DNA from: an uncultured Poribacteria bacterium
GTDB lineage: Bacteria > Poribacteria > WGA-4E > WGA-3G
Reading direction: 5' to 3'
Assembly (NCBI GenBank): GCA_951828515.1
Contig: OX639992.1
Coordinates: forward strand, 682,001 to 746,000
DNA length: 64,000 bases
Shown: one piece after another, positions 1-64,000 of the stretch
Layout: every line of letters starts with the position of its first letter
Position numbering within the stretch: position 1 is the stretch's first letter
Translations under genes and position numbers: made by a program
Notes under the pieces: model-generated
The model's input: only the letters and a program-made list of their open reading frames with translations
Databases searched by the model: none
What the model was told of the DNA's origin: nothing

Positions 1-1224
1 CATCCCAGAATGTGCCTCACCCTGTTTTCGGTAACGCCGATAATGCCTATCAATCCGAGTGATGATTCCATCAAAACGGATATTCCGACCGAGATGCCGT
101 TTTTCAACGGGGCGTGCGCCTTCCGGTTGCAGGATCGGGAATTCCTCACCGTGTGTACCGTAATAGAGGATATCAATGACCTTTTCTTGCAGGTCTGCAA
201 AAGGAACGTTCAGGTCGAACCCGTAGTGTTCGGCGAGACTGTACATCGTCCGACCATCCCACCTATCGGGATCATAGTTAAAGGCTTGGTGGACGAACGC
301 GCCGTCAACGATACTTCGACTCTTGTCAGGAACAAGGAGATTCGGGTGCACCTGCAAATAAGTACCGAGACCAGAACAGGTTACACATGCTCCAGTCGGT
401 TCATTAAAGGTAAAGTGATGCGGTCCGAGTTCCGCCATGAGCACGCCGTGCTTAGGACATCCGAAACCTTCCAATACCTCGATTGCGTCAGTTTCGGTAT
501 CTTCGGGAAACGCCACATCAAAACGCATGAACCCTTCGCCTACGAGCATCGCATGTTCAAGGGAGGCGAGTACCTGTTTGTCAATCTCTTTTTTTATATA
601 GAATTTGTCAACAATAACTTGGATGTCGTATTCCTGCTCCGAATCGAGTTCAATTTCTTCGCTGATGTCGTGTTCAACCCCGTCAATCCTGACGTGTCTG
701 CACCCTTTTGTGCGAATGTCGTCGAAGAGATAGTCATAATCTTCGCCGTAGATTTTGAACACTGGCGCGTGAATTTCAACTTCGGTGTCCTCTGGCATTG
801 AGAGCATACGTTCTAAAATCTGATGATGCGAACGGATAGGGATTTCACCTTCGCAATAGGGGCAGTGAGCGACACCGATAATCGCGAAGAGCATACGGAG
901 GTAGTCGTGCAAATCGGTCATCGTGCCGACGGTAGAGCGCGGATTCATCGTGATCGTTTTCTGTTCAATAGAAACGACAGGGGACAATCCATCAATGAAA
1001 TCGACATCCGGTTTTTTGAGTTGTGTGATAAAGCGTTTGGCATACGTGGACATCGACTCCAAGAATCGACGTTGTCCTTCGGCATAGACGGTATCAAACG
1101 CTAATGAAGATTTACCGGAACCGCTGATACCCGTGACAACGACGAGTTGGTCTCGTGGAATTTCAACTTCAATGTTTTGTAGGTTATTTTCTCGCGCGCC
1201 TTTAACGGCAACAGACTGTCTCAT
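1..1224 (-). CDS. uvrA: Excinuclease ABC subunit A (UvrA), N-terminal part, runs off the left edge
   Basis: Damage-recognition ATPase of nucleotide excision repair, acting in the cytoplasm with UvrB. The gene reads leftwards and the first 408 codons are present. The N-terminus begins [15 protein letters not shown], followed by Walker [10 protein letters not shown] at about residues 32-40, then the UvrA-typical [11 protein letters not shown] and [12 protein letters not shown] segments and a CPYC pair of the first zinc region. The start is the ATG at 1224, preceded by a strong AGGAGG at the right distance. An ATG four bases upstream is out of frame and stops at once. Some residues differ from textbook UvrA, so a UvrA paralogue is possible, but the family assignment is secure. 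Confidence 0.93.
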
Positions 1225-1347
1225 GCATACCTCCTATAATTTTTAATTTTTCACCAAGTAAGCAACACGCCTCCTTGGCAAAGAAGGGGTGTTTTGTAAA
1301 ATCCACAATGCGCCGTTGTTGCATTGCTATATGCCTTGGCTAATTTT

Positions 1348-1464
1348 TATAGTAAAGTCCACAATTAAGTTTACACTCTCTAATGTGGCGAGGTTAGGAA
1401 ACCTCGCCAGCGAGTGGGGTTTTGTGTTTTCTAAGGTGTCCAAGTATTTCCGGGCTTTACTATA
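1348..1464. mobile_element. Miniature inverted-repeat element, copy 1
   Basis: A 117-bp element. Its left end TATAGTAAAGTCC and right end GGGCTTTACTATA are inverted repeats with one mismatch. The centre carries a palindrome, GCGAGGTT-AGG-AAACCTCGC. It has no coding capacity. Near-identical elements lie at 33697-33814 and, remodelled, at 53923-54060, with a decayed relative at 42341-42438. Ends in TATA suggest TA-targeting transposition of the IS630/Tc1 kind, which is inference. Its right end cuts into the PIN toxin gene beside it. Confidence 0.8.
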
Positions 1465-1604
1465 ATACTGACTTCCTGATAAAATAACGAAGGAACGACT
1501 ACTACAGATACACCATGCTGTAGGTCTTCTAAAAGTGCCTGTGCTTGTACTTCAACTTCATCTGGTAGAAGACCGGCAATTAGTACTGAACAATCAACGA
1601 CCAT
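1431..1604 (-). pseudogene. PIN-domain (VapC-type) toxin, truncated by a miniature transposon
   Basis: The reading frame starts at the ATG 1602-1604 inside the antitoxin stop (TAATG overlap), as is usual for toxin-antitoxin pairs. An upstream in-frame ATG at 1628 overlaps the antitoxin and is less likely. The product begins MVVDCSVLIAGLLPDE, a PIN-type N-terminus with the first acidic residue. After about 47 residues homology gives way to a tail (I-I-V-K-P-G-N-T-W) encoded by the inverted-repeat end of the element at 1348-1464. Only about 57 residues remain, against about 130 in the family, and the later acidic active-site residues are missing. The toxin should be inactive as a ribonuclease. 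The sequence left of the element (1243-1347) has an open frame on this strand but I could not match it to a PIN C-terminus. Confidence 0.7.
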
Positions 1605-1846
1605 TATCTGCGGCCTTCGTTTTTCCAATCCGTCACCTCACGACCTGTCCCAATAGGGAACTTTACACGTAACTCAATCAATTGACTGTAAGCATTATGC
1701 GCTTTAACTTGTTCAATATCACAAGGCGGAACCATTACCGCTACAACTTTACCTCTATTGGTTATAGAAAAACTTTCCCCATTCTCAACGCGCTTGAGAA
1801 GCCTTGATAAATGCGTCTTTGCTTCATGAATACCTATTTCAGTCAT
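1604..1846 (-). CDS. Phd/YefM-family antitoxin
   Basis: An 80-residue protein with the Phd/YefM pattern: M-T-E-I-G-I-H-E-A-K-T-H-L-S-R-L-L at the N-terminus, then G-E-S-F-S-I-T-N-R-G-K-V-V-A-V-M-V. Such proteins bind their own promoter and neutralise the partner toxin through the C-terminal tail. It overlaps the toxin start by TAATG, so the two were translated in step. Because the toxin is truncated by a mobile element, this antitoxin is probably an orphan. GGAGT lies a few bases before the ATG at 1846. Confidence 0.85.
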   Translation of the reverse strand: MTEIGIHEAKTHLSRLLKRVENGESFSITNRGKVVAVMVPPCDIEQVKAHNAYSQLIELRVKFPIGTGREVTDWKNEGRR

Positions 1847-1885
1847 TGATTGATACTCCTTTCCGAAAAGATACGAAAATCAGCA

Positions 1886-3841
1886 TTACAGAAACGGATT
1901 ATTTGCGTCAAAATAATATGCGGGTTCCTCTACGGAGGTTTGGCTGTCTTTTGTCAGACGGATCGGTGCTGAGAACTGTTCAATAACCTCTTTCTGTGCG
2001 AGCCACTCACACGCCAATTCAAAGGCGAGTTGACGGCTGCCGAAATGGGTATAGATGTCGGTTATCGTGCGTTCCTCACCCGATTCCTCAAGGAAATCGA
2101 GCAGCGGCTTGAAGAGTGCTTGTAGGTTATCTTCCAAATACGCATCAATCCGCTCAAGGGCATCGCGGAGCATTGTCTCGTCTTTCTGCTTGTCTATCAG
2201 ATCCGTGAAAACGGCGTTGAAAAAGGACGGGTTGTGTGCAAGTGCTTGATAGATAACTTTGCGTCTCGGCGTTTCGCCGTGCAGGAGGACTTCAATGCGT
2301 GCCAATTCCCGGACAGCATACGTCAGGTAGAGAAACGTGTAATCCATATCGCGCTTGAGGTGGAACCATTTTTCGGCTTTGGCGAGTATGGCTGTCACCA
2401 TAGCTGCGGCGTTAAGGAGTTGAGAGTGTTTATCCCGTTCGCCGACCTGTAGACAGGACGGATCACCGACAGGAACATTCGCATTACCGTCTACAGAAAA
2501 GAGACTGTCCTTGGAAAAAAGGACGCGGCTTTCGGCGAGAATTGAATGGAGTGCACTGCCTTGTAGTGTCCCTTCTAACAACTTTCTATAATTGCTGCGG
2601 GTGTAGAGTTGAACCCGGAACGGAATCCCGTCCTCGATGAGTTGATATTCCTTCTGCTTGAATCTTGTCCCATCTCTCAGGATGAGTGTGATGTGAGGTG
2701 TCGTTTTTTCCCAGACGTTGTCTTCAGCAAGGTTACTGGTGAGCACTGCGGCGAGGATGTACATGTCCTCTTCAAGCGTGTCCGTTAAATTATCCAATGC
2801 ATGATGGATCCGAGCGTGGATGTCCTCCGAATCGCGAGTAAAACTCGCTCCTACAGGGTCATCGCGAGCACAACTCGCTCCTACAGGGTCATCGTAATAG
2901 TAGGCGGGTTCTTCCACAGCGATTTGGCTTTTCGCCGTGAGTTTCACGGGCATCGAAACTTGCCTGATAATGCCTCTCCACGCCAGCCATTGACAGGCTA
3001 AATCTAAGGGATCTTCGTCAAATTCGGGAACACCGTCACTATCGCGGGGCGAACCGCGTCCGAGGTCTGCGTTCAATTCGGTATTCGTGCGCGGTGCTTT
3101 CTGCTCAATAAGATACTCAAGAATCGGTTGGAAGATAAACTGTCGCTCGTCAAGATAGACATTAATTGCATCCAGCACATCCTGAATGACGGCTTCCGTC
3201 TTTTCAGAGTTGATTAAATCTGTATAGACGCTGTTAAAGAAATCAGGATTGTAACGGAGTGCGGGTTGAATGACCTCTCGTGCCGGGATTTCATTATTCA
3301 AAAGCACCTCTAACCGTGCCAACCCTTGCACCACATTCAAAATCGATAGGAAAGCGGTTAGGCAATCTTTGTTGACGTAAAATTGCTTTTCAGCATAGAT
3401 GAGGCTCGGCAGTGTACTGGCGATGACGTTGAGCAGTTGGAGTTGCTTATCACGTTCACCGATGTTGTCAAGGTTTGCGTTTTTATCATACCACTCTTGG
3501 ATAGTGGCATCGTGAGAAAAGAGGAGCGTGCTGTGCGAGAAATAGGAGTGCATGAAGGACCCCTGTTGTGCACTCTCTATTGCCTGCTTAAAAGCATTCC
3601 GTGGGGATATGTTGGCGTGGATATTTACACCGTTTTCAACAAGCGAAAAGAAGGATTGCGTCGGACGAATTGCGTCTCTGCCGATGAGTTCTACATCGAG
3701 ATCCGATTTTTCCCATACTTGGGCATAAGAGAAACTGCCTGCGACGATAGCGGCGAGGATGTATGGATCCTTCTGAACCTTTTCGACGAGTAGCTCCACG
3801 GCTTCGCGGTACTGTTCTTCGATAACGTCTTGGGATTGCAT
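1886..3841 (-). CDS. Tandem-duplicated nucleotidyltransferase-like protein
   Basis: A 651-residue protein made of two copies of a roughly 310-residue unit. Copy 1 (about 1-315) has the minimal nucleotidyltransferase signature: A-G-S-F-S at 34-38 and D47-x-D49. It is followed by an alpha-helical region rich in Leu and Glu. Copy 2 (about 338-651) keeps the helical part (NPSFFNAVFTDLID matches NPDFFNSVYTDLIN) but has lost both the GS and the DxD (it reads L-T-S-N-L-A ... T-T-P-H-I-T), so it looks catalytically dead. Each copy ends with E-E-P-A-Y-Y. The linker at about 317-337 is encoded by two 30-bp palindromic repeats. The gene lies 9 bp downstream of the MNT-HEPN gene, with a good AGGAG before the ATG, so the two form an operon. 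The substrate is unknown. Confidence 0.7.
   Translation of the reverse strand: MQSQDVIEEQYREAVELLVEKVQKDPYILAAIVAGSFSYAQVWEKSDLDVELIGRDAIRPTQSFFSLVENGVNIHANISPRNAFKQAIESAQQGSFMHSYFSHSTLLFSHDATIQEWYDKNANLDNIGERDKQLQLLNVIASTLPSLIYAEKQFYVNKDCLTAFLSILNVVQGLARLEVLLNNEIPAREVIQPALRYNPDFFNSVYTDLINSEKTEAVIQDVLDAINVYLDERQFIFQPILEYLIEQKAPRTNTELNADLGRGSPRDSDGVPEFDEDPLDLACQWLAWRGIIRQVSMPVKLTAKSQIAVEEPAYYYDDPVGASCARDDPVGASFTRDSEDIHARIHHALDNLTDTLEEDMYILAAVLTSNLAEDNVWEKTTPHITLILRDGTRFKQKEYQLIEDGIPFRVQLYTRSNYRKLLEGTLQGSALHSILAESRVLFSKDSLFSVDGNANVPVGDPSCLQVGERDKHSQLLNAAAMVTAILAKAEKWFHLKRDMDYTFLYLTYAVRELARIEVLLHGETPRRKVIYQALAHNPSFFNAVFTDLIDKQKDETMLRDALERIDAYLEDNLQALFKPLLDFLEESGEERTITDIYTHFGSRQLAFELACEWLAQKEVIEQFSAPIRLTKDSQTSVEEPAYYFDANNPFL
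2832..2891. repeat. Two tandem 30-bp palindromic repeats inside a reading frame
   Basis: Two adjacent copies differ at two positions. Each has the core CGAGTAAAACTCG (or CGAGCACAACTCG) followed by CTCCTACAGGGTCA. Thirty bases per unit keeps the host gene in frame and adds D-P-V-G-A-S-C-A-R-D and D-P-V-G-A-S-F-T-R-D to the protein. The same core occurs between genes at 26137-26258. Confidence 0.9.
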
Positions 3842-3850
3842 TGGGTTCTC

Positions 3851-4606
3851 CTATTTCGGCATCGGGGGTAGTTTCAACTGCGCACGAATGGCGTGACGCA
3901 CCTGATCGCAGATCTTCATGGCATGCGCAGCAGTGTCCACTGTCGCTGAATCTCCGGGATAGCGAGTCGCCACTGCGTGTTTAGAAATTTCCGAAAAGTC
4001 CAGCTCCCACGTCTGCCACAGGGGGACAGTTGGAACGATTAACGCCAACAATTCCTTTAAATCGTGCGATCTGGGAATCGGGATGTTTGCCTCTTGAAGC
4101 CATGCCTTGAGATATTTTTCAATGCACTGTTGGATATGGAAACATATAATATCATAATCTGGTATAGGTGCCTGCTGAAGCCACTCAACCGCAGCATAAT
4201 CTTTTTCAGCTTTTTGCATCCATTCCAGCGTCAAAGGGTTCATAGCAGTTTTTTTCTTTCCGGCGGTCTCGATAAAAAAATTAGCAACTTCATAAAGGAC
4301 TTCGCCTTTTTCAGTGATCTCGCGAAGGAACCCGTCATTATGGGAAAGGCGATATGCGATATCTTCAGGTGAACGCACCAGCAGATCTATGCTGAAGCGG
4401 CAGGGATTACGTTGTGAGGTTTCCACAGTCCGCCGGTGCCGTTCTGATCTGGCTGTTGGCACAACCACCAGCAGATCCACATCCGAATTCTCGGTCGGTG
4501 TCCCGTAGGCATAGGAACCGAAGAGGATAATTTGCAGCGGTGCGAATTCACGGACGATGTCGTCACAAGCGGCTTGAATCTCTCGTTTGTCAATCATGCG
4601 CGTCAC
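3851..4606 (-). CDS. MNT nucleotidyltransferase-HEPN fusion protein
   Basis: 251 residues. The N-terminal half is a minimal nucleotidyltransferase: F-G-S-Y-A-Y-G at 29-35 and S-D-V-D-L-L with D42 and D44, plus a third acidic residue in F-S-I-D-L-L. The C-terminal half is a HEPN domain (MQKAEKDYAAVEWL, then C-F-H-I-Q-Q-C-I-E-K-Y-L-K-A-W-L, then P-R-S-H-D-L). In known pairs the MNT protein nucleotidylates and silences a HEPN toxin; here both are one chain. No clear R-x4-6-H ribonuclease motif is evident, so toxicity is uncertain. It is the first gene of an operon with the duplicated nucleotidyltransferase-like gene. The start is the ATG at 4606, with an in-frame ATG three codons later as the alternative. 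Confidence 0.8.
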   Translation of the reverse strand: MTRMIDKREIQAACDDIVREFAPLQIILFGSYAYGTPTENSDVDLLVVVPTARSERHRRTVETSQRNPCRFSIDLLVRSPEDIAYRLSHNDGFLREITEKGEVLYEVANFFIETAGKKKTAMNPLTLEWMQKAEKDYAAVEWLQQAPIPDYDIICFHIQQCIEKYLKAWLQEANIPIPRSHDLKELLALIVPTVPLWQTWELDFSEISKHAVATRYPGDSATVDTAAHAMKICDQVRHAIRAQLKLPPMPK

Positions 4607-4720
4607 CGTTAAAGTGAAAGGGGAATCCGAATTCTGATTAAAAAAACAGGGATTTTCTACTATTAATTATACTATAAGTCTGTTAAGAATGCAAGTCAAT
4701 TTCATGGGAAAAATAAAGGC

Positions 4721-4764
4721 ATTCAGCAATCAGCATTCAGCAATCAGTAGTCAGCAATCAGCAA
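4721..4764. repeat. CAGCAATCAG-type simple repeat
   Basis: A run of imperfect 7-10 bp units (CAGCAATCAG, CATTCAG, CAATCAGTAGTCAG) between genes. Similar runs occur at 33034-33067, inside a reading frame, and at 62825-62860. The remaining bases between 4607 and 4787 hold an A+T-rich stretch that may contain the promoter of the MNT-HEPN operon. Confidence 0.75.
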
Positions 4765-4787
4765 CATCGTTCTTTTTCTGTGGCGGT

Positions 4788-5165
4788 TCATGTGAGCCAG
4801 GGAATGTGTTGATTTTTCAGGTAAGGCGTGAGGTATTCTTGGAGTTGGAGGCGTGCGTTGCGGAGATGGGATTTGATGGTGCCTTCAGAGCGGTTCAGGC
4901 GGGTGGCAATCTGTTTTATGGACAGGTCTTGGGCGTAGTAGAGGAGAAATACCTGTTTGCGAGTTTGTGTGAGACGTTGGATCGCTGCGCGGAGGTATGC
5001 CCGGAGTTCTTGGCGTTCAAGGTCTCGGCAGGGGTCGGGATGCGTTTGAGTGATATGGCGTTCATCTGCGGTGTGCAGGGGTTCGATGTCGTGTGCTTTC
5101 TATTTTCGGAAATAGTCGATACAGATGTTTTCAGCGATGCAGATTTTTCTTCTCTCAGCATCCTC
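4788..5165 (-). pseudogene. ECF sigma factor remnant
   Basis: The minus strand encodes a recognisable sigma-70 region 4: Q-V-F-L-L-Y-Y-A-Q-D-L-S-I-K-Q-I-A-T-R-L, then N-R-S-E-G-T-I-K-S-H-L-R-N-A, ending in a TGA at 4788-4790. Upstream in the same frame is the end of region 2 (I-A-E-N-I-C-I-D-Y-F-R-K) followed directly by a TAG at 5100-5102. No start codon lies between that TAG and region 4, and the rest of region 2 is not recognisable upstream. It is therefore a decayed gene. No anti-sigma gene is adjacent. Confidence 0.65.
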
Positions 5166-5249
5166 TACAGATGTTTTTTCAAGAAAAAAGCAAAACACCT
5201 CGCAATGAATAAGACAGAACTTGCGGGACGTGAGTTAAAAGAAACTTTT

Positions 5250-6359
5250 CTATAATTCCGGGACCTTCGCCTTTTTAATCAGACCCCACGCATTCAGAAG
5301 TTTTCCTGTTGGATTGACGCTTTGAGAAACTTCTCCTGGCTCATATACCTCAACAGTTAGAAGTGGACCTTTATGACCGGCACGCAAGCCTCCCAAAATG
5401 TATATCTTCCCATTTATGACCTCAGCAGCATGTCCAAATTTGCCAACCGGCATATCAGGCACCTGTGTCCACTTATCGGTTTGCGGATCGTAAATTTCAA
5501 TCGTTGAAAGATACATAAACGGTCCATTGCCCCGGAACCCCCCGCCGATGATGTAGATTTTTCCGTTCATCGCGCTTGCCGTGTGCCCTGATTTTGGGGC
5601 AGGCATTTTGGCTGTGGGACCCCATCGATGGGTTTTTGGATTGAACACTTCAACACTGGCGAGAAAGGGACCCGGATGCGCTGGAATCTGGGGCCATCCC
5701 GTCCCACCTATCGCATAGATCTTCCCATCTACGACGGTAGTTGTGAGCCCATCACGAGCATGGAGCAGACTTTGCGATTTTCGCCAGGTGTCTGTCGCTG
5801 GATCATAGACCTCTACGGTTTTCAGCCGCCAGGGCTCCCTCTCCCTCACAAGAAGCCCTATTGCGCTCCCACCAATCGCATAGATTTTCCCAGCCAAAAC
5901 ACACGTACGTGTACTCCTTGGTGTCGGCATATCCGATTTCTGGGTCCAGGTGTCTGTAACCGGATCATACATTTCTACGGTGGAAAGTTCTGTAAGTCTG
6001 TATGAAAAATCTTCACCCTTCTTAATTTTATGCTTTTTTGCGCCACCGATGACGTAGATTTTTTCATTCACAACGGCGGTAGTTACGTTAACCCGGGCGG
6101 TTGGCATATCCGCTTTTGGTTCCCATGTGTCGGTTTTCGGGTCGTACCTTTCTACCTTTGCAATGGACATTTCCCCAATTTTGTCAACTTCACCGCCGAT
6201 GACATAGATTTTTCCATCCACAACGGCAGTAGAAAACAGTGATCGGGCGGTTGGCATATCCGCTTTCCGCGTCCAATTTCCTTCAGCACCGCCTTTAGAA
6301 ATGTTGAGAATCAACAAGATACCGAGAATGAGGAATCCTAAGGTCCAGCGTATTTTCAT
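5250..6359 (-). CDS. Secreted kelch-repeat protein 1
   Basis: A 369-residue protein with a clear signal peptide (MKIRWTLGFLILGILLILN) followed by about six kelch repeats, each with a conserved pattern (P-T-A-R-S, G-K-I-Y-V-I-G-G, V-E-R-Y-D-P-K-T-D-T-W). Six such blades predict a six-bladed beta-propeller outside the cytoplasm, a binding platform of unknown partner. The start is placed at the ATG 6357-6359, not the upstream in-frame ATG at 6395, because TGGAGGG sits directly before it and the signal peptide begins there. The C-terminus (K-L-L-N-A-W-G-L-I-K-K) resembles that of two other kelch proteins here (G-K-L-x-T-R-W-G-E-L-K). Confidence 0.85.
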   Translation of the reverse strand: MKIRWTLGFLILGILLILNISKGGAEGNWTRKADMPTARSLFSTAVVDGKIYVIGGEVDKIGEMSIAKVERYDPKTDTWEPKADMPTARVNVTTAVVNEKIYVIGGAKKHKIKKGEDFSYRLTELSTVEMYDPVTDTWTQKSDMPTPRSTRTCVLAGKIYAIGGSAIGLLVREREPWRLKTVEVYDPATDTWRKSQSLLHARDGLTTTVVDGKIYAIGGTGWPQIPAHPGPFLASVEVFNPKTHRWGPTAKMPAPKSGHTASAMNGKIYIIGGGFRGNGPFMYLSTIEIYDPQTDKWTQVPDMPVGKFGHAAEVINGKIYILGGLRAGHKGPLLTVEVYEPGEVSQSVNPTGKLLNAWGLIKKAKVPEL

Positions 6360-6505
6360 GGTTTCCCTCCATACAGAATAAGGTGTAAAGTCCACTGCGA
6401 TGGTATCGCAATCGATCGCTGCCGCCCAAATTACAACAGATGTCGAAAAAAGTCAAGAAAAATGAGATTCAGACGAAATAATAACTAACATTTTCTCTGA
6501 AACCG

Positions 6506-7603
6506 CTATTGAGGGGACCAAGTGCGAAACCCTTGAAAATCAAAACGAAAGGGGATGACTTCTACTCCTACTTCTCTAAATGCTCTCCTCGCCGAATCTA
6601 TACGATCTGGATTACAATGAAACACTAAGCACCCACCGCCACCGGCACCACAGGCTTTTCCACCGCTACACCCATTTCTTTTGGCAATATTGAACAATTC
6701 ATCAATGCGTCCGGTGTTTATCGACGGATGTAACTGTTTTTGGAAATACCAATTCTCATCAAGCAGTTGACCGAAGTCGGAGAGATTGCGAGCCTGAAAT
6801 ATCTGTTTCATCTCATTGGCAATCCGACGCAGTGCTTTCAAAGCATCATGGGTCTCTCGGTTTCCCGCTTGATATGCAGCGACGACATTCCGCAGAAGAT
6901 CCCCAGAAAAATGCGACTCACCAGTGTAAACAAGCAGCAAAGAGTTGTGAAGTTCTTCAAGGGTTTCCTTTGTCAGTTGAAGGGACGTTGCCTCTACCAA
7001 TTCGCCTTTACATTGCAAGAAATTTATCCCACCGAGTAGGCTGGCGTAGTGATCCTGTTTCCCACAAAGAATTCCCGTTTCCTGTTCAATGATAGCGGCA
7101 ATGTCAACAATTTGGTGTCGCATCAATTTCTTTTCCGTGAAAGTCGAGAGTACGCTCGAAAGAGCAACTCCCAAAGCCCCGGATGCCCCGAGCCCACTTC
7201 CCTTTGGTACATCGCTCCATGTCACAAGATGACACCCTCTCTCGGGACGCAGGCGGGACAATACAGCTTGGGTTAGGTTTAATCCCTGCAAAGATGCGGA
7301 AACGGCTACGGGATGAAAGAACCGTTTGAGATCCACGGCGTAGAGGCTGACACATGAGTCAGGCACAGGGGTGAGACACACATAAACGTGTAAATCAATC
7401 GCAGCGTTGACCACTCTCCCTTCATTCTCTCGCGCGAACGGGATCAAGTCTGTCCATCCGCCCGCAAGGTCGATGCGCGTTGGTGCGCGCGCATAAAGCG
7501 GCACGCGCTGCGAAAAACAGGGTCTTTCATACGCGTGTTCACCGGATGTCCCCTGTTGGTTCCTCTGGGTCTCTTGTGTGGTATGAATCAGAGTCGGATG
7601 CAT
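6506..7603 (-). CDS. GHMP-family sugar kinase (heptose-7-phosphate kinase-like)
   Basis: A 365-residue kinase of the GHMP superfamily. Motif 1 is P-T-R-I-D-L-A-G-G-W-T-D (41-52), the ATP loop is K-G-S-G-L-G-A-S-G-A-L-G (144-155), and the C-terminal glycine motif is G-K-A-C-G-A-G-G-G-G-C. The A-G-G-W-T-D signature is typical of D-glycero-D-manno-heptose 7-phosphate kinases and fucokinases. It would phosphorylate a sugar at C1 as a step toward a nucleotide sugar. It lies on the same strand below the two glycosyltransferases and may feed them. The first 35 residues are an atypical extension, and the true start could be further in. Confidence 0.8.
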   Translation of the reverse strand: MHPTLIHTTQETQRNQQGTSGEHAYERPCFSQRVPLYARAPTRIDLAGGWTDLIPFARENEGRVVNAAIDLHVYVCLTPVPDSCVSLYAVDLKRFFHPVAVSASLQGLNLTQAVLSRLRPERGCHLVTWSDVPKGSGLGASGALGVALSSVLSTFTEKKLMRHQIVDIAAIIEQETGILCGKQDHYASLLGGINFLQCKGELVEATSLQLTKETLEELHNSLLLVYTGESHFSGDLLRNVVAAYQAGNRETHDALKALRRIANEMKQIFQARNLSDFGQLLDENWYFQKQLHPSINTGRIDELFNIAKRNGCSGGKACGAGGGGCLVFHCNPDRIDSARRAFREVGVEVIPFRFDFQGFRTWSPQ

Positions 7604-7655
7604 GCTCGGTTGCGGCTCCTGACATTGCGGTTCGGGAACGTAACATCTCCAATAC

Positions 7656-7964
7656 TTAAACGTCTAAAATCGTGCAATTCCAGAGAAATTCGATCGTGGC
7701 ATAGGTGCCAGCTTTTTGCATCAGTTGAGTATGGGTTTCACGCCATAACTTTGCAGTGCTTTGTAGATGCATCTCTCTATTTTCCCAGAGCTCTGAAACA
7801 CAATACCCAGCCCTATCTTGGTAGGTATCCAAGAGTTCAACTTCCAAGCACCCAGGAGCATTTCGTAGAACAGGAAGCCACTCGGTTTCGAGGAATTTCT
7901 TCAAATCCTTCTTTTTCTTTTTTTCTCGGAGTGTGAGGAGATAAAAAATTCTTGATTTCGCCAT
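7656..7964 (-). CDS. Small dimeric alpha-beta barrel (ABM-like) protein
   Basis: 102 residues. The pattern fits the antibiotic biosynthesis monooxygenase/stress-responsive barrel fold: a first strand F-Y-L-L-T-L, a helix with W-L-P-V-L, then A-P-G-C-L-E-V-E-L-L, then S-E-L-W-E-N-R-E-M-H and a C-terminal strand. The G-C-L and E-x-W positions match the family. Members range from heme-degrading enzymes to monooxygenases and some have no known activity, so no reaction is claimed. It lies 43 bp below the peptidase gene and 52 bp above the sugar kinase, within the same-strand run. Confidence 0.55.
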   Translation of the reverse strand: MAKSRIFYLLTLREKKKKKDLKKFLETEWLPVLRNAPGCLEVELLDTYQDRAGYCVSELWENREMHLQSTAKLWRETHTQLMQKAGTYATIEFLWNCTILDV

Positions 7965-8007
7965 GTTTCTATAATTCCCTATTGACTATTCTAAAGTAAA
8001 CGGTCAC

Positions 8008-9156
8008 TTACTGAAAGACTATAAAAAATGGACCTCGGCAGAGAAGCGTCAAGAGAACTCCGAAACAAATGATCGGCGCGAACCGCAAAGAGTGTTGGAT
8101 TCGGATTTTGTTATCAAAATCCTCGAATCTCCTATCTTCTACGAGCCGTTTCAATTCGGCTGTTTTCTCTTTTGACACCCCGCCGGGCAGCGTTCCAAGA
8201 ACAATGTTTGTGTCTAACACATTTGGGAGGGCAAACCCTTGCTTGTTATAAGAAACTTCTCCATTGTCCGTTTCGATTTTAACGATCTGCTCGGCAGGCA
8301 CCATTCCCTCTTTTAAATCAGAGATGTGTATCTCACGATCAAGCATCATATCGTCGAGATTCTGAATAAACTGCTTCACAAAGAAGAAGAGGGCAATATA
8401 AACAAGATATATCTTCAAGAGCGGAGTGTACGCCTCCGACCAAGCCTTCAGCGTCCAAGGGGTTGTAATTATCATCAATTCAATCAGCACCACACACACG
8501 ACATAGTTGCGGACCCGCTCCAGACCGAATTTCGCTACATAGTAACTGAGGGTAAAATACAGAGACAATACGAGCAATAGTTGATGCCACAATCCCAGTT
8601 CAATCCGTAACCAACTCAGCGAAAGCACAACAAGCTGCCGCAACCCAAGGAGAAAAATGAGCCGGAATATCCTATCGAAAATCTGTTTACGGAAGCCTTC
8701 TTGTCGAAAAATCTGCATCAACGCCTGCCATTTCTGTTGGACATTCGTTTTGATGCAGAGGTAAGTAACAAGGATCACACAATACGGCACGAAAATATTG
8801 ATAATAAGGGTTGTCGGTGTGTATTGCGCGTATGCAGCCGCTTCTGAAAATAATCCTACTGGCATCAGCAGTGCCGCACCCCAAACGAGTTTGGCATCTC
8901 CTGCGGCGAAAATACCAAACCAATAGAGTGCCAAAAAGATTAAAAAGCCGCCAACAACCGTAAAGATACTGCTTAAGAGGCTACTGTCCCCTGACAAAAC
9001 AGCGACAACTTGACTGAGAATGCCAGCGTAGATGAGTCCATAGGCGCAAAAATTTTTGACTTTTCGTTCTCGTAGGTCTGTATAGGTCGCATGTAGACAA
9101 AAAAGGAGAAGCAACAGAATAAATAGATTCTGATAACTGAGCATATGATCACCCAA
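8008..9156 (-). CDS. Prepilin/preflagellin peptidase-like membrane protease (A24 family)
   Basis: 382 residues, mostly membrane segments. It carries both aspartates of the A24 GxGD proteases: T-D-L-R-E-R-K-V-K-N (D27) and F-G-I-F-A-A-G-D-A-K-L (D87; GD present, though the usual GMGD reads AAGD). Known relatives cleave the leader of type IV pilin-like or archaellin-like precursors at the cytoplasmic face. A long hydrophobic middle and a late H-I-S-D-L-K-E-G-M segment resemble the longer preflagellin-type enzymes. It starts 3 bp below the upstream glycosyltransferase stop, so it shares an operon with it. An ATG four codons in is an alternative start. No pilin genes are in the window, so its substrate is open. 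Confidence 0.8.
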   Translation of the reverse strand: MGDHMLSYQNLFILLLLLFCLHATYTDLRERKVKNFCAYGLIYAGILSQVVAVLSGDSSLLSSIFTVVGGFLIFLALYWFGIFAAGDAKLVWGAALLMPVGLFSEAAAYAQYTPTTLIINIFVPYCVILVTYLCIKTNVQQKWQALMQIFRQEGFRKQIFDRIFRLIFLLGLRQLVVLSLSWLRIELGLWHQLLLVLSLYFTLSYYVAKFGLERVRNYVVCVVLIELMIITTPWTLKAWSEAYTPLLKIYLVYIALFFFVKQFIQNLDDMMLDREIHISDLKEGMVPAEQIVKIETDNGEVSYNKQGFALPNVLDTNIVLGTLPGGVSKEKTAELKRLVEDRRFEDFDNKIRIQHSLRFAPIICFGVLLTLLCRGPFFIVFQ

Positions 9157-9159
9157 ATT

Positions 9160-10803
9160 TCAGATAAGATTTTCCAAGATTTTTTTGGCATGTTCGGGTT
9201 CCCGGCAGATAGATTCAAGGAGGATTTTGATCTCCATTGGTGTCTGCTCATCCAGAAGGGTCATGGCGATCCCCTGCTCTACATCAATAGGAGTCGGAAC
9301 CCTTGAGATTACTAATGCTTCTGACTCAATCTCACCGGATACCAGATTGTAATGTTTCTTAAAAAGCAACCGATGTTTTGTAGACTTCGGCGGAAGCGTC
9401 GGACACCTGCGAAGATATCGAAATAAATTGAGGATTCGTTGGATGGCTGCTTCCCATGTGTAAGTGGAAACAGCTGCTAAACCTGCCTGTCCGAAGCACC
9501 TTTGCTCTTCAGGATTTTCGAGGAGGAGTTTGAGTTCCTGCGATACGGATTCAACTGGCAATTGGATTGGGTCGAAAAGAGTTGATGACGTTTCAACGAA
9601 TCGGCACGCCCCTGAAATCTCTTCAGGCACAGCGTATCCGCAAACGATGGTTGGAATCCCACAAGCAACGATCTCAAGCAAGAGCAGGGGGGAAGCCCCT
9701 AGAATCGCTGGAAACACTAACACATCTAACGCATTAAAGAGGAACGGACTCGCCTCTTTGTCTTGTAGGGAGGCGATATTAAAAAAGTTGACACATCCAT
9801 CACTTTTGAAATCGTCCATCAGGCTGGAATGAATCACAAGGTAGTTGACGTTAGGATTCGCAACCCGCAGTTTTCGCATGAAGCGAAGCATTTCGTGCGG
9901 ATGGAGTCCCTGCACAACGCCGACTAACGGCTTCTGCAAAATCGCCTCATTTCCGAGTGCCTGAGCCAATTGGTGCTTACACTTTGTTTTATCCATCGGT
10001 TTGAAAATCGACGTGTCCACACCGTAGGGAATCTGATGAAAAACACTCTGGTCGGAGACGACATCGGAAAAGAAGTTCTGTGTCCAAGAAGCATCAGCTG
10101 CAAAAGCGTCGAAATTTCTCAACGCCACCGCTCTCTCCAGCACCGCGTTTCTCGCTGCGTGGCTGACCAAAGCGGCGTTGGAGAGACGAAGGACAACGGG
10201 AATTGTGTTAAATTTGAGGAAGACCTCTTCTCCTTCGGTGAGGGGTGATAGGGCGAGGATGCCATCACAGCCCTTCGGCATAAACTTTGCTGGCGAAAAA
10301 GAGCGATCATTCCTAAAGAAAATCGGTTGAACCCCTTCAGCCCGCACGTCTTCTTCAATTTCTTGGCGATTGTTGTCCGATTCAGACAAGGGCAGATAAA
10401 CATCGGCATGCGCTGCCAGCCGTGCTACCAGATGATGATTTGCGGCACTGGATAAGAAAGGGGTCGTCTCTCTACTCTCGAAAACACCGGGGGACACATA
10501 GATTTTCAATCGATCCTTCGGCGCAGGGGGGTCAAACGTCAGAGGGTCTGAGGAAAATAGGATGCCCATTTCTGAAAGTTCAGAGAGAAACACGAGTGCC
10601 TCAAGAACCTCAGAACGGGAACCGTGTTTGTCAGCGAGCGTGTCAACAATGACATCCGTCTCCGAAACGCTACAAGCATTTAGAATGTCGCAAACAACTT
10701 CATTCACTGGAATAACAACACCCGCATCAAGATCGGCAACGAACCGCTCACCATCGCGTTTGAAATGATGAAGGTTATGCAAATTGCAAGGAAATTCGAT
10801 CAT
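9160..10803 (-). CDS. Glycosyltransferase with PqqD-like N-terminal domain (copy 2)
   Basis: A 547-residue protein. Residues 1-90 (H-L-H-H-F-K-style opening, then R-F-V-A-D-L-D-A-G-V-V, then V-C-D-I-L) resemble the recognition domain at the N-terminus of radical-SAM peptide maturases. The middle and C-terminal parts are a GT-B glycosyltransferase with a degenerate family-4 donor motif (L-L-L-L-E-I-V-A-C-G-I-P). The last 80 residues match the tail of the neighbouring copy. The start is the ATG 10801-10803 with AGAGGGAG upstream; an earlier in-frame ATG would overlap the previous gene by 137 bp. It lies 13 bp below the paralogue. The acceptor may be a peptide, which is inference from the N-terminal domain. 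Confidence 0.75.
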   Translation of the reverse strand: MIEFPCNLHNLHHFKRDGERFVADLDAGVVIPVNEVVCDILNACSVSETDVIVDTLADKHGSRSEVLEALVFLSELSEMGILFSSDPLTFDPPAPKDRLKIYVSPGVFESRETTPFLSSAANHHLVARLAAHADVYLPLSESDNNRQEIEEDVRAEGVQPIFFRNDRSFSPAKFMPKGCDGILALSPLTEGEEVFLKFNTIPVVLRLSNAALVSHAARNAVLERAVALRNFDAFAADASWTQNFFSDVVSDQSVFHQIPYGVDTSIFKPMDKTKCKHQLAQALGNEAILQKPLVGVVQGLHPHEMLRFMRKLRVANPNVNYLVIHSSLMDDFKSDGCVNFFNIASLQDKEASPFLFNALDVLVFPAILGASPLLLLEIVACGIPTIVCGYAVPEEISGACRFVETSSTLFDPIQLPVESVSQELKLLLENPEEQRCFGQAGLAAVSTYTWEAAIQRILNLFRYLRRCPTLPPKSTKHRLLFKKHYNLVSGEIESEALVISRVPTPIDVEQGIAMTLLDEQTPMEIKILLESICREPEHAKKILENLI

Positions 10804-10816
10804 CGTTTTACTCCCT

Positions 10817-12514
10817 CTATCCGTTAACGGCTTCCTGAAAACCAAAAATCTTCTCGAGAATCGCTTCGGCGCGCTCCTGCCCATAAAGATGGTGTAACAC
10901 GGCTTCAACCTCATGTATGCCGTGTTTTTTAAGGAGTGCCAAGGATAACCCATCTTCTATAGGTTGGGCATAGCGGTCCTTCATCAGTGGTCTTTGCTTT
11001 TCAGCAGTAATGTTGTTCAATATGGCTTGACTTTCAATTTGTCTTCGCCGCGTGTTAAAATAAGGGGCGAAAGAGACCGCGAAGTGCCGTTTATATCTGT
11101 CCTCTAACGCTTGGGTTCGTTTCAGTTTCCTGAACAACGCAATGAGATTCTGTGCGGTCTTATCCCACGTAAAAGTTAAGGCTCTCTCTCTCGCCTTTTG
11201 TCCCAATGCCAATCGTGCCTTCTCATCGGTGAGGAGGCTATTGACAGCATCTGCCATTGCGCTTGGTGAAACCCGACCGGCGAAACTGCCAATTTCATTG
11301 TCATACGCCTGTGCTGGCACAACAAGTCCGGCATCGCCGACCACCTCAGGAAGTCCATCGAGGTTCGGCACAATTGGGGGAACTCCACAAGCCATCGTCT
11401 CTAAGAGCGCGAGTCCAAATGTTTCTTCACCGACCATTGATGGGAAACAGTAAACGTCAAAAGCACTCAAAAGTCGCGCGAGTTGATCTCTGGGTTGCTG
11501 TGGTGCACAAATCAGATTCGGGGGAAGTCGCTGATGCGCGTAGATATTGAGCGTCGGCGCGGTAAGAAGGAAACAGACGTGTGGGAGGTGTCTCGCGATT
11601 TTTATGTAAATCCCCGCACCTTTCTCAGGTTGAAACCTTGAGAAGAAACCGACAACAGGTGAAGCAGCAATTTGAGGGGCATTGAGTCGCTTGGCAACCT
11701 CAATTTTCGCTTTCCCTTTGTCCAATGGATAAAACTTCTTATGATCAACTCCCAGCGGGATAGTATGAAAAATATCCGTGTCAGAGACGAACCGGCTGTA
11801 GAGATCCTTCACGGAGTCCGTTGGCACCAAAAAGGCATCAAAAGGGCGCATCTCCGCATACCAGAACAATCCGGCATTAATGACATCGCCATTGTGCCCT
11901 CTTGCAGAATAGAGCGGGACGACAAACGGGGCATCTATACTCTGTAGGAGCGAAAGAAACCGCTTTGCCTGATGACTTTCTAACAGCACGCCGTCATAAT
12001 TGTTTTTCATCAATTTTAAACGAGCCGATTTATCGTTGAATTGGAACCTGATACCTTCCACATTCTCATTGAATTTTTCGTCGCGCTCACCTACCACATC
12101 AAGAGACGCATACGTTCCCAGAGCCTTGATGAGATTGTGATGTGCCACCGACACCCCACCCGCTGCGCGTGTGATGTCAGCCGCATAGCGACTCCTTTGC
12201 AGGACAAGTATTTTCATTTTCTGAGAGGTTTCTGATCCTAACGCGGGTATATTTCTTTCGAGGCTGGAAAAAAGCACCCCTTGCTGCTCCAGTGTCGCCA
12301 GTGATTCTAATGCTTCAATGACGAAATCAGTGTCATATTTTTTCCCAAGCGTCTCTATGATCTCTTCACTTGAACCTGTTGGACATAGGTCCAGAATATC
12401 CCAGACAATATTATCGATTTCCAAGACAACGCATTGGCTCAGGTCTGCGACATACAGACGGTCGCCCTGTCGGAATTTATGTAGATGTGTGGTAGATTTC
12501 GGACATACGAACAT
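10817..12514 (-). CDS. Glycosyltransferase family 4 with PqqD-like N-terminal domain (copy 1)
   Basis: A 565-residue protein. Residues 1-90 (T-H-L-H-K-F-R-Q-G-D-R-L-Y-V-A-D-L, then V-W-D-I-L-D-L, then L-E-Q-Q-G-V-L-F) match the same N-terminal domain as the next gene. It then has a clear GT4 architecture: a V-A-H-H-N-L-I-K-A-L-G acceptor-side loop, P-V-V-G-F-F-S-R-F-Q-P-E-K-G, and the E-x7-E donor motif E-T-F-G-L-A-L-L-E-T-M-A-C-G. It probably transfers a sugar from a nucleotide donor in the cytoplasm. The start is taken at 12514, preceded by GAGGA and 13 bp after the cytochrome gene stop. The upstream ATG at 12589 overlaps that gene. Confidence 0.82.
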   Translation of the reverse strand: MFVCPKSTTHLHKFRQGDRLYVADLSQCVVLEIDNIVWDILDLCPTGSSEEIIETLGKKYDTDFVIEALESLATLEQQGVLFSSLERNIPALGSETSQKMKILVLQRSRYAADITRAAGGVSVAHHNLIKALGTYASLDVVGERDEKFNENVEGIRFQFNDKSARLKLMKNNYDGVLLESHQAKRFLSLLQSIDAPFVVPLYSARGHNGDVINAGLFWYAEMRPFDAFLVPTDSVKDLYSRFVSDTDIFHTIPLGVDHKKFYPLDKGKAKIEVAKRLNAPQIAASPVVGFFSRFQPEKGAGIYIKIARHLPHVCFLLTAPTLNIYAHQRLPPNLICAPQQPRDQLARLLSAFDVYCFPSMVGEETFGLALLETMACGVPPIVPNLDGLPEVVGDAGLVVPAQAYDNEIGSFAGRVSPSAMADAVNSLLTDEKARLALGQKARERALTFTWDKTAQNLIALFRKLKRTQALEDRYKRHFAVSFAPYFNTRRRQIESQAILNNITAEKQRPLMKDRYAQPIEDGLSLALLKKHGIHEVEAVLHHLYGQERAEAILEKIFGFQEAVNG

Positions 12515-12527
12515 CGTGCATTCCTCG

Positions 12528-14504
12528 CTAACGGCAGGTTTCTTTAACTTTTCCACGCCAAAGTCCACCGTCGATAATTCGTCCATCAATGACTAAAGTC
12601 GGAGACCCTTTGATATTAAGTTCCTTCGTTCTTTGTATTTCCTTGACAAGTTCCAATGCCAATTTTTCCGATTCAACGGCTTGTGCGATCCGCGCTACAT
12701 CCAGTTCAATCTCTTTCGCACAATTCACCCACGCTTCCTGAAGGTGATCGGCGCGGCAGAGCAAGTAATCAAAGAGTTTATCCGGATATAGTTCAGCGAT
12801 AACCATTTGTCGCTTGTTCTCAATGAGTTCGGGTTCACCGTGCAGACTTGTAAACTTGACCTGTTCACTTGTCTTTTCCTCAGATACCTCTTCTCTACCT
12901 ACAATAAACCGTAGCTTAAAATCAATTGTATCCCGATACGTTTCAAAAAACGGCAGCAGTTCCTGCTCTGCTTGCACACCGTAGGGGCAATACGACATCA
13001 CAAAGAGTTCAATCTCTGGTTTCATCGGTCCACGCATGCGCTGCTCGAGAATCTGCTTAAGGCTCAACTCTGATCGACTGTGATCGACTTCAGGCATCAC
13101 CTGTTCGACAAGCGCATCAAACCCTGGAGAATGCTCAGGCGTATGACACGCCATGCAAACTTTTTCAGGCACTTGCCCGCGAGTATTCTCTTTCAGCGGC
13201 GTGTAAACGTGTTGTTTACCGGGACCGTGGCAGGTTTCACAGCCGACATCCACAAGATGTGCACGTTCTGTGTTACCTATCTCGTAACCGCTCTCATACC
13301 CCGATCCAGTGACGTGGCAGGTGATGCATTCGGGATAATGCTCCCTACCAATTGTCCGCAAGGTGTTAAATGCAGTCGCATGCGAGGAGTGAGACCACTG
13401 GCTGAACTCTTTTTGATGGCATTCTTGGCATGCCTGAGAACCGATGTAACTGTTGGTCTCATCCTGTTCAAAAGGTTCCGAGGAAAATAATCGGTGACTG
13501 ACAATTTGCAATTGATGGTCGGTAGCGACTTGATGATAGAAATCATCCAATAGTTTCCTTACCTCCAAATCGTCGGAGACCTGCTCGGTTAGGGCAATTT
13601 GCTGAATGTCCACCTCTGTGTCGGTTAGTATCAACGCACCGAGTGTTTTCCCTTTAGCATTACAATACGCCAATAAGACATCGCCAACTTTTTCGGTTTC
13701 GCCTTCATAAGGACTCAAAATTGCTGAAAGATTTGGATATTTCTCTGCCAACGCCCTATTGACTTCTGGAAGAGCATGACTCAGGACAACAACGAAATCG
13801 GATTGCGCTCGAACTGCGGACAGAAGTGAATTGAGTCTATCAGAAAAGGATGCGATTTCTGTGGTGTCGTTAATGCTGAGAGCGACCACACCAATGCGTT
13901 TTTCGTTAACTGTTTTTATTAAATACGAGTCAGAATCATTGGCTAACTCTGAACCCAAAAGTGTAAACGACACGTCAACTTCCCGATTCTGAACAATTTC
14001 AGTCTCTGCATCAAAGGGAAAGAGGGCATCATACCCCATCATTTTCATCGCCGTTAGGGTTGTTTGCACACGATGTTGGTCTCGGCTATGAACCTCATTT
14101 TCGGTTGAAAGGTTATCCGATTCAAACGAATGGGGTTTCATGCTTGGGTGTTGAGAAGGTTGGATGCCACCGAGATCTACCAACAACGGAGAAAACCCGG
14201 TTTCTCGGATACGAGCGATTGCTTTTGCACGCCTCGGTAATCCACCGGATTGCCCGATGAAGCAACCGCATGGCTCAAGTTGTGCGTGTGTGTTCCCCGT
14301 GAAAAGAAGGAGTGGTGTGCCGTCTGGTGAAACCTGTTTCAACTGGTGGAGATAGTCCGTCAAAGGTGTCGCCTGAATCTGAGAAGCAAGCTGTTTTGTT
14401 TCTCTAATGTGTTGTAACCGTTTCGCTTCGCTCCATTTCTGATAAGCAAAGGGACCTATAACAATAACAGTCAGAACCAACGTAAGTAAGATGTATCTTT
14501 TCAC
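12528..14504 (-). CDS. Exported four-heme cytochrome fused to a thioredoxin-fold domain
   Basis: About 658 residues with an N-terminal membrane anchor or signal (Y-I-L-L-T-L-V-L-T-V-I-V-I). The first third resembles the metallophosphatase-like part of 5'-nucleotidase relatives (N-T-H-A-Q-L-E-P-C-G-C). The middle is a cytochrome c-554-like domain with four CxxCH sites: CQECH, CITCH, CETCH, CMACH. The C-terminal 170 residues are a DsbA/thioredoxin fold with M-S-Y-C-P-Y-G-V-Q-A-E, a single active Cys in place of CxxC, and a cis-proline segment G-S-P-T-L. The start is the GTG at 14504 with GAGGG upstream; a TTG four codons earlier is less likely. It is the first gene of the run cytochrome, two glycosyltransferases, peptidase (13, 13 and 3 bp gaps). 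A truncated copy of its 5' end lies at 17764-17925. Confidence 0.8.
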   Translation of the reverse strand: MKRYILLTLVLTVIVIGPFAYQKWSEAKRLQHIRETKQLASQIQATPLTDYLHQLKQVSPDGTPLLLFTGNTHAQLEPCGCFIGQSGGLPRRAKAIARIRETGFSPLLVDLGGIQPSQHPSMKPHSFESDNLSTENEVHSRDQHRVQTTLTAMKMMGYDALFPFDAETEIVQNREVDVSFTLLGSELANDSDSYLIKTVNEKRIGVVALSINDTTEIASFSDRLNSLLSAVRAQSDFVVVLSHALPEVNRALAEKYPNLSAILSPYEGETEKVGDVLLAYCNAKGKTLGALILTDTEVDIQQIALTEQVSDDLEVRKLLDDFYHQVATDHQLQIVSHRLFSSEPFEQDETNSYIGSQACQECHQKEFSQWSHSSHATAFNTLRTIGREHYPECITCHVTGSGYESGYEIGNTERAHLVDVGCETCHGPGKQHVYTPLKENTRGQVPEKVCMACHTPEHSPGFDALVEQVMPEVDHSRSELSLKQILEQRMRGPMKPEIELFVMSYCPYGVQAEQELLPFFETYRDTIDFKLRFIVGREEVSEEKTSEQVKFTSLHGEPELIENKRQMVIAELYPDKLFDYLLCRADHLQEAWVNCAKEIELDVARIAQAVESEKLALELVKEIQRTKELNIKGSPTLVIDGRIIDGGLWRGKVKETCR

Positions 14505-14611
14505 AAAAACCCTCAATCTCCCAAAATTTAGTAATTGTAAACGATTATGACTCTTTTTAAGGTTGATTTTGTTGTGCTTTTAGCCCATCCCAACGTGTGG
14601 ACGGTTTGTTG

Positions 14612-15652
14612 TTACTGCACGGAAGTTGGTATTGAATACCTTGATACTCGTAATAAATTCCCAAATTTCTCCATGTTCCCAAAAACATAGATAGTACCGT
14701 TGACTGCCTCTGTACCAAAAGGCTTAAGAGACCTTGGTATTGATGGAATATCGCTCCACTTGTCTGTCTCTGGATTATACACGTCCACTGTCATAACACC
14801 CTTAGTGTGTCTGCCTCGCCAAACGAAACCACCGATCAGATAGATTTCGCTATCAACAACAACTGTCGAAAACGACAGCCTGATATCTGGCATATCTTTT
14901 TCCTTGCGCCATCGGTTGGTCTTAGGATCATATTCCTCAATGACTCTCAGGAAGGGACCACCTCGATTCCCAATTTCCGGCCACCCCCGCCCACCAATAG
15001 CATAAATCCGATCATTGGCGACTTCTACACCTAAAACAGCGCGTTTGGTCGGCATATTTGCTCGTTCTACCCACGTATCAGTGGCAGGATCATAGGCTTC
15101 TACAAGGTCAATGCGCCTAGGACTCTCAGGATCCCTGTCCATAGGGTGAACGTACCCACCAACAGCATAAATTTTTCCAGCAACTACACCTGCTCCAAAC
15201 AAGGCGCGAGGGACAGACATATCCTGTTTTCTACTCCAAGTATCGGTTTGCGGATCATAGACCTCAACAATTTTTAGAATCTTGAAATTTTCACCACGAT
15301 TGTCTATACCTGCATATCCACCCATAACGTAGATTTTACCATCAATCACCGCCGTTGTTGGAGCTGCCCGGGCTGTCGGCATATCCGCGCCCCTCCTCCA
15401 TCTATTGCTTTCTGGATTGTAGACTTCCACCAGTGACATTCCAAAAGGACCTTTCCTGTTTCCAAAGAGGGTGCCGCCGATAAGATAAATTTTACCATCG
15501 ACAACAGCCGTGGAGAAATCTTTTCTCTTGGTTGGAATCTTAGTTATCAATTCCCAATCTTCACCAGCAAAGGATTCTATCCCCATAAGTAATATAAGGA
15601 CTACGACGCCTCCAATAACAATGAATCTTAGGAAATTAAGAGTTCTGAGCAT
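14612..15652 (-). CDS. Secreted kelch-repeat protein 2 (C-terminus frameshifted)
   Basis: 346 residues with a signal peptide (FLRFIVIGGVVVLILLMGI) and six kelch repeats closely related to the next two kelch genes. The start is the ATG at 15652 with GGAG upstream. The C-terminus ends I-P-T-S-V-Q. The two paralogues instead end in V-E-V-x-D-T-G ... G-K-L-x-T-R-W-G-E-L-K. The matching codons are still present here but in other frames: V-F-N-T-N-F-R-A-V-T-T-N-R in one, then P-S-T-R-W-D-G-L-K-A-Q-Q-N-Q-P up to a TAA near 14560 in another. So small indels have changed the last part of the protein. It precedes the cytochrome gene by about 107 bp. Confidence 0.82.
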   Translation of the reverse strand: MLRTLNFLRFIVIGGVVVLILLMGIESFAGEDWELITKIPTKRKDFSTAVVDGKIYLIGGTLFGNRKGPFGMSLVEVYNPESNRWRRGADMPTARAAPTTAVIDGKIYVMGGYAGIDNRGENFKILKIVEVYDPQTDTWSRKQDMSVPRALFGAGVVAGKIYAVGGYVHPMDRDPESPRRIDLVEAYDPATDTWVERANMPTKRAVLGVEVANDRIYAIGGRGWPEIGNRGGPFLRVIEEYDPKTNRWRKEKDMPDIRLSFSTVVVDSEIYLIGGFVWRGRHTKGVMTVDVYNPETDKWSDIPSIPRSLKPFGTEAVNGTIYVFGNMEKFGNLLRVSRYSIPTSVQ

Positions 15653-15770
15653 TCGTATTTCTCCGCGTTTTGTCGATATAAACGGTCTTCCGGACATCAA
15701 AAATCGGCAACATTGAATTAGAGACAGCGGTTAGAAGCAAGTGAGAAAATCAAGCATCAGATTTCCGATT

Positions 15771-16859
15771 TTAAGGTTGACTTTGGGGTTGTGCTTTGAG
15801 TTCACCCCAGCGCGTGGAAAGTTTGCCTGTTGCTGTGACGGCACGAAACCCGGTATCGAGTACCTCAACGTCCAGAGAAAGTTCTCTGTTTTCTCTTTCG
15901 CTACCAAGGATATATATTTTGCCGTTGACTGCTGCTGCATCGAACGGGGTATTTCCTGCTGGCATCGGCGGCCCCTCATCCCATCTCTCTGTCTCTGGAT
16001 CATAGACTTCCACAGTAGCTAAGTACTTTTCAAACCCAACACCTCCATGACCTCCAATGAGATAGATTTTATCATCAACGACGACCGTCGAAAATGCGAT
16101 TTTGAGATTCGGCAGGTCAGGTTTCTTCTGCCAGCGGTTCGTTTTGGGTTGATACGTTTCAATGGTGGCAAGTTTAGGTCCTCCTTGACCATCATGCGGC
16201 CATCCGGACCCAGCAATGACGTAAATAGTGTCTCGAACAACCGCTGTCTCAACGTCACTGCGTATGGTAGGCATATTCGCGCGTTCTACCCACCTATCGC
16301 TGGCAGGGTCGTAGACTTCTACGAGATCCAGCCGCCACGGATCCTCAAAGGGATTCTTGCCGCCCATGACATAGATTTTCTTCTTAACCACACCGATACC
16401 AAATCCAAAGCGAGACAGGGACATATCCTGTTTTCTCGCCCACGTGTCGGTTTGCGGATCATAAACCTCAACAATTTTTAGAATCTTGAAATTTTCACCG
16501 CGATTGTCTATTCCCGCATATCCACCCATAACGTAGATTCTACCATCAATCACGGTTGTTGCTGGTTTTGCTCGGGCGGTCGGCATATCCGCGCCTCTCC
16601 TCCAACTATTGTTTTCTGGATCGTAGATTTCCACCAGTGACATTCCAAAGGGACCTTTTCTGTTTTCAAAAAGGGTGCCGCCGATGAGATAGATTTTACC
16701 GTCAACGACTGCGGTCGAGAATGCTGATCTCTTTGTTGGAAGTTGAGAGATAACTTCCCATTCTTCCGCAGCAATGTTTTCTATAGTTACATCGAATAGA
16801 ACAACAGCAGCTAAGCCGACAACAATCCATCGTAGATGTTGAAGCGTTTTGAACATCAT
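15771..16859 (-). CDS. Secreted kelch-repeat protein 3
   Basis: 362 residues: a signal peptide (about 1-30, ending near N-I-A-A-E), then six kelch repeats with the blade pattern K-I-Y-L-I-G-G and V-E-V-Y-D-P-E-T-E-R-W, and the conserved C-terminus G-K-L-S-T-R-W-G-E-L-K. It is highly similar to the kelch genes on either side, for example the shared stretch K-I-L-K-I-V-E-V-Y-D-P-Q-T-D-T-W, showing recent tandem duplication. GAGGA precedes the ATG pair at 16859/16856. It lies downstream of the small peptide gene, separated by a large hairpin. Confidence 0.85.
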   Translation of the reverse strand: MMFKTLQHLRWIVVGLAAVVLFDVTIENIAAEEWEVISQLPTKRSAFSTAVVDGKIYLIGGTLFENRKGPFGMSLVEIYDPENNSWRRGADMPTARAKPATTVIDGRIYVMGGYAGIDNRGENFKILKIVEVYDPQTDTWARKQDMSLSRFGFGIGVVKKKIYVMGGKNPFEDPWRLDLVEVYDPASDRWVERANMPTIRSDVETAVVRDTIYVIAGSGWPHDGQGGPKLATIETYQPKTNRWQKKPDLPNLKIAFSTVVVDDKIYLIGGHGGVGFEKYLATVEVYDPETERWDEGPPMPAGNTPFDAAAVNGKIYILGSERENRELSLDVEVLDTGFRAVTATGKLSTRWGELKAQPQSQP

Positions 16860-16896
16860 GAGTTCCTCGTATCGACATAAGTAGGATGTCAGTAGT

Positions 16897-16942
16897 GTAC
16901 GGGAAAGTAGAGAAGTGCTACCTTCTCAGACTTTTCCCGCAC
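16897..16942. promoter_or_regulatory. Conserved hairpin between the peptide gene and kelch 3
   Basis: Inverted repeat with arms GTACGGGAAAGTAGAGAAG and CTTCTCAGACTTTTCCCGCAC around a short loop. An equivalent hairpin with the same GTGCGG ... CCCGCAC ends sits in the same position before the kelch gene at 17983-19125 (19167-19212). No run of T follows, so it is not a plain intrinsic terminator. It may be a processing, attenuation or protein-binding site. Confidence 0.6.
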
Positions 16943-16967
16943 TTGAGAGGTACTTACTCAGCACCCA

Positions 16968-17243
16968 TTATACGCAGTCATACCACCAGGACTTGTCCTC
17001 GTGTTGACCCGATATACAAATTTCATGATGGTTACACCATTTGAAGTTGTCAGGTTCACCACATTTATAGTGCTCCGCGTCATGAGCCTCTATGGTATCA
17101 GGCGCGAGTAACATTGAAGCGAAGATCGCTCCTGTTGCTACTGTGCCAGCGACTAAGGCATTCTTATGCGCAACATGACCCTCTTCTTTGACGAAGAAGT
17201 CGCTGAGACGCTGTTTCGTGAGTTCGACTACATGAGTCTGCAT
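16968..17243 (-). CDS. Small exported Cys-containing peptide
   Basis: A 91-residue product. The N-terminal part is polar (H-V-V-E-L-T-K-Q-R-L-S-D-F-F-V-K-E-E-G), followed by a hydrophobic segment (A-L-V-A-G-T-V-A-T-G-A-I-F-A-S-M-L-L-A-P) and a 37-residue tail with four Cys, several His and a W-W pair near the end (K-S-W-W-Y-D-C-V). The layout suits either a Sec-exported mini-protein with a long leader or a precursor peptide with leader and core. AAGGAGA precedes the ATG at 10 bp. It sits inside the island of kelch propellers, cytochrome/thioredoxin fusion and peptide-recognition-like glycosyltransferases on the same strand. I do not recognise the family. Confidence 0.6.
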   Translation of the reverse strand: MQTHVVELTKQRLSDFFVKEEGHVAHKNALVAGTVATGAIFASMLLAPDTIEAHDAEHYKCGEPDNFKWCNHHEICISGQHEDKSWWYDCV

Positions 17244-17318
17244 TAGAGTTTATCTCCTTTTCTGTAAGGTGCTCACCTAAAAGTCTCACAAAATACATCC
17301 ATCCTATGCTACAATTAG

Positions 17319-17355
17319 GTTAGCACTGTCAGAGTCAGGTTATGGCAGTGCTAAC
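17319..17355. promoter_or_regulatory. Perfect 10-bp stem upstream of the peptide gene
   Basis: GTTAGCACTG and CAGTGCTAAC are perfectly complementary and separated by 17 bases. The stem lies about 75 bp upstream of the peptide start. No T-run adjoins either side. It could be an operator or a 5'-leader structure. Confidence 0.5.
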
Positions 17356-17763
17356 CGCGCCGATCGGTGTTCTCATCACCGGCGGCGCACCTATGAAAAA
17401 TATCGGAGACTGCCATTACAAAAACGGTTTCGTCTGAAAAAACGAAAATCGTCAACAACGGTGAGTTCGGTATAAACATTAATGCATCCGCACCGAAACT
17501 CACGTTAGACCAGAGTAAGCAAGTTCCGTGCCAATCCCTTTCATAAAACACGCAATCTCTGTCGAACACACTGAAATTGAGAGTGCAGTACTTCCCCTAT
17601 AATACGTCCAAAACACAGGCACACATTCGGTTCACCAAAAACTATCCCTGAAGAAATGGAACCCTCTCCTTATTCGCAAATTCCCTTGTTATTCCTCGAA
17701 TCCAGACCTATTTCAAACTGCGTCCCTTTGACGCGATGCGTCCTGTTGACGCACATAATCGCG
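17356..17763. other. Intergenic stretch without a supported gene
   Basis: It holds only a 72-codon minus-strand frame (17351-17569) with no recognisable domain. The frame has a plausible hydrophobic segment but no convincing ribosome site. The left part probably carries the promoter of the peptide gene. Nothing else was recognised. Confidence 0.4.
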
Positions 17764-17925
17764 TCATTCTGGCAATGCCAACTTCTGCATCACATGAATC
17801 TGAGCAGCGAGTTGTTTTGTCTCTCTAATATGTTGTAACCGTTTCGCTTCGCTCCATTTCTGATAAGCAAAGGGACCTATAACAATAACAGTCAGAACCA
17901 ACGTAAGGAAGATGTATCTTTTCAA
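17764..17925 (-). pseudogene. Truncated duplicate of the 5' end of the cytochrome/thioredoxin gene
   Basis: Directly below the kelch gene at 17983-19125 lies a near-identical copy of the first 45 or so codons of the gene at 12528-14504: the segment encoding Y-I-F-L-T-L-V-L-T-V-I-V-I and A-Y-Q-K-W-S-E-A-K-R-L-Q-H-I. After I-H the similarity stops, and the frame ends at TGA 17764-17766 some ten codons later. The start codon is TTG where the intact gene has GTG. The order kelch then cytochrome is the same in both places. This marks the edge of an old tandem duplication. Confidence 0.82.
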
Positions 17926-17982
17926 AAAAATCCTCAGTTTCTCAAAATTTAGACAGTTGTAAACAAACGATTGTCAGTCTTT

Positions 17983-19125
17983 TTAGGGCTGGTTTTGATA
18001 TTCTGCTTTGAGTTCACCCCAGCGCGTCGGAAGTTTTCCACGCGCCTCAACCGGACGAGCCCCGGTATCAAACACTTCAACGATTGGAGAAAGTTCCCAA
18101 TCTTTGTCATAGCCACCAAAGACATAAATCTTGCCGTTGACCGCCGCTACACCAAATGGCGACTTTACGGTTGGCCTCACAGCAATCACACGCCATCTCT
18201 CAGTAGCCGGCTCATACACTTCGACGGGAGCAGGGCGCCTATCACCCGCTTGCAAATCGGTACCTCCAATGAGATAGATTTTATCCGCAACAACGACTGT
18301 CGAAAATATCCATCTCAGATTTGGTATGTCAGGTTTCTTCCGCCAGCGGTTTGTTTTGGGATGATACGCTTCAATGGTGGCAAGCGCGGGGCCGCCTTGA
18401 CCATCATGGGGCCACCCGGACCCGCCAATGGCATAAATGGTCTCCCGAACAACTCCTGTCCCAACGCCATCGCGTCTTGTTGGCATGTCCACCCGCTTTG
18501 CCCAAGTATCACTGACAGGGTCATAGACTTCCACGAGATCAGTGCGCCACGGATCCTCAGGCTTCTTGTCCCTTGGACGAACATACCCACCAATGGCATA
18601 GATTTTGCCAGCAACCACACCGGTGCCGAACTGTGTCCGGGGAATGGACATGTCCTGCTTTCTGATCCACGTATCGGTTTGCGGGTCATACATCTCAACA
18701 ACGTCCAGATTTTTCAAATTCACGCCCCGGTTGTCTTTCCCGACGTATCCTGCCAAGACATAGATCTTGCCATCAACAACAGCTGTCATGGGTTCGGACC
18801 GGGCGGTCGGAATATCAGCGACGCGCTCCCAACTGTTGGTTTGTGGATCATAGACTTCTACCAGGGACATCCCAAAAGGACCCCGCCAAATACCAGGACC
18901 AAGCTCGGGCCGCTCAACACCCCGAAGATTTTCAAAGGGTGTGCCACCGATGAGATAAATCTTACCATCTACCACGGCGGTTGAGAACTCACCTCGCTGT
19001 GTTGGGAGTTCGGAGATGATCTGCCACTCATTCGCAGCAGCATTTTCCATTGCAAAATGAGAGAGCACCACAACGATTCCCCATCCAACCATACTCCATT
19101 GTAAGAAACGAAATATTCTGAACAT
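17983..19125 (-). CDS. Secreted kelch-repeat protein 4
   Basis: 380 residues: an N-terminal signal (F-R-I-F-R-F-L-Q-W ... M-E-N-A-A-A), six kelch repeats, and the C-terminal G-K-L-P-T-R-W-G-E-L-K. It has an insertion of about 11 residues after blade one compared with kelch 2 and 3 (N-L-R-G-V-E-R-P-E-L-G-P). The start is placed at ATG 19125 with AAGGGG upstream; the in-frame ATG at 19155 lacks one. It is the most upstream kelch gene of the island, preceded by the conserved hairpin at 19167-19212. Confidence 0.85.
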   Translation of the reverse strand: MFRIFRFLQWSMVGWGIVVVLSHFAMENAAANEWQIISELPTQRGEFSTAVVDGKIYLIGGTPFENLRGVERPELGPGIWRGPFGMSLVEVYDPQTNSWERVADIPTARSEPMTAVVDGKIYVLAGYVGKDNRGVNLKNLDVVEMYDPQTDTWIRKQDMSIPRTQFGTGVVAGKIYAIGGYVRPRDKKPEDPWRTDLVEVYDPVSDTWAKRVDMPTRRDGVGTGVVRETIYAIGGSGWPHDGQGGPALATIEAYHPKTNRWRKKPDIPNLRWIFSTVVVADKIYLIGGTDLQAGDRRPAPVEVYEPATERWRVIAVRPTVKSPFGVAAVNGKIYVFGGYDKDWELSPIVEVFDTGARPVEARGKLPTRWGELKAEYQNQP

Positions 19126-19166
19126 TATTGATGCCCCTTTCTGAATGCAAATCAAATGTCAAGGAT

Positions 19167-19212
19167 GTGCGGAAAAAGCGAAAAGCAGCACTTTTCTAAG
19201 CTTCTCCCGCAC
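19167..19212. promoter_or_regulatory. Conserved hairpin upstream of kelch 4
   Basis: Inverted repeat GTGCGGAAAAAGCGAAAAG / CTTTTCTAAGCTTCTCCCGCAC. It is the counterpart of the hairpin at 16897-16942, at a similar distance from the kelch start (about 40 bp). Conservation at two duplicated loci suggests a function or shared recent origin. Confidence 0.6.
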
Positions 19213-19464
19213 AAAATCTACCCTAAAGATTTCTCCTTAGAGTCCCTTTATCTTCTCTGTGGAAAAACTTGCGAAAACGAATCTCTGCCCGAAATGTGCC
19301 TTTAAGACACAATCAGCTAAGTTCGTTTATCACATCTGCCTACGCAGGACAGCCGTCCCTTTTGGGTGCACAGAAATGCTGATACCGTTTATACCACGCT
19401 AACATGGCTGTGTTTTTTTAAACAAGGAAAAACGAAAAGTCCCATCGTCAAGAGCCAACATCAC
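19213..19464. other. Intergenic stretch upstream of kelch 4
   Basis: About 250 bp with no supported reading frame. It must hold the end of the regulator transcript and the promoter for the kelch genes, but I see no clear -35/-10 or -24/-12 element. No relic of the small peptide gene was found here. Confidence 0.4.
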
Positions 19465-20481
19465 CTAAATATTGTATCTTTTCAACTTCCTTTGCAACGT
19501 GCGTCTGCCAATTCCTAACACTTTCGCAGCTTCCGTCCGGTTCCCGTCAAGCCATGCTAACGTTTCACGGACGAACGCTTCTTCCATATCTTCAAGCGTC
19601 GCACCGAGAGGGACACCCACGATTTGCTCGTTTTCAGGTGTAGAAATACATTCGGAAACACCTGTATGTCGCTTTTGGTAGATCCGGATATCTTTTCGTA
19701 GATGCATTGGTAAAAGAACTCCATCTCTCGCCAGAGAAGCCCCTCTCTCAATGGCGTTCTTCAATTCCCGGACATTTCCAGGCCAGGGATAGGCTTTGAG
19801 GAGAGAGAGTGTACGCGCTGCCACGCGCAGAACCTTCGATTTAACGATCTCATGATGTTTTTCAAGAAAGTGGGCTACCAACATCTCAATATCCTCCCGT
19901 CGTTCTGATAACAGAGGTAACGATATAGAGGCAACATCCAACCGATAATAGAGGTCTTCACGAAACGTTCTATCTCTAACGGCTTGTGCGAGATCTCTAT
20001 TGGTTGCCGTGACGATCCGGACATCCACTGGAATTGACCTTTCGCCGCCAATGCGCTCAATTTTGTTATCCTCAATCGCTCTTAATAACTTCGGTTGCAG
20101 GGAAAGCGGTATTTCTCCGATTTCATCAAGGAAGAGTGTTCCCTTGTGCGCCCTTTCAAAATTACCGATACGCCGTGCTTCGGCACTCGTAAATGCACCT
20201 TTCTCATGTCCAAACAACTCACTCTCCCATAAGTTCTCTGATATCGCCGCGCAGTTGATAGAAACCATTTCTCCCGATCTACTGCTGTTTTTGTGTAGTG
20301 CACGGGCGACTAACTCTTTACCGGTCCCGGTTTCGCCAAAAATTAGAATTCTCATTGATGTTGCTGCGAAGTGCTCAATTTGTTGTAGGACTTCAAAAAT
20401 CTGCGGACTGTTGCCGATGATTTCACTGTAATCGCCACGTAATGTATTTCTTGACACTATAACTTGGGGCCTCCATATCAA
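19465..20481 (-). CDS. Sigma-54-type AAA+ transcriptional activator without sensor domain
   Basis: 338 residues. The AAA+ domain fills most of the protein: Walker A G-E-T-G-T-G-K-E, the loop G-A-F-T-S-A (canonical GAFTGA, with G changed to S), Walker B T-L-F-L-D-E-I-G-E-I, and R-E-D-L-Y-Y-R-L. A Fis-type helix-turn-helix ends the protein (N-R-T-E-A-A-K-V-L-G-I-G-R-R-T-L-Q-R-K-L-K). No receiver, GAF or PAS domain precedes it, only about 20 residues. The start is uncertain: a TTG at 20481, or a GTG eight codons in at 20457 after GGAGG. It may drive the kelch/peptide island on the same strand, though no -24/-12 promoter was found there. Confidence 0.85.
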   Translation of the reverse strand: MIWRPQVIVSRNTLRGDYSEIIGNSPQIFEVLQQIEHFAATSMRILIFGETGTGKELVARALHKNSSRSGEMVSINCAAISENLWESELFGHEKGAFTSAEARRIGNFERAHKGTLFLDEIGEIPLSLQPKLLRAIEDNKIERIGGERSIPVDVRIVTATNRDLAQAVRDRTFREDLYYRLDVASISLPLLSERREDIEMLVAHFLEKHHEIVKSKVLRVAARTLSLLKAYPWPGNVRELKNAIERGASLARDGVLLPMHLRKDIRIYQKRHTGVSECISTPENEQIVGVPLGATLEDMEEAFVRETLAWLDGNRTEAAKVLGIGRRTLQRKLKRYNI

Positions 20482-20966
20482 GGGGTTACTGATTCAAGAA
20501 AACAGCACAATTGCTGTGTATCGAGTTGACGTTCTTAAAGACCTGTTTTTTGATCGCATTTCGTGCATAAATGTCATAAAAACGAAAAAAATTGCGTTTT
20601 TATGGAGAAATGCTTGAGAGATATCCTGTTTCCCGTCTATGTGACACTGATCGTGCTTGAGCATCTACGCGATAAAAGCGATGTGGTGTTGAAACGTATC
20701 TGTCCAAAGATACCCCATTGTCCAAACCTTAGTATAATAACCAATCACACTTTTTCAGGGACAAATTCAGTCCGATTTGGTATAATAATCCAAGTTGCCA
20801 CTTGTAGCATAATCTATATGAAGGTTAATTCATTAATTCGGTAATTTTTGAACGTGCGATAAATCACACGACTACGAACCAACCCGTTTGTAGTAGGGAA
20901 ATCATTCATGGTTCTCCCGTTACTGCAACTTGGCATGGCTTGCAAAAAAAAAGAAAAAGGAAGACT
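20482..20966. other. Intergenic region between divergent genes
   Basis: 485 bp separating the regulator (minus) from the FGE/sialidase gene (plus). A 93-codon plus-strand frame (20563-20844) has no domain and no ribosome site. Two similar segments, GTCC-N9-GTATAATAACCAA at 20720-20744 and GTCC-N7-GTATAATAATCCAA at 20770-20793, repeat about 50 bp apart. Each contains a TATAAT, but no good -35 box stands 17 bp upstream of either. Confidence 0.4.
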
Positions 20967-23003
20967 ATGCAGAAATTGGCGATTGAAGGTGAAACGTATA
21001 CAAATTCAATAGGGATGCGGTTCGTCAGGATTGAACCGGGTACATTTATGATGGGTTCAGAGAATGCGGCCCTATCGGATGAATTAATAGCGAGCAAGGA
21101 ATACCTTCGGGATGGTGATTGGGATGAACAGCCAGTGCATCAAGTAACCCTCACCACACCGCTTTACGTTGGCGTTCTTCAGGTAACGAATGCACAATAT
21201 GCGGCATTCGATCCCACACACCGTGCGTTGAAGAGTCTTCAGGACACGGGTTTCTCGACAGAAGATAACGAAGCGGTTGTGTTTGTGGATTGGCACGATG
21301 CGACGCGTTTCTGCGAATGGCTCTCCGAAAAGGACGGTCTTCCGTATCGATTGCCAACCGAAGCGGAGTGGGAATATGTGTGCCGTGCGGGAACAACAAC
21401 CCATTTTCACACTGGCGATGCATTACCATCTGAGTTCCATAAAAACGTTGGAGAGAGTTGGTACCCGGATGGAGGACGTGGGCGCGGTTCAGAAGAAATT
21501 GTGCCTTTGCACGTCGGACGCACGACCCCCAACGCTTGGGGTATCCACGACATGCACGGGAACGTAGAGGAGTGGTGCCAAGATTGGTATGGGACTTACG
21601 AAGCGGATTCACAAGTCGATCCAGTGGGCAGGGAAGAAGGTCTATATCGCGTTACGCGGGGTGGTAGTCACTCGACGTTACTCTGTTACCTACGCTCAGC
21701 GAATCGGATGGGGGCAGTGCCAGAAGATAAGCACTGGTACATCGGATTTCGTGTTGTTTGTGGTGAAATACCACAGACTGCTCCAACGCCAGTACCGAAG
21801 GTGGCGTTATGGGGACGCGACGTTAAACAGGAAAAGACGAGTGCCCCCACGCCAGAATCCCCTTATTTTGCGGAACCGCTTACTTATGTCAAAATTCCAG
21901 AAGGTTCAAACGGACCGCTTTTTTCGGCGCATAATCACGTCCCGGCGATTGTGGAATGTCCGAACGGTGATATGTTCACGGCGTGGTATTCGTGCGTGAC
22001 AGAGCGGGGGCGCGAATTGACGGTTGCCGCGAGCCGACTGCGTTTTGGTGAATCCGAATGGGACCCAGCTGAACCCTTTTGGGGACCGCCCGATCGGAAC
22101 AATCACGCCACCTCCCTGTGGCGAAACGAGAATGGACGGATTTACCATTTCAACGGACTCTCGGCAGCCGCAACATGGGGTCCATTAGCGTTGGTGCTAC
22201 GCCATTCCGATGATAACGGTGCGACGTGGTCAAAACCGCGCTTCATATCACCGGAACATCGCCTCCGTCACATGCCAATCGCCTCTGTTTTCCGGAGACA
22301 GGACGGCTCTATCCTCCTCGCCTGTGATGCTGTGAGCGGGGGTGACGGCGGCACCGCAATCTGGCTCAGCGACGATGATGGCGACACATGGCACGATCCG
22401 GGAGCAGGACAACCGATTCCCGAATTTGCCGATGGCAAACAGGGCGGATGGATCGCTGGTATTCATGCCGCTGTGGTTGAACTCACAGATGGAAGGTTGA
22501 TGGCGTATGGACGCGGTGATACGATTGATGAGCGGATGCCGAGAAGCCTCTCTTCAGATGGGGGTCGGACGTGGCATTACAGTGCGAGTCCGTTCCCAGT
22601 GGTTTCGGGTGGGCAACGGTGTGTGCTGCTACGACTTCAAGAGGGACCGATTTTTCTCGCCACCTTCACAGGAGAACGGAAGACACCGACATCTATGCCG
22701 ATCATTGATGCCTCTGGCAGTGAACGTCTCGTGACCGGACTCTTCGGGGCACTGTCTTATGACGATGGCGAAACATGGGAACATACCCGTTTGATTACAG
22801 ATGATGGAGCAGATCGAGAGATCGAAACGATGGATGGACGCCCCTTTACGATGGGGTTAAACAGTGCTGAACTCGGCGGTTACCTCGCTGTTTGCCAAGG
22901 GCAGAATGGGATCATCCATCTGATTAGTAGTCGTCAACATTACCGATTTAACTACGCGTGGTTGAAAGAGGCGCCGCTTCACCGAACCGCAAGGAAAAAT
23001 TAA
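20967..23003 (+). CDS. FGE-sulfatase-like domain fused to a sialidase-type propeller
   Basis: 678 residues. The N-terminal 270 residues have the formylglycine-generating-enzyme fold: P-G-T-F-M-M-G-S-E, L-P-T-E-A-E-W-E-Y, G-N-V-E-E-W-C-Q-D-W-Y, R-G-G-S and I-G-F-R-V-V-C. The rest is a sialidase/BNR propeller with at least four Asp boxes (S-D-D-N-G-A-T-W, S-D-D-D-G-D-T-W, S-S-D-G-G-R-T-W, S-Y-D-D-G-E-T-W). Where true FGE has two active Cys after R-G-G-S, this protein has only one (L-L-C-Y-L-R), so sulfatase activation is doubtful. The start is the ATG at 20967 after AAAAGGAAG. No signal peptide is evident. It is followed 3 bp later by the dioxygenase gene. Confidence 0.8.
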   Translation: MQKLAIEGETYTNSIGMRFVRIEPGTFMMGSENAALSDELIASKEYLRDGDWDEQPVHQVTLTTPLYVGVLQVTNAQYAAFDPTHRALKSLQDTGFSTEDNEAVVFVDWHDATRFCEWLSEKDGLPYRLPTEAEWEYVCRAGTTTHFHTGDALPSEFHKNVGESWYPDGGRGRGSEEIVPLHVGRTTPNAWGIHDMHGNVEEWCQDWYGTYEADSQVDPVGREEGLYRVTRGGSHSTLLCYLRSANRMGAVPEDKHWYIGFRVVCGEIPQTAPTPVPKVALWGRDVKQEKTSAPTPESPYFAEPLTYVKIPEGSNGPLFSAHNHVPAIVECPNGDMFTAWYSCVTERGRELTVAASRLRFGESEWDPAEPFWGPPDRNNHATSLWRNENGRIYHFNGLSAAATWGPLALVLRHSDDNGATWSKPRFISPEHRLRHMPIASVFRRQDGSILLACDAVSGGDGGTAIWLSDDDGDTWHDPGAGQPIPEFADGKQGGWIAGIHAAVVELTDGRLMAYGRGDTIDERMPRSLSSDGGRTWHYSASPFPVVSGGQRCVLLRLQEGPIFLATFTGERKTPTSMPIIDASGSERLVTGLFGALSYDDGETWEHTRLITDDGADREIETMDGRPFTMGLNSAELGGYLAVCQGQNGIIHLISSRQHYRFNYAWLKEAPLHRTARKN

Positions 23004-23006
23004 AAT

Positions 23007-23897
23007 ATGAAACTTCCCTTTTTACATCAAGAAGTAGAAGTCAGTACCGATTTGCGAGAAAGCAACGACATCCTCGGCAATCCGGATGCCTTGCAGGAAC
23101 GGATAGCGGCAGACGGGTATCTTTTGATTCGTGGACTACATGACAAGGATGCGATCCTCACGGCGCGCCGACAGATCCTGGAGAAACTCGCAGCAAAAGG
23201 GATGCTCGCGCCGGATACAGAATGGATGGATGGGATCTTCAACCCTGATTACCCCGAACCGGCATCAACCGGGTCAATGGGCAACAAGGCACTCACAGAG
23301 ATGCCAGCATTCAAAGCGGTTGTTGAGGGTGAACCGATCATGAACTTTTTTAAGGGATTCCTCGGTGGCGATGCCCGGACATTCGATTTTAAATGGCTGC
23401 GTACGGCGGGCCCCGGATCAGGCTCCCCTATTCATTACGATATTGTCTTTATGGGCAGAGGCACGCAAAACCTCTACTCCTGTTGGACTCCGTTTGGCGA
23501 TGTGTCCCTGGATATGGGTCCGATTGTGTTCTGTCTCGGTTCCAATCAATTTGAGAAGGTGCGAGCAACTTATGGTAAGTCAGATGTGGATCGAGATCTG
23601 ATTGAAGGACATTTCAGTGATAAACCGCTTGAAATCGTCGAGAAATTTGGGGGACGCTGGGCGACGACAACGTTTTCAACGGGTGATGTTATTATTTTTA
23701 GCATGTTTCTGATGCATGCTTCGCTCGTTAATACCTCTAACAAAGTTCGGATCACAGCAGATACCCGCTACCAACTTGCCGCTGAACCCATTGATGAACG
23801 CTGGGTTGGCGAAAAACCGAAAGGGCATTACGCATGGAAGCAGGACGAGGCAAAGATTGAATCCTTGGAAGAATCACGGCAAAGATGGGGTGTTTAG
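23007..23897 (+). CDS. Phytanoyl-CoA dioxygenase (PhyH) family protein
   Basis: 296 residues. Non-heme Fe(II)/2-oxoglutarate dioxygenase of the PhyH family. Iron ligands are visible as H143-x-D145 (P-I-H-Y-D-I-V) and H237 (L-M-H-A-S-L-V-N-T), with the 2-oxoglutarate-binding Arg about ten residues further (K-V-R-I-T-A-D-T-R-Y). PhyH paralogues are numerous in Poribacteria and their substrates are mostly unknown. The gene is in an operon with the FGE/sialidase gene upstream and abuts the phospholipase D gene downstream (stop and start adjacent). Confidence 0.88.
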   Translation: MKLPFLHQEVEVSTDLRESNDILGNPDALQERIAADGYLLIRGLHDKDAILTARRQILEKLAAKGMLAPDTEWMDGIFNPDYPEPASTGSMGNKALTEMPAFKAVVEGEPIMNFFKGFLGGDARTFDFKWLRTAGPGSGSPIHYDIVFMGRGTQNLYSCWTPFGDVSLDMGPIVFCLGSNQFEKVRATYGKSDVDRDLIEGHFSDKPLEIVEKFGGRWATTTFSTGDVIIFSMFLMHASLVNTSNKVRITADTRYQLAAEPIDERWVGEKPKGHYAWKQDEAKIESLEESRQRWGV

Positions 23898-24980
23898 ATG
23901 GCTGCAACGAGCAGTGATTCGGCGGTGCCTGAAGTTAACACAGAACCCAAGAAGAGAACTTCTAAATTTCTACCGCTCCTTCTCATCCTGTTTTGTGCAG
24001 TTGTAATTGGCGTCGGTATTAGACATTACAAGGATAGCAGACCTCCTGTCGTAACATGGGAAGTCTACTTCAGTGATGCCGATGCCGGAGACAGCCGCCA
24101 TTCACTTGAAAAACGTCTCGTCGAGAAGCTTACCACTGCCGTATCGCGGGTGGATGCCGCGCTCTATCACTTGGACTCTGCACCGGTAGCCGATGGTTTA
24201 ATCAAAGCATACCGTCGCGGGGTACAGGTGCGAATCGTCACTGAAACAGACAACATTGATGAGGAAGCAATTGCACAATTACAAGAAGCTGGTATCCCTG
24301 TCGCCGACGATGGAGATTCCGACAGTTACATGCACCACAAATTCATCGTGATTGATGAGCAGTACGTCTGGACAGGCTCCTACAACGTGACCTATAATGG
24401 CGCATATAAAAACAAGAATAACGTAATATTCATTGATTCTGTCCCGCTGGCATACAACTTCACACAGGAGTTCCGAGAACTGTTTCGGCAAATGCGGGCT
24501 GAGAAGTCTTCTGGTGCGTCTGTTGTACATCCGAAGGTGACGCTCAACGACGGGACCCAGATATTCACCTATTTTTCACCAGATAACGACATTATTTCGT
24601 CGCTTCTAAAGGAAATTGGATCCGCCAAGAAGTCGATTCATTTTATGGCGTTTTCGTTCACGCAAGATGCACTCGGCAGTGCGATGCGGAACCGCTTTGA
24701 ATCAGGTATTCACGTACGGGGTGTGTTTGAAGAACGGCAAATTAGTCGGTACTCTGAATATGAACCGATGAAGGCAGCGGGTATGTCAGTTATTCAGGAT
24801 AAAAATAGGGGGACTATGCATCACAAGGTAATTGTTATCGATGAGGAGACCGTGATTACAGGTTCGTACAACTTCTCCAAAAACGCGGAAGAGCGCAATA
24901 GTGAGAACCTATTGATTATCAAAGGAAACGCCGATATTGCCCAAGCATACCTCGCTGAATTTGATCGGATCGCTCGCTAA
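23898..24980 (+). CDS. Membrane-anchored phospholipase D-family protein
   Basis: 360 residues: a short cytoplasmic start, one membrane segment (F-L-P-L-L-L-I-L-F-C-A-V-V-I-G-V), then two PLD repeats with HKD motifs M-H-H-K-F-I-V-I-D (around residue 146) and M-H-H-K-V-I-V-I-D (around 308), each followed by a G-S-Y-N segment. The two-HKD layout with T-G-S-Y-N-F-S-K-N-A-E-E-R-N-S-E-N is that of the single-chain PLD-like phosphodiesterases/nucleases. The active site would face the periplasm. The start immediately follows the PhyH stop. Confidence 0.88.
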   Translation: MAATSSDSAVPEVNTEPKKRTSKFLPLLLILFCAVVIGVGIRHYKDSRPPVVTWEVYFSDADAGDSRHSLEKRLVEKLTTAVSRVDAALYHLDSAPVADGLIKAYRRGVQVRIVTETDNIDEEAIAQLQEAGIPVADDGDSDSYMHHKFIVIDEQYVWTGSYNVTYNGAYKNKNNVIFIDSVPLAYNFTQEFRELFRQMRAEKSSGASVVHPKVTLNDGTQIFTYFSPDNDIISSLLKEIGSAKKSIHFMAFSFTQDALGSAMRNRFESGIHVRGVFEERQISRYSEYEPMKAAGMSVIQDKNRGTMHHKVIVIDEETVITGSYNFSKNAEERNSENLLIIKGNADIAQAYLAEFDRIAR

Positions 24981-26101
24981 CGCTTCTCACCTAATGTCAC
25001 GGTATACTGTTGTTCGGCACCGTTCCTACCGACCTTAAGCCGAACCTCTGTATTGGGTCGCTTGCTGACAACGCATCTTAACAACTCGGCATAGGAATGC
25101 ACAGGGATTTCGTTAAATTCGAGGATAAGATCTTCGGGCAAAAGCCCGCATTTGTGTGCCGGACTGTTTTCAATCACACCTGTAACGAGGATCCCCGAAT
25201 CGCCAACATCAACTTCAACACCGAGCCAGCCGCGCGCGACCTTCCCGTGTTCTATAATTTCCTTGGCAACAGCATGAACCGTTTCTATCGGCATAGCGAA
25301 GGTAATTTCCTGATTACGAATCCCCAGTAGTGGCGATTGGACAAGTAGTTGTGTAATGTCTATATCTGAATCAGTGCGGGTGGGTTCCGTCAAGACTGCC
25401 AGGATCATGCCAACAACCTCTCCTGACGTGTTCACGACTGCGCCTCCACTGTTGCCGGGCGTAACCGCGGCGTTGATTTTAATTAGTTCTCCACACAATT
25501 GATTCGGCAAGGTGTCCCAACCTCCGACAACGCCGAAGGAGACAATGGGGCTATGTCCATAAGTGCTCCCTATTGTCACGATCCAAGAACCGGTATCAAT
25601 TTTTGAAGAATCGCCCCACTTACGAGGCGGCATAAGTTCGATCCGTTCGCCAGGTCTTCTCGGAGACCTGACCGCATTCGTTGGTGCGGATTTGCGGGGC
25701 GTATTAACAATCCGAAGCACAGCAATATCGGTGAGTATATCAGTCCCAATCAATTTCGCCGAAGAAACCTTTTTATCGTTAAAGATCACCTCAATCTTGC
25801 TCGGGGTTTCCATCTCAAAAGTGGTTGTTACAACGTGACCGGCAGGGTCAATAAGAATCCCGGAGCCGATATTTTGGCGCGTAAATGTTAACTCTTCAAC
25901 ATTTGGCGGAAGCGACACCGGCACCACCTGTGTCGCGACGACCTTTACAACTGCCGGACGTGCCTCAGTGACGACCCGCTGAAAATCCCTCTCAAGCATC
26001 TGCAGCACGCTTTCATTCGCGAAACCTGGAATAACGACAGAAAAGAGCAGACTTAGCAATCCAATGGTTAACTGTTTGGGGCTTGATTTTGTCGCGTACA
26101 T
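24977..26101 (-). CDS. HtrA/DegP-like protein lacking the catalytic histidine
   Basis: 374 residues: signal peptide (Q-L-T-I-G-L-L-S-L-L-F-S-V-V-I-P-G-F-A), chymotrypsin-like protease domain, and a C-terminal PDZ domain (G-W-L-G-V-E-V, L-P-E-D-L-I-L-E-F-N). The Asp (G-T-D-I-L-T-D-I-A-V-L) and Ser (T-P-G-N-S-G-G-A-V) of the triad are present. The His segment, usually V-T-N-N-H-V-V, reads V-V-T-T-T-F-E-M, so the His is replaced by Phe. It is probably a proteolytically inactive chaperone or sensor. It is the third gene after an ECF sigma factor and its anti-sigma factor, the usual envelope-stress arrangement. It converges with the phospholipase D gene, overlapping by 4 bp. Confidence 0.85.
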   Translation of the reverse strand: MYATKSSPKQLTIGLLSLLFSVVIPGFANESVLQMLERDFQRVVTEARPAVVKVVATQVVPVSLPPNVEELTFTRQNIGSGILIDPAGHVVTTTFEMETPSKIEVIFNDKKVSSAKLIGTDILTDIAVLRIVNTPRKSAPTNAVRSPRRPGERIELMPPRKWGDSSKIDTGSWIVTIGSTYGHSPIVSFGVVGGWDTLPNQLCGELIKINAAVTPGNSGGAVVNTSGEVVGMILAVLTEPTRTDSDIDITQLLVQSPLLGIRNQEITFAMPIETVHAVAKEIIEHGKVARGWLGVEVDVGDSGILVTGVIENSPAHKCGLLPEDLILEFNEIPVHSYAELLRCVVSKRPNTEVRLKVGRNGAEQQYTVTLGEKR

Positions 26102-26136
26102 GCTTTACTTTCCTTAATTGCACATTTTGAGCAGCC

Positions 26137-26258
26137 TCTGGAGATCGCGAGTAAAACTCGCTCCTACAGAAAGAGGCTACGTATGCATTGCTGAATTTCT
26201 GGAGATCGCGAGTAAAACTCGCTCCTACAGAAAGAGGCTACGTATGCATTGCTGAATT
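26137..26258. repeat. Two tandem 61-bp repeats with palindromic core
   Basis: Two identical 61-bp units (26137-26197 and 26198-26258) between the anti-sigma gene and the HtrA-like gene. Each holds CGCGAGTAAAACTCGC followed by TCCTACAG, the same core as the intragenic repeats at 2832-2891. The second unit ends at the stop codon of the anti-sigma gene. Confidence 0.9.
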
Positions 26259-26835
26259 AAAGTCCGCCCCGTGTGGAGGCGTTGGTATAACTCACCTGTT
26301 TTAAGACGTAATGTTGCTGCATTGGCTGCACTGGCGTTGAGGTACCCCCGTCCGGTAAACGCTGACCGTTGTTTCCCAAAACCCGTCGAGCCCGTACTGG
26401 CGGTGCCACAACTCGCACTTCTTGAGACTCAGACGTTATCGCAGCTGAACCGGTGTCTCGATCAAACAGGAATCCGTCTTGATAAAGGTAGGTACCGGTT
26501 ACGGCAAGAATTAACGCCAGAACACCACTGAATGCCCAGACTGGACGGCGAAATACATCCAGCAACCGTTGCCAACCTGCTGTTGCGATTCCCTTAACCC
26601 CACCGATCTCGCGTTGCTCTTCGGCGATCCGTTGTAGCAACGTCGGCATAAAGTAGGGTGAAGGTTCAATCTGTGGCAATTGCTGGACTACCTTCACAGA
26701 TTCTTGGAATTTGGCATATTCCTGCTGACACGCCTCACACGCTGCGAGGTGTACTTCGAAGCCGTGTAACGTCTGATAATCGAGTGTGTCCTCAAAATGG
26801 GCGGAGAAATGTTCCTCAGCCTGTAGGCAGTTCAT
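26257..26835 (-). CDS. Anti-sigma factor with zinc-finger (zf-HC2) domain
   Basis: 192 residues. The N-terminal zinc-binding anti-sigma domain shows C3, then H-L-A-A-C-E-A-C-Q with the H-x3-C-x2-C pattern at about 29-36. A single membrane segment follows (V-W-A-F-S-G-V-L-A-L-I-L-A-V-T-G-T), then an extracytoplasmic tail rich in Pro and Arg. It should hold the ECF sigma factor encoded 21 bp upstream. The last codons overlap the palindromic repeat pair. Confidence 0.85.
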   Translation of the reverse strand: MNCLQAEEHFSAHFEDTLDYQTLHGFEVHLAACEACQQEYAKFQESVKVVQQLPQIEPSPYFMPTLLQRIAEEQREIGGVKGIATAGWQRLLDVFRRPVWAFSGVLALILAVTGTYLYQDGFLFDRDTGSAAITSESQEVRVVAPPVRARRVLGNNGQRLPDGGTSTPVQPMQQHYVLKQVSYTNASTRGGL

Positions 26836-26856
26836 AATAAACTACTCCTGTGAACA

Positions 26857-27456
26857 TTAGATAAACGGTTTTAACTTATCTTTCAGCATGAGTCGGGCAC
26901 GGTTGATGCGAGATTTCGTTGTCCCGCTCCGGAGTTCCAATACCTCACTAATTTCGTCGTAACTCAGTCCTTGCAGATCGCGTAAGACGAGAGGGAGTCT
27001 GTACTGTTCTGGTAACTCTGCGATGGCTTTTTGAATAGCGTTGCGTAATTCCTTGCGTTCGAGTTCCACTTCCGGCTGGAACGTAGGATTCGCGGGTGCA
27101 TTGGCAATCAAATCAATTTCTTCTGTGTCCCCATTGTTATCACTTCCACTGTTGACAACGTTATCGACTCTGTATTTGTCCCGCCGTTCTCGATTTCGGA
27201 TTTCATTTTTGCAAAGGTTTTTGGCGATGTGATACATCCATGTCTTAAAGTGCGCCCGCCCGGGTTCATAACGGTGCGCCGCTTTAAACATACGAATAAA
27301 CGTCTCCTGCGCCAAATCCTCGGCGTTATCCCTATCATTGATGAACCGCGCAATGAAATTGATGAGTGGCTGCTGATGTCGGCGCACGAGAAGCGTAAAC
27401 GCGCCTTCATCCCCTTTTTGATAGCGTTGCATCAATTCATCATCTAAGTCAAGCAT
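26857..27456 (-). CDS. ECF RNA polymerase sigma factor
   Basis: 199 residues. Region 2 (Y-Q-K-G-D-E-G-A-F-T-L-L-V-R-R-H, D-A-E-D-L-A-Q-E-T-F-I-R-M-F, F-K-T-W-M-Y-H-I-A-K-N-L) and region 4 (A-I-A-E-L-P-E-Q-Y-R-L-P-L-V-L-R-D-L, S-Y-D-E-I-S-E-V-L) are complete. It resembles RpoE/SigW-type stress sigma factors. The start is the ATG at 27456 after a very strong GGAGG; the ATG at 27492 is upstream of this site. It forms an operon with the anti-sigma factor and the HtrA-like gene. A palindrome lies between its candidate -35 and -10 boxes. Confidence 0.92.
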   Translation of the reverse strand: MLDLDDELMQRYQKGDEGAFTLLVRRHQQPLINFIARFINDRDNAEDLAQETFIRMFKAAHRYEPGRAHFKTWMYHIAKNLCKNEIRNRERRDKYRVDNVVNSGSDNNGDTEEIDLIANAPANPTFQPEVELERKELRNAIQKAIAELPEQYRLPLVLRDLQGLSYDEISEVLELRSGTTKSRINRARLMLKDKLKPFI

Positions 27457-27483
27457 CTGGTTCCTCCGGAGGTGCTTATCCAT

Positions 27484-27514
27484 AATATACACCGAACTTC
27501 AGATTCGGTTGCAA
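27484..27514 (-). promoter_or_regulatory. Candidate promoter with operator of the sigma/anti-sigma operon
   Basis: On the minus strand: TTGCAA (27509-27514), then an inverted repeat CCGAA-N7-TTCGG (27492-27508), then TATATT (27484-27489). The spacing of 18-19 bp is long for a housekeeping promoter. The palindrome fills the spacer and may bind a regulator. Confidence 0.4.
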
Positions 27515-27657
27515 TTTTTTTCGGTGCATGAGAATGGAGACCGGAAATCAGGTATATTAGCCTATTAATTAGGGGCATTCAGTTCTCACTTAATTGCGAT
27601 CATCCGTTGGCAGAGAGTTTATTGTAGGCGGGGAAACATCCAAATAAAAACACTCGC

Positions 27658-28005
27658 GCCACATAAAGAAGTCGGGAATCGGAGTTCCCTCCTACAGACA
27701 CGCCACATAAAGAAGTCGGGAATCGGAGTTCCCTCCTACAGACACGCCACATAAAGAAGTCGGGAATCGGAGTTCCCTCCTACAGACACGCCACATAAAG
27801 AAGTCGGGAATCGGAGTTCCCTCCTACAGACACGCCACATAAAGAAGTCGGGAATCGGAGTTCCCTCCTACAGACACGCCACATAAAGAAGTCGGGAATC
27901 GGAGTTCCCTCCTACAGACACGCTACATAAAGAAGTCGGGAATCGGAGTTCCCTCCTACAGACGCGCCACATAAAGAAGTCGGGAATCGGAGTTCCCTCC
28001 TACAG
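27658..28005. repeat. Eight tandem 44-bp units with palindromic core
   Basis: Eight head-to-tail copies of a 44-bp unit, the last cut short after CTACAG. Each begins GCCACATAAAGAAG and contains GGGAATCGGAGTTCCC followed by TCCTACAG. Copies are identical except for one or two changes near units 6-7 (GCTACAT; GACGC). There are no variable spacers, so it is not a CRISPR array. One further core lies in the element at 53923-54060. The array lies between the divergent sigma-factor and O-methyltransferase genes. Confidence 0.95.
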
Positions 28006-28156
28006 AAGAACCAAATGCCCGATCTTGACTCCAAAGCGGGTTTTCGTGTATGATTATTTTCGATAAAGCACTACACACGTCCTACAAAAATTTAACATAT
28101 CTACACGACAGATGTCAAATTCAGAACGGAACAATCGCTTTCAGATGGAGGTTTAC

Positions 28157-28726
28157 ATGTTTGATCAAGTCTTACAAGAAGTCGAGGCACAGTGTAAAGA
28201 AGAGAGGATCCCGATGTTGGGAGAAGAAAAGGCGAAATTTCTCGCTGCCTGCGTTGAAAAGGCAAAACCGTCGCTCATTGTCGAATGTGGCACCGCTATC
28301 GGTTATTCCGGACTCTGGATGCTACGGGTGTTGAAAGCCACTGGCACTGGACGCTTGATAACGATCGAGATAGATGCTGACCGTGCAGCGCAAGCGCGAG
28401 TGAATTTCGAGCGCGCCGGCATGGCTGCCCTCGTCGATTCACGCATCGGTGATGCACAAGAAGTCCTCAAAAGCATTCAAGACCCAGTTGATTTTCTGCT
28501 CCTCGATAACAATTTCAACAATTACTTCCCCTGTTTTCAGGCAATTGAATCGCAGCTGACGAATCCAGCAACCGTTGTAGCAGATAACGTCGGTATTGGT
28601 GCTGAATCCATGGCAGATTACCTGTCGCACGTCCGAGAACGTTATGAATCCGAAACACACTGGTTTGACATCGACCTGCCGTGGGTGAAACAGGACGCAA
28701 TCGAAGTGAGCATTTATCGACGTTAG
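28157..28726 (+). CDS. Class I O-methyltransferase-like protein
   Basis: 189 residues. SAM-binding Rossmann fold of the catechol/caffeoyl-CoA O-methyltransferase type: L-I-V-E-C-G-T-A-I-G-Y-S-G, then I-T-I-E-I-D-A-D (acidic end of strand 2), then G-D-A-Q-E-V-L, and V-D-F-L-L-L-D-N. The start is taken at ATG 28157 after TGGAGG (five-base spacing); the open frame extends back to 28112. The acceptor is unknown. It stands alone, between the tandem array and an IS607-type element. Confidence 0.8.
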   Translation: MFDQVLQEVEAQCKEERIPMLGEEKAKFLAACVEKAKPSLIVECGTAIGYSGLWMLRVLKATGTGRLITIEIDADRAAQARVNFERAGMAALVDSRIGDAQEVLKSIQDPVDFLLLDNNFNNYFPCFQAIESQLTNPATVVADNVGIGAESMADYLSHVRERYESETHWFDIDLPWVKQDAIEVSIYRR

Positions 28727-28809
28727 TTTTTTATTGTCTGAATCAGGTGCGCTTTGACAAATAATAATAGAAGGAGGTGTTCCTAAATAGTTCTTTTTCT
28801 ATGTTTTTC

Positions 28810-28838
28810 TTGGCAAATCTATGTTTCTATGGTATAAT
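28810..28838 (+). promoter_or_regulatory. Promoter of the IS607-type recombinase
   Basis: TTGGCA (28810-28815), 17-bp spacer, TATAAT (28833-28838). The start codon of the recombinase at 28845 lies only six bases after the -10 box, so the message is probably leaderless. Confidence 0.75.
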
Positions 28839-28844
28839 TATAGT

Positions 28845-29450
28845 ATGAAACACTATAAGACACCACGAGAAACATCGGAGATTCTCGGCATTTCTATAGA
28901 CAGACTCCGACGCTTAGCAGAGAACGGCACCATCTCTACTATTAGAACGCCAGGTGGACAAAGGCGTTATGATGTGCAAGGGTATCTTGATGCTCAAACC
29001 GAAACAGATATTACGACCCTTGGATATTGCAGAGTCAGCGGAAAAGGACAAGCAGAAGCTCTCGCGTCCCAGGTCGCCTCTGTGCAAAAGCAGTACCCCG
29101 AAGCAGAGATTATCAGAGACTTTGGAAGCGGTATCACCTTCAAACGCAAAGGACTTCTCTCCTTATTGGAACGCGTCTTGCGAGGCGATAAACTCAGAGT
29201 TGTTGTTGCCCATCGGGATCGACTCGCCCGCTTCGGCAGCGAAGTTATACAGTTCTTGGTCGAGCAAAACGGTGGAGAAGTCATGGTTCTCGACGAAACT
29301 GTTTATAGTCCCGAACAGGAACTCACAGAGGACTTACTCACCATACTCCACGTGTTTTCCCGTAGACTGTCCGGACTCCGGCGATACCGTGACCAAATCA
29401 AAGAAGATAGAAATCTTTCCGACGGTAGATCAGAAAGTGATACTCCGTAA
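28845..29450 (+). CDS. tnpA: IS607-family serine recombinase (TnpA)
   Basis: 201 residues. An N-terminal MerR-like helix-turn-helix (T-P-R-E-T-S-E-I-L-G-I-S, then I-R-T-P-G-G-Q-R-R-Y) is followed by a serine recombinase catalytic domain with Y-C-R-V-S-G-K-G-Q (catalytic Ser) and the A-H-R-D-R-L-A-R-F-G segment. This order is typical of IS607 transposases, which move through a circular intermediate. The start is the ATG at 28845; it overlaps tnpB at its 3' end. Confidence 0.92.
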   Translation: MKHYKTPRETSEILGISIDRLRRLAENGTISTIRTPGGQRRYDVQGYLDAQTETDITTLGYCRVSGKGQAEALASQVASVQKQYPEAEIIRDFGSGITFKRKGLLSLLERVLRGDKLRVVVAHRDRLARFGSEVIQFLVEQNGGEVMVLDETVYSPEQELTEDLLTILHVFSRRLSGLRRYRDQIKEDRNLSDGRSESDTP

Positions 29451-30537
29451 ATGGTTTGGCACTTCCCGGTATACCTATAATGCGTCAGTGTCTCTGCTGG
29501 AGCGTCAGGACACACCGACAACCTTCAAAAAACTCGTGCCGATTGTTTTTGACGGACTCCCGGAGTGGCATACCGAAACACCTCGACAGATAAAAGTCGG
29601 TGCGGTGATGGATGCCTGCCAAGCGGTAAAGAATGCGAAGATAAAATGTAAGGAAACCGGCGAGTTTCAAAAAGTGAAGTTTCGTTCAAGGAAACGCAAA
29701 CAAACGCTTTACCTACGCGCAGATTCATTGAAAAAAGATGGATTCTATGTGCGGTTGTTAGGCGAAATGAAGATGGCAGAACCCTTGCCAGCGAAACCCC
29801 AAGGAACAGGCAAGGTGTCAGAACGTGATACGGATAGCGAAGTCAAGGATTCTCAACTGATACTGGAAAATGGTAGATATTTTCTGTGTGTCTCCTACGT
29901 TGAGAAGAAAAAGACACGAGAACCAAGTGGCAGAATAGTGGCACTTGACCCCGGTATCCGTGATTTTATGACGTTTTTCGCTGAAGATTGCTTTGGTTGG
30001 TTAGGACAGCAGTGTATCAACCGTATCCAAAGGCTTTGCCAACACTGCGATAATCTTTACGCACGCGCGACGCAAGAGAAACGCCCGCTACGGCGTGCCT
30101 TGCGTAAAGCTGCGATCAGAATAAAAGTCAAAATCCGTAATCTTATAGATGAACTTCACAAGAAGATTGCTCACTTCCTCGTGACGAACTTTGATGTTAT
30201 TTTGCTCCCGACTTTTGAGACGAAACAGATGACGAAGCGAGGCGCGAGGAAGTTACGCAAAAAGTCTGTTCGGCAGATGCTGACCCTCTCACACTATAAG
30301 TTCAAAACCTTTCTGAAACACAAGGCATTTGAATATGGTGTACGAGTCATTGATGTCTGCGAGGCTTATACTTCTAAAACGGTGTCTTGGACTGGGGAAA
30401 TCATCTCGAACCTCGGCGGTTCAAAAGTTATCAAGTCCTCGGAAGGACATCGAATGGATAGGGATTTAAACGGCGCACGTGGGATATTCATCAAGACTGT
30501 CGCCCGTGCTTTGACGGTTCGTCCATACCTCGCGTAA
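29389..30537 (+). CDS. tnpB: TnpB RNA-guided nuclease-like protein of the IS607 element
   Basis: About 382 residues, starting at a GTG (29389) inside the end of tnpA; the frame is open further upstream but that part has no homology. The N-terminus K-K-I-E-I-F-P-T-V-D-Q-K and W-F-G-T-S-R-Y-T-Y-N is TnpB-typical. RuvC residues are visible: A-L-D-P-G-I-R-D (D), L-P-T-F-E-T-K (E) and M-D-R-D-L-N-G-A-R-G (D). The zinc-ribbon cysteines between the last two are absent: the region reads S-K-T-V-S-W-T-G-E and L-G-G-S-K. TnpB proteins are guided by an RNA from the transposon right end and cleave DNA. Confidence 0.9.
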   Translation: MTKSKKIEIFPTVDQKVILRKWFGTSRYTYNASVSLLERQDTPTTFKKLVPIVFDGLPEWHTETPRQIKVGAVMDACQAVKNAKIKCKETGEFQKVKFRSRKRKQTLYLRADSLKKDGFYVRLLGEMKMAEPLPAKPQGTGKVSERDTDSEVKDSQLILENGRYFLCVSYVEKKKTREPSGRIVALDPGIRDFMTFFAEDCFGWLGQQCINRIQRLCQHCDNLYARATQEKRPLRRALRKAAIRIKVKIRNLIDELHKKIAHFLVTNFDVILLPTFETKQMTKRGARKLRKKSVRQMLTLSHYKFKTFLKHKAFEYGVRVIDVCEAYTSKTVSWTGEIISNLGGSKVIKSSEGHRMDRDLNGARGIFIKTVARALTVRPYLA

Positions 30538-30660
30538 CCTTGAGGTATGCAAGCCGAGTATCGCTTCTGACGACGGATCAGACGACACTGGCGATATTCA
30601 GGCTCAGATACTGACGAGTATCGTAACAGGGGGGTAGGATCCCTTTAAAAATCTATTCCT
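30538..30660 (+). other. Right end of the IS607-type element, likely guide-RNA region
   Basis: Non-coding stretch directly after tnpB, where right-end (omega) RNA scaffolds of TnpB systems lie. It contains G+C-rich segments able to pair (GACGACGGATCAGACGAC and nearby repeats of GAGTATCG). The exact element end is not marked, since IS607 elements have no terminal inverted repeats. The remaining bases to 30710 show nothing clear. Confidence 0.4.
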
Positions 30661-30710
30661 TTCAATAGAGAATATAGAAAAGCATAGGTTTTTAAGAACA
30701 GTACGTTTGT

Positions 30711-33455
30711 ATGGATTATAATTTTACGACCGTTGCACGGTTGCCTTCGCTGGAGGATAACGTCGCTATCGCAACACAAACCTTAGAGAGTGGAACGTCT
30801 ATTCATTACAGCGGTTATAATGCGGAAAAGCAGTTTCAACTATCGCATACTATCTTAGAAGGACATCGGTTCGCTGTCGAATCAATTTCGGAAACTGAAC
30901 CACTCTTGTCGTGGGGTTTACCTTTCGGTTATGCGACACGTCCTATTTCGCCTGGCGATTACGTGTGCAATCAGAAGATGATTGATTCGTTATCAATCAG
31001 GAACCTACCCTTTGAATTGCCAGAGACCCCGAACTTCAGCGATAAAATGGCACCCTATCAATTAGATGAAGCAGCGTTCCATTCAGGGCAACAGGTGCCG
31101 CGGCATGCAAACGAACGCCCGTTCCTGGGTTATCAACGTCCTGGTAATCGTGGTGTTGGCACGCGAAACTATATCGTCGTTATGGGGACGACTGCACGTA
31201 CCTCCGGCTTCGCGAGAAGACTTGCTGATATGTGTTCTGTAGGAGGGGTTTGTAACCCCGATACATTCCCGAACATAGACGGCATTGTTGCCGTAACGCA
31301 CACAGAAGGCGGTGAAAGCAAGACGCCTAATAACATTGATATGCTGCTCCGAACACTTGCGGGTTTCACCGTCCATCCGAATATCGGCGCGATCTTGCTT
31401 GTTGATTACGGCACCGAGTCAGTCACAAATGAAATGCTCAAGGCGTATATGGCGCGCGAGGGATATGCTTTAGATGACGTTGTGCACCATTTCTATCGGC
31501 TCCAAGGTAGTTTCGACACCGATTTATCCGGCGGCGCAGAAATTATTAACGGATGGTTGGACGGCGTAGACAGCGTCGCTCGTACCGAGCAATCCTTGGA
31601 ACACCTCAAAATCGCCCTGCAGTGTGGCGGTTCTGATGCGTTTTCTGGTGTATCGGGCAATCCGCTTGCCGCTTACGTTGCGAAAGAGGTAATCCGTTAT
31701 GGCGGGTGCGCGAATCTTGCAGAAACCGATGAACTTATCGGTTCAGAGGCTTATGTGTTACAGAACGCCCGCGACCTACCGACAGCGCGTAAGTTTCTCA
31801 AGACAATTGAACGTTTCAAGGAACGCGTGGCGTGGCATGGACACTCCGCAGAGGGAAATCCATCTGGTGGCAATAATTTCCGTGGACTCTATAACATCGC
31901 TATAAAATCGATCGGTGCGGCAATGAAGCGGCATCCCGAAGTCTGTTTGGATTACGTCATTGACTACAGTCAGTTAATGGAAAAACCGGGTTACTATTTC
32001 ATGGACAGTCCCGGCAACGATCTGGAAAGCATCGCCGGACAGGTCGCATCTGGGTCTAACATGATTTTCTTCGTAACAGGCAACGGATCGATTACGAACT
32101 TCCCGTTCGTGCCGACCCTTAAAATTGTCACCACGACAGGGCGATATGAGATGCTTGAAAAGGACATGGATGTGAACGCTGGTGGCTATCTTGACGGGAC
32201 ACCGATGGAAGTACTCGGTGAGTCTATGCTCGATTTGACAGTCGATGTCGCGTCGGGTGAACGTTCTGTCGGTGAGAAAGCCGGACATTCCCAAGTCTCA
32301 CTATGGCGTGACTGGAAGCAGACGGGTCCGGTGGATTTAAACCCGTTGTTGACAGAATCCGAATTGAAGTCTGGCGAACCGATTCCAATTGAGGCCTCCC
32401 CGGTAGGAGCGATCTCCGAATCGCGACCTTCCCAACAGCTGCAATTCAGCGCGCTTCAAACAGAAGACGGATGCCGTACGGATCAAGTTGGACTGATTTT
32501 GCCGACGAGTCTCTGTTCGGGTCAGATTGCACAGATGATTGCGCACCGTTGCAACGAACGCGGAATCGGTGAAAAGCAGGGCATCTCGCGTTTTGTTGCA
32601 CTCCCGCATACAGAAGGGTGTGGTGTTTCCGGCGGACGGTCGGAGGAGATTTACACCCGCACGATGATTGGACACCTCACGCATCCGACGGTTGCTCTGG
32701 GTTTGCTCCTTGAACACGGTTGCGAGAAAACCCACAATGACCACGTCCGACATGAAATCCAGAAACTCGGTATATCGGCGGAACGCTACGGTTGGGCGAG
32801 TGTGCAATTAGATGGCGGCATTGATGCAGTTATTGAGAAGGTGCAAGACTGGTTTTCGGAGGAACTTACGGATAAACCGTCTGTTCCGGTTGTCGATGCG
32901 GGATTAGAACACCTCTGTATAGCCGTAATATCAACTGGAATAGCGACTGAAGAAGTCTCGGAGTCTCTGACGCAATTGACGCACAGAGTTGTCGCTGCAG
33001 GTGGAACGGTTGTCGTGCCAGCAAATGCGGAATGGCTATCAGCAGTCGGCAGTCAGCAATCGGCAGTTCCTCTGATAAACACACCCGGAACCCTTACGCC
33101 TACGTTAGCGTATGGACAGCGGGTTGAGAAATCAGGTTTCCACATCATGGAGACTCCCACCGATCAACAGACGGAAACGCTGACAGGCTTAGGCGCGACG
33201 GGTGTAGATTTGGCACTTGCGCACATTGTTGGTGCCCCTTTGCAATCGCATGTGATGGTCCCGCTGCTTCAGGTCTCTACAGATGCTGCAACGCACGCCA
33301 ACTATGGCACGGATTTGGATTTGGAGACTGCTGATGTTGACGACTTATTGGCGTTAATTGTGGAGGTGGCTTCGCGTCAGTATACGCCGAAGTTGCACGG
33401 CAAAGGGAATACGGATTTTCAGTTGACGCGAGGGTTATTAGGCATTTCAATGTGA
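30711..33455 (+). CDS. Altronate/galactarate dehydratase-like (UxaA/GarD) protein, enlarged
   Basis: 914 residues. Residues 1-100 form an SAF-like domain (V-A-I-A-T-Q-T-L-E-S-G-T). The GarD/UxaA core follows (G-Y-Q-R-P-G-N-R-G-V-G-T-R-N-Y, A-V-T-H-T-E-G-G, Q-C-G-G-S-D-A-F-S-G), ending near residue 550 (A-S-G-E-R-S-V-G-E-K-A-G-H-S). The usual protein is about 500 residues. Here an extra part repeats the first half of the core (I-L-P-T-S-L-C-S-G, A-L-P-H-T-E-G-C-G). Family members dehydrate sugar acids in the cytoplasm using iron. Three dispersed repeats sit in frame, at residues 177-184, 565-573 and 775-786. No other sugar-acid gene adjoins. The ATG at 30711 has no strong ribosome site. Confidence 0.82.
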   Translation: MDYNFTTVARLPSLEDNVAIATQTLESGTSIHYSGYNAEKQFQLSHTILEGHRFAVESISETEPLLSWGLPFGYATRPISPGDYVCNQKMIDSLSIRNLPFELPETPNFSDKMAPYQLDEAAFHSGQQVPRHANERPFLGYQRPGNRGVGTRNYIVVMGTTARTSGFARRLADMCSVGGVCNPDTFPNIDGIVAVTHTEGGESKTPNNIDMLLRTLAGFTVHPNIGAILLVDYGTESVTNEMLKAYMAREGYALDDVVHHFYRLQGSFDTDLSGGAEIINGWLDGVDSVARTEQSLEHLKIALQCGGSDAFSGVSGNPLAAYVAKEVIRYGGCANLAETDELIGSEAYVLQNARDLPTARKFLKTIERFKERVAWHGHSAEGNPSGGNNFRGLYNIAIKSIGAAMKRHPEVCLDYVIDYSQLMEKPGYYFMDSPGNDLESIAGQVASGSNMIFFVTGNGSITNFPFVPTLKIVTTTGRYEMLEKDMDVNAGGYLDGTPMEVLGESMLDLTVDVASGERSVGEKAGHSQVSLWRDWKQTGPVDLNPLLTESELKSGEPIPIEASPVGAISESRPSQQLQFSALQTEDGCRTDQVGLILPTSLCSGQIAQMIAHRCNERGIGEKQGISRFVALPHTEGCGVSGGRSEEIYTRTMIGHLTHPTVALGLLLEHGCEKTHNDHVRHEIQKLGISAERYGWASVQLDGGIDAVIEKVQDWFSEELTDKPSVPVVDAGLEHLCIAVISTGIATEEVSESLTQLTHRVVAAGGTVVVPANAEWLSAVGSQQSAVPLINTPGTLTPTLAYGQRVEKSGFHIMETPTDQQTETLTGLGATGVDLALAHIVGAPLQSHVMVPLLQVSTDAATHANYGTDLDLETADVDDLLALIVEVASRQYTPKLHGKGNTDFQLTRGLLGISM
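31239..31262. repeat. Palindromic repeat inside the dehydratase-like gene (1)
   Basis: GTAGGAGGGGTTTGTAACCCC with arms GGGGTT/AACCCC. It adds V-G-G-V-C-N-P-D to the protein between A-D-M-C-S and the conserved D-G-I-V-A-V-T-H segment. The GTAGGAG lead matches the other palindromic repeats of the window. Confidence 0.75.
32403..32428. repeat. Palindromic repeat inside the dehydratase-like gene (2)
   Basis: A 26-bp unit starting GTAGGAGCGATC and ending AATCGCGACC. It encodes V-G-A-I-S-E-S-R in a linker. An identical 26-bp copy lies at 53959-53984 inside a miniature transposon. Confidence 0.85.
33034..33067. repeat. CAGTCGGCAGTCAGCAATC simple repeat inside the dehydratase-like gene
   Basis: Imperfect 7-bp units in frame, coding S-A-V-G-S-Q-Q-S-A-V near the C-terminus. 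It is the same family as the runs at 4721-4764 and 62825-62860. Confidence 0.75.
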
Positions 33456-33460
33456 TTTGA

Positions 33461-33622
33461 TTAGAATGAGATCCGCACCAATTCCACAGGAAAATCCGCC
33501 ATGAAGGAAACGCTCTGTTCGGTTTGCGTTTGGGAGTAGCCTTCAGTTACAAAGCGCATAGAAATGAAAACTATAAAGCAAACAAGAGAAATGGCTTTGT
33601 GAAACGTAAAACGGGTTTTCAT
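33461..33622 (-). CDS. Possible small secreted protein
   Basis: 53 codons from ATG 33622, preceded by AAAAAGGG. The N-terminus looks like a signal peptide (F-H-K-A-I-S-L-V-C-F-I-V-F-I-S) with a likely cleavage after G-Y-S-Q; about 25 residues would remain. No family was recognised. It lies between a dehydratase-like gene and a miniature element, so it may be a relic. Confidence 0.35.
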   Translation of the reverse strand: MKTRFTFHKAISLVCFIVFISMRFVTEGYSQTQTEQSVSFMADFPVELVRISF

Positions 33623-33696
33623 TTTTCCCTTTTTATAGATTTTCGATTGCCAGGGCAATCGGGTGTTGGACGGAAATGTATTATCTTCTACCCTTT

Positions 33697-33814
33697 TATA
33701 GTAAAACCCATAATTAAGTTTACACTCTGTAACGCGGCGAGGTTAGGAAACCTCGCCAGCAATGTGGGGTTTTGTGTTTTCGAGAGTGTGCAAGTATTTT
33801 CGGGCTTTACTATA
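33697..33814. mobile_element. Miniature inverted-repeat element, copy 2
   Basis: 118 bp with ends TATAGTAAAACCC and GGGCTTTACTATA. The interior shares the palindrome GGCGAGGTTAGGAAACCTCG and flanking text with copy 1. It sits 8 bp past the stop codon of the giant protein gene. ATCTTCTAC occurs on both sides (33683-33691 and 33815-33823), which may be a target duplication or chance. Confidence 0.82.
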
Positions 33815-33822
33815 ATCTTCTA

Positions 33823-36800
33823 CTACTTCCGAATCAACATCTTACGTGTAGCAGAAAAATCGCCAGCTGTGAGTGTGTAAAAATAGAGACCACTCGCGAC
33901 AGATTCACCGAACTCGTTTCTGCCATCCCAATACGCCGCGTGGGAACGGCTTTGATAGATACCCGCAGGTTGATGACCGAGTGCCAATCGCCGAACTACC
34001 TGTCCATCTATGGCGTAGATAGTGATGGTGACATCTGTGGGTTTCGCGAGTTGGTAAGGTATCCACGTCTCTGGGTTGAATGGATTCGGGAAGTTTGCCA
34101 ACAGTGCGTTCTCTCTGATCGCGATGACAGGGACTCGCGCAGTCAGTGCGGGACCGTTGTAGCCGGCTATAGCAGCTGCACCAACGGTGAAGGTAAGTGT
34201 GGAAGCTGTGTCAAAGTCGGTGCCATCAAACGCCAGTTCGACTGTGAGTGCTGTGTCGCTCTTTCGCCTTGGTTGGTGCCAAGGCATTGTTACGCCCGCA
34301 ATACCAGACACCGTCACAGCCTCTCTGATCTTAAAGATAGAACGTTCGTATTTAGCCCCCTTAAGCGTGAGTATCACGACGCTCTCATCTAAGATCGCCT
34401 CTGTCAACGGAACCCTTGTTGTAGCGACCACTGATTCCGTTAACGCCCTGACAGATACTTGTGCTGTGAATGCGGGACCGTTGTAACTCACTACGGCACC
34501 TGTTCCCACTGTGAAAGTGAGTGTCTTATTGGTATCGATGTTGCCAACATACTCCAGCTCAACCGTTACCACCGTATCACTGACGCGATCTACGCCGAAA
34601 GTGCCGATAGTTACGCCAGCAATACCGGATACCGTCACGGCATTCTTGATTTTGAAACTGGACTGCTCATAAGTAGCACCGCTGAGGGTGAGTGTGGCGA
34701 CGCTCTCATGTAAGGTTGCCTCTGTCAACGGAGCAGGTGTTGATACGACCACCGACTCTTGCCCCCCAGTGATAGGTACCTGCGCAATTAGTGCAGGACC
34801 GTCATACCTCAACAGTGCATCCGCACGCACGGTGAAGGCGAGCGTGGCATCGGTGTCAAAATTTCCCTTGAACTCAAGCTCAACGGCAATTTCCGTGTCG
34901 CTGACACGGTCTATCCCAAAAGTAGCAACGGTAACACCATCAACACCAGAAATTGACACTGCATTTCTGATTCTGAAGCGGGATCGTTCATAAATGCTGC
35001 CACTGAGCGTGAGTGTAACCACGCTTCCGTTGAGCGTTGCTTCCGTTAACGGGGACTCTGTTGAAACTGTCACCGATTCCTTACCTCCGGTGACAGGAAT
35101 TGCTTGTGAGACCAGTGCGGGACCGTCGTATCCGGCTATGGCATCCGCCTCCACGGTGAAAGTCAATGTGGCATCGGTGTCAAAATTTCCCCTGAAAGTC
35201 AGTTCAACAGTTAACTCCGTATCGCTGGCGCGGTCCACATCAAACCAGTGAAAAGTAACCCCGTCAATGCCTGACACCTCCACAGCATCTCTAAGGTCAA
35301 AGGTAGATCGTTCGTAAGTGGCACCAGTAAGAGTAAGCGTGACGACGCTCCCATTCAGCGTGGTTTCTGTTAAGGGGACAGGTGTTGATGCAACCAGCGA
35401 TTCGTTACCACCGGCAACAAGTATTTGCGCCATGAGGGCGGGTCCGTCGTACGCTGCTATGGCATCCGCCTCCACGGTAAAGGTCAACGTCGCACCGGTG
35501 TCAAAATTGCCGTCAAACGCAAGTTCAACAGTAATTTCTGTATCGCTGATACGCTTCACCCCAGACGTTTTAACAGTCACGCCAACAATACCTGATACTG
35601 TCACAGCATTTTCGATGCCAGCGTTAGATGGCACGTAAGTACCGTTGTTGAGCGTCAATAGGATTATACTCTCATCAAGGGTTGCCTCTGTAATGGGTTG
35701 TGGGATTAGCAGTGTTAGTGTCGGTCTTTCTTCAACTACAGCAGTAACAGGCATCTCCGTGATGAGTGCGGGTCCGTTATAGGCAACAATTGCGCCTGGA
35801 GCGACCCTGAAGGTAAGTGTGGTGTTGGTGTCAAAGTCCGTGCTGTCGAACGTCAGTTTAATAGTCACTTTTGTATTGCTGACGCGCGTTACATCGGACT
35901 GACGAAACGTAACACCGGCAATTCCAGAGATTTGCGCTGCACGACTGATGTCGGACCTGGACTGCGTGTACACACCGGTAGACAACGTAAGTGTGACGAC
36001 ACTTCCATTTAAGGTTGCCTCTGTTAGTAGTTGCGGTGCATAAGCAGTTATCGTTGGCTTCTGTTCCACGACCGCCATAACGGGTAATTGCGCTATGAGT
36101 TCGGTGCCTTTGTATCCGACTACAGCATCCGACTCGACTTTGAAAGTGAGTGTGGCATCGGTGTCAAAGTCCGTACCACCAAATACCAATTCAATGTTTA
36201 CCTGTGTATTACTCATGCGTTCCACACTGAATCTATTGACAGTGGCACCGGTAATACCCGATACTACCACACTATTTCCAACAGTATAGTGAGACTCGTA
36301 AATTCCGCCACTTAGTGTCAGTGTGACGACACTTCCGTTCAGGATCGCCTCTGTTAGCGGAGCTGCCGACGATGCGCTCACCGATTCAGTAACCGCGGTG
36401 ACGTGTGCTATCGCGGTAAGTGCGGGTCCGCTGTAGTTCGCGATTGCATCCGCTTTGACCGTGAAGGTGAGGGTCGCGTTGGTGTCGAAGTCGGTACCAT
36501 CAAATGTGAGTCCAACTGTCAATGCCGTATCACTCAAACGCTCTATATTGGATGGTCTCACGGTTACACCAGCAACACCTGATACCATGACAGGATTGTT
36601 GAGCCAAGTTTCATAGACTCGGTTGCGCAATGTTAGCGTTACAACACTTCCGTTCAGGGTTGCCTCCGTTAAAGGTAGCGAAGTTAGCGTCATCGTCGGG
36701 CTTTTTTGATCGTCCACGTCGGTGACATTGATAGTAACGGTAATGGAATCGGTGAGACTGCCATCAGAGGCAGTGATCGTTACGGTATAACTACGCTTGG

Positions 36801-38418
36801 CTTCGTAGTCAAGGGCGGCAAGTGTTTTCAATTGCCCAGTTGCGGGGGCAAGGTCAAACGATGCTGCATCAAGACCGCTGAGGGTATAGGTTAGAGCATC
36901 GTTGTCCGCATCTGTCGCCGCTATCGGCTCTCGGATGTTTACCCCTCCCGGTGTATTCTCCGCCACTGTGCGAGCGGTGTAACCACCATCTATGAAGTTC
37001 GGGGCACTATTCGTGGGCACTTCAACGACTATGTTAATAACAGTAATGATGACCGTAATTTTATCTATCAAACTGCCATCGGAGACAGTAACTGTTACCG
37101 TATAGGAGGCTTTAGTTTCGTGATGGAGTGCCGCCTTGGTTTTCAACTGCCCAGATGTGTCATCAATCTCAAACGCTGCTGCATCTGTGCCACTCAGCTG
37201 ATAGATTAGCGGGTTATTGTCGGCATCAGTAGCCTCCACTGGACTCCCAATAGCTACGCCCACTCCTATGTTCTCTGGCACTATGCGGGTAATCGCGTTC
37301 CCATCGGTGAATACGGGTGCTTTGTTGATTGTCCATCCCATATCCTCAAACATACCGAGTGTAATGGGACCGGGGTTATGAATCGCCTCTTGTCTGTCAA
37401 AACCTGGAGTCATTAAAGAATTCGCGTCGCCTGCGGGAAATGTACCCTCATCCAAGTGGGTGTAACTTGAACCGTGATACCACTTACTGGGCGCGTAAAG
37501 CTGCGGGCGAACGCCACCGTTCGCTTCAATCCCGTTCCCCCCATTCCAGAAGAGATTGTTACTGGTGAACTGCTCCAGAAGACTCGTTGAGGGATCAGGC
37601 AAACTTGTAATAATTGTCTCAGATCCATTGACAACAAAGAAATCGTAAATCTGAGGTAATTCGGGACTGCCGCTCCGAAGTTCGCCACGCTCAGCAGAGG
37701 GGGAAAACCTTCCAATTGAGAAAGTTGAAAAATTTTCTTGCCTCGCAAAACTACTAAAACCGAGACCGTGCGCAATCTCATGCAGCACGGCACTAACGAA
37801 ATCCATTTTATCTGCGGGTGTATTCCCATCTGTGCCAAAATACCAATCTACCTCTTCGTGGCTGTTGAATCTCGTTATAATGTCCGGTTCAGCATCCGTC
37901 AGATCTCTGCCAGCCCTCTTATCAGCGAGGGCATCAACAAACCACAAATCTAATGATCCGGGCGACTTCCAACCTGCAGGACGAGCACCCCCTAAAATAA
38001 CTCTTTCATCCTCATACCCACCAAGGTCCGTAAAAGTTGCGTCAATTCTAATTGGCACAGGTGATCGGATGAACGAATCCCAGATGTCAATTGCATATTG
38101 AAATGCTACCCTCGCTTCGTCCGTAAAACCGGTGTAGGTTACCGTAAATTGTGGCTGTTCCGTCCGAAAATAGTTGCCACGTTCGGACGGTTCCTGCAGT
38201 GGCGGTGGAGGCACACGTGTCTTCGCATTTTCCTTGGTCCCATATAAAATAATCAGTGAGCCCGCTCGACCTCGGTTCATAGGGCTTATCGTTGACAGCG
38301 TTTTGGACGTTCCTGACCGTTCTCCCGCTACTTCGCCGCGGCTCATAGCATTGACCAAGGGACCAAGTAGAATGCACATCGAAAAAAAGAGCGTAAATAG
38401 TTTTTTCGCGAATTTCAT
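33823..38418 (-). CDS. Giant secreted metalloprotease-like repeat protein with C-terminal sorting module
   Basis: 1531 residues. A signal peptide (L-F-T-L-F-F-S-M-C-I-L-L-G-P-L-V-N-A) is followed by a domain with H-E-I-A-H-G-L-G-F-S-S near residue 215, the zinc-binding HExxHxxGxxx pattern of metzincin-type proteases. Two cadherin-like repeats follow (about 380-570: Y-T-V-T-V-T-V-S-D-G-S-L). Next come about nine degenerate 95-residue repeats (P-L-T-E-A-T-L-N-G-S-V-V-T-L-T-L ... F-D-T-D-A-T-L-T-F-T-V). The last 90 residues form the sorting module P-N-P-F-N-P-E-T-W-I-P-Y-Q ... A-Y-W-D-G-R-N ... A-T-R-K-M-L-I. That module resembles type IX-like C-terminal domains, which are cut off or used for surface anchoring. 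Confidence 0.82.
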   Translation of the reverse strand: MKFAKKLFTLFFSMCILLGPLVNAMSRGEVAGERSGTSKTLSTISPMNRGRAGSLIILYGTKENAKTRVPPPPLQEPSERGNYFRTEQPQFTVTYTGFTDEARVAFQYAIDIWDSFIRSPVPIRIDATFTDLGGYEDERVILGGARPAGWKSPGSLDLWFVDALADKRAGRDLTDAEPDIITRFNSHEEVDWYFGTDGNTPADKMDFVSAVLHEIAHGLGFSSFARQENFSTFSIGRFSPSAERGELRSGSPELPQIYDFFVVNGSETIITSLPDPSTSLLEQFTSNNLFWNGGNGIEANGGVRPQLYAPSKWYHGSSYTHLDEGTFPAGDANSLMTPGFDRQEAIHNPGPITLGMFEDMGWTINKAPVFTDGNAITRIVPENIGVGVAIGSPVEATDADNNPLIYQLSGTDAAAFEIDDTSGQLKTKAALHHETKASYTVTVTVSDGSLIDKITVIITVINIVVEVPTNSAPNFIDGGYTARTVAENTPGGVNIREPIAATDADNDALTYTLSGLDAASFDLAPATGQLKTLAALDYEAKRSYTVTITASDGSLTDSITVTINVTDVDDQKSPTMTLTSLPLTEATLNGSVVTLTLRNRVYETWLNNPVMVSGVAGVTVRPSNIERLSDTALTVGLTFDGTDFDTNATLTFTVKADAIANYSGPALTAIAHVTAVTESVSASSAAPLTEAILNGSVVTLTLSGGIYESHYTVGNSVVVSGITGATVNRFSVERMSNTQVNIELVFGGTDFDTDATLTFKVESDAVVGYKGTELIAQLPVMAVVEQKPTITAYAPQLLTEATLNGSVVTLTLSTGVYTQSRSDISRAAQISGIAGVTFRQSDVTRVSNTKVTIKLTFDSTDFDTNTTLTFRVAPGAIVAYNGPALITEMPVTAVVEERPTLTLLIPQPITEATLDESIILLTLNNGTYVPSNAGIENAVTVSGIVGVTVKTSGVKRISDTEITVELAFDGNFDTGATLTFTVEADAIAAYDGPALMAQILVAGGNESLVASTPVPLTETTLNGSVVTLTLTGATYERSTFDLRDAVEVSGIDGVTFHWFDVDRASDTELTVELTFRGNFDTDATLTFTVEADAIAGYDGPALVSQAIPVTGGKESVTVSTESPLTEATLNGSVVTLTLSGSIYERSRFRIRNAVSISGVDGVTVATFGIDRVSDTEIAVELEFKGNFDTDATLAFTVRADALLRYDGPALIAQVPITGGQESVVVSTPAPLTEATLHESVATLTLSGATYEQSSFKIKNAVTVSGIAGVTIGTFGVDRVSDTVVTVELEYVGNIDTNKTLTFTVGTGAVVSYNGPAFTAQVSVRALTESVVATTRVPLTEAILDESVVILTLKGAKYERSIFKIREAVTVSGIAGVTMPWHQPRRKSDTALTVELAFDGTDFDTASTLTFTVGAAAIAGYNGPALTARVPVIAIRENALLANFPNPFNPETWIPYQLAKPTDVTITIYAIDGQVVRRLALGHQPAGIYQSRSHAAYWDGRNEFGESVASGLYFYTLTAGDFSATRKMLIRK

Positions 38419-38603
38419 AGCACCCTTACGGTTCCAGTATTAGTTCAGAAACGGGTTTTTGAATTGTACTTCCCAAATGAACGAAGTGTTACAACAAATT
38501 CTCCTTGAAGAAGATGCCCGCGAACCCAGCGCAACCCACTCGGAAACGATAGCTGAGAAGCTAATGAACATCAGCATCCCAGCTATCATAAGGTCATATG
38601 ATA

Positions 38604-41600
38604 CTATTTGAGAATAACCATCTTTCGCGTGGCGGAATAATCACCGGCAGTTAGGGTATAGAAGTAGATCCCACTCGCCACCCGGTCACTTACCTCATTT
38701 CTGCCATCCCAGTAGATTGCTTGTGACCGACTCTCGTAGACTGAGGCAGTCTGGTACCCAACATTGAACCTACGGATGACACTCCCCCGCTGATCATAGA
38801 TAGTTAAAGTGACGAAAGCGTCTTTCGCCAAGCGATAGGGTATCCATGTTTCCGGGTTGAATGGATTTGGATAATTAGACAGTAACTCAGTCTCTTTCGG
38901 AATCAGGTTGGCAAGGAGTTGCTCTAAGCGGAGGATACCCCTTTGTAATTCCACATCCGTGAGGTCCAAACCCTGTGCTTGAATCAACCAGCCCCGGATA
39001 TCGGACGCGGAGAGCATTGGAAATATCTCGGGATGTAGTGACGGTGCTGCCGCCGCTTCATTTAGTGCACTGGCGACCTTAATTAAGTCAAGGATACTGA
39101 CCATACCATCACCGTCAACATCTGCGCTGTTGGGTCCAGATTGCCCGAAACGCCCAGCAATAAATACCAGATCAAGGATATTCACTATCCCATCCTGATT
39201 GGCATCATAATCAGTGAACTGTGGCGCGATCTCATTAACGACGATGCCAATGCCGGGGGAACTGATGTCATTCTCATCTCCATAATAGGTTCGTTGATCC
39301 GCTGTTAAATTCACGTCCACGGCGGAAATCCAACCACCCGCTTGAGTGCCATCAAGTGCCACACCATCGGCGTAGCGGCGAATCATCGAAGTCCGATGTC
39401 CCTCTCTGGTCCTGCCTCTATTTTGACCATAAGGCAACTTCCACTGCAGGACACCCCCCTCAAGATTTCCAGCTTCGTCCACCAAATTCCCTTTGTCATC
39501 AATCAGTTTTATAGAGAAGCCTTCTGTGCTGAGAATTATACTCCACAAACCGAGTGGTAGATCTGTTCTCCATTGAAGGTCATAAATCTGTTCTTCTGTG
39601 AGATTCTTTGAGTTTTCACTATCGTCGTTTGACACCACCAAAATGACATCATTCGGCCAAATCCTCGGCGCATCGCCCCAGAAATCGTCCTCAAAGGTAA
39701 TTGTTGCATTCACCAACGGTTTATCGCGGGTTGTTGCTCCAGTCAGATCTGGTGAATTTTGGTTCTGAATCACCAATTTCCACCCTGTGAGATTGATAAT
39801 ATCCGCTCCAGAATTGTGCAACTCTATCCATTGCGGCGGCGTAAATCGTCTTTCCGAGCCAAACATGATTTCACTAATTTTGACTTCACCCCCTACCTTG
39901 ACAGGGCGAGGTGTTTCGTCTACAGTTGGCGGCGTTTCATCTATGTCAATAATAATGATAGCAACAGTGATGGTGTTGGTGCGATCGCCATCGGAGACAG
40001 TGACAGTGACCGAGTAGGCATTCTTCGTCTCATAGTCGAGAGGTGCCTGGGTTTGTAACTGACCAGAACTACGCACAATGCTAAACGACGACGCATTCGT
40101 CCCACCAAGCGTGTAGGTTAAGGTATCGTCATCCGCATCTGTCGCAGATACCGGACTTCCAATGTTTACACCAGAAGGCGTGTTCTCGGCTATCGAGCGC
40201 GTCGTCCGCTCACCTGCGAAAACCGGCGCATGTGTCTTAAGTGTCTCGTCTACGTCAATGATAGTGATAGTAACACGGATGGCATCAGTGCGACCACCAT
40301 CGGAAACCGTGACCGTCACCGAGTAGGCGTTCTTCGTCTCATAGTCCAAGGGGACCTGGGTTTGTAACTGACCCGAACTACGCACAATGCTAAACGACGA
40401 CGCATTCGTCCCACCAAGCGTGTAGGTTAAGGTATCGTCATCCGCATCTGTCGCAGATACCGGACTCCCAATGTTTACACCAGAAGGCGTGTTCTCGGCT
40501 ATCGAGCGCGTCGTCTGGATCCCTGCGAAAACCGGGGCATGCGTCTTAGGGGTTTCTTCTACCTCAGGAATAACAGTTCCCTCGATCACTGGCACAATGC
40601 CTTCGTCCATGTCAGTGACACTGATAGCAACACCGATAGTATCGGTGCCACCATTGCCATCGGAAACCATGACTGTCACTGCGTAGGCGTCTTTAGTTTC
40701 ATAGTCCAACTCCGCACGCGTTTGTAATTGACCAGAGGTGCTAACAATACCAAACGACGATGCATCTATGCCACCGAGACTGTAGGTTAAGATGTCGCCA
40801 TCCTCATCTGTCGCAGATACCGCACTACCAATATTTACACCCGCATCGGTGTTTTCTGCGACCGAGCGCGTTGTGCTATCACCCTCTATGAAAATAGGGT
40901 CCTCGTTCTCGTCAGTGACACTGATTGTCACACCGATAGTGTCGGCACCGCCCCTACCATCAGAGACGATAACCGTCACGGCATAGGCATCTCTGGTTTC
41001 ATAGTCGAGGGGTGCGCGTGTCTGCAACTGTCCGGTGGTACCTACGATGCCAAACGCTGCGGCATCAGGTCCCTTAAGACCATAGGTTAACGGGTCGTCA
41101 TCTTCATCTGTAGCGACCACAGGACTGCCAATGTTTAGACCCGCATCCGTGTTTTCTGCTACTGAGCGCGCCGCGCTAATACCCTCGACGAAGACTGGTG
41201 CATGGTTGGTATTAGGATCATAGGTCGGGACACGGATACCGACGGCAAAAGTGAGGGAATTATCAGCGTCTAAACCACTCGGTTCGACGAGGCTATAGCC
41301 GTAATGACCTGTAGGCAACTCTGGTAAAACTATAATATCCACGGCGATAGCATCCGACGTGCCGGGGGTGCGGGTCACAGTGAGAAGTTCGCTCTCTACA
41401 CTACCGGCGGGAATCTCGACGGTATTCACCCCGCCATCAATAGTTCCATTCGTGACACTCAGTGGCAGAACAATATTAAAGGGGGCTCCAGTGGGTGTGG
41501 TTGCTTTGAACTGATTTTCTTCAATCTGTTCTAAGGACACAACAATGGATAGGTTAACTGAGTTGTCCCCTAAGTAGAATGAACGTAACGAGGATAGCCC

Positions 41601-42296
41601 AGAAAAGATGCCCGCAGGCAGACTGCTGAGTTGGTTGAAAGACAGACTGAGCCAATTCAACGAAGATAACTCGGAAAAAATGTCCGCAGGCAGACTGCTG
41701 AGTTGGTTAGAAGACAAGTTGAGCGCGTTCAGCGAAGATAACTCAGAAAAGATGTCCACAGATAGACTGCCTAACTCATTGTAAGACAAGTTGAGTGTCC
41801 TCAAGGAAGAAAGTCCAGAAAAAGCATCCGCGGGCAAACTGCTGAGTTGATTGAAAGACAGACTGAACCAATTCAATGAAGATAACTCGGAAAAGATGTC
41901 CGCAGGCAAACCACTTAACTTGTTGTTACCTAAGTCAAGCCTACTCAGGGCAGATAACCCAGAAAAGATGTCCGCAGGTAGACTGCTCAAGCCGTTTTTA
42001 TAGAGCGCGAGCGAATTCAATGAAGACAATCCATCAAAATCTCCGATTTTCAGTGCTGTAATGTTCTGATCGCTTAAATTAAGGTTAGTAATTAAAGATA
42101 GATGCGCCGTGGTTACATCGTTGGCAGAATTTACGCCCGGCACCAGTGCAACAATTACATCGCGGACCTGCGGTGTGCGATCACTCACTGGAGTGAATTC
42201 AGGTGGGTTGTTTTGCTGCTGCCCATGACTTGTCCCCTGTGGACCATATACTAACAGAATTACAGCGACAATTGCTATTACGATTTTCTGGTTCAT
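38604..42296 (-). CDS. Giant secreted LRR-cadherin-lamin-tail-dockerin protein
   Basis: 1230 residues. Order: signal peptide; about seven leucine-rich repeats of 24 residues (L-S-S-L-P-A-D-I-F-S-G-L-S-S-L) at about 80-250; four cadherin-like repeats (A-P-V-F ... A-E-N-T-x-x-G-V-N-I-G-S-P-V-x-A-T-D) at about 365-765; a lamin-tail domain (V-K-I-S-E-I-M-F-G ... W-I-E-L-H-N-S-G) at about 790-950; a dockerin-like pair (D-A-N-Q-D-G-I-V-N-I-L-D-L and D-V-D-G-D-G-M-V-S-I-L-D-L). It ends with the same C-terminal sorting module as its neighbour. The domains point to cell-surface adhesion or a scaffold. Two cadherin-like repeats are almost identical at DNA level (39.9-40.5 kb), so they were recently duplicated. 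Confidence 0.85.
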   Translation of the reverse strand: MNQKIVIAIVAVILLVYGPQGTSHGQQQNNPPEFTPVSDRTPQVRDVIVALVPGVNSANDVTTAHLSLITNLNLSDQNITALKIGDFDGLSSLNSLALYKNGLSSLPADIFSGLSALSRLDLGNNKLSGLPADIFSELSSLNWFSLSFNQLSSLPADAFSGLSSLRTLNLSYNELGSLSVDIFSELSSLNALNLSSNQLSSLPADIFSELSSLNWLSLSFNQLSSLPAGIFSGLSSLRSFYLGDNSVNLSIVVSLEQIEENQFKATTPTGAPFNIVLPLSVTNGTIDGGVNTVEIPAGSVESELLTVTRTPGTSDAIAVDIIVLPELPTGHYGYSLVEPSGLDADNSLTFAVGIRVPTYDPNTNHAPVFVEGISAARSVAENTDAGLNIGSPVVATDEDDDPLTYGLKGPDAAAFGIVGTTGQLQTRAPLDYETRDAYAVTVIVSDGRGGADTIGVTISVTDENEDPIFIEGDSTTRSVAENTDAGVNIGSAVSATDEDGDILTYSLGGIDASSFGIVSTSGQLQTRAELDYETKDAYAVTVMVSDGNGGTDTIGVAISVTDMDEGIVPVIEGTVIPEVEETPKTHAPVFAGIQTTRSIAENTPSGVNIGSPVSATDADDDTLTYTLGGTNASSFSIVRSSGQLQTQVPLDYETKNAYSVTVTVSDGGRTDAIRVTITIIDVDETLKTHAPVFAGERTTRSIAENTPSGVNIGSPVSATDADDDTLTYTLGGTNASSFSIVRSSGQLQTQAPLDYETKNAYSVTVTVSDGDRTNTITVAIIIIDIDETPPTVDETPRPVKVGGEVKISEIMFGSERRFTPPQWIELHNSGADIINLTGWKLVIQNQNSPDLTGATTRDKPLVNATITFEDDFWGDAPRIWPNDVILVVSNDDSENSKNLTEEQIYDLQWRTDLPLGLWSIILSTEGFSIKLIDDKGNLVDEAGNLEGGVLQWKLPYGQNRGRTREGHRTSMIRRYADGVALDGTQAGGWISAVDVNLTADQRTYYGDENDISSPGIGIVVNEIAPQFTDYDANQDGIVNILDLVFIAGRFGQSGPNSADVDGDGMVSILDLIKVASALNEAAAAPSLHPEIFPMLSASDIRGWLIQAQGLDLTDVELQRGILRLEQLLANLIPKETELLSNYPNPFNPETWIPYRLAKDAFVTLTIYDQRGSVIRRFNVGYQTASVYESRSQAIYWDGRNEVSDRVASGIYFYTLTAGDYSATRKMVILK

Positions 42297-42340
42297 AATA
42301 AACTCCCTTTCCTCCGTCTTTGATAACCCAAGTCATCAGT

Positions 42341-42438
42341 GGTAAACTTTAGAATTAATTGTACACTCTGCACCGGCGAGGTTAGAAACCTCGCCTACCC
42401 GGGGAGGGGAGAATGTTTGCTTATTTTTCTGGTTTACC
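42341..42438. mobile_element. Decayed miniature inverted-repeat element
   Basis: 98 bp with shortened ends GGTAAAC and GTTTACC. The core TGTACACTCTGCACCGGCGA and GAGGTTAGAAACCTCGCC resembles copies 1 and 2, but the TATA ends have changed. It lies upstream of the giant LRR protein gene. Confidence 0.55.
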
Positions 42439-42531
42439 AAGGTTGATTTTTGACGAGTCTTCACGGAGTCCAACTGTTCTGTCACAAAATTCCCGGCAAA
42501 AATGTCGTCAAACAAGGTCCTAATATGTAAG

Positions 42532-42553
42532 GGGCGGATATAGAGATCCGCCC
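42532..42553. repeat. Palindromic repeat GGGCGGAT-ATCCGCCC
   Basis: Perfect 8-bp arms with a six-base loop, followed by TACAGG as in the other palindromes of this window. It lies about 40 bp beyond the stop of the dehydrogenase gene and could serve as a transcript end signal. Confidence 0.7.
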
Positions 42554-42590
42554 TACAGGATGGATATGGGTAGGTATTGTGGGATTACTG

Positions 42591-43652
42591 CTACAGTGGT
42601 AGCGAAATTGGTGCACCGATTTGGGAGGACCGATACGTCGCCTCCGCCAACTCGATACCGTCTCTACCCATGCGTCCGTGGGTTGTCGGTTCCGCCTCAC
42701 CCGCGATGCATTGGAGCCAATGATCAATGCTCGTTCCTTTTGCCGCGACACCCCAATATCGCTGCTGACGCCGTTCCTCTGGCATGTTGCGGTAGGTATC
42801 ATCATCTGGCACAGGCGCAGTGAACTCTTCCGCCTCCGCCATATCATGCGTTTTCCAACGAAGTCCGTTCTGAATCAACGTTGCGGAACCTTTGCTCGTG
42901 ACGAGACCGTTACCGCTGTTCCGAATCTCAGATGCCCAACTCTTCATCATCATACCGACACCCCCATTCTTGAAATGCACGGTCAGCACGGCATTGTTTT
43001 CCACGGCTTGATCGGCAGGGGGATAGGTGCCACCGAGTGGAACGTGACTCGTGAATCCGTAGACAGTGGACGCAGGACCGTATAACCACAGCCAGATATC
43101 GAGTTCGTGAATCGCTTGCTCTACGAGCATACCACCCGACTCTGCCTTCACAAAGAGCCACGGGTGGCGTTCCGGTGAGAACCAACCGACCTGATTGGAA
43201 TACGCCATCTGTAGCGTGCCGAGTGTCCCATCGTCCAATAACGATTTCAACTTCATGTAACCCGGATTGAACCGCATCATATAGGCGACCATCAGGAGAA
43301 CACCTGCATTTTCAGCAGCGGCGATCATTTCCTCACCTTCAGCGACGTTACAACACATCGGTTTCTCCATCAAGATGTGTTTGCCAGCAGCGGCAGCAGC
43401 ACGGGTAATTTCAAGGTGTGGACGCGGATGGGCACAGACATCGACTGCATCTATATCCTGCCTGTCGAGGAGGGCGCGGTAGTCTGTGTAGGCATCGGCA
43501 CCGAACTGATCTGCTTGCTCGTTTGCGGATGCTTCGTTGATGTCAGCGATTGCGACGATGTCCGCGCGTCGCGTCGGTTCTTGGTAATACGGGGCGTGGA
43601 GATTGCGGAAGATACCACCACATCCGATAATCCCGACTCTGATCTTATCCAT
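42591..43652 (-). CDS. Gfo/Idh/MocA-family oxidoreductase 1
   Basis: 353 residues. N-terminal NAD(P)-binding fold V-G-I-I-G-C-G-G-I; the family E-K-P motif as H-I-L-M-E-K-P-M-C; a C-terminal substrate domain with E-S-G-G-M-L-V-E-Q-A-I-H-E-L-D (catalytic His region). Such enzymes oxidise or reduce sugars and inositols at a hydroxyl. The start is the ATG 43652 after AAGGAGG; the earlier in-frame ATG at 43694 lies in a repeat. It lies downstream of the selenoprotein and a second Gfo gene on the same strand, likely one pathway. Confidence 0.88.
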   Translation of the reverse strand: MDKIRVGIIGCGGIFRNLHAPYYQEPTRRADIVAIADINEASANEQADQFGADAYTDYRALLDRQDIDAVDVCAHPRPHLEITRAAAAAGKHILMEKPMCCNVAEGEEMIAAAENAGVLLMVAYMMRFNPGYMKLKSLLDDGTLGTLQMAYSNQVGWFSPERHPWLFVKAESGGMLVEQAIHELDIWLWLYGPASTVYGFTSHVPLGGTYPPADQAVENNAVLTVHFKNGGVGMMMKSWASEIRNSGNGLVTSKGSATLIQNGLRWKTHDMAEAEEFTAPVPDDDTYRNMPEERRQQRYWGVAAKGTSIDHWLQCIAGEAEPTTHGRMGRDGIELAEATYRSSQIGAPISLPL

Positions 43653-43674
43653 CAAATCCTCCTTTTTGCCTGCA

Positions 43675-43742
43675 ACTTTTAAGTTACGGCACACGGCGTG
43701 TGCCTACTACTTTTAAGTTACGGCACACGGCGTGTGCCTACT
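43675..43742. repeat. Two tandem 34-bp repeats with GGCACAC-GTGTGCC palindrome
   Basis: Two copies of a 34-bp unit (43675-43708, 43709-43742) and the first nine bases of a third. Each has the perfect stem GGCACAC-GGC-GTGTGCC. The repeat forms the last codons and stop of the upstream selenoprotein frame, adding R-H-T-P-C-A-V-T. Confidence 0.9.
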
Positions 43743-44471
43743 ACTTTTAAGAATTGGGGGTGTTGCATCGTCCGCTAAGAGTGCGAGTGCCTCCGCGATG
43801 ATTGCGTGTTGCAATTCTGGATTGTTTGGTTCGCCAAGCGGGTAACCAAACCCATAAGGTACTGATAACACCCGCGGTGGTTTCACCCTTTTCGTTATGC
43901 TTTCATCAAGTGTTATAGAGGTGGTCGATATTCCCTTTTCTTCAACAGCACGTTGTATCAATCCCACGGACTGATTGCACATCGGTCAGACAGGGGTTAA
44001 GAATGCAACGTCAACATCATCGGCTTTGAGCATCTGTGCGACTTCAGGTGCGGTTCTTTCAATGAGTGGTTTCGGTTTTATAATCGACCCCATGAAACTG
44101 AAATGCCTATCGTTGAGTGAACCGATTTTACCTTCGTTTTCCAATTCTCGAAACCGATCTAATGGCAATACCAGATTTATATCACTTTCTGTGCCACGTG
44201 CGTCGAAAGCCTTACTTCTATGTCCAAGCGCAAGGACTTGTGTCTCAATTGTATTTGGTATTTCCCGATACGAACAATCGCCACCTATAATCCTATCATC
44301 GTAAGGCGTTTGGTCTTGGAGATGCAATCCAGCAGTCGTAATGAGCGCGACCCGGCATTGGTTTAATTCCTTGTGAAGGGGTGCGTTAGGAGGCGTGCCC
44401 CCATAAGACTTGATAGGGTATGCCTTCATAAAGAACCGGTATAAATTGTCCACTTTGAATATAGATGCCAT
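43713..44471 (-). CDS. Probable selenoprotein of the GrdB/PrdB reductase family (UGA read as Sec)
   Basis: Two adjacent frames on the minus strand, 44471-43986 and 43985-43713, are the same frame separated by one TGA (43986-43988). Joined they give about 252 residues. Around the TGA the product reads A-F-L-T-P-V-U-P-M-C-N-Q-S-V-G-L, a U-x-x-C pair in the position where homologues, as I recall the glycine/sarcosine/betaine/proline reductase B family, carry Sec or Cys. Coding similarity is good on both sides. The ATG 44471 has GAGG at the right spacing. Its redox partner is unknown. It sits between two Gfo/Idh/MocA genes. The C-terminal ten residues come from a repeat. Confidence 0.72.
43959..43988 (-). 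promoter_or_regulatory. Candidate bacterial SECIS hairpin after the UGA
   Basis: Just downstream of the UGA the mRNA has CAATC, loop AGTCCGTGG, GATTG (43977-43959). The stem is short and begins about nine bases past the UGA, with a G-rich loop, as expected of a SelB-binding element. The match is by eye and weak. Confidence 0.35.
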
Positions 44472-44484
44472 AGGGACCTCGGCA

Positions 44485-45510
44485 TTAGCCGTTCGCGAAG
44501 ATGAGGCGTTTCCTGTTCTGACACGGGAGTTGTATCGTCTGCCCGGTTACGCCGCTCTCAATCGTCGCAAACCCGATTTCATTGACAGCCGTATAATCAT
44601 CCCGTGCACAATCGGGTAGCGGTCCGCCGTCTAAGTAATCCGTAATCTGTTTATATGCGACATTGAACGGACCGGCGTTTTCAGGAAGATCAAGCGTGGC
44701 ATTATCAATCAACTCGCCGCCTTTATGTACAGTCGTGTTGCTATAAAACCCTGCCTGCACGCTGCCTTCACTACCGAGGACATCGACAGAGAACCCACCC
44801 CGTGCCCCATGGTTTCCGACATGGAAGCCGATAACACCACTTTCAAATTGGATGGTTGAACCGACAATTGCTGGTTCAGGTTCATAAGGTGTTGGTACAT
44901 CACCACCGCCAGAAACAAACCCGGTCACCGAAACTGGATCATAGCCTGCAAACTGGCAGATCATATCCGTCGTGTGGATAGCGAAGGAGAGCACACCCCC
45001 GCCACAATAACCGATAACAGTTTCCACTTCACCGATGAGACCGTCCTTGATAAGCGATTGGAGACGTATGAGGTGTGGTGCCCAGTGCCGTGTATAGTCA
45101 ACAACGATCGGAATTCCTTTCGCGTCAGCCCCTGCGGTCATCGTATCGACCTCTTCGAGGGAACATCCAGCGGGTTTTTCGAGGAAGATGGCTTTGATGT
45201 CCGCCTTCAGGACGTTTTGCATTACCTTGAAGTGATGCGGTCCACGGACACAAACAGCAACAATGTCTAAATCTTCACTTTCAAGCATCTGCGTATCTGT
45301 TTCGTAGTAGTTTATGGAATTGTCTGGAAAAGCGGGTCCCCACACCTGTTGAAACTCTGTTTGGCGTTCCTGGGACATGTCTGCGACTGCGACCAATTCG
45401 GTTGTCTCGCAAAAACGGATGCCGCCTGTGTGGCAATAGGGATAAGCGTCATCTGGCGTTGAATAACGGGCGGCGATACTGCCCAATCCGATGATACCGA
45501 CACGATACAT
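44485..45510 (-). CDS. Gfo/Idh/MocA-family oxidoreductase 2
   Basis: 341 residues. Y-R-V-G-I-I-G-L-G-S-I opens the nucleotide-binding fold; the E-K-P motif appears as F-L-E-K-P-A-G-C; the second domain carries G-G-G-V-L-S-F-A-I-H-T-T-D-M. The start is the ATG 45510 after AAAGGAG; the longer frame from 45660 is upstream of this site. It ends 13 bp before the selenoprotein start, so the two are co-transcribed. The substrate is not inferable from sequence alone. Confidence 0.86.
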   Translation of the reverse strand: MYRVGIIGLGSIAARYSTPDDAYPYCHTGGIRFCETTELVAVADMSQERQTEFQQVWGPAFPDNSINYYETDTQMLESEDLDIVAVCVRGPHHFKVMQNVLKADIKAIFLEKPAGCSLEEVDTMTAGADAKGIPIVVDYTRHWAPHLIRLQSLIKDGLIGEVETVIGYCGGGVLSFAIHTTDMICQFAGYDPVSVTGFVSGGGDVPTPYEPEPAIVGSTIQFESGVIGFHVGNHGARGGFSVDVLGSEGSVQAGFYSNTTVHKGGELIDNATLDLPENAGPFNVAYKQITDYLDGGPLPDCARDDYTAVNEIGFATIESGVTGQTIQLPCQNRKRLIFANG

Positions 45511-45772
45511 TGAAGTTGCTCCTTTTTCGAGGGTTGTTAATGAGGATAGCACGAATGTGGTTAATTCACAACTCGAATAGGAGAATCCAATTGTTGTATC
45601 GGTTGAATTTGCGCCACAATCATTGTAAAATAGATATACCACTTGTGCCAGTTTGGGCAATTTGTATGTTTTTTATAAGTATACGTGATTGAAGAACAAC
45701 CAATAAATAACTGAAACCTATTAAACCTTAGTCCTTGCAGTGCGTGTGTACTTGGGGAGTACTTAAAATCCA

Positions 45773-48700
45773 ATGCGACTTTTAATATCAATCCTTCTTA
45801 TTTTTTCTCTTACGATCGGCTTTGTATCCGCAGAACCTTGGTTGTGCGGGACACCCCTTCTGCATCAAGAACACATCAATCAACAGTCCCTTGAAGAGAT
45901 TCCGGCTGCCCCCGCCGCACCGGCTCAGGTTGGACACGTAGAACGATTTTTCATCCACATTCCTGAGACAGAGGTAGTCGCCACCTGCATTGCTAAGAGT
46001 GAACATCTCTATGTCTATGTCGAAAATTCGGTGCGTGATCTGTTCACGGATGCCGAAGCAGTCGCTGTCGCGAGAGAATTTGACAACCGCATCTATCCAG
46101 ACGTTCGCAAATGGATGGGAACTGAATGGAAACCCGGACTCGACAGAGACAACCGCATTACCTTGCTGATGCACGATGTCGGCATGAACGAATCGGGACA
46201 GGATTACGGCGGCTATTTCTCGCCCGCCGATCAGTTGCCCATGCTGCCGAATAGCAACCGCCGTGAAATGCTGTATATGGACGTTTACCAGTTCAGAGAA
46301 CGGGATCGACATACTTTTTATAGTAGCCTTGCACACGAATTCGCGCATCTCATCAATTGGTTCCAGAACGGCGGAACCACAGATCAGCGGTGGTTAGAGG
46401 AAGGCATGGCGAGTTTCGTTGAATGGGCAGTTTACGGCACTGTACATAACATTTTTGTTGATGGCTATTTGGCGAATCCGAGTATCTCGCTTGCTTATGC
46501 GAACACGAGAGACACCTATTACGGTGGGACTTTCATGCTCATGCTCTACCTCTATGAACAGTATGGGGGACCGGAACTCATCCGCGGCATCATAGAGACG
46601 GACGCACTCGGTGAACAGGCGATTGACGCTGCCTTGGAAGGCGGTGGAAGAAGTGATAGATTCCCTGAAGTCTTTCTGAAATGGGGGCTCGCGAATTGGG
46701 TTAACACACAGGCTCAAAACAAACAACTCGGTTATTCTTCCCTACCTGACCGAAAGGTGAGTGCTGTAGTGCCGCGCGTTCGCAGTTACCCAAACGAGGC
46801 GAATAATATCCGCATCGACCAATGGGGTGCGCACTATATTGTCTTTGAGAATCTACCTGAAACCTTGGATCTATCCCTAATCGGCAGTGGCTCAGGAAAT
46901 CTTTACGCGACAACACTTTATCAGCCATCCAACGGACGTCCGGTCGTTACACCTGTCCCATTTAACACGAAAAATAGGGGACATCTTCGCCGAGAAGGAC
47001 TCGTACGTACCGGTAAGATTATATTAATGGTAACGGCAGATGTTCCACAGACGTTCCGCTATGTCGCTGTAGATATGCCCGCCGATAACAACGTTGACGT
47101 AGTAAATGTCACACGCCAGCGTGTGTCGGACCCTATGCCTGATGCTGTAACCCACGCCCTCGGTAATCTCACCCAACGGAGTGTTTCGCTGACGCAGCTT
47201 ACACCCGAAACGCAACTCGAACCGAGGACGCAAATTCATCTTTCCAGTGATTATATTGATGTTGCAATCGGTGGTCCAAATGCCTCACACCTTTACGCGG
47301 CGAGTGATTGGGGTCTCGAAATCTTCACATTGATAGAACCGACACACCCCGCCCAAATTGGTGAGATTGCTACGCCGGGCAGGGCACTATCTGTCGCTAT
47401 TGACGGAGACACTGCTTACGTCGCTGACGGTGTCACAGGTGTACAGGTCATCGATATCGCAGTTCCGAGCAAGCCGAGTATTGTAAAGACGATTGGGGGG
47501 TTCACGAACGTGCACAGAGTTCGAGTCGCTGATGACAAACTATACGCGCTCGACCGTGAGCGTGGAATGCTTGTTTTCAATTTACGGGATGTCCAGAATA
47601 TGCAAGCACCCCGCCCCCGACGTTTCTTTCGCACTGCTGGTACACCGGTCAATGTTGCCATCCACGACGGCACTGTCTATTTCAGTGATGATAGACACGG
47701 ACTGATTATTCTCGATCCAAGTCCGTTCGGTGATTTTGTTGTGCGCGGCGTTGTGCCAATTTTATCCACTGCTCATGAGATCGAAGAGACAAGAGGGTCA
47801 ACCTACGCATACATCGCCTCCGGCAACCTCATCTTGGTGGACGTTACAGACGGCGAAAACCCCGAAATAGATTTCCGCCTTAATACACCAGGCCTCGCAA
47901 CAGGTATTCAATTCCGTAACGATACCGTTTATCTTGCAGACAGGCAAACAGGACTCCATGTGATCAATGTGCGGAACCCACAACAGCCACGACGTATTGC
48001 CACACACCCTACATCTGGCAATGCGACCGATATAGTTCTCAGAGATACACTTGCATATATCGCTGATGGAAAGGGCGGCATCCAAACAATAGACATAAGC
48101 GAGTCAGGATCGCCAAAGTGGTTACATCGGCATACTTCTGGTGGCACTGCTTACGGAGTTGACGTTGTTGAAACAAACGCGCGGGAACGGACTGTCTATG
48201 TCGCGAACGGTGTAGGCGGATTGAAAACCCTCGAATTTACAACACCTTATCAAGGCTCTGTGACCAAAAGACTACCCTTACCTACGAATATCATTACTTC
48301 CAACGACGAGTTTGAGGCGGCAAGTTGCACCAAAATTCGCGTCCAAAACGGATATGGGTTTGTTGCCGCTGAGAACGGAATGTACGTTATCAATCTCGCT
48401 ACAGATACGATTGCAGTACATATCCCGACAACTGCGCCAGTTTCAGATATAGCGTTGCATGAAGGGTACGCCTACCTCTGTGCAGAATCTCTAATTGTCG
48501 TTGACAGTCGGGTCCCTCAGCAAAGCAGAATCGTATCCAGACGCGACATGCCGGGGAGTGCTTATCGTGTTGTCATCGATGCTAACTCACCGGCATACGC
48601 CTATGTCGCTGCTCTTGAAGGAGGACTGCACATTTTCGATATTACAGGACCGGCAGTCCCGCGTCTCGTTGGAAGCTATGCGACGCAAGGCAATGCAACA

Positions 48701-49360
48701 GGCGTTGCGCTTGCGGATGAACGGGCTTACCTATTAGACAGTGGTATCGGTGTCGCAGTGCTTGATGTCGCTGAACCCAACACCCCGAAGTTGCAAGACG
48801 CATACGAGAGTGATGTCCTTCCAATCGATGCGACAGTAAGTGGCATCTATCTCTATCTACTCGATAGCAATAGCGTTCAAGTTATTGACACACGCACGTT
48901 GAGAGCCACTTCTCGCTTTCGTGGACTCCGATTCCCTTTTGAATTGAAGTTGGTAGGGAGTACCCTCTACGTCGCGGATCTGTATCAACTTCGTATCTTT
49001 CGGGTACACATAGAAGGCTACTCGCTTGCTGTGGAAGAACCGACGCAATCTGATTGGACCCCGAACGTCGTTAATCCGACGTTAGTCAATCGTTTAAGCC
49101 AAAACTACCCGAACCCATTTAACCCAGAGACATGGATCCCGTATCAAATTGCCTCAGATATGAACGTATCCCTTCATATTTACGATGCTCAAGGGAAGCG
49201 TATCTATTTTAAAGCACTCGGCTATCGTAAGGCAGGTTCACACACCGCTTATTGGGATGGTCGTAACGCTACTGGTGAATCTGTCGCGAGCGGTATATAT
49301 TTTTACGTAATTCAAACTGGAACTCTCCATGCGACTCGGAAGATGCTCATCAAGAGATGA
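45773..49360 (+). CDS. Secreted metalloprotease with LVIVD propeller and C-terminal sorting module
   Basis: 1195 residues. A signal peptide (I-S-I-L-L-I-F-S-L-T-I-G-F-V-S-A) is followed by a gluzincin-like protease domain: H188-E-F-A-H and, about 20 residues on, W-L-E-E-G-M-A-S-F-V-E-W, supplying the third zinc ligand. From about 490 to 1080 there are repeats of the LVIVD propeller type (H-L-Y-A-A-S-D-W-G-L-E-I-F, V-Q-V-I-D-I-A-V-P-S-K-P). The end has N-Y-P-N-P-F-N-P-E-T-W-I-P-Y-Q and A-T-R-K-M-L-I-K-R, the same module as in the two giants at 33.8-42.3 kb. It is likely surface-located. Confidence 0.85.
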   Translation: MRLLISILLIFSLTIGFVSAEPWLCGTPLLHQEHINQQSLEEIPAAPAAPAQVGHVERFFIHIPETEVVATCIAKSEHLYVYVENSVRDLFTDAEAVAVAREFDNRIYPDVRKWMGTEWKPGLDRDNRITLLMHDVGMNESGQDYGGYFSPADQLPMLPNSNRREMLYMDVYQFRERDRHTFYSSLAHEFAHLINWFQNGGTTDQRWLEEGMASFVEWAVYGTVHNIFVDGYLANPSISLAYANTRDTYYGGTFMLMLYLYEQYGGPELIRGIIETDALGEQAIDAALEGGGRSDRFPEVFLKWGLANWVNTQAQNKQLGYSSLPDRKVSAVVPRVRSYPNEANNIRIDQWGAHYIVFENLPETLDLSLIGSGSGNLYATTLYQPSNGRPVVTPVPFNTKNRGHLRREGLVRTGKIILMVTADVPQTFRYVAVDMPADNNVDVVNVTRQRVSDPMPDAVTHALGNLTQRSVSLTQLTPETQLEPRTQIHLSSDYIDVAIGGPNASHLYAASDWGLEIFTLIEPTHPAQIGEIATPGRALSVAIDGDTAYVADGVTGVQVIDIAVPSKPSIVKTIGGFTNVHRVRVADDKLYALDRERGMLVFNLRDVQNMQAPRPRRFFRTAGTPVNVAIHDGTVYFSDDRHGLIILDPSPFGDFVVRGVVPILSTAHEIEETRGSTYAYIASGNLILVDVTDGENPEIDFRLNTPGLATGIQFRNDTVYLADRQTGLHVINVRNPQQPRRIATHPTSGNATDIVLRDTLAYIADGKGGIQTIDISESGSPKWLHRHTSGGTAYGVDVVETNARERTVYVANGVGGLKTLEFTTPYQGSVTKRLPLPTNIITSNDEFEAASCTKIRVQNGYGFVAAENGMYVINLATDTIAVHIPTTAPVSDIALHEGYAYLCAESLIVVDSRVPQQSRIVSRRDMPGSAYRVVIDANSPAYAYVAALEGGLHIFDITGPAVPRLVGSYATQGNATGVALADERAYLLDSGIGVAVLDVAEPNTPKLQDAYESDVLPIDATVSGIYLYLLDSNSVQVIDTRTLRATSRFRGLRFPFELKLVGSTLYVADLYQLRIFRVHIEGYSLAVEEPTQSDWTPNVVNPTLVNRLSQNYPNPFNPETWIPYQIASDMNVSLHIYDAQGKRIYFKALGYRKAGSHTAYWDGRNATGESVASGIYFYVIQTGTLHATRKMLIKR

Positions 49361-49563
49361 ATTTTCCACACTGGCTTTGGACAATTTTTGTGGTATAGAA
49401 AGCCGTCCTAATCTTTTGACATACTCTTCAAGCAGCCATACGGAAAAAAATTTTGTAACGCCAATAGACAAAAAACGTTAAATGGCTTAATCCAATACCA
49501 TACTATTAAATAAACTCTTGATCGGTCTTATTTTTTAGATTTGCCTGCAAGGAGAAGCACAAC

Positions 49564-51195
49564 ATGTCCAGGAACAGCGTAACAGGTCGTTTCCGAGATA
49601 TTGAGATAGCATTTAGTATTGAAGGCATTCACACCTATATGAGTGTCAAGAATCTTATTAGCGACGAAAGACAAGTGCGCGTAATGTATCAGAAATTATC
49701 CATGAGTGGACTCGCCAATTGGAGGCAGTTTCTGTTAACCAGCACACCTGTCTTGCTGCGCCTCCCAGCGGAGGTTCTCGAAGCATATCGACTCACCTTT
49801 TTTATTGATAATGCGGATCCTATTTCCGCTCGCATTGAAAAAATATTAGAGGAATTGGACCAACTTCGGGTTACATTACCATCCGAGGATTTAGCAGAGG
49901 ATCTCGTGCCTGTGGCTGATACATCCGCTTTGCGGAACCACAGTAACATAGATGAACATACGAATCTCGAATCCGAGGTGGCAACAACACAACAAGTTAA
50001 AAACCCAGTCATTCCTCGTGAGCCAAAACCAGTAGAAGAACAGGTCGAAAAAGTAGTTGTTCCTCGTGAGCTAAAACCCGTAGAAGAACAACTTGAAAAA
50101 GCAGTCATGCCCGACGCACAGGAACTAATAGAAGGAGCGATGATTCCGAGCCATACTGAAGCGGATACTGTGGAGCCGGAACAACTGGTCCTCCATGAAA
50201 ACGAACAGGAACCGATAAAGAAATCCTCGTCTACACATATCGTGCCTAAGTCACCGGCAGTTAATGTAGACAATAATCTTGAGTTTAAAATAACGGTTCC
50301 GTCTTTGCCAGCAAGCGTACACGCAAAGCGACGCAAATCGCAGGCGATAGCGACATCTTCCAATGCCGGTAGAGCAATTTCAAAACAGAAACGGACAGGA
50401 ATTTTGGGGCAGTTTGCTCAAGCATTGGGATTTCCTGCTGACAGAAGACGTGGTAAGGCTTACTATCAGGAAAAAGGCGAAGCCATCCAAGACGATTTTC
50501 AGGATAAACTTGCCAAGTTAGAGAAGGATTACAATGAAGGCTATGGGCTCGACCTCAATGATTGGGATCCGGAAACGCTCTGTGAAGAGGAAACTGCTAT
50601 TTTGTTGCTTAACCTCATGGTGAACGAGGTGACTGCATGGCAGAAAGAGACAGGGCGTGGTACCCCCGAAACCAAACAACTTGTTGAAACGCTCACTGAG
50701 GTCGGCATGCGACTGAGACAGACACTCAAGCAGACGCGTGGTATTTCCACACCTTCCCCCACATTGTTCCCTGATCTCCTCGCCGAAAACGCGCACGATT
50801 TGGAGAAGATTCAGAGCGAATGTGATGCCTATCTCGAACGCTTCACGAAAAAGTTAGTTGAGCAGGAAAAGAAACACGCAGCGAAGATCGAGGTGATCGT
50901 TTTTAAGAAGTTCCTCATCGAGTTCGTCCGCGATTTCCTTTTTGTTGAGATCACCAAAAGCATGCTTGGTAATACGTTACCGAAACGTATTACTTGGTTT
51001 TTAGATATTGTTGCTTCCGAGGTCATTCCGATTGAAATCGGGAAAACGAAAGTATCGCCTAACCACCACAAGCCAAAAGGTGCCTGCCTCAGTGAATTTG
51101 AATCAGGAACCATCGTTGAGGTTGTCACACCGGGCTTGCAGTCCAAGGATGGAAAACGGGTCAGCCAAATGGCTGTCGTTATTGAAGCGGAGTAA
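49564..51195 (+). CDS. Uncharacterised protein with a repetitive middle and coiled C-terminal half
   Basis: 543 residues. No known domain was recognised. Residues 1-110 are folded-looking (R-Q-V-R-V-M-Y-Q-K-L-S-M-S-G-L-A-N-W). Residues 135-240 are low-complexity with repeats of P-R-E-x-K-P-V-E-E-Q-x-E-K. After a basic stretch the C-terminal half (about 280-520) has long Lys/Glu-rich helices. No signal peptide. AAGGAG precedes the ATG. It is followed 4 bp later by the PLP enzyme gene, so the two are co-transcribed. Confidence 0.7.
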   Translation: MSRNSVTGRFRDIEIAFSIEGIHTYMSVKNLISDERQVRVMYQKLSMSGLANWRQFLLTSTPVLLRLPAEVLEAYRLTFFIDNADPISARIEKILEELDQLRVTLPSEDLAEDLVPVADTSALRNHSNIDEHTNLESEVATTQQVKNPVIPREPKPVEEQVEKVVVPRELKPVEEQLEKAVMPDAQELIEGAMIPSHTEADTVEPEQLVLHENEQEPIKKSSSTHIVPKSPAVNVDNNLEFKITVPSLPASVHAKRRKSQAIATSSNAGRAISKQKRTGILGQFAQALGFPADRRRGKAYYQEKGEAIQDDFQDKLAKLEKDYNEGYGLDLNDWDPETLCEEETAILLLNLMVNEVTAWQKETGRGTPETKQLVETLTEVGMRLRQTLKQTRGISTPSPTLFPDLLAENAHDLEKIQSECDAYLERFTKKLVEQEKKHAAKIEVIVFKKFLIEFVRDFLFVEITKSMLGNTLPKRITWFLDIVASEVIPIEIGKTKVSPNHHKPKGACLSEFESGTIVEVVTPGLQSKDGKRVSQMAVVIEAE

Positions 51196-51199
51196 AAAG

Positions 51200-52213
51200 A
51201 TGCAGACCAGTGCGGACGTAATTCAGAAAGTTTCACAGATACCACAGGTAGACCTCGGTCACTTTCCGACACCGCTTGAGGAATGCCCGCGACTCTCTGA
51301 AGCCCTCAAGGGCCCGCGCATTTTCATTAAACGTGAAGATTGTTCGGGTTTGGCATTTGGTGGAAATAAGGTCCGACAACTCACCTTCACAATTGGTGAT
51401 GCTGTTGCGCAAGGTGCCGATACGATTGTACACGGAGCGGCATCGCAATCGAATCACTGTAGACAAGCCGCCGCTGCTTGCGGTAAACTTGGGCTCAACT
51501 GCTACTTACGTCTCGCACGTGACCACAAGAGTATCCCGCAAGGGAATCTATTGTTAGGTAAATTAGCAGGTGTCGATGTTGAGATTGTTGATGCTCCATT
51601 TGGACCCGAGTTAGACGTGGTGAAGCACGAGTTGGCAAAAAAACTGGAGTCAGAAGGGATGAAACCTTACGTTGTCGCGGGACCGCGATCAACTATGCTC
51701 GCCGCTGTCGCCTTCACATGGTGCATCGCTGAAATTGCACAACAGCAAGAACGATTAGGTATTGATGCCGATTGGCTTTATACGGCTTCCGTAGGCGGTA
51801 CACAGGCAGGTCTTGTTCTCGGCACCAAAACGCTTGGGCTGAAAATGAAGCCATTCGGTATTGCTCCGATTGTTTGGGAAAATAAACTTGACCGTATGCG
51901 CACCGCTGCGAACAGTGCCGCAGATACCCTTGGACTCAACACACAGATTGTGGATGCAGATATTCAGAACACAGATGACTATATTGGAGAGGCTTACGGT
52001 TATCTCACACCGGAATGTATTGATGCCCTCAAACTCGTTGCCAAAACGGAGGGTATTTTTCTTGATCCTGTCTATACCGCCAAAGCGATGGCGTGTCTCA
52101 TTGACCACATCCAGCAGGGTAAACTCGGACGCGACGACACCGTTATCTTCCTTCACACAGGTGGCACCCCGGCACTCTTTGCGTACCACGAGGAATTAGT
52201 CGCCGACCTGTAG
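51200..52213 (+). CDS. PLP-dependent D-cysteine desulfhydrase/ACC deaminase-like enzyme
   Basis: 337 residues of the tryptophan-synthase-beta fold. The PLP lysine is K57 in G-G-N-K-V-R-Q-L, preceded by I-K-R-E-D-C-S-G-L. G-A-A-S-Q-S-N-H and T-A-S-V-G-G-T-Q-A-G (phosphate loop) follow. Members release sulfide from D-cysteine or deaminate aminocyclopropane carboxylate; the two are hard to separate by eye. The start is the ATG at 51200 with CGGAGT upstream; an open frame extends back to 51008 within the previous gene but is out of phase with it. Confidence 0.82.
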   Translation: MQTSADVIQKVSQIPQVDLGHFPTPLEECPRLSEALKGPRIFIKREDCSGLAFGGNKVRQLTFTIGDAVAQGADTIVHGAASQSNHCRQAAAACGKLGLNCYLRLARDHKSIPQGNLLLGKLAGVDVEIVDAPFGPELDVVKHELAKKLESEGMKPYVVAGPRSTMLAAVAFTWCIAEIAQQQERLGIDADWLYTASVGGTQAGLVLGTKTLGLKMKPFGIAPIVWENKLDRMRTAANSAADTLGLNTQIVDADIQNTDDYIGEAYGYLTPECIDALKLVAKTEGIFLDPVYTAKAMACLIDHIQQGKLGRDDTVIFLHTGGTPALFAYHEELVADL

Positions 52214-52398
52214 TCTCAACCTCCTTTAATAACCCCGACCTTGTTAGTGTTACTGCGCTGTCGTTCTACGCACAGCAGCACCTACACACATCTCGCCTCT
52301 GCTCGACCTTCCTTGACTTTTTTTTTACGCTATTATTTTATTTATTGTGGGAATTGAAAGTGAGCCAGGCATCTGCATCGGTATAAACAGAAATTCTC

Positions 52399-52427
52399 TT
52401 GACAAGACCCGAACTACTTGTTATACT
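52399..52427 (+). promoter_or_regulatory. Promoter of the methyltransferase gene
   Basis: TTGACA (52399-52404), 17-bp spacer, TATACT (52422-52427), about 120 bp upstream of the start codon. The rest of 52214-52548 holds no supported gene. A near-identical promoter precedes the duplicated copy (53505-53533). Confidence 0.75.
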
Positions 52428-52548
52428 ATTAGTATAATATAAGATAAACTATGTGCAAAAACGAAACGATCTACAAGATGACTACCAAACCCATCGTTCC
52501 TTGACAACGAGGCAGTAGATACCATCTCTTAGAAAAGATTCCCAAAAC

Positions 52549-53457
52549 ATGTCCTATATACACTGCTCCCACGATAACTACTATAAGCCCGGTGAAAGTC
52601 TAAAGAATCTGTTTGAAGAACTCATCATAAAACCGTTTGAACACGATCTACCGGCACTATCGGAAGATGTTAAAAATAACAGAATATACTACTGGGAAGA
52701 TATAGCGCGCATCCTGAAACAAGGGCAAAGCGATTTTGATGAAGTTTCATTTGATAAGCCGTCTAATGAATATTATTTTCCAAAAGACAAGATATCTATC
52801 TATTGTGTCCATCACATGCCCAGACACCTTTTTGGTTCTTATCACATCTTTACGAATTGCCTCACACCGATAAATGAAAAGGATAAAGTCGTATTCATTG
52901 ATTTCGGTTGTGGTCCATTAACTTCAGGTATCGCTTTTCAGGCTTTCGCAGGACAGTGCGACCTTACTTATTTAGGAATTGATAGTTCGCAAACTATGCT
53001 TGATAAGGCAGCAGCAATTAACACATACGGTCCCAACACATATAGAGAGCCTTTCTTTGACAAATTCGAGTTAATTTGCGACTACGATTATTTGACTGGA
53101 TTATTGGATAAGTATATTGAAAACGGTGACAGGACACAGATTATATTTAATTTCTGTTATTTTTTCTCGAGTCCGACATTAGATACTAATAGCCTATCTG
53201 ATGTACTCAATCAGATTATGAAGGAATACACTCGACATAAAATGTGCTTCATATACCAAAATCCTGATCATCGATCATTATCCGGGGGCCGCCGTTTCAA
53301 TTTGTATGGCAAGTGGGAAAAACTTAAAACGAACCTTCCGGTGTTTAAAAGTCAAGTAACCCAATCAAATGTTGAAACTTTTTCGTATTGTAGACTCATC
53401 AATGGTTTACCGCACAATAGTGCCAATGTCTACTACGAGATACTTTGCTACGAGTAA
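52549..53457 (+). CDS. Class I SAM-dependent methyltransferase-like protein
   Basis: 302 residues. After a 90-residue lead (F-G-S-Y-H-I-F-T-N-C-L-T-P-I), the SAM-binding motif is V-V-F-I-D-F-G-C-G-P-L-T-S-G, followed by Y-L-G-I-D-S-S-Q-T-M-L-D-K (acidic end of strand 2). The rest is less conserved; the target is unknown. No good ribosome site precedes the ATG. Codon use is A+T-rich compared with neighbours, suggesting acquisition from elsewhere. A second, broken copy follows at 53735. Confidence 0.72.
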   Translation: MSYIHCSHDNYYKPGESLKNLFEELIIKPFEHDLPALSEDVKNNRIYYWEDIARILKQGQSDFDEVSFDKPSNEYYFPKDKISIYCVHHMPRHLFGSYHIFTNCLTPINEKDKVVFIDFGCGPLTSGIAFQAFAGQCDLTYLGIDSSQTMLDKAAAINTYGPNTYREPFFDKFELICDYDYLTGLLDKYIENGDRTQIIFNFCYFFSSPTLDTNSLSDVLNQIMKEYTRHKMCFIYQNPDHRSLSGGRRFNLYGKWEKLKTNLPVFKSQVTQSNVETFSYCRLINGLPHNSANVYYEILCYE

Positions 53458-53504
53458 AATAGGGAAGCATTCAGTCCTTAGACTGAATAACTTTGAAAAG
53501 CACC

Positions 53505-53533
53505 TTGACAAGAATCGAATTACTCACTATACT
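53505..53533 (+). promoter_or_regulatory. Duplicated promoter of the second methyltransferase copy
   Basis: TTGACA (53505-53510), 17-bp spacer, TATACT (53528-53533). The sequence around it matches that at 52399-52427 closely, so the duplication included the upstream region. Confidence 0.7.
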
Positions 53534-53598
53534 ATTATCATCCAAGTTGCTCCTAGCAGATTTTACAGATTTCAGAAAGGTATTTCAGTCCCTTTGTC

Positions 53599-53678
53599 CA
53601 CCCCAGAAGGGGTGATATGTCTATAGAAAATCGTTATTTCAAAGTGCTGCCCTCCAGCGGAGTGCTATGTCTATAAAT
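53599..53678. repeat. Two imperfect direct repeats ending in ATGTCTATA
   Basis: CCACCCCAGAAGGGGTG then ATATGTCTATA (53599-53624), and CCTCCAGCGGAGTG then CTATGTCTATA (53651-53674). Each opens with a small hairpin (CACCCC/GGGGTG; CTCC/GGAG). The pair lies between the two methyltransferase copies and looks like another dispersed repeat. Confidence 0.6.
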
Positions 53679-53734
53679 AGGTAGCCATTTGCGTTCAATG
53701 CGTCCATTTGAAGTAAATTAGGGTTGAACAAAAC

Positions 53735-54374
53735 ATGTCCTACATACGCTGCTACGATGATAACTACTACAAACCTAGCGAAAATCTGCAGCGTTTGTTT
53801 GAGGATTTGGTGGTCCATCCATTTGGAGAGCATCCATGGGCGCAACCGTGGGTAGACCATGTTAGGAGTACCGACTCTGAGTACCATAGACGGACAATTC
53901 TGCATAGAGGGCGGACTAATTTTATAGTAAAACCCATAATTAAGTTTACATCTCTTCTGTAGGAGCGATCTCCGAATCGCGACCCAACCCACTACCAGTC
54001 GGGAATCGGAGTTCCCTCCTACAACTCAATAATGTAATGTTAATTGTAAAATCTACTATAATGAACCTTTTAACGGCCTTCCCCCAGAAGATAAGGTACT
54101 GATCTATTGTATCTATTATCTGCCCATGCACCTTTTCAGTTCTTATCATGTCTTCACGAAGTATCTCACCCCCATAAGTAATAAAGTCATATTTGTTGAC
54201 TTTGGTTGTGGTCCATTAACTTCAGGCATTGCGTTTTGGGCTTTGGCAAGACAGAGCGAAATCATTTATTTAGGAATTGATAGTTCAAGCAAAATGTGTC
54301 ATGTTCAGATATTTGTTGTTAATAATCGTGTTATTTATTTCGATACCGATGTTGAGTTTCGCACATACGGTTGA
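53735..54374 (+). pseudogene. Second methyltransferase copy, interrupted by a miniature transposon
   Basis: The first 60 codons (M-S-Y-I-R-C-Y-D-D-N-Y-Y-K-P) match the start of the gene at 52549. Homology stops at G-R-T-N-F, where the element at 53923-54060 enters. It resumes after the element with N-E-P-F-N-G-L-P-P-E-D-K-V-L-I-Y-C and F-V-D-F-G-C-G-P-L-T-S-G, continuing to Y-L-G-I-D-S-S-S-K-M at about 54297. The rest of the fold is missing. The gene is therefore broken twice, by insertion and by 3' loss. Confidence 0.85.
53923..54060. mobile_element. Miniature inverted-repeat element, copy 3, carrying two palindromic repeats
   Basis: 138 bp with ends TATAGTAAAACCC and ATCTACTATA. The outer 28 bases on each side are related as inverted repeats (ATAATTAAGTTTACA against ACAATTAACATTACA). 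Its interior differs from copies 1 and 2: it carries the 26-bp palindrome GTAGGAGCGATC...CGCGACC (53959-53984) and, inverted, the core GGGAATCGGAGTTCCC (54001-54016) of the 44-bp array. Confidence 0.82.
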
Positions 54375-54456
54375 ACGCTGGATATCGCTCGGCCATGACG
54401 GACACAACCATAATCCAAATGGAGCGGGTCCGGGTGAATCTCACTCACATAGTTGA
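54301..54456 (+). CDS. Small secreted His-rich protein, possibly continuing past an in-frame TGA
   Basis: 51 codons from ATG 54301: a signal peptide (F-R-Y-L-L-L-I-I-V-L-F-I-S-I-P-M-L-S-F-A) then a Gly/His-rich tail (G-H-D-G-H-N-H-N-P ... E-S-H-S-H-S). The TGA at 54454-54456 is followed in the same frame by 31 more sense codons (V-V-S-V-D-F-D-P-S-D ... H-P-H-I-Q-D-F), ending at a TGA that overlaps the ATG of the next gene (ATGA at 54549-54552). The coupling suggests the longer frame was the gene. No family was recognised. A metal-binding role is a guess from the His content. Confidence 0.45.
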   Translation: MFRYLLLIIVLFISIPMLSFAHTVERWISLGHDGHNHNPNGAGPGESHSHS

Positions 54457-54548
54457 GCATATCGAGTCGTGTCTGTTGATTTCGATCCGAGTGATACCTC
54501 AGGTTCACATCCACATATCCAAGACTTTTCACAAAGGACACTCTTTAA

Positions 54549-55728
54549 ATGAAAGTAAAAGTTAAAACGCAAGTATATCTACATTTTATGATGATCTTCT
54601 TAATCTTTGGCGGTATACCTCATAGAAGTTATGGGCAAATTGAGGTATCATCAGAACACCGGCAGACGCTTGTTGGACATACCGATTGGGTACGCAGTGT
54701 CGATTTCAACCCAAAAGGGCGCATCATCGCAAGCGCAAGCGCAGATAAAACGATCCGGCTCTGGAATGTCAAGACAGGTAAACACGAACAGACGCTCACC
54801 GGACATACTGCGCCCATTCGTTCTATCCGTTTCAGTCCAAGCGGAGAGATATTAGCAAGTAGTAGCCAAGACGGACTCATCTATTTATGGGATATTACTA
54901 CCGGCGAACACCAGCAGCCGCTCATTGGACATACCGGCAACGTCTATAGCGTCGCTTTCAGTCCCGACGGTGAAATGCTCGCAAGTTCAGGCGCAGATGC
55001 TACAATCCATCTCTGGGACATTCACACGGGTGAATCCCAAGAACCCCTCATTGGACATACCGGCAACGTCTATAGCGTCGCTTTCAGCCCGGACGGTCAA
55101 ATGCTCGCAAGTTCAGGCGCAGATGCTACAATCCGTCTCTGGGACGTTAGCACAGGTGAATCCCAAGAACCCCTCACCGGACATACCGATGCGATTCGAA
55201 GTGTAAACTTCAGTCCCGACGGTCAGCTCCTTGCCAGTGCAAGCCGGGATGCCACCATCCGTCTCTGGGATGTTGGCAGTGGCGCACTCCTACAGACACT
55301 CACCGGACACACCGGGACTGTCTTCAGTGTAGAATTTACGCCAGACGGTCAAGTGCTCGTCGGTGGTGGTCGGGATGCCACGATCCGCCTCTATGATGGG
55401 CTCACAGGTACGCATCAGAAGACGCTCACGGGGCATACCGATACAATTTGGATTGAGTATCAGCCCTGGGGGTCAAGTGCTTGCGAGTGGCGGACGGGAC
55501 GGCACAACACGGCTCTGGGATCTTGCAGACACTTCAGTGAAAGCGGTATCTGGGAACAAAACATCGAAACGTACCGCGGACGTAAATGGTGACGGTATCG
55601 TGAATATCTTGGATTTGGTGTTGGTTGCCGGAAACTTTGGGCAGGCAGAGAGATCGGAAGCCTCGGATGTAAACAATGATGGTGTCGTGAATATCTTGGA
55701 TCTAACTTGGGTGGCTGGAAGGATTTGA
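54549..55728 (+). CDS. WD40-repeat protein with dockerin-like C-terminus, frameshifted
   Basis: An N-terminal signal (Y-L-H-F-M-M-I-F-L-I-F-G-G-I) is followed by seven WD40 repeats of about 42 residues (T-L-x-G-H-T-x-x-x-x-S-V-x-F-S-P-D-G-x-x-L-A-S, T-I-R-L-W-D). The frame breaks near 55450: after G-H-T-D-T-I-W the original frame runs on to a stop at 55592. The frame one base on continues with L-S-I-S-P-G-G-Q-V-L-A-S-G-G-R-D-G. That frame ends in a dockerin-like pair (D-V-N-G-D-G-I-V-N-I-L-D-L and D-V-N-N-D-G-V-V-N-I-L-D-L) and a TGA at 55728. The change equals loss of two bases or gain of one, either a real mutation or an assembly error. Confidence 0.75.
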
Positions 55729-55730
55729 AT

Positions 55731-57347
55731 GTGAGTGTCTCAAAAGTAACGCGTAGGGAATTCATCAAACAGGGTGCCATAGCAGGACTTTCGATTGGCA
55801 GTGGTGCGGGGCTTGCAGGCTGCGATCCGATGGGCATGCTCCTGCCGACGTCCCCCCCTATCGAGACCGAAGACGACATCCCAGCACTTGTGATCGGAAG
55901 CGGCTTTGGTGGCGCAGTGACGGCGTTGCGGCTCGGTGAAGCCGGTATACGCACGATGGTATTGGAGCAAGGTAGACGTTGGTCGGACACACCTACTCCG
56001 TTTTCTCGGAATATCCCGCCAGACGGTCGTTCAACCTGGTTGCGTCACAAAACGATTTTGCCGTTTGGTCCCCAATTCCCTATCCAAAAATACACGGGTG
56101 TCTTAGACCGTGTGGATTATCCGAACATGAAGGTGTACCGAGGCACCGCCGTCGGGGGTGGCTCTATCGTCTACGGCGGTATCAGCACACACCCCCCTGA
56201 AGACCTGTTTTACGAAGTTTTTCCGCAAGGTATCTCCTATCAAGAGTTACACCCCTACTATACCCGTGTACGGGATATGCTCAATATTTCGACCGTTCCT
56301 GCGGATATTGAGAAAGCACCGCATTACGAGTATACCCGCGTATTTGCTGAACACGCAACAACTGCCGGATTCGAGGCTTATCCTCTTGGACAAGCCGCGA
56401 ATTGGGATATAATTCGTTCAGAAATATTGGGTACCGCGCCGCCGTCTGCTACGATTGGCGAGATGTTGTACGGGGGCAACAGCAGTTACAAAAACAGCCT
56501 GGATAAAAATTATTTGCCGATGTCTGAAGCGACAGGTTTTGTGAGTATCCATCCGTTGCATCGAGTTGTCAATATCACACAGCAGGATAGCGAAAAATAC
56601 GCAGTGACGGTCGAAAACATAGACGAGTCGGGAAATGTTCTGAAAACCAAAGAGATTACGACGACCTCCCTTTTCTTCGGTGCGGGCTCTATCGGAACTA
56701 CCGAATTGCTACTCAAAGCACGGCACACTGGGAGTCTACCAAACTTAAATGAAAGTGTTGGCAAGGGATGGGGACCGAATGGAAACGTTCTATTTTTGCG
56801 CGGAGTCTCGGAATCCACACACAATAGACAAGGCGGACCCGTCATCACAGGCGTTAACGATTATAGAAACACGCACACACCGGCAGCCATAGAAGTTGCA
56901 TTTCTTCCGACCGGCAGCGACTGTCGCTGTTTACTACATCTTCTGATAGGTTTAGAGACCGAACGTGGCGAATTCACGTATGATCCAATCCGCGATAAAT
57001 CCGAACTCATTTGGGCATCAACAGGCAATTCACAAGTGAGAAGTGCTGCTGAAGACTTCGCAGCACGTATGAACGCTGCCAATGGTGGAACACTCGGTGT
57101 TGCTGAAGGGGTGCCTTTCCCGATCCCGGAGGTGTCCTCAGATTTCACATACCATCCGTTAGGTGGCATGGTGATAGGGAAAGCCTGCGATCTATACGGG
57201 CGCGTACACGGGTATCCAAGGATGTATGTGACAGACGGTGCTTTGTTGCCCGGCTCTTGTGCCACAGCGAATCCGTCCTTGACCATTGCGGCTCTCGCCG
57301 AACGCAACATCCAGAGGATCCTCACCGACGATTTAGCAGAAAGCTAA
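55731..57347 (+). CDS. Tat-exported GMC-family oxidoreductase (cholesterol-oxidase-like)
   Basis: 538 residues. A twin-arginine signal (V-T-R-R-E-F-I-K-Q-G ... G-L-A-G-C-D) with a lipobox Cys predicts a folded, possibly lipid-anchored export product. The FAD-binding fold shows A-L-V-I-G-S-G-F-G-G-A-V and M-V-L-E-Q-G-R-R-W; G-T-A-V-G-G-G-S-I-V-Y-G-G and Y-H-P-L-G-G-M (active His region) are also typical of GMC enzymes near cholesterol oxidase. The start is the GTG at 55731, three bases after the previous stop, with AAGGA upstream. The alcohol or sterol substrate is unknown. Confidence 0.82.
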   Translation: MSVSKVTRREFIKQGAIAGLSIGSGAGLAGCDPMGMLLPTSPPIETEDDIPALVIGSGFGGAVTALRLGEAGIRTMVLEQGRRWSDTPTPFSRNIPPDGRSTWLRHKTILPFGPQFPIQKYTGVLDRVDYPNMKVYRGTAVGGGSIVYGGISTHPPEDLFYEVFPQGISYQELHPYYTRVRDMLNISTVPADIEKAPHYEYTRVFAEHATTAGFEAYPLGQAANWDIIRSEILGTAPPSATIGEMLYGGNSSYKNSLDKNYLPMSEATGFVSIHPLHRVVNITQQDSEKYAVTVENIDESGNVLKTKEITTTSLFFGAGSIGTTELLLKARHTGSLPNLNESVGKGWGPNGNVLFLRGVSESTHNRQGGPVITGVNDYRNTHTPAAIEVAFLPTGSDCRCLLHLLIGLETERGEFTYDPIRDKSELIWASTGNSQVRSAAEDFAARMNAANGGTLGVAEGVPFPIPEVSSDFTYHPLGGMVIGKACDLYGRVHGYPRMYVTDGALLPGSCATANPSLTIAALAERNIQRILTDDLAES

Positions 57348-57435
57348 GAAAACCTGTCCCTCTCAAATTCTACTTTGATATACTTTCCAACGAGTCATCT
57401 GACTACTCCAATAATCCGTATCAAGGAGGTACTCC

Positions 57436-58092
57436 ATGGAACAATTAACTTTCTTTTCTGTACCAGAGCCGCAACCTCCTAAACCACAACCGTCCCGAAA
57501 AAATAACGACGCAGTTACGGCAATCCCTGGGCTCCACTATATCAAAGACTACATTAATCAAGACCAACATGATTGGTTGTTGGATCGGATTGACGAACAA
57601 CAGTGGCTTGATGACTTAAAGCGGCGTGTTCAGCATTACGGTTTTAAGTATGATTACAAAGCACGGAAAGTGAACCATGATATGCGTATTGGTGAATTGC
57701 CGGAATGGTTGAAAAGCCTCAGTCAAAAATTATATGAAGACAAACACATGCCTGAAGTTGCAGATCAGGTTATTATTAATGAATACCAACCAGGGCAAGG
57801 AATCTCAAGTCACATTGATTGTGAACCCTGTTTTAAAGATACGATCGTCTCTTTGAGCTTGGGGTCGGACTGTGTTATGAATTTCACAAACAAATTCGAC
57901 AAAGCGAAAAAGATTCCTGTCTGGCTCGCGCCAAGAAGCCTGGTCGTGTTGAGTGGGAAAGCGAGGCGTGAGTGGTTACACGGTATTGCTGCCAGAAAAT
58001 GGGATGAGTGGGATGGGGAGAAATATGAACGACAGCGACGGGTATCACTAACTTTTAGGAAGGTAATTATTAGACATAACGAAGTACCATAG
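57436..58092 (+). CDS. AlkB-like Fe(II)/2-oxoglutarate dioxygenase
   Basis: 218 residues. 2OG-Fe(II) oxygenase of the AlkB family: H126-x-D128 in S-S-H-I-D-C-E-P-C, H182 in W-L-H-G-I-A-A, and the C-terminal R-V-S-L-T-F-R. The N-I-N-E-Y-x-P-G type segment reads I-I-N-E-Y-Q-P-G-Q-G-I. AlkB enzymes repair alkylated bases in DNA or RNA; ALKBH8-like members act on tRNA. AAGGAGG precedes the ATG with suitable spacing. It is co-directional with the GMC gene. Confidence 0.88.
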   Translation: MEQLTFFSVPEPQPPKPQPSRKNNDAVTAIPGLHYIKDYINQDQHDWLLDRIDEQQWLDDLKRRVQHYGFKYDYKARKVNHDMRIGELPEWLKSLSQKLYEDKHMPEVADQVIINEYQPGQGISSHIDCEPCFKDTIVSLSLGSDCVMNFTNKFDKAKKIPVWLAPRSLVVLSGKARREWLHGIAARKWDEWDGEKYERQRRVSLTFRKVIIRHNEVP

Positions 58093-58127
58093 AGATAAAA
58101 TTTCTCAGTCCAGTTCGCCATCACAAT

Positions 58128-58154
58128 AAAAAAAGCGCGGTCTCTCGACCGCGC
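58128..58154 (-). terminator. Intrinsic terminator of the carbohydrate-binding-like gene
   Basis: A perfect stem GCGCGGTC/GACCGCGC (58135-58154) with a four-base loop. On the minus strand it is followed by seven T (58134-58128). It serves the minus-strand gene at 58178, and the stem may also end the converging alkB-like transcript. Confidence 0.85.
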
Positions 58155-58177
58155 CTCATAAAACTGAACGAACATTT

Positions 58178-58843
58178 TTAGAAACGCTCTGACTTAATCT
58201 CTGCCCACTGCGTCGCCAATTTTTCCCTGGCATCAACAGAGAAAGGCGTATCGCGATTCAGATCGTCTTCGGGGTCACCTTCAAAGTATCGAAAGTTGTC
58301 AATCCAGAAATCGACATCCGATTGAGCGATCGATAAACCGACCCACATGTCTCTTTCAACATCAGCAGTCGAATTGAAGGTAATGTGGTACTCTGTCCAT
58401 TCCGGACCTACCAAGTTGATAGCACCACCTTGGTAGAAAGTCCAAGGGGCGTGTTGCATCTGGAGGCTGAGTTGCACCTCGCGCGGTTTCTCGGAGCGCG
58501 CCCAAAAAATCACGGTGTACGTTTCGCCTGCTTTCATCGAGGCATCCTTCTGCCTAACCTTTGCATGCCATGCGGTACCCGTTGCCTTATGTCCGATAAC
58601 TTTGAGCGACTGTTTTCCGTGCTGCGGATTTTTCTTATCGATTTCCATTGTATAGAGTCCGCCTCGGTCGCAACATGCACCGTCCTCTAAACCCCAAGCG
58701 GCTTGATCTTCCTCAAAACTATGGTTTTCGAGAAGGAGTTCACCTTTCTTCCATTTTCCCCAATCCTGTGGGGTGCCAGCGAAAACACTCAAGCCTATCA
58801 GCAGCGTGAATATGCAAACGCTTACAATCATAGATTTTGTCAC
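58178..58843 (-). CDS. Secreted carbohydrate-binding-like protein
   Basis: 221 residues. A signal peptide (M-I-V-S-V-C-I-F-T-L-L-I-G-L-S-V-F-A-G) is followed by one beta-sandwich-like domain: E-L-L-L-E-N-H-S-F-E-E, Q-S-L-K-V-I, A-K-V-R-Q-K-D, Y-T-V-I-F-W-A-R-S, and D-F-W-I-D-N-F-R-Y-F-E-G. These match the CBM_4_9-type pattern of sugar-binding modules. No catalytic residues are evident. The start is taken as the GTG at 58843 because GAGGAG lies nine bases upstream; an ATG ten codons earlier (58873) is the alternative. Confidence 0.7.
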   Translation of the reverse strand: MTKSMIVSVCIFTLLIGLSVFAGTPQDWGKWKKGELLLENHSFEEDQAAWGLEDGACCDRGGLYTMEIDKKNPQHGKQSLKVIGHKATGTAWHAKVRQKDASMKAGETYTVIFWARSEKPREVQLSLQMQHAPWTFYQGGAINLVGPEWTEYHITFNSTADVERDMWVGLSIAQSDVDFWIDNFRYFEGDPEDDLNRDTPFSVDAREKLATQWAEIKSERF

Positions 58844-58883
58844 GTTAACTTTCTCCTCTATGTGCGAAAGCACACCTATAAAA

Positions 58884-59252
58884 TTAGTTTTCGCTTCGCA
58901 TTAAGGATTCCACCTCAGATAGTACCTGTGTCACGGCGGTTTGATCGACCGCTCCAGCAACACCGGCGTAACCTGCTGTGTGAATCATCTCCACAAGATT
59001 TTGCCCTAATTGCTCAATTGTCCATGCGACTGAGTCGGGCACACTCGCTTTATCAAGGGAGCGCTGATCGTTCTTTCCAGACGGATCGTAGTGATAGTGC
59101 GGGTCCTTGCGAAAACAGTCAAAACGGAGCAGTTGCACATTTTCACCGTCCACTTCGCCGTAAACACGTACAGAGGGACCGCCGTCGGCTCCGATATCGC
59201 GGTTGTCGACATGAAGTTCAACACCACCGACGTGGAACACTTTTTCACTCAT
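58884..59252 (-). CDS. Conserved-looking small cytoplasmic protein
   Basis: 122 residues, acidic, no signal or membrane segment. It opens S-E-K-V-F-H-V-G-G-V-E-L-H-V and has a G-P-S-V-R-V-Y-G-E-V strand, then R-F-D-C-F-R-K-D-P-H-Y-H-Y and a helical end. The family was not recognised. CTGGAGG precedes the ATG at 59252. It is upstream of the carbohydrate-binding-like gene on the same strand (about 40 bp gap). Confidence 0.7.
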   Translation of the reverse strand: MSEKVFHVGGVELHVDNRDIGADGGPSVRVYGEVDGENVQLLRFDCFRKDPHYHYDPSGKNDQRSLDKASVPDSVAWTIEQLGQNLVEMIHTAGYAGVAGAVDQTAVTQVLSEVESLMRSEN

Positions 59253-59399
59253 TGTCCATTCCTCCAGTTTTCAGAAATATAGAGATATTATATATCACAA
59301 GTATACCTGTGTCAACACAAAAGGTTTTTTCGGAATGTGCGATTCAATTCCCTCCATTTTACCGATAAATCTTTTTTATAGTGTTTACTATAAAAAAAC

Positions 59400-59428
59400 T
59401 TGCAATAAATATAGGGATGTGATATACT
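59400..59428 (+). promoter_or_regulatory. Promoter of moaA
   Basis: TTGCAA (59400-59405), 17-bp spacer, TATACT (59423-59428). Upstream lies a short inverted pair TATAGTGTTTACTATA within poly-T/poly-A (about 59372-59397). It resembles the two ends of the miniature element joined together. Confidence 0.7.
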
Positions 59429-59466
59429 ATTAATTAATAAATTTGAATCTACCTGTCTGAATCAAT

Positions 59467-60462
59467 ATGAAACAACAGATGCTCGACCGCTTTGGGCGGA
59501 TCCACACGAATCTTAGGATCTCGGTTACAGACGTATGTAACTTCCGTTGCATCTACTGTATGCCAGAAGACATGACCTTCATGCCAGACGCGGCACTGAT
59601 GACGTTCGATGAGATTCTGCGCCTCACCCGCATTTTCGTCGCGTTGGGTGTCAACAAGGTCCGTATTACCGGCGGCGAGCCGCTTGTGCGTCCCGGTGTG
59701 CCTACACTCATAAGGCAATTGACACAGATGGACAGGCTCAAAGACATCAGTTTGACGACAAACGGCATCGGTCTTATCAAACAAGCACAAGCACTTTACG
59801 ATGCTGGACTCCGCCGTATCAATGTCAGTCTGGATACACTCAATGAAGAGAAGTTCGAGCAGATGACGCGCCGGAAGGTGCTTTCACGTGTGCTTGAGGG
59901 ACTGAAAACAGCGCACGAATGTGGTTTCAACCCGATTAAGGTTAACGCTGTTGCGATGCGCGGATTTACCGATGATGAGATTGTTGATTTAGCCACCTTC
60001 GCACGTCAAAATGATTATCAACTTCGATTTATTGAATTTATGCCGCTCGATGCCGATGATGTGTGGGGACGTAACATGTACATCCCCGGAAAAGAGATTA
60101 TCGGAAAAATCAACGCCGTCTATCCACTCACACAGGTACCCCTGAGCGGTGCCGCGAAGAACGACACCGCCCAACGGTATCGCTTCTCGGATAGCGGAAA
60201 TGAGGTAGGGGTTATACCCTCCGTGAGCGAACCGTTTTGTGAAAATTGTAACCGAGTGCGTCTCACTGCTGATGGAAAGTTTCGGACTTGTCTTTTCTCG
60301 CTAACGGAAACAGATTTACTTACGCCGCTACGCGAAGGTGTGCCAGATGAGGTGATTGCGGAACTAATTCTCGACGCAGTTGCACAAAAAGAGGCAGGGC
60401 ATAAGATTAACGCAGCAGACTTCATTAAACCAGAAAGAAATATGTCGAGAATCGGCGGATAA
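59467..60462 (+). CDS. moaA: GTP 3',8-cyclase MoaA
   Basis: 331 residues. Radical-SAM enzyme of molybdenum-cofactor synthesis, converting GTP to 3',8-cH2GTP. The N-terminal cluster Cys are C24, C28 and C31 (V-C-N-F-R-C-I-Y-C). The C-terminal cluster lies in F-C258-E-N-C261-N-R-V-R with C275 (F-R-T-C-L-F). I-T-G-G-E-P-L and the terminal G-G required for activity are present. The length equals the family norm. No other moa genes are in the window. The ATG lacks an obvious ribosome site. Confidence 0.95.
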   Translation: MKQQMLDRFGRIHTNLRISVTDVCNFRCIYCMPEDMTFMPDAALMTFDEILRLTRIFVALGVNKVRITGGEPLVRPGVPTLIRQLTQMDRLKDISLTTNGIGLIKQAQALYDAGLRRINVSLDTLNEEKFEQMTRRKVLSRVLEGLKTAHECGFNPIKVNAVAMRGFTDDEIVDLATFARQNDYQLRFIEFMPLDADDVWGRNMYIPGKEIIGKINAVYPLTQVPLSGAAKNDTAQRYRFSDSGNEVGVIPSVSEPFCENCNRVRLTADGKFRTCLFSLTETDLLTPLREGVPDEVIAELILDAVAQKEAGHKINAADFIKPERNMSRIGG

Positions 60463-60558
60463 GCACTAAAATCAATAGTGAAAGTGAGATGCGTTCGCAA
60501 ATAGCAAAGTACCAAATGTTTCTAACTTGACTATAAGTAAGGAGTCCGGAGACAAAAA

Positions 60559-61341
60559 ATGAACAGTGAGATAATAATTAAAGACTTGCATATCAGTGTG
60601 CAAGAAAAACCAATTATCAAAGGACTAAATTTAACTGTTAAACAGGGTGAAATCCACGCGCTTATGGGACCCAATGGGTCTGGCAAAAGCACTCTCGCGA
60701 ATGGCTTGATGGGACATCCTCTCTACGATATTGATTCCGGTGAAGTAATTTTTAACGGCGTCGATATTCTGGAGTTGGAACCCAACGAACGCGCGAAACT
60801 CGGACTTTTTCTCGCTTTTCAGTATCCAACGGCGATTCCTGGGGTTAGCATGGCTAATTTCCTAAGGCTCGCAGTGAGCGCAGTCCGTGCTAAAGGCGGG
60901 AATGGTTCCGGCGATGACGGACTTATTCCGATGCGCGAATTCCGTCGAGAACTTCGCGCAAAAATGAAACAACTCGGTATTGACGATTCTTTCGCAAGGC
61001 GATACCTTAATGATGGGTTTTCCGGTGGTGAAAAGAAACGTGCCGAGATTCTACAACTCGCGATGCTTGAACCTCAAATTGCGATCCTTGATGAGACGGA
61101 TTCTGGACTCGATATTGATGCTATCCGAGTGGTGGGTGAGAGTGTTAGTCAATTGATTGGGCCGGAGTTGGGCGTGCTAATTATCACGCACTACCCACGG
61201 TTGTTGGACTACATCCGTCCACAGTTCGTGCACATCCTGCTGGATGGTCAGATTGTTGAATCCGGTGGATGGGAACTCACACAGATGTTAGAAGCAGAGG
61301 GTTACGATCCAATTCGCAAGAAATACGATATTGAGGAATAG
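60559..61341 (+). CDS. sufC: Fe-S assembly ATPase SufC
   Basis: 260 residues. ABC ATPase of the SUF iron-sulfur cluster scaffold. Walker A G-P-N-G-S-G-K-S-T at 37-45, signature F-S-G-G-E-K-K-R-A-E at about 154-163, Walker B I-A-I-L-D-E-T-D-S-G-L-D. The E-K-K-R signature is SufC-specific. GGAG precedes the ATG. It is the first gene of a sufC-sufB-sufD operon. Confidence 0.95.
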   Translation: MNSEIIIKDLHISVQEKPIIKGLNLTVKQGEIHALMGPNGSGKSTLANGLMGHPLYDIDSGEVIFNGVDILELEPNERAKLGLFLAFQYPTAIPGVSMANFLRLAVSAVRAKGGNGSGDDGLIPMREFRRELRAKMKQLGIDDSFARRYLNDGFSGGEKKRAEILQLAMLEPQIAILDETDSGLDIDAIRVVGESVSQLIGPELGVLIITHYPRLLDYIRPQFVHILLDGQIVESGGWELTQMLEAEGYDPIRKKYDIEE

Positions 61342-61405
61342 TTTTCAGTTACCAGAAAGGCACGCTTTTTAACTGAAAACTGACAATTCCTGAAGGAGAA
61401 GTGAA

Positions 61406-62824
61406 ATGGCAAATTCTGAAACGAACACCATAGAAGAACTTGGGGTGAGTAAAGAGTACCAATACGGGTTCCACGATGATATAAAGCCTACATTCAAGTC
61501 CCGGAAAGGATTGGATGAAGAGGTTATCAATCAGATGTCCGACATCAAAGGCGAACCCGACTGGATGCGTCAGTATCGGCTGGATGCTTATAAAATTTTC
61601 AAGCAGAAGCCGATGACGAAATGGGGAGGCGACCTTTCACAACTCGATTTTGACGACATCTACTATTACGTCAAAGCCTCCGATCGGAGTGAGCGGAGTT
61701 GGGACGATGTACCGGACGACATCAAGAAAACCTTCGATCGGCTGGGTATCCCGGAAGCCGAACGGAAATTCCTCGCAGGTGTCGGTGCCCAGTACGACTC
61801 AGAAGTCGTTTACCATAACATCGTCGAAGAATTGGACAAAATCGGTGTAGTTTTCCTCGATACCGATACCGCTGTCAAAGAGTACCCCGACTTGGTGAAG
61901 AAATACTTCGGTAGCATCATCCCATCTGCGGATAATCAGTTTGCGGCACTCAACAGTGCGGCTTGGAGCGGTGGAAGTTTCGTTTATGTGCCGCCGGGTG
62001 TGAAGGTGGAATACCCACTACAAGCCTATTTCCGCATCAACAGCGAAAACATGGGGCAGTTTGAACGCACGCTCATCATCGCCGATGAAGGTTCACAGGT
62101 CCATTACGTTGAGGGTTGTACTGCACCGACCTACAGCAGCGAATCCTTACATAGCGCAGTTGTCGAAATTGTTTGCATGAAAGGTTCTCGGGTTCGCTAC
62201 ACAACGATTCAGAATTGGGCGAACAATGTATATAATCTCGTCACGAAGCGGGCATTTGCCTACGAGGATGCGCAAATGGAGTGGGTCGATGGTAACCTCG
62301 GTAGCAAGTTAACGATGAAGTATCCGAGTGTCTATATGATGGAACCTGGGGCGCGCGGCGACATTCTCTCCATTGCGTTCGCGAGCAAAGGTCAGCACCA
62401 AGATGCTGGGGCAAAAGTCTATCATTGCGCACCGCATACCACTTCGCAGATTACCTCGAAGAGTATCAGTAAGGATGGTGGTAGATCCAGTTATCGTGGG
62501 TGGGTCGATGTCGCGAAAGGCGCGAAGGGATGTAAATCACATGTCGTCTGCGACGCGCTCATTCTTGATAAAGACTCGCGTTCAGACACCTATCCGGTCA
62601 TCGAAATCGGTGAGAACGATACGAACATTGAACACGAGGCACGGGTCAGCAAAATCGGGGAAGAGCAACTCTTCTATCTGATGAGTCGTGGACTTTCCGA
62701 GGAAGAAGCTTCCACAATGATTGTCAATGGGTTTATCGAACCCCTTGTCAAGGAACTTCCGATGGAATACGCTGTCGAGATGAACCGCCTCATCCAACTT
62801 CAGATGGAAGGTTCAGTGGGTTAA
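61406..62824 (+). CDS. sufB: Fe-S assembly scaffold SufB
   Basis: 472 residues, the usual length. Forms the SufBC2D scaffold. Recognisable segments: [40 protein letters not shown], and near the end [15 protein letters not shown] lies before the ATG. A short inverted repeat TTTTCAGTT/AACTGAAAA lies between sufC and sufB (61342-61379). Confidence 0.96.
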
Positions 62825-62860
62825 GTAGCAGTCGGCTATCGGCTATCGGCTATCAGTAGA
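62825..62860. repeat. CGGCTATCGGCTATC simple repeat
   Basis: Imperfect 8-bp units (CGGCTATC three times) between sufB and sufD. A related reversed unit lies at 62911-62926 and overlaps the likely sufD start. Confidence 0.7.
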
Positions 62861-62919
62861 ACGTATGACGAGTGAGAACATTTTATCCGCAACGAACTGC
62901 TGATGGAAACCGATAGCTG

Positions 62920-64000
62920 ATGGCTATTACAAGGATAAAAAAATTGCAAAAGGGTCATTTTTCAAAAGAATTTCTTCAAAAAATAGCAGCAACTGAGCCA
63001 AAATGGATGCGTGAGAAACGGTTGGAGGCTTACGCACTTTACGAATCCTTGCCGATGCCGCATACGACCAAAGATGATGTATGGCGACGCACTGTTGACA
63101 TGCGTACCCAAGATTACTGGCGACGCACTCGGCGACATCTCCGCGGCTTCGCACTCGAAAAATATCATCCAAATGTCCCAACGAACGGTAAACTATCCGC
63201 CGAAAATTTAGAGGACAACGACGAGGAAACAGCAGGCGTGCTTGTGCAAGTCGATGGGCAACGCCAATACGCCTCCACCGCCGAAACGCTGAAAAAAAAA
63301 GGCATATACTTCGCGGATCTCCACACCGCACTACAAGAGCAACCGGAATTGCTTCGTACCTACTTTATGAGCAAGGCGGTAACTTTGGAGACGGCGTTAA
63401 AAAGTGGGAACCTTGCCCAGTACAACAAGTTTGACGCACTTCATGGTGCTTTTTGGCAGGGCGGTTACGTCTTGCATGTCCCTAAAGGTGTAAGCGTTGA
63501 AGAACCGCTGCGGGTTTACATCAAGATGTCCGAGGCGGAGCAAGCCGACCTATCGCATACGCTCATCATCGCTGAAGAGGGTAGCGAGGTTGCGGTCTTA
63601 GAGGACAATTCATCTACCAATCCAGATGCAACGGGTTTGCATAGTGGAGCGGTAGAAATTTTTGCGGAACAGAATGCGAACGTGACTTACGTGCAAGTTC
63701 AACAGTGGAATCGCCAAGTTTGGAACATCGCATCGCATCGCGCTATGGTTGCCAGAGACGCACAGCTCTGTTGGGTAACCGCCTCCTTTGGTAGTAGATT
63801 AAGCAAGATAAACCAAGCTGTTGTCTTGGAAGGTGCCGGATGTACCGCTCAAATGTTGGGATTGGCTTTCACCGATGCCCGGCAACACTTGGATATCAGT
63901 ACTGCCCAAGAACACATCTCACCGCACACCCACAGCGATCTGCTCTATCGGGCAGTCCTGAAAGATAGGTCGCAGACGGCGTGGGGTGGGAACATCTACG
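62920..64000 (+). CDS. sufD: Fe-S assembly protein SufD, cut by the right edge
   Basis: 360 residues are present and the frame is still open at the edge. Partner of SufB in the SUF scaffold. The N-terminal part has E-P-K-W-M-R-E-K-R-L-E-A-Y; the beta-helix core shows G-A-F-W-Q-G-G-Y-V-L-H-V-P-K-G-V and H-S-G-A-V-E-I-F. The start is uncertain: ATG 62920 lies in a simple repeat with no ribosome site; a TTG at 62944 has AAGGAT before it. Confidence 0.92.
   Translation, partial: MAITRIKKLQKGHFSKEFLQKIAATEPKWMREKRLEAYALYESLPMPHTTKDDVWRRTVDMRTQDYWRRTRRHLRGFALEKYHPNVPTNGKLSAENLEDNDEETAGVLVQVDGQRQYASTAETLKKKGIYFADLHTALQEQPELLRTYFMSKAVTLETALKSGNLAQYNKFDALHGAFWQGGYVLHVPKGVSVEEPLRVYIKMSEAEQADLSHTLIIAEEGSEVAVLEDNSSTNPDATGLHSGAVEIFAEQNANVTYVQVQQWNRQVWNIASHRAMVARDAQLCWVTASFGSRLSKINQAVVLEGAGCTAQMLGLAFTDARQHLDISTAQEHISPHTHSDLLYRAVLKDRSQTAWGGNIY

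Follow-up and report, generated by a model that had tools for sequence, protein, structure and literature searches.

The window analysed here comprises 64,000 nucleotides from an uncultured Poribacteria bacterium (GCA_951828515.1, contig OX639992.1, positions 682,001 to 746,000), and contains an island whose genes are all encoded on the minus strand. Every gene named in the original prediction was found. In the order of transcription, the island comprises a sigma-54 activator with AAA and Fis helix-turn-helix domains and no receiver domain, a candidate regulator (19465-20481); a kelch propeller with a C-terminal LPTRWGELK tag (17983-19155); the exported peptide, whose open reading frame was confirmed (16968-17243); a kelch propeller directly downstream of it, with a C-terminal LSTRWGELK tag (15771-16859), and another one without the tag (14612-15700); a multidomain protein that we will refer to as USH (12528-14516); two glycosyltransferases, GT1 (10817-12514) and GT2 (9160-10803); an A24 prepilin-type (GxGD) membrane peptidase with an archaeal-type C-terminal domain (8008-9156); a small ABM-like protein (7656-7964), which is an addition to the earlier gene list; a HddA/fucokinase-like GHMP sugar kinase, probably involved in donor supply (6506-7603); and a fourth kelch propeller ending in a WGLIKK tag (5250-6395). 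The kelch propellers are clearly recognizable (Pfam Kelch_1, E down to 2.5e-70), and two of them shift the limits of the island, one reaching a little beyond the previous end at 19125 and the other sitting before the previous start at 6506. The short intergenic distances (3-13 bp) also held in the run USH-GT1-GT2-A24, with gaps of 13, 13 and 3 bp, the ATG starts of the glycosyltransferases (12514 and 10803) lying downstream of the longest-ORF starts. The predicted fusion of a four-heme cytochrome with a thioredoxin fold corresponds to USH, composed of an N-terminal membrane anchor, a UshA-like PCGC domain, a tetraheme cytochrome c554 (four CxxCH motifs) and a GILT/DsbA-like thioredoxin fold, in which most members of the family present SYCP[FY]G, that is, one Cys rather than CxxC. 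A shortened, 194-bp copy of the 5' end of USH and its upstream DNA (17795-17988, minus strand, aligned with 14374-14562) is located between the peptide and a kelch gene, as a trace of duplication inside the island.

The peptide of the window has 91 residues, and 78 distinct relatives were collected. The genome itself contains 14 matches by single-sequence search, at E values reaching 1 and with the weakest lacking significance by themselves, and 20 by profile. The family presents a conserved leader, followed by a hydrophobic helix and a core variable both in length (22-64 residues) and sequence, which is the architecture of a ribosomal RiPP precursor, found throughout the 78 peptides. In the alignment, Phe16, Glu20, Gly22 and Val24 are conserved (an F-E-G-V leader), and mean identity is 0.44 in the leader and 0.30 in the core, a gapped alignment flattering the short cores. 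Compared with a generic protein background, the peptides are enriched 10-fold in Cys and 5-fold in Trp, and 67 of 76 have an even number of Cys, consistent with disulfides. Ahead of the first Cys of the core, 73 of 76 peptides carry a loose AxA-type motif, the window peptide showing an imperfect IEA at this position. Its AF2 model comprises a helix (3-18), a break (19-24), a second helix (25-45) corresponding to the predicted hydrophobic export segment, and a beta core (58-90, pLDDT 90-94) rich in Cys, Trp and His. A PDB search with this model found nothing below E = 4.4, and the EB, WAP and Dickkopf modules of Pfam matched cores of the family too weakly to be used.

The N-terminal domain of the glycosyltransferases had been proposed to resemble the PqqD/RRE domains of radical-SAM peptide maturases, and profile comparison, AF2 modeling and Foldseek agree that it folds as an RRE (12254-12514 in GT1 and 10540-10803 in GT2, minus strand). 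Searched against the PDB, a profile of 56 such domains gave CteB, a SCIFF maturase, with E = 1.8e-15; the NCBIfam radical-SAM peptide maturase N-terminus was matched by 54 of the 56, Pfam PqqD weakly by 29, and the QhpD N-terminus weakly by three. The model of the GT1 domain (pLDDT 93.9) has the order strand-strand-strand-helix-helix-helix, the bbb-aaa order required of RREs in PMC12710340, and its best Foldseek matches in the PDB are CteB, TbiB1 and a lasso RRE. By profile and model, the domain is a genuine RRE, so that the system includes a maturase of the RiPP type, whose binding to the leader is predicted. Both proteins continue into a GT4-like glycosyltransferase; the EX7E motif is intact in GT1, and its first Glu is replaced by Gly in GT2, which looks catalytically altered by its sequence.

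The island is one copy of a multi-copy cassette recurring in sponge-associated Poribacteria, and a scan of named genomes likewise placed the host in Candidatus Poribacteria. USH, glycosyltransferase, A24 and peptide genes are also present at four further sites of the same genome, and the cassette was found in dozens of other poribacterial loci, a recurrence far from chance. Among 46 loci picked via USH, and thus showing what travels with USH rather than how frequent the cassette is, 40 contain the peptide, 39 A24, 30 GT2 and 29 GT1. Homologues of the peptide had been expected to occur together with the genes for glycosyltransferase and cytochrome, and they do so both at these loci and across 85 genomes of the phylum, where USH was scored as present at E values under about 1e-80 and weaker matches to UshA-cytochrome relatives were left uncounted. 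USH and peptide are both present in 32 genomes, only one of them in 2 and 8, and neither in 43 (Fisher p = 1.4e-13, uncorrected for genome relatedness); for the RRE domain and the peptide, the corresponding numbers are 33, 3, 7 and 42 (p = 3.2e-13, equally uncorrected). Precursor and maturase genes are therefore linked and co-inherited. Outside the phylum, none of the partner genes was found near distant UshA relatives among the fetched loci. Glycosylation would not be universal in the system, since at four loci (L063, L065, L073 and L074) A24 and USH occur with a propeller, in most cases accompanied by the peptide, and no RRE glycosyltransferase is in view, and four of the 85 genomes have peptide and USH but no RRE match. 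Genes for STT3-like oligosaccharyltransferases were observed near such loci (L063:12763-14793 by Pfam match; relatives at L066:8919-11047 and L073:14297-17173), although their membership in the system is not established.

The A24 peptidase of the cassette is distinct from the PilD-like copy of the genome, which has dedicated A24 copies beside that single one. This peptidase and Gly22 are the reasons to consider the peptides as pilin-like small proteins, cut by A24 after the invariant Gly22, with the hydrophobic helix packing into a filament that carries a glycosylated Cys-rich head. A dedicated A24 in 39 of 46 USH loci, the prepilin-like position of Gly22 with Glu20 before it, and the fact that pilins are often glycosylated would speak for this reading. 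Against it, the residue at +5 after Gly22 is Lys and not Glu in most members, the modeled helix is broken at 19-24, and the hydrophobic stretch starts past this break and ends in the AxA-type motif in 73 of 76 peptides; the combination of Gly(-1), Glu(+5) and a continuous hydrophobic helix that defines type IV/Flp prepilins is hence absent. Besides, none of 76 members gave a Flp or N-methylation Pfam match, and no assembly ATPase or secretin was recognised among the cassette genes, in an inspection without name-specific search. We regard a pilin-like role as unlikely.

A second reading is that the glycosyltransferases modify the propeller or a surface glycan, the peptide being a mere neighbouring secreted protein. 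GT4 enzymes and mannose/heptose-type genes are indeed frequent in surface polysaccharide loci, and peptides without any glycosyltransferase also exist. Nonetheless, the RRE domains of known systems bind leader peptides and not sugars, the presence of peptide and RRE co-varies over the 85 genomes, and the class of the leader co-varies with that of the cassette: peptides beginning with M[QRK]xH lie by a long USH in 23 cases and by a short one in 1, and the others in 2 and 45, respectively (p = 2.6e-15). The three exceptions are one peptide with an MQTN leader, which belongs to the first class although the rule does not catch it, and two peptides more than 5 kb from the compared USH. The ABM-like gene appears in 12 loci, and the USH genes less than 8 kb away from it are all of the long type. 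This second reading is accordingly given a low probability. For a glycosylated peptide, the genes for phosphomannomutase (18 loci), HddC/ManC-like, i.e., mannose/heptose-1-phosphate guanylyltransferase-like, proteins (9 loci) and HddA/fucokinase-like proteins (9 loci) in the neighbourhoods suggest that the donor is probably a GDP-sugar, their NCBIfam scores, below the curated cut-offs, not fixing which one.

A strict match to the sigma-54 promoter motif, TGGCACGGAACTTGCT, is found upstream of the peptide gene (17518-17533, minus strand). Of 76 peptide genes, five have such a promoter upstream, while shuffled sequences gave an expectation of 0.02; L042 and L060 contribute two each and the window one, and in all five a kelch gene comes after the peptide. 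Sigma-54 activator genes were found at 4 loci. Several other kelch-adjacent peptides have no such site, so that this regulation would cover part of the family. More broadly, 50 of 82 peptide genes have a PD40 or kelch propeller gene as their immediate downstream neighbour, about four times more than after shuffling the genes of each locus (12.5 +/- 2.9, maximum 23). A large BNR/sortilin-like propeller with a fused ECF sigma factor was also observed (L058:14063-17026), with relatives in 26 loci near cassettes.

Kelch, PD40, LamG and other proteins, mostly bearing signal peptides, share a C-terminal tag, KLxTxWGx[LIV]K, placed 8-14 residues before the stop in all 30 proteins inspected. Its codon pattern occurs at 133 sites of this genome, compared with 5 and 4 for the controls, and the tag is found in 85 of 85 Poribacteria genomes and near chance level in 9 other genomes. 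The NCBIfam sorting-tag models gave no match with seven tagged proteins, and no exosortase was found in this genome. The tag, carried by propellers and by over 100 other poribacterial proteins, is undescribed. In the literature searched (mostly titles and abstracts, without subscription journals and preprints), no paper linking Poribacteria with kelch was found. A 2309-residue frame of this genome (C1:2371768-2375694) matches SprA, a protein of the type IX secretion system, in five collinear segments, all below the threshold (best 3.5e-15), and a divergent route of the type IX kind might read the tag.

The system resembles several known ones in part. Glycocins use a SunS-type enzyme, a double-Gly leader and an ABC exporter. 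Sugar on a disulfide-bonded peptide, as in sublancin, would be common to both, whereas the poribacterial enzymes are GT4 proteins with an RRE, the peptides carry a Sec-type segment, and neither a SunS-type glycosyltransferase nor a C39 ABC exporter was recognised in the cassettes. CteB (5WGG) has the closest RRE in sequence and structure, fused to a radical-SAM/SPASM thioether enzyme instead of a glycosyltransferase; the absence of a radical-SAM maturase, already noted for the window, extends to the surroundings of every cassette of this genome, setting these apart from SCIFF/ranthipeptide and other radical-SAM RiPP clusters. The leader resembles the HxsA3 His-Xaa-Ser family (NF038309) in 31 of 76 peptides (best E = 2.1e-5), but the similarity is limited to the leader, as the poribacterial cores have no His-Xaa-Ser repeats and the cassettes no radical-SAM gene, and hence no HxsB/HxsC pair. 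USH shares the UshA-like domain and c554 cytochrome of the UshA-like PCGU (seleno)protein family (NF041198), with PCGC at the Sec/Cys position, and differs in its additional GILT/DsbA-like C-terminal domain; its score of 206.7 bits stays under the curated threshold of 275 bits. The analogy with amine dehydrogenases that had been drawn for the window did not hold: a redox enzyme of the methylamine/quinohemoprotein amine dehydrogenase kind, formed by peptide and propeller with a protein-derived Trp/Cys cofactor and with USH as heme-bearing maturase, would agree with the Cys- and Trp-rich cores, the adjoining propeller, the four hemes and thioredoxin fold of USH and the weak QhpD match of three RREs, but is very improbable, because no radical-SAM gene (nor QhpD/MauG-type maturation) accompanies the cassettes of this genome, the propellers belong to the kelch or PD40 (TolB-like) families instead of the amine-dehydrogenase type, the cores are hypervariable and keep no catalytic residue constant other than Cys, in contrast to catalytic subunits that contain their own cofactor, and the glycosyltransferases would be left unexplained.

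RRE-glycosyltransferase fusions were reported earlier, as uncharacterised, by RRE-Finder (PMC7470986), and PF00535-type ones in PMC12710340. They share with the proteins described here the fusion itself and a RiPP-like neighbourhood; the poribacterial cassette differs in its paired GT4 enzymes, identified precursor family of 78 members, A24 peptidase and UshA-cytochrome-thioredoxin fusion. No mention of Poribacteria was found in the accessible text of both papers, and the RiPP section of a sponge survey, as far as available, includes NHLP, nif11, lasso and YcaO types, the poribacterial cassette not being among them (PMC9426513). Since no description of the precursor family or the cassette was found in the literature covered (again mostly titles and abstracts, without subscription journals and preprints), we consider it reasonably probable that the poribacterial system is uncharacterised.

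With the co-occurrence and the RRE fold both upheld, the best-supported idea is that a leader-bearing peptide becomes glycosylated and disulfide-bonded. We favour, with fair though far from complete confidence, a RiPP-like system for maturation and export, restricted to the phylum and present in multiple copies, in which RRE-GT4 enzymes would modify a disulfide-rich peptide exported by Sec, A24 serving in its processing and USH as redox partner. The RREs of GT1 and GT2 most likely bind the conserved leader of the precursor, as suggested by fold and co-variation; the later steps are those that the enzyme families would predict. GT1 would place a sugar, probably from a GDP-sugar, on the Cys/Trp-rich core in the cytoplasm, GT2 being perhaps its second or regulatory partner. 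The peptide would then be exported through its hydrophobic Sec-type segment, and either the dedicated A24, signal peptidase I acting at the AxA site, or both may cleave the leader or signal remnant. USH, a putative membrane-anchored tetraheme thiol oxidoreductase, would help to pair the core cysteines, and the mature peptide of 22-64 residues may work with the propeller of the adjacent gene or be displayed by it. Joint action of the peptide with propeller and cytochrome, part of the original prediction, is what gene order suggests. A bolder proposal, which we put forward as rather doubtful, is a new RiPP class, in which paired RRE-GT4 enzymes glycosylate Sec-exported disulfide-rich peptides. 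These would be matured by a peptidase of the prepilin type together with a thiol oxidoreductase carrying hemes, and displayed on propellers whose C-terminal sorting tag occurs throughout the phylum, providing sponge symbionts with a system of diversifying surface ligands.

The favoured maturation and export system would provide a complete and testable set of precursor and enzymes for RRE-guided glycosylation, in an uncultured symbiont phylum mined for natural products. Many hypervariable, disulfide-rich peptides per genome are predicted from it, and A24 peptidases would be tied to something unlike pilus assembly.
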